DNA from: Candidatus Zixiibacteriota bacterium
GTDB lineage: Bacteria; Zixibacteria; MSB-5A5; GN15; FEB-12
Assembly (NCBI GenBank): GCA_024275255.1
Contig: JAJRZL010000164.1
Coordinates: 1 to 41,153 of the forward strand
Length of the DNA: 41,153 bases
Direction of reading: 5' to 3'
A program made the position numbers and the translations under genes. The notes under the pieces are model-generated. The model searched no databases, was not told where the DNA came from, and saw only the letters and a program-made list of their open reading frames with translations. Below are positions 1 to 41,153 of this stretch, one piece after another (positions within the stretch are counted from its first letter, which is position 1; each line of letters starts with the position of its first letter).

Positions 1-140
1 CTGGCACCCATAGGTCGAGACATGGAATGTTTTTATTTTTTGTCTATCGGACATACAACCATTCAATCAAAGACGTATCAGGTTCTCGTTTATCATCAAG
101 CATGAATTATACGTAAAGTCGGAAGATAATCAACAGGAAA

Positions 141-171
141 AAATCGGCTCCCATTTTCTGAGAGCCGATTT
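141..171 (-). terminator. Rho-independent-type terminator downstream of the M1 peptidase gene
   Basis: Perfect 10-bp inverted repeat aaatcggctc / gagccgattt with 11-nt loop; on the minus strand it is followed by a T-run (GAGCCGATTTTTTCC). Confidence 0.8.
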
Positions 172-196
172 ATATTTTCAAAATACTTTTCTTTTA

Positions 197-2437
197 CTAC
201 TTGCTGACACAGCCTGCCAATGGATCCGGACCACCGCCAAACAAGTAGGAAACAAGGTAAGTAATGTCATTGACATTAATATCACAGGAACCATCGACAT
301 CTGCACTGTTGATTTCACCGGGTGCCGGACCACCACTGAACATGTAGGCAACAAGGTACGTAAGGTCTGCAACATTAACCACACCATTACCATCGACATC
401 ACCGGGCACATAAGCCCCCGGTGCAATATAGATAGTGTACTCAGCCACATCAGTGTACCCGGTTCCCATATCATTCAGAGCCACGGTAAAGGTAAAGTAG
501 CCGGTATCGGGTGTTACACCACTGATTATCCCGCGATTATCAAGGGAATACCCGGAAGGAAGCGATCCACTATCAATAGTCCAGGTATAGGGTCCGGTAC
601 CGCCGCGATAATCCAGTGAATCTTTGTACGACAGATACTGTACGCCATTATCGAGTTCGTCATTAAGAGTAATAATGTGCATGTGCCAGAGCTGCTGTGT
701 TTCATATTTCAGCACCCAATTCATCGGGTCAAGGCTCATCCCGGTGACATCAACGGGAAAGTTGAGCTTAAATCGGGTACGGCGTTTATCGACTTGAAGT
801 GTCAGCGTATCATTGGGACCGGTAACATAGAAATCCACGGGCATGATAAATACCTGCGGATTGGTTGTTTGAATCTGTTCAACATACACATAGACATCAT
901 ATCCGGTACTATCCGAAACTTCCGACCAGTATGACCAATTATAGTTCGGTCGATATTCACCGTGAATCCATTCATCAAAGAACCAGTCAAGCTCAACCCC
1001 GGTAGCCGCTTCAAATACATTCTTGAAATCTTCCGTGGTTGCCGAGGCATATTGATACTGTGAGTTATAGTATGAATGGACACCTTCAAAAAACAGGGAG
1101 TCACCAAGTACCCCTCGTAACATGTGCACCACCCAGGCGCCTTTGTCATAGGACCGTGCGCTGAAAATACCCCACACGTCGGTGGTATCCTGAATATAGA
1201 TTGTTCCCCCGCTTGTTCCCCCAGAGGAAGAAGCCATATCATTCATATAATCATGGTAACTTGCCCAGCCGTCTTTTTCGAGATAATACAACGCTTCGGA
1301 ATACGATGCCCACCCTTCATTGAGCCAGATATCCTGCCATGACTCACAGGTAATCATATCTCCCCACCATTGGTGTGACAACTCATGCACAACCACCGGC
1401 TCTGAAAACCCAAAAGAGCTGCCTGCCATTGATGTCATGGTCTGGTGTTCCATTCCCCCACCCCAGGTGAAATTGGCATGGCCATATTTCTCTTGGGTGA
1501 ATGGATACAAACCGTATTGGTCAGAAAATATGGTTAATGCCTGCGGGGTTATACCATACCGCGGCAATGAATAAGTATAAAACAGGGGAAAAACGGCATT
1601 GACAATCGGCATTGTATCCTGACCACTATTATAAACCCATTCATCATACCATACGGTATAAGCATGAATAGCTACCGAGAATAAATAAGTGACCATCGGA
1701 TAGCGGACACTATAATAAAACGTATGTGTGTTGGCACTGCTGATAACAGTCGAGTCGAGGGTTCCGTTGGAAGCTACGTAATACGTGGTGTCAACTTCGA
1801 TGGCAATATTGAAAGAATCAGCTTTGTCATCCATCCGGTCTTTACAGGGCCACCAGGTACGGGCAAAATATGGCTCGGACAAAGAAGAAATCATTTTGAC
1901 ACCATTGTAGATATCAAATGAAAAAGCCTGGAACCCGCCCTCTGTGGGATGCCCATGATAGTAAAAATCAAACTCAAACTGCTCACCGGTGTTATAGGTG
2001 GCATCGATAATAACTGTCACCACATTATTTGACCGGGTATAGCCCAGTTCTCCCGATGGGGCGATAATAGAATCAACAATCATATTATCATAGAAATCGA
2101 CCTGCACGGACGTCACCCCATCTTCCGCAGCAAGCGCAACAAACTTCACATCACCATAGAGAATTTCCGTGGTATCATTTACCCGGATAAAAATATCATA
2201 GAACAAGACATCATAATTCGTCTGAGTAACATCGGCTTCATTTAACGCATAGTTTGCGACGAAATTCTTCTCGATTCGGGAAGCAACCTTGCCTTCCCAA
2301 AGTTTTTGATGAATGACTGATGGTGGCGCCTGATCCCAATCGACAGCGTCATCGGCGGCTATGGCTGCTATTACAGGGATACAAAAAGCGATAATAAGTG
2401 CGAGGAGTATCCTGGCATGCACGGTTGTAAATCTCAC
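197..2437 (-). CDS. Secreted M1-family (aminopeptidase N-like) metallopeptidase with Ig-like and C-terminal dockerin-like domains
   Basis: GGGMEHQT exopeptidase-type motif; HELSHQWWG-x-LNEGWASY (HEXXH-18-E); C-terminal paired DxDGxxNVxDLTYLVxYLF repeats. Start moved to GTG at 2437 (VRFTTVHARILLALIIAF signal peptide), preceded by GGAGG; the ORF track extends to 2488. Confidence 0.9.
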   Translation of the reverse strand: MRFTTVHARILLALIIAFCIPVIAAIAADDAVDWDQAPPSVIHQKLWEGKVASRIEKNFVANYALNEADVTQTNYDVLFYDIFIRVNDTTEILYGDVKFVALAAEDGVTSVQVDFYDNMIVDSIIAPSGELGYTRSNNVVTVIIDATYNTGEQFEFDFYYHGHPTEGGFQAFSFDIYNGVKMISSLSEPYFARTWWPCKDRMDDKADSFNIAIEVDTTYYVASNGTLDSTVISSANTHTFYYSVRYPMVTYLFSVAIHAYTVWYDEWVYNSGQDTMPIVNAVFPLFYTYSLPRYGITPQALTIFSDQYGLYPFTQEKYGHANFTWGGGMEHQTMTSMAGSSFGFSEPVVVHELSHQWWGDMITCESWQDIWLNEGWASYSEALYYLEKDGWASYHDYMNDMASSSGGTSGGTIYIQDTTDVWGIFSARSYDKGAWVVHMLRGVLGDSLFFEGVHSYYNSQYQYASATTEDFKNVFEAATGVELDWFFDEWIHGEYRPNYNWSYWSEVSDSTGYDVYVYVEQIQTTNPQVFIMPVDFYVTGPNDTLTLQVDKRRTRFKLNFPVDVTGMSLDPMNWVLKYETQQLWHMHIITLNDELDNGVQYLSYKDSLDYRGGTGPYTWTIDSGSLPSGYSLDNRGIISGVTPDTGYFTFTVALNDMGTGYTDVAEYTIYIAPGAYVPGDVDGNGVVNVADLTYLVAYMFSGGPAPGEINSADVDGSCDINVNDITYLVSYLFGGGPDPLAGCVSK
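200..403 (-). other. Dockerin-like paired Ca-binding repeat, C-terminus of M1 peptidase
   Basis: GDVDGNGVVNVADLTYLVAYMFSGGPAP...ADVDGSCDINVNDITYLVSYLFGGGPDPLAGC. Confidence 0.8.
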
Positions 2438-2661
2438 GAGTTCCTCCAGAAAAGAACAATTATGTACTATACTGTTGATTACATACAAAAAACTCAGAGC
2501 TGCCAGTAAACATTGAAACTATTGCGCTCCAAGTCTTATGTATAAAGGTATAAAATATACTTGTTTTGTCAAGGTTTTTACTCTTTTTCCTCTTTACCAA
2601 CTATTTCTATTATTAAATACGGCATGTAAGAATCGATTATTTAGCAGGTTTATCTATTCCG

Positions 2662-2696
2662 AAAAAAAGAGTCGCCGTTAGTTACCTAACAGCGAC
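2662..2696 (-). terminator. Rho-independent-type terminator downstream of the BACON/dockerin gene
   Basis: gtcgccgtta-gttacc-taacagcgac stem (one mismatch), followed on the minus strand by CTTTTTTTC. Confidence 0.75.
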
Positions 2697-2723
2697 CCAG
2701 CCAACAAAGTGTATGTTATCTTC

Positions 2724-5072
2724 TTACTTGAATGGATTCCCACAAGGTATGGGACCACTTTCAAAGAAGTAATGAACGAAATACGTCAAATCTTCGATAT
2801 TCACTGTATGGTCACAGTTGAGATCACCAACAAAATATTCCGGCTCCGGTCCCGGTCCACTCTGGAAGAGGTAATCAACAAAATAGGTCAGGTCCGAAAC
2901 ATCAATGACCCCGTCATAATTCATATCACCATGGAACCGCCATACCCGGAACAAGAGGTCAACCTTCACCGGGCTGTTCGATGCCACGGTTGAAGTGACA
3001 AAGAAAGAATCAGGGTATTCACCAAAGAGATACCCGGTGGCATCGGCATTAATACTTACCCCTTTCGGATTTGTACCGGAGGAGTCAGAAGGTGTCATCC
3101 AGGGAACATCTTCGACAATCGCCCAATCCATACAACCGCCAAACTTGTTGTGAATTTCCAAAGCGCTCGGTGGTACCGGACCGGAATTTTCCTGAGCCGG
3201 TATCACAAAGCTGTAGCGGGAAAGATGGATTTCCGGTGTTTCCGTACCCGGAATCACCTCGTATTTCACAATCAATGTTTCAGGATTGTTGATTGCCTTC
3301 TGGGCAACGATTTCTATCGTATCAAAATACACCCCAACAGGTAAATTAAGATAAGCGGAACGGGCAATTACCAGACCGGGCGCTTCATTGGAGATAGCGG
3401 TCAGTTCAAACAAATCGGACTCATAGACCAAATCAAATGTCATCGGGTCGTCACCACCGACATTCAACACCTGGAATAATGCTGTCGGGGGATCGACACC
3501 GGCACCCATCTCACATTCATATAAAGTGAACCGGAGCGTATCGGTTGTCAGGTTTATTTGTGCCGGGTTGTCCACCAGGTGGAACTGGAATACCACCGGG
3601 AACGGCGAGTTGATAGCCTCGTTGGAATAGACCCACAAAGTATCAAAGTAATCATCACCCGCGCTGCCACCAGTTAGTTTGAACGTCACTTCCACATCCT
3701 GCGGAGCAACCCCGGAGTCAGGATTCATCGTAAAGAGACGAGGTGAATTTTCTTCAAGCCAGAAGTTCATCGTACCGGCACCGCCATTTTTGACCAGTAT
3801 CGTCCGCGGGTCAACTTCACTGACACCGGTCGGCACCACGACAAAATTAAATGCGGAATCGACTTCAATAATCGGTAAGTCGGATCCAATAGATAGTGAC
3901 ACCATCACCGATTCAGGGCTGTTGGTGGCATTGGGATCGGAAATAACGATATAATCCGTATAATTTCCAAACGGTAAACCGGTAATATCAACCGACACCG
4001 TCACATCAACCGAATCAACACCGGATGTTGGTGACAATGACAGCCAGCTTTCACTATTCGTAGCAGTCCAGTTTAGTGTTTGTCCGCCATTGTTGTAAAT
4101 AGTCAGGATTTTATCACCCGGGTTTGCGCCCCCGGCAATGGCATTGAAGAAAAACTCCGTCGGGGTAACCCCGATAACCGGTGGTGGTTCTTCTACGGTC
4201 ATGGTTACTTTCACCCAGAGCGGCGAATTGTTTGCCTGTCCGGATTCTACCATGATAGAATCAATATATGTTCCTGCTGCAAGACCGATAGTATTGGGCA
4301 GCACCGTAATTTGCTGGGTAGTCGTTCCGGTAATGGGGCTGACGATAATCCAGGGAATATTTTCCACCAGGTTGAAATTGAGTGCGATGCCATCTGAGGC
4401 AACAGTGAAAGTCTGTGGTGGAGGAGTGCTCCCGTTTTCGATAGCATCAAAATGCAGCGAATCGGGGTTAACTATCAAGTTTGCCATGGAACAGGCAGTA
4501 TCACGAATGACAATTCTCCCGGTCCAGTACGGTACATATTCCGCGTTACCGGTTGTTACAAACTTCAACAAACTACTTGGGCTGAACAACAATGTATCCA
4601 GCACAATAGAATCACAAACCTGCCAGTCAGATAAGGTGAAATAATAACTTGCCCAAAGCTGGCGGGTCGGGTTGGCAGTGACACCGGCGCCAAAAATAAC
4701 CGCGGCGCCAAAGATAAACCGCTGGTTCGTGTTGGTCAGGTTAATATCATCGTCTTCATAGAAAAACGGACCAATATCAAAACCGGCATCAGTCATTGGT
4801 GATGCAACCGCACTATCCATCTGCAAATTCGAGTTTTCCCAGGCAAAACCCGAGGATACACCAATGATACTGTTGGCATCATCAAAAACCCATAAATCTG
4901 CCTGAACCTGCAACTGATTAGTCGTATAATCCGGAGTTACTGAAAATACTATTTCGATAGTATCGGCAGCACCAAGATCATCGGGGTCCTGAGTAAACTG
5001 TGCCTGTACAGGCAGCGCCAAAGCAAGTATTCCACACAGCAAGGTAAGGAAAAAGACATTACGAAATTTCAT
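2724..5072 (-). CDS. Secreted protein: cohesin-like N-terminal domain, about five BACON-like repeats, dockerin-like C-terminus
   Basis: Signal peptide MKFRNVFFLTLLCGILALALPVQAQ; about 100-aa repeats with 'W(I/L)..SP.SG....V.V......GxYxDxI.V.S..A.NSP'; C-terminal GDMNYDGVIDVSDLTYFVDYLFQSGP...GDLNCDHTVNIEDLTYFVHYFFESGPIPC. GGAGG upstream of ATG. Confidence 0.85.
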   Translation of the reverse strand: MKFRNVFFLTLLCGILALALPVQAQFTQDPDDLGAADTIEIVFSVTPDYTTNQLQVQADLWVFDDANSIIGVSSGFAWENSNLQMDSAVASPMTDAGFDIGPFFYEDDDINLTNTNQRFIFGAAVIFGAGVTANPTRQLWASYYFTLSDWQVCDSIVLDTLLFSPSSLLKFVTTGNAEYVPYWTGRIVIRDTACSMANLIVNPDSLHFDAIENGSTPPPQTFTVASDGIALNFNLVENIPWIIVSPITGTTTQQITVLPNTIGLAAGTYIDSIMVESGQANNSPLWVKVTMTVEEPPPVIGVTPTEFFFNAIAGGANPGDKILTIYNNGGQTLNWTATNSESWLSLSPTSGVDSVDVTVSVDITGLPFGNYTDYIVISDPNATNSPESVMVSLSIGSDLPIIEVDSAFNFVVVPTGVSEVDPRTILVKNGGAGTMNFWLEENSPRLFTMNPDSGVAPQDVEVTFKLTGGSAGDDYFDTLWVYSNEAINSPFPVVFQFHLVDNPAQINLTTDTLRFTLYECEMGAGVDPPTALFQVLNVGGDDPMTFDLVYESDLFELTAISNEAPGLVIARSAYLNLPVGVYFDTIEIVAQKAINNPETLIVKYEVIPGTETPEIHLSRYSFVIPAQENSGPVPPSALEIHNKFGGCMDWAIVEDVPWMTPSDSSGTNPKGVSINADATGYLFGEYPDSFFVTSTVASNSPVKVDLLFRVWRFHGDMNYDGVIDVSDLTYFVDYLFQSGPGPEPEYFVGDLNCDHTVNIEDLTYFVHYFFESGPIPCGNPFK
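2727..2933 (-). other. Dockerin-like paired Ca-binding repeat, C-terminus of BACON protein
   Basis: Two DxNxDGxIxVxDLTYFVxYxF repeats. Confidence 0.75.
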
Positions 5073-5428
5073 TATTTCGCCTCCATGCAGCTTAAATGAA
5101 TTATGTGTTGTTTTTCTTCATATATAAAAGATAAGTCAATAGCTACGTGATATTTTAAGTAAATAAAAAAGTGGTGAATAAGATTATCCCGTACCAATAT
5201 CGTCCCAAGCATTGAAATCAAACTCCCGTTACACGTCAACTCTTGTACCTGCCGAACCCCAGGGATTGGAGTAAACACCTGTTTTCTATCTCCTTCCCAC
5301 TGAGCCACCAACTATACGATTATTTCATCATGCGTTAGTCGTAAATGAAGTCACAAGGTTGACGTCCAAAAGATCATCGACCCAACAACCACAATATAGG
5401 AAAGAATAGTACCAACTGTCAAGTCAAA

Positions 5429-5469
5429 ATGTCGTTAGCAGTTCATTACCCCAAGAGCTGCAACGACAT
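5429..5469 (-). terminator. Putative terminator hairpin downstream of lon-like gene
   Basis: atgtcgttagcagttc ... gagctgcaacgacat imperfect inverted repeat directly after the stop codon; minus strand continues ATTTTG. Only a short T-run. Confidence 0.5.
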
Positions 5470-5476
5470 AAAAGAT

Positions 5477-7993
5477 TTAACGTTCCTTCTTTCCTGTTTT
5501 TTTCGCTGTTGAAGTCGAGCGTTTTTTTGATGTACGTGTCTTTCTTTTCCGAGCTTTCTCAATCTCTTCGGCAAATATCTTCTCTAATGTGTATGATGAC
5601 GGGGTAAAATCAAGCAGGCACAACTCAAAAAGTTCATCAACCCGCTCAATATACGTTAACTTGGTTTTACGGAGAATCTCTCTCGGTAAGTCCTTGACAT
5701 CTTTTGCATTCTCTTTCGGCAACGCTACATGGTAAATCCCCGCGCGATATGCTGCCGAGACTTTCTCTTTAATCCCCCCCACCGGTAACACTCTTCCCCG
5801 CAACGTAACCTCGCCGGTTACCGCAATGTCATTCCGAATAGGACGTTCAGCCATGACCGATGCAATCACCAGGCAGACCGTTACCCCGGCTGACGGGCCA
5901 TCCTTGGGAATCGCACCGGAGGGAAAATGGATATGAATGTCAAAATCATTAAAGTCCGAGAAATCAATACCAAGCACATCAGCTTTCGAGCGAACATAAG
6001 AATGCGCCGCCTGTATCGACTCCCGCATCACTTCACCCAGTGAACCGGTTGTGGTTATCTGCCCATCTCCCTTCATTTTCAAGCCTTCAATAAACATGAG
6101 ATCACCACCGGCACCGGTCCATGCCAGCCCGGCAGCGGTTCCGATTTCGGGTGAACTGACCGCACGTTCCGGTATGTATATCGCCGGTCCAAGGAATGTT
6201 TCAAGATTCTTCTCACTGATAGTCCATGATTTTTTTGGTTTCTCTGATTTCGCCAGGGCAATCTTTCGGCAAATCTTTTCAATCTGCTGGGAGAACCCCA
6301 ACAAACCGGCTTCCATCGTGTAGTTCGTAATGATTTTTGCCAGCACCTTATCGGAAAACTTAACTTCCGAACGCAACAAACCATGCTTCTGAAGCAGACG
6401 GGGAATGATATACTTTTTGGAAATGACAATCTTTTCTTTTTCGATATATCCCGGTAATTCGATAATTTCAAATCGTGGGATAAACTGCTCCGGTATCTCC
6501 TCGAATGTCCGCACGGAACAGATAAAAAACACTTTACTCAAATCAAACGGCACCCCGATATACCGGTCGAGAAACTTGGAGTTCCAGCGGGTATCGATAG
6601 CTTCCAGAAGTGCCATATTGAGAGAGGAATCGTTATCCATGTTAAAATAATCAATATCCTCTATCAACACCACCGGATCGCAGGTCCCGGCTTCCCGCAA
6701 TGTTCTGATTATCTTGCCCGGCATAGCGCCAAGGAATGTTCGAGGGGAGCCTTTTAGTTCGGTCACATCGGAAATTCCTCCCACAGAAATCCGAATGAGC
6801 TTTTTCCCAAGGGCATTGGCAATGGCTTTCGCCAGCGATGCTTTCCCCGTACCGGGTGCACCAACAAGACACAGGGTAGGACCTTCGTTTATCCCTCCCA
6901 TCAACTTGCGCACCGACAACCGCTGCAGGATTTGTTCTTTTAACATGACCGGTCCGTAATACTGAGAAGAAAGCACTTTGGAAGCATCAGAAATTTGATA
7001 GTCCTCCGGTTTGCATTTCCCCCAGGGCAGAGATAGTATCCAGTTCAGGTAATTCTTGGTGACACCATATTCTGCCGATGCCGGCGGTAACTGGGTGAGC
7101 CTGTCGATTTCAATATTTGCCCGGGCGACTACTTCTGCCGGTAAACCGGTCATATTTTTCATAATATGCCGAAAACGATTCGCTTCCCGTTCCTCGGAAA
7201 AATCCTCACCGAGCTGACGCCGGATTTCATATAATTGCTGCTGAAGATACTGCCGTCGCGTGGCTTCTTCTATATTCTTTTCCACATTTTGTTCAATCCT
7301 GCGGGCAGTGGCAACCTTGTTCAGTTCCGTGTTGAGGTAAAACAACAACCTGTCGTATCTCATGTTCAGATTGATCGTTTCGAGTATTTCCTGTTTTGCC
7401 GTGAGTGGAAAATGAAAGGTTGATGCCACTCGGTCGGCAAACAGTGAAGGGTCGTCCTGGTCCAGTTTCAACACGAAAAGCTGTTCCGAAGAATAGATAG
7501 GGTCAAGATGGACAATTTCATTGATAATAGACAGGACCTCGTTGATTTTGTCCTTTATCCCCCGCTTTATGGATGTCGGTGTTTGTATGTCATGGGCAAT
7601 TACCGTGATAAACGGCTCACGACTCAGGATAGTATTAATAGCAACCCGACGTTGCCCTTCGATAGTGACTGAGAGCGATTCCCCCAAGCCCTTTTTATAA
7701 TCACGAGGAACAGCTATCACCCCAACCTGATGAACCCCCTCTCCGTTTCCATCATCATTCGGATCAGCATTTGAAAACGAAGCTACGAACTCCTGTTTTT
7801 TTTCAAGACAGTAGTTGATGAGCCTGAGATTTTCGGGGCGTCCGACCTGAAGAGTCATAATCATACCGGGAAATAGTACTCCGGTTCGCAAGGGTAACAG
7901 CGGGTATTGTTTTTCCGTATCTGTTACAACAATCGGAATCCGGTTTTTTGATTTTATGATAATATTATCCGTTTTTTTCTGCACGCTATGCAA
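5477..7993 (-). CDS. Lon-family (S16) ATP-dependent-type protease with non-canonical ATPase motifs
   Basis: LON N-domain (YPLLPLRTGVLFPGMIMTLQVGR), AAA+ region (GAPGTGKAS, VVLIEDID, RFEIIELPGY), S16 domain with PKDGPSAGVT (Ser) and GGIKEKVSAAYRAG (Lys). Apparent TTG start. Confidence 0.9.
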   Translation of the reverse strand: MHSVQKKTDNIIIKSKNRIPIVVTDTEKQYPLLPLRTGVLFPGMIMTLQVGRPENLRLINYCLEKKQEFVASFSNADPNDDGNGEGVHQVGVIAVPRDYKKGLGESLSVTIEGQRRVAINTILSREPFITVIAHDIQTPTSIKRGIKDKINEVLSIINEIVHLDPIYSSEQLFVLKLDQDDPSLFADRVASTFHFPLTAKQEILETINLNMRYDRLLFYLNTELNKVATARRIEQNVEKNIEEATRRQYLQQQLYEIRRQLGEDFSEEREANRFRHIMKNMTGLPAEVVARANIEIDRLTQLPPASAEYGVTKNYLNWILSLPWGKCKPEDYQISDASKVLSSQYYGPVMLKEQILQRLSVRKLMGGINEGPTLCLVGAPGTGKASLAKAIANALGKKLIRISVGGISDVTELKGSPRTFLGAMPGKIIRTLREAGTCDPVVLIEDIDYFNMDNDSSLNMALLEAIDTRWNSKFLDRYIGVPFDLSKVFFICSVRTFEEIPEQFIPRFEIIELPGYIEKEKIVISKKYIIPRLLQKHGLLRSEVKFSDKVLAKIITNYTMEAGLLGFSQQIEKICRKIALAKSEKPKKSWTISEKNLETFLGPAIYIPERAVSSPEIGTAAGLAWTGAGGDLMFIEGLKMKGDGQITTTGSLGEVMRESIQAAHSYVRSKADVLGIDFSDFNDFDIHIHFPSGAIPKDGPSAGVTVCLVIASVMAERPIRNDIAVTGEVTLRGRVLPVGGIKEKVSAAYRAGIYHVALPKENAKDVKDLPREILRKTKLTYIERVDELFELCLLDFTPSSYTLEKIFAEEIEKARKRKTRTSKKRSTSTAKKTGKKER

Positions 7994-8100
7994 CCTATAA
8001 TTAGATAGTTCTTTTTGGCAAGGTGGCGTAAAAACAACGGAGTGTCAATTTTAATTTATACTCCCGCAAATGATTGTATCCACACCACAGCAAAAAAACA

Positions 8101-8127
8101 GCGGGCAGATAAAGATAATCTACCCGC
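8101..8127 (-). terminator. Rho-independent-type terminator downstream of the helicase gene
   Basis: gcgggcagat-aaagata-atctacccgc stem; minus strand continues TGTTTTTTTG. Confidence 0.75.
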
Positions 8128-8187
8128 CGTAGGGGGAAAGTGGACAAGGGAATTTTTTATTCCGGCAGTCAGGCAACCGCTAACCTC

Positions 8188-10899
8188 TCAGTTCATCGGT
8201 CCTGTCTCAGCACTGTTGACAAGACTGCGCACTTCGAAATCAGGATGGTTTTTGAGGTTTTCGACATTGATGCGGATATGAGACGGGTCTGCTTTCAACC
8301 GGTAATACCCCAATCGGTTGTTTTCAAAGACGGACCACCCATTGCCAAAACCGGCAGCGGCAACTTCATGTTTCATCCGGTAGAGATACCGCGCCTGGTT
8401 AAACCCCACCTCGAGGTCCTCCTTGTAAATCCAGCCGGATTCCCGGTGCACGCGCGACCATGCCAGCTTGGTAAAATACTTAAACGACTTGCCGGTCAGC
8501 CGAACAGGAAAGCCGTTTATCTTTACAAGATAACGCTCTCGTTCAAGGCTCCCGTCAATTTCAATCGACTCCGGCACTGTTGCTGCCACCCTTCTTACCT
8601 GGGCGGGCTGTCCATCGGTACGAATTCCCGGTTGCATATCAACCTCCTCGTTTTTATACGCTGTTAACTTTTCATTACATCTTTTCAATTTCTCTTCCCC
8701 GCTTACCACCTGCGCCAGTTGTTCGGGAGAACTGCTCAGGATATCACCAACATTCCCCAACCCTGCTTCGTAGAGAGCGGCATAGTCAGACCGCACCAGT
8801 ATATCGCCAAAAATCCGGTACAACTCCCGCAACGCGACCGGTAAGCCATAGCGAAGCTCGAATGCTGTATCTTCAAGATTTTTGAGTACCGTCGCCCCCG
8901 GTTGCTTTGTCATCGCCAATCGGGAAAGACCGAGCACCAAATGAGCAGCCTGTTCACCCAATGCCATAATCTGCCCGAGATGCACCTGGAACCGCTCCTC
9001 AAGCTGCTGCACCGGTGTCATACGGCTCCATTCATACAACACCAGCAATCCTTTCAACCGGGCGGCAATGTCAAACCGAAGCGGTTCGCGCCGATGATTC
9101 GCCCCAATCAAAAAGAGAGCATCTTCTATCAGGTGGTCATATTTCTGGTAGAGCATTGCCAACGGACTATACCGGACAGCCTCATAGCGGGTGAGTATCC
9201 CCGGAGGAAGCGACCAGTCCGGCACGCTGAGCGCCAACGCTGTCCATGCTGCTGATGTTTGCGGCATATTTTTATCAAGTACCGACAGGAAATATTCCGC
9301 CTGTCGAACCGATAACCCGGTAAGAGCTGTTGCCCGCCCTTTTGCCGATGCCGTGATAACACCCCGCTCATCAATCGCTACCAGTTCCATCTCAACCAGC
9401 CGCTGAAGCACCGACTTAACATCATAATAATATTGGTCTTTTGCCTCCGAATTGACAGCAGCCCACAGGGTACGGCTCAATACCCGCGAGATGTCCGGTA
9501 CTCCCGCCACCAGGCCGCTTACCACCATGTTCAACAGCCAATCCTCCAGCGGCATACCGGTAAACGCCGAAGTCACCGGCTCCTGCTGTTCCGGGGCAAT
9601 ATAGTTTTTCCATAAAATGTCCCGGTCAAACTCGGAAGCAGCCATAATAATAGCCCGCCCCGGTCGGTTCTCCGTGAACCCGGGACGTCCCGCCCGACCG
9701 GTCATATTGTCGAACTCCGCCCGACTCACCGGCACGAGAATAGGCTTGTTATCATAGACGCCGTTGACATACTTGACCGTTTCAAGAAACACCGTATCGG
9801 CGGGAAGGTCCACCCCCATAGCTAAAGTCGTGGTTGAGAATAATACTCTAACCTCTCTATTCACAAAAGCTTTCTCAACAACCATACGCTGATAAGAGGA
9901 AAGGTCGGCATTGTGAAATGCAACTCCCCGACTGAGTGTCTGACGCAACGTACGCAAAAGAAATGACGGCTCCTCGCCTTCCAGTGCTTTGAGCGCCGAT
10001 TCTGCCGGGGACCAGTTCGTCAATGTCGCCAGCCGGAACGCATAGTCAACTGTTTCCCGACGCGATTTCAAAAAGACCAGGGTTGACTCCTGCTTTTTCC
10101 CTACCTGATGGACAAACGCTTCAAACGATTCCTCGCCGGGCAACGGAGTTGCAAACGGTTCGTCACCTTCCAGCTCATCATTGAACGAACGATACCGATA
10201 CGACCCCTCTGCCGCCACCCCTCGCAGGAGGTCAACCGGACGCACAGTTTCTTCAACCAGTGTCGCCCCCAGCCAGTCAACCAGTTGTCCGGAAGCACGC
10301 TCACCATCACCAATAACAGCAGAAAGACAAATTAATGAGGGTTGATAAGTCGATGCCAGTAGCTTGGTAAGCAAGCGCTCCAGTATTGCCCCCCGGCCCG
10401 GTTCGGAGACCGTTTGAATCTCATCGACAATCACCAAACCGATATTCCCGAGAGCATCAAGGTTCGCTGTCAACAGGAGATCAAATTTCTCATAAATAGC
10501 CACCACCACATCATACTCATTGCGCGCAAACCGTTCATCATTTTCGGGATGGTCACCGGTTGCAATAAGACACTTCACTCCCAGCGATGCGTACGTTTCC
10601 TGAAAACACCGGTACTTCTGCTCGGCAAGAGATTTCAAAGGTAACAGCATGACGACTTTCCGACGTAACGTCAGTGTTCGAACCATAGCCATTTCAGCAC
10701 AAAATGATTTCCCCGAACCAGTCGGGGCGGAAATAAGCATTCTTACCGGCTGTTGCTCAGGTTCGGTTCCGGTGTAAGTCAGTATTCCCTTACGTACCGC
10801 ACGACTCTGAACAGGAAGCAGTTTGTCACCCTGTCGTTGTGACCAGACTTTGATAATTCTCGAAGGAATACCCCATTTTTCTAATTCCTGCAGCTTCAT
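8188..10899 (-). CDS. Ski2-like superfamily 2 DEAD/DEAH-box helicase with C-terminal winged-helix-like extension
   Basis: SAPTGSGKSF (motif I), VIVDEIQ (motif II), LSAVIGD (motif III), FSTTTLAMGVDLPA (motif V), MTGRAGRPGF (motif VI); C-terminal region resembles an OmpR/PhoB wHTH. Confidence 0.88.
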   Translation of the reverse strand: MKLQELEKWGIPSRIIKVWSQRQGDKLLPVQSRAVRKGILTYTGTEPEQQPVRMLISAPTGSGKSFCAEMAMVRTLTLRRKVVMLLPLKSLAEQKYRCFQETYASLGVKCLIATGDHPENDERFARNEYDVVVAIYEKFDLLLTANLDALGNIGLVIVDEIQTVSEPGRGAILERLLTKLLASTYQPSLICLSAVIGDGERASGQLVDWLGATLVEETVRPVDLLRGVAAEGSYRYRSFNDELEGDEPFATPLPGEESFEAFVHQVGKKQESTLVFLKSRRETVDYAFRLATLTNWSPAESALKALEGEEPSFLLRTLRQTLSRGVAFHNADLSSYQRMVVEKAFVNREVRVLFSTTTLAMGVDLPADTVFLETVKYVNGVYDNKPILVPVSRAEFDNMTGRAGRPGFTENRPGRAIIMAASEFDRDILWKNYIAPEQQEPVTSAFTGMPLEDWLLNMVVSGLVAGVPDISRVLSRTLWAAVNSEAKDQYYYDVKSVLQRLVEMELVAIDERGVITASAKGRATALTGLSVRQAEYFLSVLDKNMPQTSAAWTALALSVPDWSLPPGILTRYEAVRYSPLAMLYQKYDHLIEDALFLIGANHRREPLRFDIAARLKGLLVLYEWSRMTPVQQLEERFQVHLGQIMALGEQAAHLVLGLSRLAMTKQPGATVLKNLEDTAFELRYGLPVALRELYRIFGDILVRSDYAALYEAGLGNVGDILSSSPEQLAQVVSGEEKLKRCNEKLTAYKNEEVDMQPGIRTDGQPAQVRRVAATVPESIEIDGSLERERYLVKINGFPVRLTGKSFKYFTKLAWSRVHRESGWIYKEDLEVGFNQARYLYRMKHEVAAAGFGNGWSVFENNRLGYYRLKADPSHIRINVENLKNHPDFEVRSLVNSAETGPMN

Positions 10900-10990
10900 C
10901 TTTGCCTCATACTTTCAACATCTTGTCGTCACTTACCTCATGTGAAACTTTATATTACCCGGTTGCTCGCTATTTCTCGTAAGAGTGTAA

Positions 10991-11212
10991 TCACCCGCAG
11001 CTTCCCCAGCCACACAGCGGACAGGTAAAACAGGTCCCCAGCCGTACCATCCCGGCGCCACAGTCAGGACAGGTGGCAGCATTCATATAACAACAGGTCT
11101 CATCCGTACCACCCTCATCACTCAACCATGCCGTATTGTCATATCCGGCAGTATCATGAGTGACGGTTACACCGGTCTGCTCCGTAGTATTATCCATATC
11201 AATGTGCGCCAT
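10991..11212 (-). CDS. Small zinc-ribbon-like protein (73 aa)
   Basis: C-terminus CPDCGAGMVRLGTCFTCPLCGWGSCG (CxxC...CxxC). AAGGAGGTAGGT lies directly upstream of ATG at 11212, and a sigma70-type promoter lies inside the longer 11314 ORF, arguing for the shorter start. Confidence 0.75.
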   Translation of the reverse strand: MAHIDMDNTTEQTGVTVTHDTAGYDNTAWLSDEGGTDETCCYMNAATCPDCGAGMVRLGTCFTCPLCGWGSCG

Positions 11213-11260
11213 ACCTACCTCCTTGTGATTATTGTTTTGCTCTTTAATCGGCTCAAAACT

Positions 11261-11289
11261 ATAATACTGCACATTTGTGCCCCTGTCAA
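11261..11289 (-). promoter_or_regulatory. Sigma70-type promoter for the small zinc-ribbon gene
   Basis: Minus strand TTGACA-N17-TATTAT, about 50 nt upstream of the SD/ATG; spacer contains GCACA-AA-TGTGC inverted repeat (11269-11280). Confidence 0.65.
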
Positions 11290-11377
11290 GCAGAAAATGT
11301 ATTTTTGTCCTCACCCCTTATTGAAGGGCTATAAGCAGAAACGTAACGTATTGAGATTCACTTGATTACGATAAAAA

Positions 11378-11409
11378 GCCGAACCAGCCTGTTTAGCAGC
11401 CGGTTCGGC
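11378..11409 (-). terminator. Rho-independent-type terminator downstream of the first TonB gene
   Basis: gccgaacc...ggttcggc perfect 8-bp stem; minus strand continues TTTTTATC. Confidence 0.8.
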
Positions 11410-11453
11410 GCAACAAACAACATGAGGATAAACATCCCTCTCTGCTGCCGGAC

Positions 11454-12215
11454 TTACTCATCCAGTTCAAACTCGACAGTATAGGTAACCGGTACTACCA
11501 CCGGGTAACCGTTTTGAATCCCCGGACGATACCGACATTTGTATGCCGCTTCCAGTGCCGCTTCATCAAGCGATGCAATTCCCGATGAAACATACACCAT
11601 TGCCCGGATAACGCTCCCTTCTTCATCAACCACTGCCCAAATGACCACTTTCCCGGTCAACCCGGCTTGCTCTGCAAGAGACGGGTATTTCGGTTTATAT
11701 TCATATATCATCACCGGGATACGTTCCACTTTCACAAAGTCACCCGGTTGCAGTTCGCTTGCCGATAAAGGGGGAACATATTCCCCGCCTTTTCCCCTGC
11801 CCTCAGGGATTCCCAAGCCGCCGCTATCGCTGAACAAGTCATCCCATTCATTAATAACTGCCAAATCTTCCCTCGAAGCAATTTGTACATCCGGGTCAAA
11901 CAACTCCTCATCCGGAACCGGGACAGGGATTCCCACCTCGCCGGCAGGTCGTCGAATACCATTGCCAAAGTCAGGTATTTCATAGGTGATATTGATTGGA
12001 GGTGGTATTGATATCACAATCGATGTATCCAAAGAAGTATCAATTATTACTTTCTCTACATCGGGGACAACTACCTGCGACACCACCACGACCATAGCAA
12101 TGAACAACACCACAAACCCCATTCCCAGCAGCATGTGACATTGGTAAGTTGCTTTTAATTCATACGCTCCGTATGGGAGGTATAACAGATTTTTCTCCCG
12201 GTTCAACAGTACCAT
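11454..12215 (-). CDS. TonB-family energy transducer (paralog 1)
   Basis: N-terminal YLPYGAYELKATYQ then one TM segment, acidic/proline linker, C-terminal TonB domain (YPSLAEQAGLTGKVVIWAVVDEEGSVIRAMVYVSSGIASLDEAALEAAYKCRYRPGIQNGYPVVVPVTYTVEF). Confidence 0.9.
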   Translation of the reverse strand: MVLLNREKNLLYLPYGAYELKATYQCHMLLGMGFVVLFIAMVVVVSQVVVPDVEKVIIDTSLDTSIVISIPPPINITYEIPDFGNGIRRPAGEVGIPVPVPDEELFDPDVQIASREDLAVINEWDDLFSDSGGLGIPEGRGKGGEYVPPLSASELQPGDFVKVERIPVMIYEYKPKYPSLAEQAGLTGKVVIWAVVDEEGSVIRAMVYVSSGIASLDEAALEAAYKCRYRPGIQNGYPVVVPVTYTVEFELDE

Positions 12216-12305
12216 ACTTCACCCCTTCCTATGCGTATGACGATTCCAGGGTAAAAAAGTGGGGATAGCGTGCTATTCGGGGCGTGTTGAAAAAGGTATT
12301 TCGTC

Positions 12306-12348
12306 CATGTTATGATGATTTCCTCTTTGGCGGATTTACCATAACATG
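12306..12348. repeat. Inverted repeat CATGTTATG-N25-CATAACATG upstream of TonB paralog 1
   Basis: Perfect 9-bp arms at 12306-12314 and 12340-12348 in the intergenic region. Confidence 0.6.
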
Positions 12349-12553
12349 CTCAAAATAATATTTTTTACTTTATACCAGGTCAGCCCGCACAGAAAGGAAA
12401 CATAAGTCAACACTTCTTTTCCAGTCGCCCTCTCTTGCTGCCCTATATACTAAACGGATAAACAGATTTTTTGTGTAATGCGATTTCATAGATAACACTA
12501 ACCCCCCGGCACAAAAGTACATGGGGGGTTATGGGAATTTGTAAACTATATGA

Positions 12554-13288
12554 TTACTGATCCAGATCAAACTCGACTTTATAGACCACCCACACCGCAA
12601 TCGGGCGTCCGTTTTGAATAGCAGGCTTATAGATACATTTATACGCCGCCTTGACAGCAGCCTCATCAAGGGATTCTGTTCCAGATGATTTTGCCACCAT
12701 GGCTTTTTTCACAGTACCGTCTTTATCTACCAGCGCCTTGACCCACACAACTCCGGTAATACCGGCTTGTTCAGCAAGTCTCGGGTACACTGGTTTTTGC
12801 TCTTTAATCATCTGCGGTTCAACTTCGTGAGCTACGAACTCATCAGGAGCAGGGAGATAATCTTCATCCTGAATATCGACCACGATTTCACCGCCGCCAT
12901 TATCGGATGCGGTAATATCGGGAGCCACAATTTCCGCTAACTCATCACGGGTAGCCAGCACGACATCTTCATCAAGCACTTCGTCATCAGCAACCGGCTT
13001 CGGAATACCGACTTTCGGGGCAGCAACATTGGGCTGATTCACTTTTACCTGTGGTGGTTTTTTGGCGATACTCGGTGGAGGACCCAGATCGGCAACTGTT
13101 TTGATAACCACAACCGGAGCATCAGCACCTTCATTATCTCCCATTGACGAAATGACCCAAGCCGTTACGAGGATGAGTGCGACAAAGGCAGTGGTAATCA
13201 ATGTTCCCATCAGGAAATTGCGTTGGTATTTGGCTTTTAGCTCATACGCACCATAGGGTGAATAGAGTGCACTGCTTCTCACCTTCAT
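12554..13288 (-). CDS. TonB-family energy transducer (paralog 2)
   Basis: YSPYGAYELKAKYQRNFLMGTLITTAFVALILVTAWV TM start and C-terminal TonB domain (YPRLAEQAGITGVVWVKALVDKDGTVKKAMVAKSSGTESLDEAAVKAAYKCIYKPAIQNGRPIAVWVVYKVEF). Confidence 0.92.
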   Translation of the reverse strand: MKVRSSALYSPYGAYELKAKYQRNFLMGTLITTAFVALILVTAWVISSMGDNEGADAPVVVIKTVADLGPPPSIAKKPPQVKVNQPNVAAPKVGIPKPVADDEVLDEDVVLATRDELAEIVAPDITASDNGGGEIVVDIQDEDYLPAPDEFVAHEVEPQMIKEQKPVYPRLAEQAGITGVVWVKALVDKDGTVKKAMVAKSSGTESLDEAAVKAAYKCIYKPAIQNGRPIAVWVVYKVEFDLDQ

Positions 13289-13941
13289 TACGACTCACCT
13301 CTTGCAAGGGCAGCTTGTAACGCTGCGGCAATTATTCTGTCATCTTTTTCCGACCATTCACCCATCGCATAGCGATAGGAGAATTTGCCGTCTTCTTTCG
13401 TAAGTTCCGAGACTTTTTTACCCAGTTTATCCGCCAGGTATTGGTTCCACGATCGCTCAATCATATCAATCTCGTCGAGAATATTCACCATGTCCGCATA
13501 CTTTGCTTTCGGGTGAATAAGAATAAGCGTGTTCAGTTTCGGGTTTGCCCGGTTCTGCTCCATCAGAAGTCCACGCAGAGTATCGGGCCAGAACTTGTAC
13601 ACGGCCGTATCGGGCTTATCCGGTGCAGAGGGTAACAACTTGGGCAGGTTTTCAGGAGACGGGGTTCTCAGGTTCCAGAAAAAACGACCTTCTTCGTCAA
13701 CACGGATGGTCAACAGGTTCGATTCTTTCACCTCGATTTCCTGGTTCTCATCAACAGGCGGCAAGTTAATTTCCATAGCCTGGGGCATAGCAAATACCGT
13801 TGTCACCATATAGAAAATAAGCAGCAAGAAGGCGATATCCACCATCGGCGTCATGTCGATACGTATTGCAACACGACGTTTTTTTCGGCGTAATCCTTTT
13901 TTCCCGCCTTTCGGTTCCCGTTCTACTACTTCTCCAGCCAT
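13288..13941 (-). CDS. ExbD/TolR-family biopolymer transport protein (large form, 217 aa)
   Basis: RVAIRIDMTPMVDIAFLLLIFYMVTTVF signature TM/Asp; stop overlaps the TonB start. Confidence 0.9.
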   Translation of the reverse strand: MAGEVVEREPKGGKKGLRRKKRRVAIRIDMTPMVDIAFLLLIFYMVTTVFAMPQAMEINLPPVDENQEIEVKESNLLTIRVDEEGRFFWNLRTPSPENLPKLLPSAPDKPDTAVYKFWPDTLRGLLMEQNRANPKLNTLILIHPKAKYADMVNILDEIDMIERSWNQYLADKLGKKVSELTKEDGKFSYRYAMGEWSEKDDRIIAAALQAALARGES

Positions 13942-14026
13942 GTATCTATGTCACGCTCCTCTCGGATTATATCCTCTACTATTAGTACAATCAATCAGCC
14001 GTTTTATTCCAGACCAGTTCCTACAT

Positions 14027-14500
14027 TTATGTTGTTTTATCAACTTCCTTATCAGTGATAATAAGGAACCTCTGCAGGTGGTTTTCCTGCATGGATTTCA
14101 TCACATCCTGCATGACGCCAAAACTGGCTCGCCGGTCTGCTTTGATGACAATCAATGCTTTTAAGTTCTTTGCACGCGCTCGGTTAATTTCACTGGAGAC
14201 GGTATATTTATCACTCGTACGCACCACACGAACAGTGGTTGTCACGTCACGTCCTTCAATATTGATAGTCGCCTTTTCGACATAATCAACATAGATGGAA
14301 TCATATTTCGTAATCGTGATATTGATAATATCCTTATCCGGTAATTCGATTTGAGAATGCGATGTCGGTAACTCAACCGCCTTCGCTTCCGGTGGCTTGA
14401 ACTGGGTCGTCGCCATATAGAAAATCAACAGCAGAAAGGCAATATCCACCATCGGCGTCATGTCGATACGTATTGATACACGCCGTTTTTTTCCAGCCAT
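14027..14500 (-). CDS. ExbD/TolR-family biopolymer transport protein
   Basis: RVSIRIDMTPMVDIAFLLLIFYMATTQF signature and periplasmic ExbD domain. Confidence 0.92.
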   Translation of the reverse strand: MAGKKRRVSIRIDMTPMVDIAFLLLIFYMATTQFKPPEAKAVELPTSHSQIELPDKDIINITITKYDSIYVDYVEKATINIEGRDVTTTVRVVRTSDKYTVSSEINRARAKNLKALIVIKADRRASFGVMQDVMKSMQENHLQRFLIITDKEVDKTT

Positions 14501-14503
14501 CGC

Positions 14504-15262
14504 TTAGATTCCCTGTTTTGCCTTCAAAATTTGTAAAATCTCAAACGTAGCTTCATCAGTGGTATAGTTAAAGGCATCTACTTTGTTGACAAAGAAGTTA
14601 TAGTAGAAAATACCCAGAATACCAGATGTCAGCCCACCGGCAGTATTTACCAGCGCTTCGGAAATACCGGTTGCCAACTGGGTAGCATCAATAACACCAC
14701 CCTCAACATTACCGGTAGCGGCAAACGCACGAATCATGCCGATTGTCGTACCCAACAATCCTACCATCGTAGCAATCGAGGCGATCGTTGAAAGAGCAAT
14801 CAGGTTCCGCTCAAGCAGTGGTCCTTCCAGCGCATTGGCTTCTTCAATCGCAGCCTGAGTGAGCTGGATTTTCTTTTCCGGATCATAAGCAGGGTTGTCT
14901 TTTACTTCCCGATACCGTTCAATACCGGCACGCAATACGTTAGCAGTAGTGCCACGCTGTTTGTCACATGCAGCCAACGCACCATCATAGTCATCATTTT
15001 GAATCAAGGTAACCAGTTTTTTGAAAAATACCTGGACAGAGCCTTTTCCTTTCGCTACCCGGTACAGAGACAAATAACGCTCAATCACGAATACGATAAG
15101 CATTACCAGAATCATGATAAGCAATACAACCAACGGTCCACCTTTGTAAATGGAGTGAACAATTGGATTTTCCGATGTACGGAATACTCCATACCACAGA
15201 CCAAATCCGATAGCAAAAGCTACGATTGCGTTAAGCGCTACAAAGATCGTCTGTTTAACCAC
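14504..15262 (-). CDS. MotA/TolQ/ExbB proton channel family protein
   Basis: LLERNLIALSTIASIATMVGLLGTTIGMIRAF...TQLATGISEALVNTAGGLTSGILGIFYYNFFVNKVD; GGAGG upstream of GTG start. Confidence 0.93.
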   Translation of the reverse strand: MVKQTIFVALNAIVAFAIGFGLWYGVFRTSENPIVHSIYKGGPLVVLLIMILVMLIVFVIERYLSLYRVAKGKGSVQVFFKKLVTLIQNDDYDGALAACDKQRGTTANVLRAGIERYREVKDNPAYDPEKKIQLTQAAIEEANALEGPLLERNLIALSTIASIATMVGLLGTTIGMIRAFAATGNVEGGVIDATQLATGISEALVNTAGGLTSGILGIFYYNFFVNKVDAFNYTTDEATFEILQILKAKQGI

Positions 15263-15309
15263 TTGAAGAGTCCTCCAACTTAAAATATATCAACAACATT
15301 TCTATTCAC

Positions 15310-16335
15310 TTATATCTCAGAACCTTTGGCAGCCACCAGAATAAACGCTGCCAATGAAATAATTACTCCCCATGAGAGCGAATCAAGAAACACACCCACA
15401 TTGTATCCATCGCCAAGGCTGGAATACATTGTTGCAGCATCGAAGCTATAGTCTCCACCAAAGAACGACAGCACCAACGCCACGACAAACAGAATCAACG
15501 GAATCCAGTTATACCGTAAAATCTTTTTCAGTTTCAACACCCGCTCATCAGGGTCGCCTTTGCCGCCATATAACCCGATTAAGGTGTAAATTGGCAGGGC
15601 AATACAAAGCAGGATGTATACAAGAAAGACAATAACTGTCAGCAACAGGGCAAAACCGGAGGAAAAAACATACGAGCCCAGAGAACCGATAGATATGATT
15701 GCTCCAATTGCCGAAACACGGTCATACTCTTTATAGTATTTCTTTTTGGCAACATATCCATGAATGATTTCTTCGGTAACCCCCTGCTTTTCGCTTGTAA
15801 CACTTGCTCTTCCTCCACTACCGGTTGTAGCAGCGGCAGCCATGGCGGCAGTATCAACGGGAGCTGCTTCCTGTTGTGCTCCTGCTGTTGTGGTATCAAG
15901 AGCAGAGCCCATAACTGCGGCAAGGCTATCGGTAAGTGAATCCGCCGGTGTCGCCGCAACCATGGCACTGTCAGCCGGGGTTTCCGTTATCTTTGCCGTT
16001 TCTTCTATCTCATTATAGACAGCAAACCAGGGCATAAACAATGACGCAAAAATAACAACACATGCTATCGAGAGAACGATTTTATCAATTAACGTTACCC
16101 GTTCCTCAAGCAGTGTACACTCTTCTCGTATCTTTGCGCCTTTTTTACGTCGTTCAATTACTGAATCAACCCATTTTTTCTTCTCAGCTTCCGACTTGAA
16201 GAGATCCTTGGGTTTGCCCGGGAACACCTCAAAGCCGATATAATGAAACCGCTCATCTTCGGAAATATTCCGCTTTATTTCCGTCTTTTTCTCGGCTTTT
16301 GTTGCGGTGTTGCTATTCTTTTCTTTATCAGGCAT
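15310..16335 (-). CDS. Multi-pass membrane protein of unknown function in the ExbB/ExbD/TonB cluster
   Basis: ORF with AGGAG upstream of ATG, about four hydrophobic segments and a long Ala/Thr/Asp-rich loop; co-directional with exbB. Confidence 0.8.
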   Translation of the reverse strand: MPDKEKNSNTATKAEKKTEIKRNISEDERFHYIGFEVFPGKPKDLFKSEAEKKKWVDSVIERRKKGAKIREECTLLEERVTLIDKIVLSIACVVIFASLFMPWFAVYNEIEETAKITETPADSAMVAATPADSLTDSLAAVMGSALDTTTAGAQQEAAPVDTAAMAAAATTGSGGRASVTSEKQGVTEEIIHGYVAKKKYYKEYDRVSAIGAIISIGSLGSYVFSSGFALLLTVIVFLVYILLCIALPIYTLIGLYGGKGDPDERVLKLKKILRYNWIPLILFVVALVLSFFGGDYSFDAATMYSSLGDGYNVGVFLDSLSWGVIISLAAFILVAAKGSEI

Positions 16336-16376
16336 CCAGTCTCCTGTAATGATATATATAAACGTGTTCGTTGAAC

Positions 16377-18275
16377 TTAGAACTCATATTCGGTATCATC
16401 CCGCCCTTTAAGGCACTCTTGGTTTGTAGGATCACATTTAATACATTTTTTATACCATGTGTTGGCATTCTTGAAGTCGTCCTTCTGAGCCAGTTTCTTA
16501 TCCACTGCCCGTAAATGATAACACTGGGCAATCCAAAGTACAAGAGCAGGGTCGTCTGCGCAAGGTCCGGAATTATCTTTTTGCAGGCAGGAGTATGCTT
16601 TTTTCAGATATTTCAAGGCTTTTGTATAATTTTTATTACAAATCCCGCCGAAATAAGCATATCCAAGCGATTTCAACGCATCACAGCTATTCGGGTCAAC
16701 GGTAAGTGCCTGCTCGTAATATTTCACCCCTTTGGCACAATCAGTAAGCTGGTACAGGTAAGTATTCGCAACCATCAATATTGCCTTGAGGTCATTTGGT
16801 TTGAACTGCAAATACTGATCCATAAATTCGGCAGCTTCCTTGAACAGTTCTTCCGGTTCAGCGGCAGTTTCACCACTACCTTCATCAAGCTCATCCCCAA
16901 GGTCACCCTCACCGGCATTATCGCTGGCACCGTTTGCCAGGTTCAAAGCGGCATAGCTGGCATTTTTAAAAATCGAAGCGTTGGTGGAGTCAATACCCAT
17001 CTCGATTCTTTTCTTATAGTACTCAAGCGCCTGGGCATAGCTCTGCATGGAGTGGTAGGCAACTGCGATATTCTGCAATACCCGCTTCTGATTGGGATTC
17101 ACTTCCAGCGACTTTTTATAATACGTGACCGCTGTCGCATAATCTCTTCCCGGTTTTCGATAGTAGTAACTGTATCCCAGCAAACGGTATAGCTCTGCTT
17201 TGCTGACACGGGACTTGTAATTCTCATCCTGTTGAGCCGCCCATTCAATATGCTTTTTCAGCATCTCAGCAGCTTTTTCATACTGCTTGGTCCAAAACAG
17301 CGACTTGCCGTAGTAAAAATAGATATCTTTCGGTACGTATGGAATAGAAAGCACTTTTTCAAAATAGTTGGCAGCTTCTTCAAAACCGGAGAGATTGACA
17401 TAAGACATTGCCAGTTCAAAAAATACCCGCACATGAGCAGAATCCGGCTGGGCGTTGGAAAGCTCCAGATACCGACGATACGAACCGATTGTCTCCTTGA
17501 AACGCTCTACCCGGTCTTTCCCGCGCGCCGAAAGAGCAGCTTTGAAATATATTTCACCCGCTCTTCTCCATGCCGGGGCATGAGTGCTGTCCTTGGACAA
17601 GACAGTACGCAGCTTTTCAAGAGCGCAGTTATAATCCCGCATTTCAAGACAGGCTTCCGCCCAGTGGAAATAAACCTCAAGACTTGCAGTATCTATCTGC
17701 AAAGCTTTTTCATACTCGGATATCGCCAGCGATGGCACCCCGCCATAAAAATTGGCATCGCCAAGGTTAATATGGTACTCAGCATTATCGGGATCACCAA
17801 TGAGTGCTTGTCGGAAAGCCAGGTCCGCTTCCTGGTATTTCCCCTTTTCCATCATAACCAGCCCGTAGCCATTTTCGAACATGTATTTCATGTCCTTTTT
17901 GGCTTTTTTCCTGCCTTTTTCCATCACTTTCTCGGCTTCGTCAATCTCACCTAACTTCAGGTAGCACAAGCCAAGATAGTATAACGACTCATAATGTTTT
18001 TTCTTCTTTTTCAGAGCTTTCTGAAACTGGTCACGTGCTTTTTCATACTCGCCTTGATTGTAATAAATCCTGCCGAGCATGTAGTAGTTATAATGGTATG
18101 ATTTATCCAACTCGATTTCCTGTTGGAGCAGGCTAATCGCTTTGGTGGTGTCACCAGCTTTCAGGGCATCGGCTATGGTTTGCTTTAATTCTTCGGCTTG
18201 CAGCACTGAAAATATCATTACTATTACCAGCGCACATAATCCAAATACTCGTGTTGTCGTTCGTTTCATCTTCAT
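16377..18275 (-). CDS. Tetratricopeptide-repeat protein (periplasmic or secreted)
   Basis: Signal peptide MKMKRTTTRVFGLCALVIVMIFSVLQAEE; many TPR units (e.g. YNYYMLGRIYYNQGEYEKARDQFQKALKKKKKHYESLYYLGLCYLKLGEIDEAEKVMEKG). Confidence 0.92.
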   Translation of the reverse strand: MKMKRTTTRVFGLCALVIVMIFSVLQAEELKQTIADALKAGDTTKAISLLQQEIELDKSYHYNYYMLGRIYYNQGEYEKARDQFQKALKKKKKHYESLYYLGLCYLKLGEIDEAEKVMEKGRKKAKKDMKYMFENGYGLVMMEKGKYQEADLAFRQALIGDPDNAEYHINLGDANFYGGVPSLAISEYEKALQIDTASLEVYFHWAEACLEMRDYNCALEKLRTVLSKDSTHAPAWRRAGEIYFKAALSARGKDRVERFKETIGSYRRYLELSNAQPDSAHVRVFFELAMSYVNLSGFEEAANYFEKVLSIPYVPKDIYFYYGKSLFWTKQYEKAAEMLKKHIEWAAQQDENYKSRVSKAELYRLLGYSYYYRKPGRDYATAVTYYKKSLEVNPNQKRVLQNIAVAYHSMQSYAQALEYYKKRIEMGIDSTNASIFKNASYAALNLANGASDNAGEGDLGDELDEGSGETAAEPEELFKEAAEFMDQYLQFKPNDLKAILMVANTYLYQLTDCAKGVKYYEQALTVDPNSCDALKSLGYAYFGGICNKNYTKALKYLKKAYSCLQKDNSGPCADDPALVLWIAQCYHLRAVDKKLAQKDDFKNANTWYKKCIKCDPTNQECLKGRDDTEYEF

Positions 18276-18392
18276 TATGACTCATCCCCTTACGGGCTTT
18301 GCAAATAAGCACCTATTAATATGACTGATTACCATAAAGTCAAGCGAATTATTTCCATTCTATAACTTGGTTTTTCAACAATATGTTTCCGG

Positions 18393-18578
18393 TTACGTTT
18401 CCTGAACAGCAGCGGTGCATTGTTCCACTCGTAAGAAAAAATATAACAAGGTGACAACAGCCACAATCAGCCGAATCGTCGGTGATAATACCGAGGTAAA
18501 ACCTATCTGAATGTACAATCCTGTCAAAAGCATAATCACCGCCGAAAATAAGTTCAACAAACGGGTAATTATTTCCAT
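18393..18578 (-). CDS. Small membrane protein (61 aa)
   Basis: MEIITRLLNLFSAVIMLLTGLYIQIGFTSVLSPTIRLIVAVVTLLYFFLRVEQC, two hydrophobic segments; GGGAGG 10-14 nt upstream of ATG at 18578 (the longer 18758 ORF start is not supported). Confidence 0.65.
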   Translation of the reverse strand: MEIITRLLNLFSAVIMLLTGLYIQIGFTSVLSPTIRLIVAVVTLLYFFLRVEQCTAAVQET

Positions 18579-18769
18579 TTCCCCTACCTCCCTTTCAATT
18601 ATACAGTTTACAATCAAAAAACTTCCATAGCGGTAAGATGGTGGGCACGGCAACACACAGCATAGTTTATTACAACAATCATGCCAACTATTGATGTGAC
18701 AAATTGTTAGGGTCGTTTTCGCATTGTCGCACAACCTCATAAGAAAAATCCATTTCATTAATAAAAAGA

Positions 18770-18798
18770 TGGAGAAAAAAATAAACGCAGAACCTGCG
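18770..18798 (-). terminator. Putative terminator for the triple TonB-C-like gene
   Basis: Minus strand CGCAG-GTT-CTGCG followed by TTTATTTTTTTCTCC. Confidence 0.55.
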
Positions 18799-18889
18799 CC
18801 ACCTGAATTGGTCTATTTTTCAAGAATATGGATGCTATGGTATTATATACGTATGACTTATACGAAAAACAGGATAAAAACGAGATTTA

Positions 18890-19996
18890 TCACCATTTAT
18901 AATCTATTCGTATCTTTCCACTACTTATGAATATGATATTAGTTAGTCCGCCATAAGAGACTGGTTGTCCATCATACGTTATGGCAGGATAAAAAAGCAT
19001 TTGCTGCTTCAAATCTCGTATTATTTGACGATGTGCTTTATCCAGTTTACTGAAACGTCTAATCTCAACCTGTTCCGATGAATCCACCACGATAAAGGCA
19101 CTGATAGTGTCATGATAAAACATTCTCCTGTTTATCACCTGGTACACATCACCGGGTAATTTACGCGGCAATGGTTTCTGCATCAATCCCACCGTGTCAG
19201 GAATAAGTTGCACCCGGGCTTGTTCTAATGGTGACAAGGAATTAATCCGCTCCGCTATCCACGGTGTTGTGGGGTAATCAAGCTGAGGAAAATACGACAC
19301 AAGCAGGAAACAGGTCGATGCTACCGGCTGGTTGTTAACAGTTGCCGGTTGGTATTCCGCCCACAGGGAAGCGGACTTGGTTGTTTGAGTGTATGACGGT
19401 AATGTGGAGCGAACTTTCTGTACATCAGTCGGCTTTCCCTCTTTATCAAGCTGAAGCTTCAACAGTACAAACGGATATATGCTGCTGGAATCAATCGCTT
19501 TCCTGTTACAGAAATACTTGGGAAACATCACCAGTTTTGGAGGGTTTATATTATTCAAGTCGTACGCATAAAAATATAGTCCCCGGTCTTTTATCTCCCC
19601 AAGGGAATCGACCGGAAAAACAAAGGCGGGATATTTTCGTGCCGGCTGAAACGTTATGATAACCGGCAACCGGGCGTTTGTTTTTTTGCCGTTCATGGCA
19701 GCCGGCGTAAAATGTACCGAACGGAGATACGGCTCAACATATTGAGCAAATCGTGTATCCTGACTGTCTGCTGGTTGTACCTGTTCCGGGACACCTGAGT
19801 TATTGATAGCAATAATCATGGTGACTTGTCGTTCATACGTTGTGTAGGGCGGGTTTGACGGTGGGGTAAACCGGTACGGCATGTTATCCGGTACGGGCAA
19901 CACGAAACCAAAATACGACGGCAGTTCCCCTGCATATCCAAATGAGAGAGCACTGAGGAAAATAATACCTGTCAGTATCCAACAATATCGTCTCAT
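18890..19996 (-). CDS. Signal-peptide protein with three TonB-C-terminal-like repeats
   Basis: Signal peptide MRRYCWILTGIIFLSALSFGYAG (start refined to 19996); three segments resembling the TonB_C pattern (see findings). Confidence 0.75.
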   Translation of the reverse strand: MRRYCWILTGIIFLSALSFGYAGELPSYFGFVLPVPDNMPYRFTPPSNPPYTTYERQVTMIIAINNSGVPEQVQPADSQDTRFAQYVEPYLRSVHFTPAAMNGKKTNARLPVIITFQPARKYPAFVFPVDSLGEIKDRGLYFYAYDLNNINPPKLVMFPKYFCNRKAIDSSSIYPFVLLKLQLDKEGKPTDVQKVRSTLPSYTQTTKSASLWAEYQPATVNNQPVASTCFLLVSYFPQLDYPTTPWIAERINSLSPLEQARVQLIPDTVGLMQKPLPRKLPGDVYQVINRRMFYHDTISAFIVVDSSEQVEIRRFSKLDKAHRQIIRDLKQQMLFYPAITYDGQPVSYGGLTNIIFISSGKIRIDYKW

Positions 19997-20112
19997 AACT
20001 TGTAATACTCCGATTTTATAGTTCTCTTTCCTGTATTTATTATACAAATTCACTATGTTTGAAAAAAGATAAAAGATAACACAGAAATACCAGGTGATAC
20101 ACACTTCATATC

Positions 20113-21633
20113 ATGTTGAACATTAGCCGACAATTTTTAAGCAATATTTTCTCCTCGTGGGTGGCGTATCTCGTTCGTATGGGTATCACGTTCTTTTTTG
20201 TTCCGTACGTTATTCACACCCTTGGAGGAGAACGGTATGGTATCTGGGTTATCATTTTTCAAACAGTCTTTTATTTTTCCTTTTTCGACTTGGGACTAAG
20301 TACCGCTCTGACCCGGTTTGTTTCCCGCTTTCTCAGCAAGCACGACTACCGGCAAATCAACAAGGTACTCAACACCAGCAACCTGATTTACCTGGTGCTT
20401 GGTATCCTGTTGATGGCTGGTGTGTATGTATTTGTGAAACTGTTCTTCCACTATTTCAAAATCACCGATCCGGCATTAGTCGATGAAGGCGCTACCGCCC
20501 TGTTGATTCTGGGGATATTCCTTGCCTTTAATTTTATTGCTCGTTCATTCGGTGACAGCCTTGGTGCTTTTCACCGGTATGATATTGCCAATGTCCTCAA
20601 CATCTCCGAAGAAATAATCCGCACCTTGCTGATGGTATTCTGTTTGTGGCAGGGATATAGTTTGATTGCCCTGGCATCGGTCATATTAATAGTATCTGTA
20701 TTGAAACATATCCTCTCTACGGTCATTTTACTCAGGCTTCATCCGCAGGTCGTCTTTTCGTTCCGCAATTTCGATTATCACACCGCCCGCATGTTGTTTA
20801 CGTACTCAAAAATCGCCTGGGGCATTTCCCTGTGCTGGCTGGTATTGTACAATACGGATACATTTTTACTGGGGCTGATGAGTTCTCCCCTGGCAGCGGC
20901 AATATATTACCCGGGAGCGCAACTGATGCGTCCTCTTCGCAATGCCATAAACGCTATTGCTGTCCCGCTGCTTCCGGCGGTCTCACACATTAACGAGACA
21001 AGAGAACGAGCCGACATTCAGCGTATTTATTTCAAGGTTGTCCGGTACGTGTCATTTTTTGCGTTTATCGTTACTGCTGGTGTGTTGATTTATGCCGATG
21101 ACTTTGTGCAACTGTGGCTCACTCCGGAATTTTCACAAACTGCCGTGATTATGAGGATTCTTGCGTTGGGGACCGCCTTACTACTCCCACAAATAGCAGG
21201 GAATGCCATTTTGTTTGCTATTGAACAGCACCGGAAATTGTTGTTGGTACTATTGTGTGAATCGGTGATAAAACTGGTCCTGTCCGTTATTCTTATTCGC
21301 ATGTATGGTGTTATCGGCATGGCATTGGCAACTGCTCTTCCACAAATCCTGCTATTTACAACATTATACCCCTATCTCATGGCTGATGCGTTGGGAACGT
21401 CGTATCATCGAATAATGAAAACTATTGCGGCATCATCTCTCCCGGCTATACTCGGGGCAATACCGGCAGCGTTTCTTATGCGATATATTTTCCCCCCACA
21501 TAATTTTGGTATCTTTTTTATCAATGTTGGTGTTGTCCTTCTTGCCGGTGGTGTTATCAGTTATTACCTGTCTGACAAGGATGACCGGTTGCGATTGAAA
21601 GATTGGTTCCGGCAGATAGCAGTTAACAGGTAA
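20113..21633 (+). CDS. Polysaccharide biosynthesis / flippase-like (MATE/MOP superfamily) membrane protein
   Basis: About 12-14 hydrophobic segments; typical N-terminus 'FLSNIFSSWVAYLVRMGITFFFVPYVIHTLGGERYGIWVIIFQ', matching Wzx/RfbX-type proteins. Confidence 0.85.
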   Translation: MLNISRQFLSNIFSSWVAYLVRMGITFFFVPYVIHTLGGERYGIWVIIFQTVFYFSFFDLGLSTALTRFVSRFLSKHDYRQINKVLNTSNLIYLVLGILLMAGVYVFVKLFFHYFKITDPALVDEGATALLILGIFLAFNFIARSFGDSLGAFHRYDIANVLNISEEIIRTLLMVFCLWQGYSLIALASVILIVSVLKHILSTVILLRLHPQVVFSFRNFDYHTARMLFTYSKIAWGISLCWLVLYNTDTFLLGLMSSPLAAAIYYPGAQLMRPLRNAINAIAVPLLPAVSHINETRERADIQRIYFKVVRYVSFFAFIVTAGVLIYADDFVQLWLTPEFSQTAVIMRILALGTALLLPQIAGNAILFAIEQHRKLLLVLLCESVIKLVLSVILIRMYGVIGMALATALPQILLFTTLYPYLMADALGTSYHRIMKTIAASSLPAILGAIPAAFLMRYIFPPHNFGIFFINVGVVLLAGGVISYYLSDKDDRLRLKDWFRQIAVNR

Positions 21634-21734
21634 ACAACTATTCTCGCAAATGCACTTTTTAAGGTTGATTATATATTATCCCGCTTGTAGTTTTGTCTAT
21701 AGTAACGTTAATCATTTTTCAGAGTATCAACATT

Positions 21735-23450
21735 ATGTATGAACTTGCATACCTGCAGGACCTGGTCATTATTCTCATTTTCGGAGTAATCATTGTTACA
21801 ATATTCCATAAATTAAAGCTCCCCGCCATAGCAGGTTTTATTTTCTCAGGAGTGCTGGTTGGTCCGGAGGGGCTGGGGTTAATCGGTGATATTCACAAAG
21901 TTGAAATCCTTGCTGAACTGGGAGTCGCTTTACTGCTTTTCAGTATCGGGCTGGAGTTTTCACTGGCAAAGCTCAAACGCCTTTGGAAACTGGTTGTTGC
22001 CGGCGGCGCTTTACAAGTCGGGCTGAGTATAATTATTGCTTTTGCTATTTCAAGATTTTTCGGTGTCCCTCATAACTCCGCCATATTTGTCGGTTTCTTA
22101 ATTGCATTATCAAGTACCGCTATCGTCATGCGGGGACTGCAACAGCGTGGGGAAATAGATGCTCCTCATGGTCGTTTGATTTTAGGAATATTGATATTTC
22201 AGGATTTCAGCGTCATTCCGATGATGCTCACTATCCCGATTCTTATCGGCGCCGAAGTACCGACAAAAGACAGCGCTTACCTGTTTACTTTCCTGCAGGC
22301 GATAGGAATAATAACAGCAGTCTTATTTGCCGCCCTGGTGATTGTCCCCCGCATACTGAACTTTGTCGCCAAAACCAGGCAAAGACAACTATTTATTCTG
22401 ACAGTTTTTCTTATATGTATAGGTACGGCGTGGTTGATAACAAGTTCGGGAGCTTCTCTTGCTATCGGAGCCTTTCTGGCAGGTTTGATTGTCGCCGGGA
22501 GTGAATATCGACATCAGGCTATGTCTGATTTACTGTCTTTCAGGGAGGTTTTCTCAAGTATCTTTTTTGTCTCGATTGGTATGTTACTGAATCCGACAGT
22601 CATCATGGAAAATATTTTCGTAATTGTAGTGATTCTCGTAGCTATCCTGATTGGAAAATTCCTGATAGTTTTTATTACCGCAAAAATAATGCAAATGTCG
22701 CTGAGAGTTTGCCTGATGGCTGCTGTGGCTTTAGCCCAAATCGGCGAGTTTTCTTTTGTGCTTTTGTTTGCCGTTCAGGGAAACGACTTTATTGATAAGA
22801 CACTGGAAAGCAGTCTAATTTCAGCCGCAATTCTCTCCATGTTCATTACCCCGTTTGCCATGTCACTCGGTCCTCGTCTGGCGGCGGGCATTGGAAAGCT
22901 GCCTCGTTTGAACAAGCTCCTCGAAGTACGAATGACAGAAGATGCTGTTGACGCTGTCAGCACCATGCACAATCACATAATTATCGGAGGATACGGTTTT
23001 GCCGGGAGAGAGCTTTCCATAGCCCTCGAAGATATTGGCATTCCACATGTTATTGTCGACATCAATATAGAAAACACACGGAAAGCTTCAAAAGAAGGAA
23101 AAACCGCTTTTTTCGGTGATGTTACCAGCCCGGATGTCCTTACAAAACTGGGAGTGGAACACGCCAGCGAGCTGGTGCTTCTTGTAAACGATCCGAATGC
23201 AGCGGAGCAGGCAGTGCGCGTGGCAAAGAAATGTTCACCGAACCTGCATATAGTAGTACGTACACATTACCTGATTGATATTGGACCAATTCTGGCTGCC
23301 GGTGCTGATGATGTCGTATCGGCGGAGCAGGAAGCAGCCGTTGAGATAACATCACTGGTGCTGAACCGGCATAAAATTCCCACTCAACAAATTATCGAAA
23401 AAAGTCAACAAATCCGTTGCCAGACAGAAGAGGATTCCTCACCGGGGTAA
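21735..23450 (+). CDS. KefB-like CPA2 cation:proton antiporter with TrkA-N (RCK) domain
   Basis: Na/H exchanger domain (GFIFSGVLVGPEGLGLI, ELGVALLLFSIGLEFS) and NAD-binding IIIGGYGFAGRELSIALEDIGIPHVIVDIN. Internal ATG at 21735 preferred over the longer 21693 start. Confidence 0.88.
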   Translation: MYELAYLQDLVIILIFGVIIVTIFHKLKLPAIAGFIFSGVLVGPEGLGLIGDIHKVEILAELGVALLLFSIGLEFSLAKLKRLWKLVVAGGALQVGLSIIIAFAISRFFGVPHNSAIFVGFLIALSSTAIVMRGLQQRGEIDAPHGRLILGILIFQDFSVIPMMLTIPILIGAEVPTKDSAYLFTFLQAIGIITAVLFAALVIVPRILNFVAKTRQRQLFILTVFLICIGTAWLITSSGASLAIGAFLAGLIVAGSEYRHQAMSDLLSFREVFSSIFFVSIGMLLNPTVIMENIFVIVVILVAILIGKFLIVFITAKIMQMSLRVCLMAAVALAQIGEFSFVLLFAVQGNDFIDKTLESSLISAAILSMFITPFAMSLGPRLAAGIGKLPRLNKLLEVRMTEDAVDAVSTMHNHIIIGGYGFAGRELSIALEDIGIPHVIVDINIENTRKASKEGKTAFFGDVTSPDVLTKLGVEHASELVLLVNDPNAAEQAVRVAKKCSPNLHIVVRTHYLIDIGPILAAGADDVVSAEQEAAVEITSLVLNRHKIPTQQIIEKSQQIRCQTEEDSSPG

Positions 23451-23483
23451 TTGTTTCATGATGAACTTTTTATTTCATCACTA

Positions 23484-25436
23484 TCAATCTTCCTCATAGC
23501 GGCGCTGTATACGGGCTAACACATCCGGGTCTGCCAGCGTTGTCGTATCACCGAGGAGTTTACCGGTGGCAATATCCCGTAAGAGACGTCGCATTATCTT
23601 ACCGGAACGAGTTTTGGGTAATTCGGGAGCGTTGATAATACGTTCGGGTCGTGCAATGGCTCCGATTTTGCGGGCAACAAAATCTCTTAATTGCCGGGAG
23701 ATTATATCATCAAACGTTGTCTCTCCCCCAAGCGTAACAAAAGCAACCAGACACTGCCCTTTGAGTTCATGCGGGATTCCCACCACCGCCGCTTCCACTA
23801 CGGCATTGTGTTCCACCAGAGCAGATTCAACTTCCATCGTGGAAATTCGATGCCCAGCGGTATTGATAACATCATCAACGCGCCCCAGTATCCAAAAGTA
23901 TTTATCCTTGTCTATTTTCGCCCCATCTCCGGGGAAATATATTCCATCCCACTTTGACCAGTAGGTTTCTATAAATCGTTTTCTATCACCCCATATTCCC
24001 CGTAACATTCCGGGCCACGGCTTCGTAATCGCAAGATACCCGCCACCTTCTTTAATTTCTCTGCCCTGTTCATCAAGTATTTTGGCTTCGATTCCCGGAA
24101 ACGGCCGGGTTGCAGAACCGGGTTTGGTAGCGGTAACACCCGGCAAAGGAGTAATGAGTATATGCCCGGTTTCCGTTTGCCACCAGGTATCAACAATGGG
24201 GCATTTTTTATTCCCGATATGTTCATAGTACCACATCCAGGCTTCGGGATTAATCGGCTCACCGACTGTGCCAAGCAAACGCAACGTGCTCAGGTCATGT
24301 TTCCGTGGAAATTGCTCACCCCACTTCATAAAAGCACGGATAGCAGTAGGTGCCGTGTAGAAAACAGAAACGCCGTAATCTTCAACAATTTGCCAGAAAC
24401 GATCTTTGTCGGGCCAATCCGGCGCTCCTTCGTACATAACCTGTGTCACTCCCATCGCCATAGGACCATACACGATATATGAATGTCCGGTAATCCAACC
24501 GATATCGGCAGTACACCAGAAGACATCATCACCTTTGACATCAAACACATACTTCGTTGTAGCGTACACACCGGTTAAATATCCCCCGGTAGTATGCATG
24601 ATGCCTTTTGGTTTTCCGGTTGTTCCCGAAGTATACAAGATGAAAAGCGGGTGTTCACTGTCAACAGAGACAGGGGGGCAGTGAGCATCGGCTTCCTGCA
24701 TCATGCGATGATACCAATGATCGCGCCCTTCCTTGAAACGCAGCAAGAAATCCCCACGCTTGATAATAATCACATCGGTAACCGAGGGACATTCATTCAG
24801 AGCAACATCAGCATCATGTTTCAATGGAATAATCTGCCCTCTTCGATATCCACCATCAGCCGTGATAAGCAGCTTGGCTTCCAAATCCAGAATACGGTCA
24901 CGTAATGATTCAGGAGAAAACCCACCAAAGACAACTGAATGGATAGCGCCAATTCGGGCACAGGCAAGCATGGAAATAACCAGTTCCGGTATCATCGGCA
25001 GGTAGATAGCAACACGGTCTCCCTTGCGAATACCCAAACTCTTTAGTACGTTTGCAAATTTACAGACCTGCTTATACAGTTCATAATACGTCAGCGTTCT
25101 CCTGTCGCCGGGCTCGCCTTCCCAGATAAATGCCGCCTGGTTCTTGCGTCCTTCCTCAATATGTCGGTCAAGGCATGACTCGGTGACATTCAGTTTACCG
25201 CCCACGAACCATTTTGCATCGGGAGCTTTCCACGTCAATCCTTTTTTCCACTTTTTCTTCCATACCAGTTCCGAGGCAAGGTTCTCCCAGAACTTCACAT
25301 AATCTTTTTTTGCTGTAGTATATATTGATTTTTTCGCATTCGCCTGCCTGGCAAAGCTGCTCGATGGTTTGAATTTCCGTTTTTCTGTCAGCAAGGTATC
25401 GATAGTGGCTGCTTTTGTTCCTTTTTTAGATAGCAT
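23484..25436 (-). CDS. acsA: Acetyl-CoA synthetase
   Basis: [27 protein letters not shown], and C-terminal [14 protein letters not shown] motif; full length 650 aa. Confidence 0.95.
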
Positions 25437-25470
25437 GGTATTCTCCAGTCAATACGGATTCTTTCTATCT

Positions 25471-25503
25471 ATATTATATAAAAACAGGCATGTTTGAAAT
25501 CAA
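25471..25503 (-). promoter_or_regulatory. Possible sigma70-type promoter upstream of acs
   Basis: Minus strand TTGATT-N17-TATATAAT upstream of the ATG at 25436. Confidence 0.4.
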
Positions 25504-25633
25504 CAATTATCGTGTGGGCTTTATCAGGAGAAGATTGATGAGGGAACCATACTACAGGAGTCATGTACTCCTGACCATGATAACAAGATACATCAGGGCA
25601 GATATAGTGACCTGCCCAAGATGTGAACACGCC

Positions 25634-26854
25634 TTATTGCGATACCTGCTCTGAAACAATCCGCAACGTATCACGGGCAATCATCAGCTCTTCGTTAGTG
25701 GGAATTACCAGCACTTTTACCCGGCTGTCGGTTGATGATATTTCCGTTTCCTCTCCTTTCACCGCAGCATTCTTTTCGGTGTCAATTTCAAGTCCAAGGT
25801 AATCCAACCCTTCACAACTCTTTGCTCGCACATCGGGGGCATTCTCCCCCACCCCTCCGGTAAAGACCAGGGTGTCAAGCCCGCTCATTGCCGCCGAGTA
25901 AGCACCAATATATTTTTTCAGACGGTAGCAAAATACATTGAATGCCAGTTGTGCCCGTTTGTTACCGCTGTTTGCCGACTCAATTATTTCCCGGACATCG
26001 GAAGAAACCCCGGAGATACCAATAAAACCGGAATGTTTGTTCAAAAGGGTGTTGGCTTCATGGAGAGAAAGCTCCTCACGAGCCATGATATGCAGGATAA
26101 TCGCCGGGTCCATATCACCGGAACGGGTACCCATCAGCAACCCCTCAAGCGGAGTAAATCCCATCGAAGTATCAATAGATACCCCGCCGTCAATTGCCGC
26201 CACCGAGGCGCCGTTTCCAAGATGCGCCGTAATTAACTTCATTCCTGACAGCGGTCTCCCAACCATCGCCGCCGCCCGTTCACTGACGTACCGGTGTGAC
26301 GTACCATGAAACCCGTACCGGCGAATCCCATATTTTTTATACAGGAGATACGGGATACCATAAATGTAAGCATAATCGGGGATATGATGATGAAACGCCG
26401 TATCGAACACTGCTACCTGAGGAATGCCCGGCAGTGTTTTCATACAGGCGTTGATACCGCGGATATTATGCGGATTGTGCAGAGGGGCAAGCTCTATCAG
26501 TGAACGCAACTCCGACATGAGTTCCTTTGTAATCAATACCGACTCGGTGAATTTTTCTCCACCGTGGACGACCCGATGACCGACTGCCTGAATTTCCGAG
26601 CGGTCCGAAATGACTCCATGATTTTTTGACATCAAGATGGATACGACATATTCAATGGCAACAATATGATCGAGAATTTCCGCCGTTACTTTCGTCTCCG
26701 GACGGTCATACGGTTTATGAGTCAAGACGGATGCCGACATTCCTATTCGCGCGACATTTCCCTTTGCCAGCGCAAGTTCCTGTTCCGTGTCGATGAGCTG
26801 ATATTTCACCGACGAGGACCCACAATTTATAACGAGGATTTTCATTTGGTACAT
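25634..26854 (-). CDS. ackA: Acetate kinase
   Basis: ILVINCGSSSVKYQLID, RYGFHGTSHRYV, AHLGNGAS, GTRSGDMDP, VFTGGVGEN motifs. Confidence 0.96.
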   Translation of the reverse strand: MYQMKILVINCGSSSVKYQLIDTEQELALAKGNVARIGMSASVLTHKPYDRPETKVTAEILDHIVAIEYVVSILMSKNHGVISDRSEIQAVGHRVVHGGEKFTESVLITKELMSELRSLIELAPLHNPHNIRGINACMKTLPGIPQVAVFDTAFHHHIPDYAYIYGIPYLLYKKYGIRRYGFHGTSHRYVSERAAAMVGRPLSGMKLITAHLGNGASVAAIDGGVSIDTSMGFTPLEGLLMGTRSGDMDPAIILHIMAREELSLHEANTLLNKHSGFIGISGVSSDVREIIESANSGNKRAQLAFNVFCYRLKKYIGAYSAAMSGLDTLVFTGGVGENAPDVRAKSCEGLDYLGLEIDTEKNAAVKGEETEISSTDSRVKVLVIPTNEELMIARDTLRIVSEQVSQ

Positions 26855-26884
26855 CTCCCTAACCGAACTGAATCAAGCGCCGGT

Positions 26885-27763
26885 TTACTCTTTCTTGATT
26901 TTGTTACCCTCTTCATCATATTCAAAAAATCCCTTTCCTGTTTTCACTCCCAGGTGCCCGGCACGTACCATTTTCCGAAGCAACGGACAAGGATTGTATT
27001 TATGTTCCGACAACTCCCGCAGGAGGTTTTCCATCCATGACATGACTACATCCAGTCCCATCATATCGGCAAGGGTCAGCGGTCCCACGTTAAATCCGAA
27101 TCCGAGTTTCATTGCCCGGTCGATATCTTCAGCAGTAGCTACCCCCTCCATCAATACATGCATTGCTTCATTGAGCAACGGAACAATAATCCGGGTAGTA
27201 ACATAACCGGGATATTCATTGACCGTGATATATTCTTTGTTGAGCAACTGGGCGAAGGCAACCGCTTTCTCGAATGTTTCCTCATCGGTTTTCAATCCTT
27301 TCACAATCTCAACCAAGGGGATTTTGGTAACCGGGTTGAGAAAATGCATACCGATGATTTTTTCCGGTCGTTCTGTGGCGGCGGCAATCTCGGAAATGGA
27401 AATAGTCCCGGTATTCGTAATCAGCAAACAATCAGGCGGACAAAGTGAATCCAGTTTCGCAAATAAGCTCTGTTTCTTCTCAAGATCTTCGGGTATCGCT
27501 TCAATAACAATTTCCGCTTCATCGGCAAGGGTAAGGTCAGAAGATGGTATAATCCGGGCAAGAATTGCCTTTTTGTCCGACTCGGTGAGTCCCCACTTGG
27601 TGATTTCCCTGTCCATAGCCTCGGCAATTCCCCGTACTCCCCGCTCTGCCAGCCTCATCGTTTTATCAATCAGCAAAACCTCATTACCTTCACTGGCAAT
27701 AGCTTCAGCCAACCCCTGCCCCATGACACCGGCACCAATAACTATTATTTTCGGTGTTGCCAT
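26885..27763 (-). CDS. 3-hydroxyacyl-CoA (3-hydroxybutyryl-CoA) dehydrogenase
   Basis: IGAGVMGQGLAEAIASEGNEVLLID; GMHFLNPVTKIPLVEIV; NEYPGYVTTRIIVPLLNEA; GFNVGPLTLADMMGLD. Confidence 0.93.
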   Translation of the reverse strand: MATPKIIVIGAGVMGQGLAEAIASEGNEVLLIDKTMRLAERGVRGIAEAMDREITKWGLTESDKKAILARIIPSSDLTLADEAEIVIEAIPEDLEKKQSLFAKLDSLCPPDCLLITNTGTISISEIAAATERPEKIIGMHFLNPVTKIPLVEIVKGLKTDEETFEKAVAFAQLLNKEYITVNEYPGYVTTRIIVPLLNEAMHVLMEGVATAEDIDRAMKLGFGFNVGPLTLADMMGLDVVMSWMENLLRELSEHKYNPCPLLRKMVRAGHLGVKTGKGFFEYDEEGNKIKKE

Positions 27764-28011
27764 TTATCATATCCTCTTTCAAATAAGAAGTCTCATCTAT
27801 ATGTTAAAGTATCGACAAATATAAATGCTTCTTGGAGTTGAGCAATCGAATTTATATATTATAAGGTAGTTTTTTGGGACATTTGGAAGTCTATTGCGTA
27901 CAAAAATTAAACAATACAGTGTCGAATACAGAGAATTATGCTCTGCTGCAAAGATAATATGTTACGATGAAATACTTTCCCCATGACACTGACTGACAAT
28001 AAGGAGTTTTT

Positions 28012-28677
28012 ATGCGTAGAATAGTGCTGTTGCTTTTCGTCATAACCGCCATACTTGCTGTTTCCCACGGACCGGCACAAGCCCGAATCAGTAAGGTTGC
28101 CCGCAAGTATAATGTCTTCCAGATATACGGTACGTATGCCACCCCTCACGGCAGCTATGACCAACTTGGCTCAGTACCTCTCACCAGCTATATGGGTGCC
28201 CTCAGACAACTCGATGCCGACCTGTTTCTCAATGGTACTTATTCTCTCGGTGTTGATTACGGCACCCTGTATAACAGGCATATTCTGGCAACTATCGGGT
28301 TTCATTTTACCGAGCATAATGTCCAGGACCATATCGAGCTTAGGGTCGATGGCGTATTAGTACGGTACAATTATTATCAGTATGATATCGAGTTCAATAT
28401 GAACTATTACATGCTCGACCTTGCCAACAGCTTCTGGTCACCATATCTCGGAGCCGGTGTTCAGGCCGGTTTGACTTCGTTATCGGTAAAACGGTTCGAT
28501 AACGAGTCCGATATCAAGTTTGCCGCCAGTGTCAATTTCGGCGCTGACTTGAAAATATTCGGAAATAAAAAGGGATTCGTTACCCTGGCATCGATGAATA
28601 ATTATAATTTGTTCGGTTCTGACAACCGTCCCCAATACCTGAATATCGGTATGGCTTTGAGATACTTCTTCCGATAA
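28012..28677 (+). CDS. Outer-membrane beta-barrel-like protein
   Basis: Signal peptide MRRIVLLLFVITAILAVSHGPAQA; alternating amphipathic strands; C-terminal ALRYFFR; AAGGAG upstream of ATG. Confidence 0.7.
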   Translation: MRRIVLLLFVITAILAVSHGPAQARISKVARKYNVFQIYGTYATPHGSYDQLGSVPLTSYMGALRQLDADLFLNGTYSLGVDYGTLYNRHILATIGFHFTEHNVQDHIELRVDGVLVRYNYYQYDIEFNMNYYMLDLANSFWSPYLGAGVQAGLTSLSVKRFDNESDIKFAASVNFGADLKIFGNKKGFVTLASMNNYNLFGSDNRPQYLNIGMALRYFFR

Positions 28678-28705
28678 AAGGAAAAACGATAACGGAGTGT
28701 ACTAC

Positions 28706-29623
28706 ATGAGACAATACCGTATCCTGGCATTTTTTGCAGTTTTTTCAATAATTGTATTACTCACTTCCTGTGGCGATGACAACCCGCCAAACGGTCCAAC
28801 TCAAAAGACCTCGATAGTTGCTGTCAACGGCTTATATTATAAAGGAACGATGGGAGATAGTACATTCAACCAACCACTCGAATTTACCGTAACTGATGAC
28901 AAGGGGAATCATTTACCCAACCAGCAAATCCTGCTGAGCCTTGTAGAAGGTGATGGAACCCTGGGGTCTTCCAGTATTACCACCGACAGCACCGGCATGG
29001 CAACTTTTTCCTACACCTTTTCCGGCTCACTGGGACACGCGATTGTCCGGCTGACTGTTCCCGATGTTGACACCGTTGATGTCTTTCTCCGGGCAGATGT
29101 CCTTATTCCCGGCGAGCACGGACAAGGGCAATACGTGTTGTTTGATGATGACTATTCCAAGGTGCTGACTTTTAATAATACCCCGGTACGTATCGACACT
29201 ATTGTAGGAGACCATCCTATCATATATGTCAATTATGAATCTTCCCTTGGGGTAGTGGTTATGTTATACGACCAGGATCTCGATAAGACGGTATATGATA
29301 CATCAAGTGTCTATGGCGTAATTGTCAACACAAAATATAACGGGCATACATTAGATTCAGTACCGGTTGGTATAGGGACACCGTTACAAACGATACGTGC
29401 AAACTTCGGTACTCCTGACACATTATATTATGACCCTCCCCGCCCCGAAATAATCATTCGCTATGACTCCCTGCAAACAACATTTTATGGACACTGGGAA
29501 GCTGGATATGGTGATACATTCATCGAAGAAATTCATATCTATGAACAATTTCAATTTCTCACGAACAAATCACATGAGGAAGTTCTACCGGGATTACGGT
29601 TAAGCCATTTTAAGAAGCAATAA
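28706..29623 (+). CDS. Lipoprotein with Ig-like (Big-type) domain
   Basis: MRQYRILAFFAVFSIIVLLTSC lipobox; 'PLEFTVTDDKGNHLPNQQILLSLVEGDGTLGSSSITTDSTGMATFSYTF' Big_1-like segment; GGAG upstream of ATG. Confidence 0.75.
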   Translation: MRQYRILAFFAVFSIIVLLTSCGDDNPPNGPTQKTSIVAVNGLYYKGTMGDSTFNQPLEFTVTDDKGNHLPNQQILLSLVEGDGTLGSSSITTDSTGMATFSYTFSGSLGHAIVRLTVPDVDTVDVFLRADVLIPGEHGQGQYVLFDDDYSKVLTFNNTPVRIDTIVGDHPIIYVNYESSLGVVVMLYDQDLDKTVYDTSSVYGVIVNTKYNGHTLDSVPVGIGTPLQTIRANFGTPDTLYYDPPRPEIIIRYDSLQTTFYGHWEAGYGDTFIEEIHIYEQFQFLTNKSHEEVLPGLRLSHFKKQ

Positions 29624-29667
29624 TTGGACGGGCAAATCTCACTGGTGTTAGATATTTAACTCATCAA

Positions 29668-29693
29668 TAGAGCTACTCATTAGAGCTACTCAT
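29668..29693. repeat. Perfect 13-bp tandem duplication (tagagctactcat x2)
   Basis: Direct reading of the intergenic sequence. Confidence 0.9.
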
Positions 29694-29797
29694 TATTTTA
29701 CGATAGATATCTAAATTCTCCCATTCTTTCAACCTTGACAGGTCTCCGCTCTCCCGATATATTCGCCAAAAGATTCAACGTAAAAGGAAACAGAAAA

Positions 29798-30493
29798 ATG
29801 AAATCATTAATCGTACTTTTCACATTGACGTTTGGTCTTATCATGGTTGGGTGCAGCAACAACCAGGCTGATGATAAAACCAGCAAAACAGAGAAAACCC
29901 AGAAAACATCGATGGGAGATAAGCAAATGGGAGCCGATAAGGCTTATTATGACAGCCTGGCAGCAATACAATACCCGGTACGTGACAAGAAGAACCCGAT
30001 TGTCACAATCAGCACCGACTATGGAAATATGACCCTTGAATTGTGGCGTGATGTTGCCCCGGCTCATGTCGATTCCTTTGTTGCCCGGACTAAGGAAGGA
30101 TTCTACGACAGTCTGACATTTCACCGGGTAATTGATAACTTTATGATTCAGGGCGGTGATCCGAAAGGTAACGGCACCGGGAATGCCGGGTATTTCCTCC
30201 CTGCCGAGTTTTCCAAGGAACCGCATGTTGAAGGAACCCTTTCCATGGCGCGTGGACAAAACCCGAACTCCGCCTCCTGCCAGTTCTTTATCTGCCTGAA
30301 TCGCGCTCAGTTCCTCGATGGCAAGTACACTGTTTTCGGCAAACTGTTAAAGGGATATGACACCCTGCACAAAATCGGGAAAGTGAAATGTATCCCCAGC
30401 CCGGGCGGGCGTGGAGAGGTTTCCACACCGGAAAAACCGGTGTACATGACAAAAGTTTATCTCTCCGATGCCGACGGAAACCCGATAAAATAA
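29798..30493 (+). CDS. Cyclophilin-type peptidyl-prolyl cis-trans isomerase, lipoprotein
   Basis: Lipobox MKSLIVLFTLTFGLIMVGCSNN; LTFHRVIDNFMIQGGDPKGNGTGNAGY, LSMARGQNPNSASCQFFICL, YTVFGKLLKGYD. Confidence 0.93.
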   Translation: MKSLIVLFTLTFGLIMVGCSNNQADDKTSKTEKTQKTSMGDKQMGADKAYYDSLAAIQYPVRDKKNPIVTISTDYGNMTLELWRDVAPAHVDSFVARTKEGFYDSLTFHRVIDNFMIQGGDPKGNGTGNAGYFLPAEFSKEPHVEGTLSMARGQNPNSASCQFFICLNRAQFLDGKYTVFGKLLKGYDTLHKIGKVKCIPSPGGRGEVSTPEKPVYMTKVYLSDADGNPIK

Positions 30494-30519
30494 TCTGCAC
30501 CACATGGCAAATATACCAG

Positions 30520-30548
30520 CGGCGGGATACGAACTGTCCCGCCGTTTT
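30520..30548 (+). terminator. Rho-independent-type terminator after the cyclophilin gene
   Basis: cggcggga-tacgaactg-tcccgccg then TTTT. Confidence 0.65.
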
Positions 30549-30607
30549 AATTCAGGCATTTTCCGGAGGGAACACCGTTTTCATAATGCTGTTATACCGG
30601 TATTGAC

Positions 30608-31771
30608 ATGAGTATAAAAAAAGTAGTCATTTTAGGTTCAACCGGTTCTATTGGTCGGGCAACTCTCGATGTTATCAAAAAACATCCGGGGAGATTTGAT
30701 GTTATTGCCCTGGCGGCATACTCAAATGCTGAACTGCTGGCTGAGCAATGTCGACAGTTTCGTCCCAGGTATGCCTGCCTTGCCAATCGAAACCATTCCG
30801 ACACTCTCCGTGCCCTGGTTAACGAACGGAAGACCAAACTCCTGTTTGGCGAGGAGGAACTGGTACACCTGACCTCACTTAATACAGACATCGTTGTTAA
30901 TGCCGTGGTCGGAGCTGCCGGACTGCGGGCATCACTGGCAACCGTGCAAAACGGCAAAACCCTGGCATTGGCAAACAAGGAATCGCTCGTGTCCGGGGGA
31001 CCGTTGTTTCCCGAAATTGTCAAAAAAACCGGCTCTCGTATTCTGCCGATTGATTCCGAGCACTCCGCCTTGTGGCAGGCTCTCTCCTGTGGGAAACCAT
31101 CAGAAATAAAACGCCTGATAATTACCGCCTCGGGGGGACCGTTCCGTACCTTCCCGGCAGAGAAACTTGCCGAAGTTACCCCGGAGCAGGCATTGCAACA
31201 TCCGACCTGGAAAATGGGTTCCAAAATTACGATTGACTCTGCCACTCTTGCCAATAAGGGACTGGAAGTTATTGAAGCGGTTGCGTTGTTTTCGGTTCCC
31301 GTAGAACGGGTTTCGGTGGTAATTCATCCCCAGTCCATTATTCATTCGATGGTGGAATTTATCGACTCCTCAATTATCGCCCAGCTTTCCCAACCGGATA
31401 TGCGTTTGCCGATTACCTATGCCTTGTTCTGGCCCAACCGGGTGGAATCGGATTACGGGCAACTTGATTTGAAAGCATTACACCAACTTACTTTCGAACA
31501 ACCGGATATGAAACGATTCCCGGCTTTGCGGGTAGCATTTGAAGTTGCCCGGTCTGGCGGAACAGCTCCTGCAGTGTTCAATGCTGCCAATGAGGTTGCC
31601 GTAGCGGGATTTTTACGAAAAGCTATTCGGTTTACTGATATAGCCGATATAATATTTGAAGCAGTTGACACAATTCCTGTTGTTTCACAGCCAAAACTTG
31701 ATGATATTCTTGATGCAGACCGCCAGGCACGAGAACTGGCTCAACAGATAGTAGAAAGAAACGTATGTTAG
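30608..31771 (+). CDS. dxr: 1-deoxy-D-xylulose-5-phosphate reductoisomerase
   Basis: ILGSTGSIGRATLDVI; LALANKESLVSGG; PIDSEHSALWQ; ITASGGPFRT; HPTWKMGSKITIDSATLANKGLEVIEA. Confidence 0.97.
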   Translation: MSIKKVVILGSTGSIGRATLDVIKKHPGRFDVIALAAYSNAELLAEQCRQFRPRYACLANRNHSDTLRALVNERKTKLLFGEEELVHLTSLNTDIVVNAVVGAAGLRASLATVQNGKTLALANKESLVSGGPLFPEIVKKTGSRILPIDSEHSALWQALSCGKPSEIKRLIITASGGPFRTFPAEKLAEVTPEQALQHPTWKMGSKITIDSATLANKGLEVIEAVALFSVPVERVSVVIHPQSIIHSMVEFIDSSIIAQLSQPDMRLPITYALFWPNRVESDYGQLDLKALHQLTFEQPDMKRFPALRVAFEVARSGGTAPAVFNAANEVAVAGFLRKAIRFTDIADIIFEAVDTIPVVSQPKLDDILDADRQARELAQQIVERNVC

Positions 31772-32835
31772 TTAATATTGCATCATTTATTTTTGTCCTT
31801 GGTATCTTAGTTTTTGTCCACGAATTGGGGCATTTCCTCATTGCGAAAAAAGTAGGTATCCGGGTGGAACGGTTTTCCCTTGGATTTCCTCCCAATATCT
31901 TTGCTCGCAAATGGGGTGAAACCACCTATTGTATTGGTATTATCCCTCTCGGTGGATATGTCAAAATGGCCGGCGAACAGCCGAATGAAGAGGCTACCGG
32001 CGCTCCCGACGAGTTTATGTCCAAGACGGTAGGACAACGAATGGCGGTTATTCTTGCCGGTCCGTTTATGAATTACCTGCTGGCTATTTTCCTGTTAATC
32101 GGGGTCGTGTATTTCAATGGTGAGCCGCTTTTCGATGACAGCCGGGTTTTGGTCGGCAACATCAGTAAGGACAGTCCCGCCGAAAAGGCCGGGTTGCAGG
32201 TTGATGACCAAATTATCGCTATTGACGGGGCACCGGTGGAAAACTTTATCGACGCCGCAAAACGTATTCATGCCAAGGTTGAAGAACCGATAGACCTGAC
32301 CTGGGTTCACCAGGGTGAAACACTTCGAGCAACAATCACGACAAAAGCCATGCCGATGCCGAATGCGTCGGGGGGGATAGATACGGTCGGTATTATTGGG
32401 TTCAACCAGAAGGTTGTCGGATATAAAAAATTCGGTGTATTCGAATCTGTCAGCCAGGGATTTCTCTGGGCACATAGCCTCGTCTGGCAGACATTCAAGT
32501 TTATCAAAATGGTCTTTGCCGGTGAGGTCTCCCCGAAAATGATTGGCGGGCCGGTCTTTATTGCGCAACAATCCGGCAAGCAGGCTCGTGCCGGTGGCGC
32601 CAGTTTGTTTGTATTCATGTCACTGCTTTCAGTCAACCTTGCGGTAGTCAATATCCTGCCGATTCCCGTTCTTGATGGCGGGCAGATGGTATTCCTTATT
32701 ATCGAGAAGGTGCTTGGCAAGCCAATTTCCATGAAAGCTCGGATAACTGCTCAACAAGTGGGTATTTTTATCCTGTTAGCATTGGTGTTGTTTGTAACAT
32801 ACAATGATATCTTACGGGTTATCCGGGGATTTTAG
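31765..32835 (+). CDS. rseP: RIP-type site-2 metalloprotease
   Basis: VHELGHFLIAKKVG zinc motif, PDZ domain, NILPIPVLDGGQMVF (LDG motif); start overlaps the dxr stop. Confidence 0.96.
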   Translation: MLVNIASFIFVLGILVFVHELGHFLIAKKVGIRVERFSLGFPPNIFARKWGETTYCIGIIPLGGYVKMAGEQPNEEATGAPDEFMSKTVGQRMAVILAGPFMNYLLAIFLLIGVVYFNGEPLFDDSRVLVGNISKDSPAEKAGLQVDDQIIAIDGAPVENFIDAAKRIHAKVEEPIDLTWVHQGETLRATITTKAMPMPNASGGIDTVGIIGFNQKVVGYKKFGVFESVSQGFLWAHSLVWQTFKFIKMVFAGEVSPKMIGGPVFIAQQSGKQARAGGASLFVFMSLLSVNLAVVNILPIPVLDGGQMVFLIIEKVLGKPISMKARITAQQVGIFILLALVLFVTYNDILRVIRGF

Positions 32836-32947
32836 CATGAACACCTTGTCTTACATACCCAAGAAAAACAAAACATTTTATTTTTATTGCCGGTATAATG
32901 ATATATAAACAGGTACGTGAAGATAACTTACAGGATAAGTGAAAAAT

Positions 32948-33652
32948 ATGAGCAAGAAGCAGTCAAGCCCGTTTTGGGACAATTTTAAGCAGATAGCATT
33001 CGCCGTTATTATGGCGTTTATTATAAAGACCTCAATCGTTGAGGCATACAAAATCCCCTCTCAATCAATGGAGGATACCCTCCTGGTTGGAGATTTTCTC
33101 CTGGCAAACAAGTTTATCTATGGCGCCCGGTTACCCGTGGTTGGCTGGCAGCTTCCGGCTATCCGTGATCCGAAAGCGGGTGATGTTATTATTTTCATCT
33201 ATCCCGGTGACGGTGTCACCAAGTATATCAAACGTTGTGTGGCAACCGGTGGTGATACGCTTGAGATAAAGGACAAGATTTTATATGTAAACGGGAAAAA
33301 ATTCCCGGAAGCAAAGTATCAGAAATACATCGATCCGAATATTCAACCCCGAAGACCCGGCGGACTTGACAGCAGGGACAATTTTGGTCCTTATGTCGTT
33401 CCTCCCGGTAAATACTTCATGATGGGTGACAACCGCGATAACTCCTACGATTCCCGGTACTGGGGACCGGTCCCCCGACAGAATATCCTCGGCAAAGCAT
33501 TGCTCATTCACTGGTCATGGGATGATTCCATATACCCATCACCAGATGTTTCTGTCGGTGATCCCTTATCGGTACCGCGTGTTTTTGTATTCAATATTGT
33601 GCATTTTTTCCAAAAAGTGCGCTGGCACCGATTATTTCATACGATTTCATAA
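32948..33652 (+). CDS. lepB: Signal peptidase I
   Basis: IPSQSMEDTLLVGDFLLANKFIYG (Ser), IKRCVATGGDTLEIKD (Lys), MMGDNRDNSYDSRYWGPV. A GTG at 32939 is an alternative start. Confidence 0.95.
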   Translation: MSKKQSSPFWDNFKQIAFAVIMAFIIKTSIVEAYKIPSQSMEDTLLVGDFLLANKFIYGARLPVVGWQLPAIRDPKAGDVIIFIYPGDGVTKYIKRCVATGGDTLEIKDKILYVNGKKFPEAKYQKYIDPNIQPRRPGGLDSRDNFGPYVVPPGKYFMMGDNRDNSYDSRYWGPVPRQNILGKALLIHWSWDDSIYPSPDVSVGDPLSVPRVFVFNIVHFFQKVRWHRLFHTIS

Positions 33653-33784
33653 ATAGTATGAAATTGCGAACTGACAGATGCTCATATTGTATAACATCAT
33701 AATAAAAGAACAAAATTAACCATTTGAGAGTCTATGCCGAAAAACATATCAGGAGACATATCTGTCAGAAGAGGAGTAGATTCA

Positions 33785-34504
33785 ATGCAAGTGACCAAAA
33801 GTGTTTTGTTTACCACTATCCTGTTTATCATCCTTTCGTCAGCCGCCTTTGCCGGACCGGCAATTGAAATACCCAATGCCAGCTTTGACTTTGGTAAAGT
33901 TCGTCAACATGCGGTGGTAAGCCACTCGTTTTGGATTAAATCAGTAGGTGATGACACTCTTCATATTACAAAAGTAGTTCCGGGGTGTGGATGCACCAAA
34001 GCACCGCTGGAGGATTCTGTTCTTGCTCCGGGTGACAGCACCCGGCTGGATATCTTTTTCTCCACTCGCTCTTTTCGGGGATATGTAACGAAACGCCCAT
34101 ACCTTGAAACAAACATTAGCGATGAAAAAACATATCTCAAAATCTATGCGCTGCTTTTACCCGAACCGGAAAAAGACACCCCGTTGGTTATCAACCCCAA
34201 CCCGCTTGATATATCCCAGTTTACTGATCTACCCCGTCGAAAAGGTACGTTTCTGATTGAAAACCGTAGCAACCACGATGTAGAGCTCACCCTTATTGAC
34301 TGGGCACGGGATTATTTCGATGTCAAGCTGCCTAAAAAAATAAAAGCCGGCGAAGCGGCTCAGGGAACAGTCACTATTCATAAGGATAAAATCCCCGAAG
34401 AGTTCGAACATTCTTTGACATTCCAAATCAATGACGACAAACAAACCAGATACACCCTTCCCGTAAAACGGGTAGTCCGTATAAAAAAACGTATTGGAAG
34501 CTGA
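33785..34504 (+). CDS. Secreted DUF1573-like protein
   Basis: Signal peptide MQVTKSVLFTTILFIILSSAAFAGP; FDFGKVRQHAVVSHSFWIKSVGDDTLHITKVVPGCGCTKAPLEDSVLAPGDSTRLDIFF, typical of DUF1573. AGAGGAG upstream of the 33785 ATG. Confidence 0.88.
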   Translation: MQVTKSVLFTTILFIILSSAAFAGPAIEIPNASFDFGKVRQHAVVSHSFWIKSVGDDTLHITKVVPGCGCTKAPLEDSVLAPGDSTRLDIFFSTRSFRGYVTKRPYLETNISDEKTYLKIYALLLPEPEKDTPLVINPNPLDISQFTDLPRRKGTFLIENRSNHDVELTLIDWARDYFDVKLPKKIKAGEAAQGTVTIHKDKIPEEFEHSLTFQINDDKQTRYTLPVKRVVRIKKRIGS

Positions 34505-34532
34505 CAGAATTATTGCATACAAATAGTCAATG

Positions 34533-34565
34533 AAAAGCCGGTATCTTATGATTCCGGTTTTTTTA
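34533..34565 (+). terminator. Rho-independent-type terminator after the DUF1573-like gene
   Basis: aaagccgg ... ccggtt followed by TTTTT. Confidence 0.6.
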
Positions 34566-34646
34566 TAGAGTTTTTCCAATAAATTAACACCCTGTTATTA
34601 GTTTTCGCAGGTCGGTGTTCCGAATCCGCCGAAGGCAGATGGGAAA

Positions 34647-34698
34647 CCCGACATATTCAAGGTTTACTGTTTATTTATATACAAAAAAATATGTTGGG
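34647..34698. repeat. Long-loop inverted repeat between convergent genes
   Basis: CCCGACATATT (34647-34657) pairs with AATATGTTGGG (34688-34698), one G-U; followed by GTTTTATT on the plus strand. Confidence 0.55.
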
Positions 34699-34811
34699 GT
34701 TTTATTACACTTCCAAAAGCACTTACCCACATTAATTTTCTCAACAAATCTGCTGATTGATGCCCCCATAGAAATAATTACAAATGTACCAAGCTATGTT
34801 CCAACTATCCA

Positions 34812-37544
34812 TCACAACATATAGTAACATGGTTCGGGACCACCACTGAACAAGTATGCCACCAGATAGGTAAGGTCGGCAACATTGATATCATCCAGAC
34901 AATCAATATTGCCTGCTTCATACGGTATCGGATCGGGTCCACCGCTGAACAGGAACGCTACCAGATACGTAAGGTCGGCAACGTTTAATCCCGGTTCACC
35001 ATCCATATCACCCGCCTGTGCCCATTGATACCCGGTATTATGAAACAGCACAGCTTCGTTGTTGGATATAACATGCTCCGGGGGAACACCATTGTTGTAG
35101 TAGCTCAAGGCATGACATTCAAATTCCGAGATACCCACCAGGGCGGTCAATTCCAAGCCGCTAACCCCAACATCACGGTATTGATAGATAATATCCCCGA
35201 AACGAGTAAGGATTATTTCAAAGTTCATGGTGGTATCACCAAACTGGTTAAAATTCGCCGGGTGATACCATTCGATAACAAGCATGTCATTGGCAGGACT
35301 TTGGTAAATATAAATCCCGCCATCGGCAACCGTCCCCTCATCAAAGATTAAATCAGCCCAGAAAGGAGCAATAAAGGTTTCAAAGGGTGCTCCCGGCACT
35401 TCAAGACCGCTATAAAACCCACCAATATTGAGATTAGAGTCAGTAAACGAAATCGCACCGTTTACACCGATAAATACTTCCGTATAACTGGTGTCATAAA
35501 AGGGAAAGCTGAAATTAATATCCCAGGGACCGGTCGTGCCATCATCAAGCGGATTTGTTCCCGATGAATAAAAAAGCGATGAGGGAACCTTAAACCCGAT
35601 ATCCTTTGCAGAAATCCAGTTATATGACGGCCCCCCCGTATCGACGGATGAAACGGCGATATATGTGGTATCAAAACAAGGAACTTCGAGAAACACCGGC
35701 ACGTACAACAACGAGTCGAGTACCCCTCCGGTGAGCCCCCAGCTTATTTCAAGGACTCCGGTATATTTCTCCACCCGGTCAGGTATTACGGAGGCATCTA
35801 CTGTCACTGCGATTGTTATAGAATCTGAGGGCGCAATAGTGCCGGTATTTGGTGTTGCTATCAGCCAGTTTTCCCCGACCCGTTTGGTAAGAGAGTCATT
35901 GTCGTTTATCTGAAAATCAAACGCTTCCGTTGTGGAACGGTTATGTAAAACAATATTCATTATCGCTTGAGAACCCTCATCAAGAGTGGTATCAAGGAAT
36001 AGTGGATTCACATAGAGTGATGGTGGTCCGGTAAGGGTTGCTATGGCAGCCTGAAGGTCTGGAAGGGGTCCGATATGTTCAGTCGTATCACCCATTTGAG
36101 GAGAACCGGTTGCAACCAGCACATCACGGATCTGGTCGGATGTCATCGGTACGCCACCGTAGGTTGCTTTATAATATCCCTGAAGACAGGCAACTGCTCC
36201 GGTAACTATTGGTGATGCCGATGAAGTCCCGCTGAATGCTGCTGTGTAGTACTGGTTCTCATCACCATTACCGTCAAACAAACCACCATATCCGGTAGTG
36301 TACACACCGGAACCATATCCTTGTAAATTTACTCGTTCACCGTAGTTTGAAAAATCCTGACGCCAGCGACTGTTAAGTGATGCCGCGGGGTATCCGGCTC
36401 CGACAATAATAGCATGGGAGTTTCGGTACGTGGTATCGAACAATGCACCATAGATAGTTGTATCGTCAAAATTCTCGGCACCATTTCCTGCAGCCTCAAC
36501 AACAGTAATCCCCTTTGCCCAGGCATACTGGATAGCATCGTAGTTTGCCTGCCAGTATTCCATACAGACATATCCGAGCTGATCGGGGCGGGATTGAAAA
36601 TCGTAGTGCGGACCGGGAGCATGTAATTCAATCAGGATAACATCACCGGCTTCCAACGAATCAATGGCAATGTAAAGTGCCGCTGCTGTCGAAATAGAGC
36701 CAATAGAAACCATCCGGATATCCGCTACGGGGCAGATACCGGTAACACCATAACCATTGTCACCAGCAATCAATTCCCCGATAACAGCCGTTCCGTGGTT
36801 CCGCCAGCTAATATCATTCAGTTCCACCCCACCGATTAACCCACCAACTGCTTTGTCCAAATCTTCATGGGTCTCCTGCCAGGCGCCTTCAATATCAACA
36901 ATCGTAACTCCTGCGCCATCACCACCCGGCAGGGTATTGGCGTAGTCGGCATCAATCCCACTGGGCGCAGCTTCCCTATAATCCTGGTTCGGTTGGTAAT
37001 CTGGTGTGGGCGGGTCGATATCCCCAGCAGGTTCCGGTGAAGGCTCCACATACGCTATTTCTACGATATCGAGTTTGTTCAACCGATTAACCAGCGCTTC
37101 CGCTTCAGCGACACTGGTAACAGTAATTTCATAGTAATTATTCAAATCCGCCAGTTCATGTTTTGATTGTAATTGCAAGACAGTACGAGCCTGTTCAAGT
37201 CTATCCTCAGGGGCAACCCTAAATAGCCGCTTCAGATTACTGAACGTAACATACTCATATACAATAGGTTCTATACCTGCTATACTCCCGCCTTTTCTAT
37301 CGACAAGCTTCCCTGCTTGTAATCGGACTGAGTATGAATCTCGAAATTTTACAACCACACGGTCAATTGAAGCTTCCGAATGTATTGTTACAAGTGTCGG
37401 TTTTTCAGGAAGTTGGCGTTTGACTAATGGATACAGTTCATGACTACCCTGTTGTTGCCGAGCAGCTTCACTTACTGGAGCAATTATCAGAATTATTATG
37501 GCGACAGACAACAAGGAAAGCAGTGCTATATTTCGAGATGACAT
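34812..37544 (-). CDS. Secreted subtilisin-like (S8) serine protease with dockerin-like C-terminus
   Basis: VTIVDIEGAW (Asp), NHGTAVIGELIAGDNGYGVTGI (His), FSGTSSASPIVTGAVA (Ser); C-terminal paired DLTYLVA(F/Y)LFSGGP repeats; GGAGG upstream of ATG. Confidence 0.93.
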   Translation of the reverse strand: MSSRNIALLSLLSVAIIILIIAPVSEAARQQQGSHELYPLVKRQLPEKPTLVTIHSEASIDRVVVKFRDSYSVRLQAGKLVDRKGGSIAGIEPIVYEYVTFSNLKRLFRVAPEDRLEQARTVLQLQSKHELADLNNYYEITVTSVAEAEALVNRLNKLDIVEIAYVEPSPEPAGDIDPPTPDYQPNQDYREAAPSGIDADYANTLPGGDGAGVTIVDIEGAWQETHEDLDKAVGGLIGGVELNDISWRNHGTAVIGELIAGDNGYGVTGICPVADIRMVSIGSISTAAALYIAIDSLEAGDVILIELHAPGPHYDFQSRPDQLGYVCMEYWQANYDAIQYAWAKGITVVEAAGNGAENFDDTTIYGALFDTTYRNSHAIIVGAGYPAASLNSRWRQDFSNYGERVNLQGYGSGVYTTGYGGLFDGNGDENQYYTAAFSGTSSASPIVTGAVACLQGYYKATYGGVPMTSDQIRDVLVATGSPQMGDTTEHIGPLPDLQAAIATLTGPPSLYVNPLFLDTTLDEGSQAIMNIVLHNRSTTEAFDFQINDNDSLTKRVGENWLIATPNTGTIAPSDSITIAVTVDASVIPDRVEKYTGVLEISWGLTGGVLDSLLYVPVFLEVPCFDTTYIAVSSVDTGGPSYNWISAKDIGFKVPSSLFYSSGTNPLDDGTTGPWDINFSFPFYDTSYTEVFIGVNGAISFTDSNLNIGGFYSGLEVPGAPFETFIAPFWADLIFDEGTVADGGIYIYQSPANDMLVIEWYHPANFNQFGDTTMNFEIILTRFGDIIYQYRDVGVSGLELTALVGISEFECHALSYYNNGVPPEHVISNNEAVLFHNTGYQWAQAGDMDGEPGLNVADLTYLVAFLFSGGPDPIPYEAGNIDCLDDINVADLTYLVAYLFSGGPEPCYYML
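34815..35015 (-). other. Dockerin-like paired Ca-binding repeat, C-terminus of S8 protease
   Basis: AGDMDGEPGLNVADLTYLVAFLFSGGPDP...GNIDCLDDINVADLTYLVAYLFSGGPEPC. Confidence 0.8.
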
Positions 37545-37702
37545 AAGTCCTCCACTATGGCGGTAATCTTCATGTAATGTACGGTCTGCGAGAACAAAAA
37601 CGCAGGAGTATTAAGGTTGTCATTGGTAATATAACTCCAACCACAATAATGTCAATATGTTATCTATTACCAATATCGGCAGGTAAAGCCGGGACAGAAG
37701 AT

Positions 37703-39130
37703 TTATATATCTATTATTTTGGGAGCTTTTATTTCAAAACGCTGCTTACCGTTCATATTCGGTACTTTTATCGGGTATTTCCCTGAAAAACAACTTGAGC
37801 AAAACGTCGTATCCGGCAGGGATTTCATCGACAGCATCCCCTTCAAAGATAAATAGCGCAGGGAATCAACCTCGAGGTATTTTTCTATCTCCTCAACGGT
37901 CATCCGGTGAGCAATTAGTTCTTTTTTCGTGGGCATATCTATCCCGAAGAAACATGGAGATACTATCGGCGGTGAAGAAACCCGGAAATGAATTTCCTTT
38001 GCCCTGGCTTCCCGGATTATTTTCACTAACTTCTTAGATGTTGTCCCTCGAACAATGGAATCATCAACCACCACCACCCGTTTTCCCTTGAGCACTCCTT
38101 TTACCGGATTGAACTTCACCTTTACATCGAGGTCACGTATTTTCTGCTGAGGGTCAATAAATGTTCTCCCAACATAATGGTTACGGATAAGCCCGATTTC
38201 AAACCTGATACCGGATTCCTCGGCATATCCCAACGTGGCGGTATTGGCTGAGTCGGGAATCCCAATAACAATATCAGCATCAACCGGACTTTCCTGAGCC
38301 AGTAACCGACCGAGACGGCGACGGACTTTGTCAACATTTTCACCGAACACGATGGAATCGGGACGAGAGAAATAAATATATTCAAAAATACAACAGGCAT
38401 GTTTTGTTTTCTTGAACGGATGAAGCGATTTCAAGTTGTGCTGTGAAATTTCCAATACTTCACCGGGTTCGATATCACGAACATAACGGGCTCCGATAAG
38501 ATCAAAAGCACAGGTTTCCGACGCCACCACCCATGCTCGTTGATATTTCCCCAGTGCCAGCGGACGGAAACCATACGGATCACGAGCAGCGATAATGGTA
38601 TCTTCAGTTAAAAAGAGCAAAGAATATGCGCCCCGTACATACCTGAGGGCATCGCAAATACGCTCCAGTCTTGTTTTCTTTGAAGAACGGGCGGCAAGAT
38701 GCAGAATTATCTCGGTATCGGAAGTCGTTTGAAAAATGGAGCCTCTGCGGTCAAGTCGTTCGCGTAGTTCGGCGGAGTTGGTCAGGTTGCCGTTATGCGC
38801 AATAGCAGTATAACGGGAACGATTTGTTATCAGAAACGGCTGTATATTTATAAGTGATGAAGCGCCGGTCGTACTGTACCGGGTATGACCGATTGCTATT
38901 TTCCCCGACAGGTTTTGCAGGATTTCTTTATTGGAGAAAACTTCCGACACCCGCCCCATTCCTCGATGGTAATGAATCGTCCCCTTGTTAGAAGTAACAA
39001 TACCGGCAGACTCCTGCCCGCGATGTTGCAGGGCATATAATCCCAGGTATGTTAATTCTGCAGCTTTGGTATGTCCGGTGATACCAAAGATACCACATTC
39101 GTCATGTATCATAGCTTCTAACATACACAC
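37703..39130 (-). CDS. purF: Amidophosphoribosyltransferase (Fe-S, propeptide type)
   Basis: ECGIFGI N-terminal nucleophile Cys after a short propeptide; RGQESAGI; VVVVDDSIVRGTTSKKLVKIIREA; Fe-S-type Cys contexts ACCIFEYIYFSRPDS, PCFFGID, FCSSCFSGKYP. Confidence 0.96.
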   Translation of the reverse strand: MCMLEAMIHDECGIFGITGHTKAAELTYLGLYALQHRGQESAGIVTSNKGTIHYHRGMGRVSEVFSNKEILQNLSGKIAIGHTRYSTTGASSLINIQPFLITNRSRYTAIAHNGNLTNSAELRERLDRRGSIFQTTSDTEIILHLAARSSKKTRLERICDALRYVRGAYSLLFLTEDTIIAARDPYGFRPLALGKYQRAWVVASETCAFDLIGARYVRDIEPGEVLEISQHNLKSLHPFKKTKHACCIFEYIYFSRPDSIVFGENVDKVRRRLGRLLAQESPVDADIVIGIPDSANTATLGYAEESGIRFEIGLIRNHYVGRTFIDPQQKIRDLDVKVKFNPVKGVLKGKRVVVVDDSIVRGTTSKKLVKIIREARAKEIHFRVSSPPIVSPCFFGIDMPTKKELIAHRMTVEEIEKYLEVDSLRYLSLKGMLSMKSLPDTTFCSSCFSGKYPIKVPNMNGKQRFEIKAPKIIDI

Positions 39131-39391
39131 TCACTACGTGTAAATTTAAGAAGCGTACAATCTATTCCCGCCAAAGCAAAATGTCAACGATCCCTTAACG
39201 ATTATTTTCCTGTTACCTGAAATAAACCTGAAAAAAGCTGTGGAAAAGTGCCATGATTTTTGAAAAAAACTGGCGGATTGTAAAATTTCGTTGTATTATC
39301 TTATAAGTTACAAGGTCTTCAAATTGTACCTATCTTGCGTCTACGGTCTGCATGTGCAATACCGGACGGCGTAGGGAGAAGATAAAATAAA

Positions 39392-40180
39392 ATGACGATA
39401 GATTCGCAAAGCAGGTTTGAAATTATCCGCCAGATGGCGGTTGATGGTACTCATGGCGAAGATTTTAATAATGTTGCATATACTGCCCTTGCTCAAACAG
39501 CGACGTCAGCAAATTTGAAAGCCGCGGCACTTATTCTCTGGGATGAGAAACGGGAGCCGACTCTCACTGTCAGTTTTGCTGCCGAAGAAGCCGATAAAGA
39601 CAAGTTGCTGACCCTTGAAAAAGATTTATACGATACCCTTCGCCGTAATAGACAATTAAGTTCCGCCTATATGTCTTTTGACGGACAAGTACCGTTGCAC
39701 TCGTTTACCCTTCCCCTCAAATACCGGGACCAGTCATTCGGGGCTGTTATCGGGTTGCAGGAAGGCACACAAAGTATTATTTCGGAAAATGTATTTCTCG
39801 AAGCCCTGACCGCCCTACTGGCACTCAATTATGCGGCAGCATCGGCAACCAAGGAAATAACGATACCACGAGAAGCACTCGATCAGGAACGGTTGGGTGG
39901 TATTGTAGAAACAGCCATCACTGTCAACCACGAAGTAAACAACCCGTTGACTGCTATTCTCGGTAATGTCCAATTATTATTGTTCAAACGTGATGATCTC
40001 GATGACGAGTTGAAGCAAAAGCTGAAAGTTATCGAGGAATCGGCATTAAAAATCAAGGACATCACCAAGCGATTGATGCACATCACCACACCAAAATCTG
40101 TGGAATACACGAAAGGGACCACGATGCTGGACCTTTCCGATGACTCGGAGCAAGACGGTAAAAGCGGTTCCTCCGTGTAG
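39392..40180 (+). CDS. GAF-like sensor plus HisKA (DHp) domain protein lacking an ATPase domain
   Basis: H-box TVNHEVNNPLTAILGNVQLLL and second DHp helix LKVIEESALKIKDITKRLMHI; the protein ends 25-30 residues later with no N, G1, F or G2 boxes. Confidence 0.85.
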   Translation: MTIDSQSRFEIIRQMAVDGTHGEDFNNVAYTALAQTATSANLKAAALILWDEKREPTLTVSFAAEEADKDKLLTLEKDLYDTLRRNRQLSSAYMSFDGQVPLHSFTLPLKYRDQSFGAVIGLQEGTQSIISENVFLEALTALLALNYAAASATKEITIPREALDQERLGGIVETAITVNHEVNNPLTAILGNVQLLLFKRDDLDDELKQKLKVIEESALKIKDITKRLMHITTPKSVEYTKGTTMLDLSDDSEQDGKSGSSV

Positions 40181-40181
40181 G

Positions 40182-41000
40182 CTAAAACCTATCAATATAT
40201 GTCAAACGGATTTCGCGGGTAAATGTCTCCGACTCCCGCCTGTTTTCCAGCAAGTCTTTTAACACCGCTTCTATTTCAAGGTTTTCGGTAAAGAGCCATT
40301 TAATGGAAAAGTTCAGGTATCCCCTGCCTTTCCCTGCAAACGTATAAGGAGCCCCATTCGGTAGTGATGACCGGTCATCGTTGAGAGCGGCATCCCATTC
40401 CAATAACAGCGCAAGGTTATAACGGAACGTGGCATCAAAACCAAGGAAGAAATTCAAATCTTTTTCATCATCAACATCATTCTCAAGGGAATAGTTTACT
40501 CCGACATGCCAGCCAGAGGTCCACTCATAGAAATAAAAGCTCCTGCTGGCAACTAGGTAAAACCCGCGGGATTCGAACGTGTATCGCTGCATGGCTTCGT
40601 TCCAGGCGCCATGCCCCTGCGATGAAAACCCGACCGAAACCGCCGGGAAATATTCCAGCTCATCTATCACACGAAATTTAATGTTGAACTCTATTGACGG
40701 TGACCAGTTCGGGCTTTTATTGGATATAATATCCTCTCCACCAAACGAGATACCCATTGTCAACCGGTTCGACAATCCAATATCGGTATATCCCAAAGCT
40801 CCGCCGTTGGGATAAAAGTGAGCGCTGATACTGTAATATGCTCTCGGTAATGTCCCGGCAGTAGGCATATCCACCAATACTCGTGGGGGGACATCATAGA
40901 GAGTCGAAGGAATCGAGGCATCGTTACCCTGTCCTGAAACCACTGTCGCACTACCAAGCAACCACCCACATATCATAAAACAGGCAATATATTTTTTCAT
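40182..41000 (-). CDS. Outer-membrane beta-barrel protein (YjbH-like)
   Basis: Signal peptide MKKYIACFMICGWLLGSATVVSGQ; 'PRAYYSISAHFYPNGGALGYTDIGLSNRLTMGISFGGEDI' strands; C-terminal aromatic LTYIDRF. Confidence 0.7.
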   Translation of the reverse strand: MKKYIACFMICGWLLGSATVVSGQGNDASIPSTLYDVPPRVLVDMPTAGTLPRAYYSISAHFYPNGGALGYTDIGLSNRLTMGISFGGEDIISNKSPNWSPSIEFNIKFRVIDELEYFPAVSVGFSSQGHGAWNEAMQRYTFESRGFYLVASRSFYFYEWTSGWHVGVNYSLENDVDDEKDLNFFLGFDATFRYNLALLLEWDAALNDDRSSLPNGAPYTFAGKGRGYLNFSIKWLFTENLEIEAVLKDLLENRRESETFTREIRLTYIDRF

Positions 41001-41153
41001 GGCATTCACCTCTATCCTTTCTATACCATTCGAATAAATATCTGCAACTCGAAGGTATATACAGGATTTTTTAACACGTTTCATCGGTACTACACCGTTA
41101 CAATATAGAGGATATCTCATTTTCAAACGATGAGTCAACAAAAACAGGAGAGC

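Follow-up and report, generated by a model that had tools for sequence, protein, structure and literature searches.

The C-terminal domain of TonB is known as the working end of a motor, which uses it to grip outer-membrane receptors. This domain and its counterpart in TolA bind targets by beta-strand addition to the edge of a sheet, and the C-terminal domain of TolA (domain III) is structurally homologous to that of TonB (PMC12204202). No description of tandem or soluble TonB_C proteins was found in the open-access literature that we searched. Here, we describe an exported protein with three TonB-C domains that is encoded beside a Ton cluster in a 41,153-nucleotide stretch of DNA (the window) from a Candidatus Zixiibacteriota genome. 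The gene lies at 18890 to 19996 on the minus strand (stop codon included) and encodes 368 aa from an ATG start, and a longer GTG-start frame reaches 20104.

The protein is made up of three TonB-C-type beta-beta-alpha-beta domains joined by conserved linkers. Scored as a whole protein, it matched Pfam TonB_C (PF03544) in two stretches at 32.5 bits (E = 1.2e-7; cut-off, 24.6 bits). Domain 1 (residues 56 to 116; 19649 to 19831, minus strand) corresponds to the Pfam match at residues 57 to 117, and domain 2 (residues 176 to 234; 19295 to 19471, minus strand) to a weak HMMER match at 19313 to 19468. The degenerate, TonB_C-like domain 3 (residues 297 to 357; 18926 to 19108, minus strand) had no HMMER match and, among the sequence comparisons, was detected by the profile-profile method only. 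Since domains 1 and 2 each fell below the TonB_C cut-off when taken alone (HMMER, six-frame search) and domain 3 was invisible, the sequence evidence from this single protein is modest. The NCBIfam model tonB_Cterm scored 19.1 bits on the window protein, under its cut-off, and 34 of the 65 aligned family members matched TonB_C individually.

For the profile-profile comparison, the 65-sequence alignment of the family was split at the proposed domain boundaries, and the resulting profiles were compared with the TonBs of the neighboring clusters. Domains 1, 2, and 3 scored 41.4, 42.1, and 30.5, respectively (probabilities of 95.9, 95.3, and 86.4%), compared with 14.0 and 10.5 for the two linkers (2.6 and 0.5%). 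As controls, 60 column shuffles per domain averaged ~10 with a maximum of 16.1 (15.7 for domain 3), and reversed domain profiles scored 8 to 9. A sliding 70-residue scan gave exactly three peaks, at residues 46 to 116, 166 to 236, and 271 to 356. The domains also matched one another (domains 1 and 2, 97.3%; domains 1 and 3, 96.8%; domains 2 and 3, 87.3%), and their simplest origin would therefore be internal triplication. Identity of the domain sequences to TonB was 14 to 26%.

The AlphaFold2 model (65 rows) had a mean pLDDT of 93.8 and a pTM of 0.88 and was ordered throughout, with no residue under pLDDT 50. The strand-strand-helix-strand order was present at residues 56 to 116, 176 to 234, and 297 to 357. 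In a Foldseek search against the PDB, every match at a probability of ≥0.6 was to the C-terminal domain of TonB or of the TonB homologue FusB, 6i97_D (probability, 1.00; E = 0.006) and 1xx3 (probability, 0.99) among them; no match passed an E value of 0.001. TonBs also ranked first when PDB sequences were searched with the family profile hidden Markov model (2k9k; E = 0.0025). Matches to apolipoprotein E in the PDB were set aside as chance (E = 0.38 and worse). Pfam, profile-profile comparison, AlphaFold2, and Foldseek agree with the initial annotation, which had read the gene from its letters as encoding an exported protein with three tandem TonB-C domains; structure prediction, proposed there as a check on that reading, returned three repeated TonB-C folds.

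The N terminus is a short, cleavable-type signal without His (residues ~1 to 23; 19926 to 19996, minus strand), with the hydrophobic core ILTGIIFLSALS and an A-x-A-like end (GYA). It is not lipidated in the window genome, forms a helix at residues 2 to 17 in the AlphaFold2 model, and offers no TonB-type transmembrane helix that could dock to ExbB/ExbD. A hydropathy scan of the window protein found nothing transmembrane-like after this N-terminal hydrophobic stretch. The highest 19-residue value beyond the signal peptide was 0.83, in line with the earlier view that the N terminus is only a signal peptide and lacks an energizer helix. The first domain starts ~33 residues beyond the signal peptide, and neither the sequence nor the model contains a proline-rich or disordered spacer that could span the periplasm.

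In eight relatives, the signal ends in a lipobox-like motif, e.g., LAGCGGPP (L025, L036, L037, L038, L042, L045, L049, and L050). These members were read by eye; an automatic pattern picked out five of them along with L021 and L074, which were judged false. A single supported clade (99/82) contains all eight, plus one member without a lipobox. In Escherichia coli, lipoproteins without Asp after the Cys are sorted to the outer membrane. Asp is absent after the lipobox Cys in the lipoprotein-type relatives, and sorting to the outer membrane would be expected if the E. coli rule extends to Zixiibacteriota. The lipoprotein-type N termini of this one clade suggest an envelope protein that can be tethered to a membrane. 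The family is thus most likely envelope located, with tethering in one lineage.

The genes that follow in the window all lie on the minus strand. An unannotated gene for a small, two-helix membrane protein of 61 aa (18393 to 18578; no Pfam match with a query that carried one extra residue) sits between the triple-domain gene and a gene for an exported tetratricopeptide repeat (TPR) protein (16377 to 18275), which opens the series of long genes in the Ton cluster. Next come w09, a conserved membrane protein of the cluster with no Pfam family (15310 to 16335), ExbB (14504 to 15262; PF01618), two ExbDs (14027 to 14500 and 13288 to 13941; both PF02472), and two TonBs (12554 to 13288 and 11454 to 12215; PF03544 at 72 and 58.3 bits, respectively). 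Across the class, the order TPR-w09-ExbB-ExbD-ExbD-TonB found at 11454 to 18275 of the window is conserved.

These Pfam matches confirm the neighboring TonB, ExbD, and ExbB genes named in the initial annotation, and the co-occurrence of gene and cluster in relatives, which it suggested testing, was borne out as well. Of 68 genomes, from four families, in which the position could be tested, 66 have the TPR gene as the next long same-strand gene after the triple-domain gene, followed in order by w09, ExbB, ExbD, ExbD, and TonB where the contig continues (counted by hand with L070 included; five more genomes carry the gene too close to a contig end for this test). The exceptions, G027 and G075, are single-contig genomes in which the gene lies far from ExbB. 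The ExbB match in G027 (C1:243216-243539) spans only residues 145 to 252 in a 182-aa frame, and this ExbB may be broken or misassembled.

The gap between the triple-domain and TPR genes ranges from 380 to 1,599 bp (median, 540 bp), and 55 of 65 such gaps hold a homologue of the small two-helix membrane protein. In the window, a terminator-like hairpin with a T run is located at 18784 to 18800 (minus strand), ~90 bases past the stop codon of the triple-domain gene. A terminator conserved after this gene was rejected as a general feature (5 of 65 loci versus 10 of 325 shuffles), and no Rfam family was found in the region of the gene. Given a gap of ~500 bp that holds a small gene, and the terminator-like hairpin of the window, cotranscription with the Ton cluster is doubtful. 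A flippase-like gene is a frequent neighbor on the other side. One alternative is an envelope protein whose role has nothing to do with Ton, its gene being held in place by slow gene rearrangement. The hairpin of its own and the gap before the next gene would fit such a protein, as would loss without loss of the cluster (see below), detachment in two genomes, and the flippase-like gene as a second frequent neighbor. However, a position kept in 66 of the 68 genomes of four families and domains of the same type as those of the cluster TonBs make an unrelated job rather unlikely.

A nearest-genome search gave matches to the protein in 72 of 99 genomes, mostly near full length. In the order of the window genome (Candidatus Zixiibacteriota), it is near-universal (73 of 81 genomes) and normally single copy, and 52 additional genomes of the class gave no match at an E-value threshold of 1e-6. 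Relatives have drifted to 15 to 41% identity. In the tree, families f2, f3, and f4 each occupy their own clade, as expected from vertical descent, and on these sequences the gene was inherited vertically within one order of Zixibacteria. The copy in G031 (L076:7290-8390, minus strand) is split into two frames by a TAA stop, from either decay or assembly error.

Five genomes that lack the gene (G029, G041, G047, G051, and G080) still carry the TPR gene and the gene for the small membrane protein, and further cluster genes follow as far as they can be read (only w09 in G051); in the other three genomes without it, contig ends or low completeness prevent a reading of cluster retention. At least two losses of the gene (in genus g30 and in G080) left the cluster in place. 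In addition, all seven genomes of other orders that were inspected have the core Ton cluster without the triple-domain gene; these clusters gave weaker matches in the same gene order, and one was stopped early by a contig end. Receptor numbers, counted as Plug domains, were 8 to 9 in g30, which lacks the gene, versus 6 to 11 in members of its family that carry it, and no link between these counts and presence of the gene was found. The window genome itself has six Plug-bearing receptors. Because the Ton cluster exists class-wide without the protein and persists after its loss, the protein is, on gene content, an accessory that the Ton machine can do without. Taken with the similar receptor counts, this pattern shows an older Ton cluster to which the protein was added at the level of the order. 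Its nearly order-wide position beside the Ton motor genes makes it probably an extra, lineage-specific helper of the Ton machine.

Our preferred reading, which we advance tentatively and as somewhat short of probable, is that this helper serves the Ton machine as a passive (unpowered) adaptor that binds strands multivalently. We infer this function from the three TonB-C domains, the lack of a motor helix, the envelope location, and the steady linkage to the Ton cluster. A single soluble or lipid-tethered protein that bears three TonB-C modules would grip several extended peptides simultaneously, and candidate ligands are the N-terminal segments of receptors, the TonB linker, or a TPR-protein partner. 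Acting on the periplasmic side of the outer membrane, the protein might gather receptors or present them to the proton-driven TonB encoded next door. The fuller picture of an order-specific, three-headed, unpowered Ton accessory, soluble or lipid tethered, that picks up peptides of receptors or of TonB in the periplasm is possible but more likely wrong than right. Weighing against an adaptor are the existence of the cluster without it, the unchanged receptor counts, the location of the gene elsewhere in two single-contig genomes, the doubtful cotranscription, and the possible capping of the domain 3 edge in the model (see below).

A gripping domain that is present without a motor anchor could also serve as a decoy or brake, occupying the TonB boxes of receptors in competition with TonB and so limiting uptake. 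Yet a near-universal, normally single-copy gene would make a strange brake, receptor counts stay the same where it is lost, and the domains are far from TonB in sequence (14 to 26% identity), all of which leave such competition improbable.

Conservation along the protein bears on how its domains may be used. Among the 65 aligned relatives, which have the three-domain architecture in common, G68 and P337 are invariant, and G187, G308, P217, and F96 are nearly so; the glycine and the proline occupy an equivalent position in each repeat, and the TonB-C signature positions are conserved in all repeats. At residue 308, the glycine of domain 3, 64 of the 65 sequences have Gly, and the window copy alone has Glu. 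A nearly invariant Trp in the C-terminal region was considered as an outer-membrane beta-signal and rejected because many relatives extend beyond it. The linkers contain many of the most conserved residues of the protein (P128, N148, P153, P159, Y241, P242, and P277). In the AlphaFold2 model, an extra strand (residues 361 to 366) directly follows beta-3 of domain 3 and, judged from strand order alone, may cap the binding edge of this domain.

Linker conservation and possible self-capping of domain 3 make a brace or assembly factor nearly as good a reading as an adaptor. Its degenerate domains would no longer bind strands, its linkers would be the working surface, and it would scaffold those components of the Ton cluster that sit in the envelope, e.g., w09 or the TPR protein, whose gene is its constant neighbor. 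But the signature positions of TonB-C are conserved in each repeat and domains 1 and 2 still give TonB_C matches, and we regard a brace as possible but less likely than not. The lipoprotein-type relatives are consistent with an envelope-anchored adaptor or brace. If the adaptor reading is true, a passive adaptor sits between motor and receptors in the outer-membrane energization of Zixibacteria, which would help explain how a few TonBs serve several receptors. More generally, conservation of the protein implies that the TonB-C domain also works by itself as a module of the envelope and that unpowered accessories can belong to Ton machines. This is a defined protein with natural lipid-anchored versions, suited to in vitro study.

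In comparison with known systems, the protein has the fold and sequence signature of the TonB C-terminal domain (PF03544; PDB 1xx3, 6i97, and 1u07). Unlike TonB, it has three C-terminal-type domains and neither a transmembrane helix nor a proline-rich spacer; its identity to TonB_C is low, with domain 3 below HMMER detection. It differs from TolA in having no transmembrane helix or helical domain II, and no NCBIfam TolA family, including tolA_full, matched it. The MxcH receptor family (NF038079), with an N-terminal TonB_C-like domain, matched it through the part containing TonB_C at 32.4 bits (cut-off, 925) and likewise carries a TonB_C-type domain outside an energy transducer. However, MxcH is a receptor of ~790 residues, whereas the 368-aa protein ends after domain 3 without a barrel and had no Plug or barrel match in Pfam or NCBIfam.

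Other exported proteins with repeated TonB_C domains are encoded in genus g12 of the same order. One, of 584 aa (L249:3457-5211, minus strand), begins with a signal-peptide-like segment and carries five TonB_C domains in a single frame. Three more, of 236 to 272 aa, have two TonB_C domains each (L250:1392-2210, L250:2372-3136, and L251:1639-2349, plus strand), and their genes adjoin a signal-peptidase-like gene. These proteins share a signal-peptide-like N terminus and repeated TonB_C domains with the triple-domain protein, a likeness of architecture; they are nearer to canonical TonB_C, were found here in g12 only, and lie away from the Ton cluster. With two- and five-domain examples in g12, exported tandem TonB_C proteins are a kind not unique to this family. 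The novelty lies in a degenerate three-domain family that is conserved and whose gene keeps its place next to the Ton cluster.
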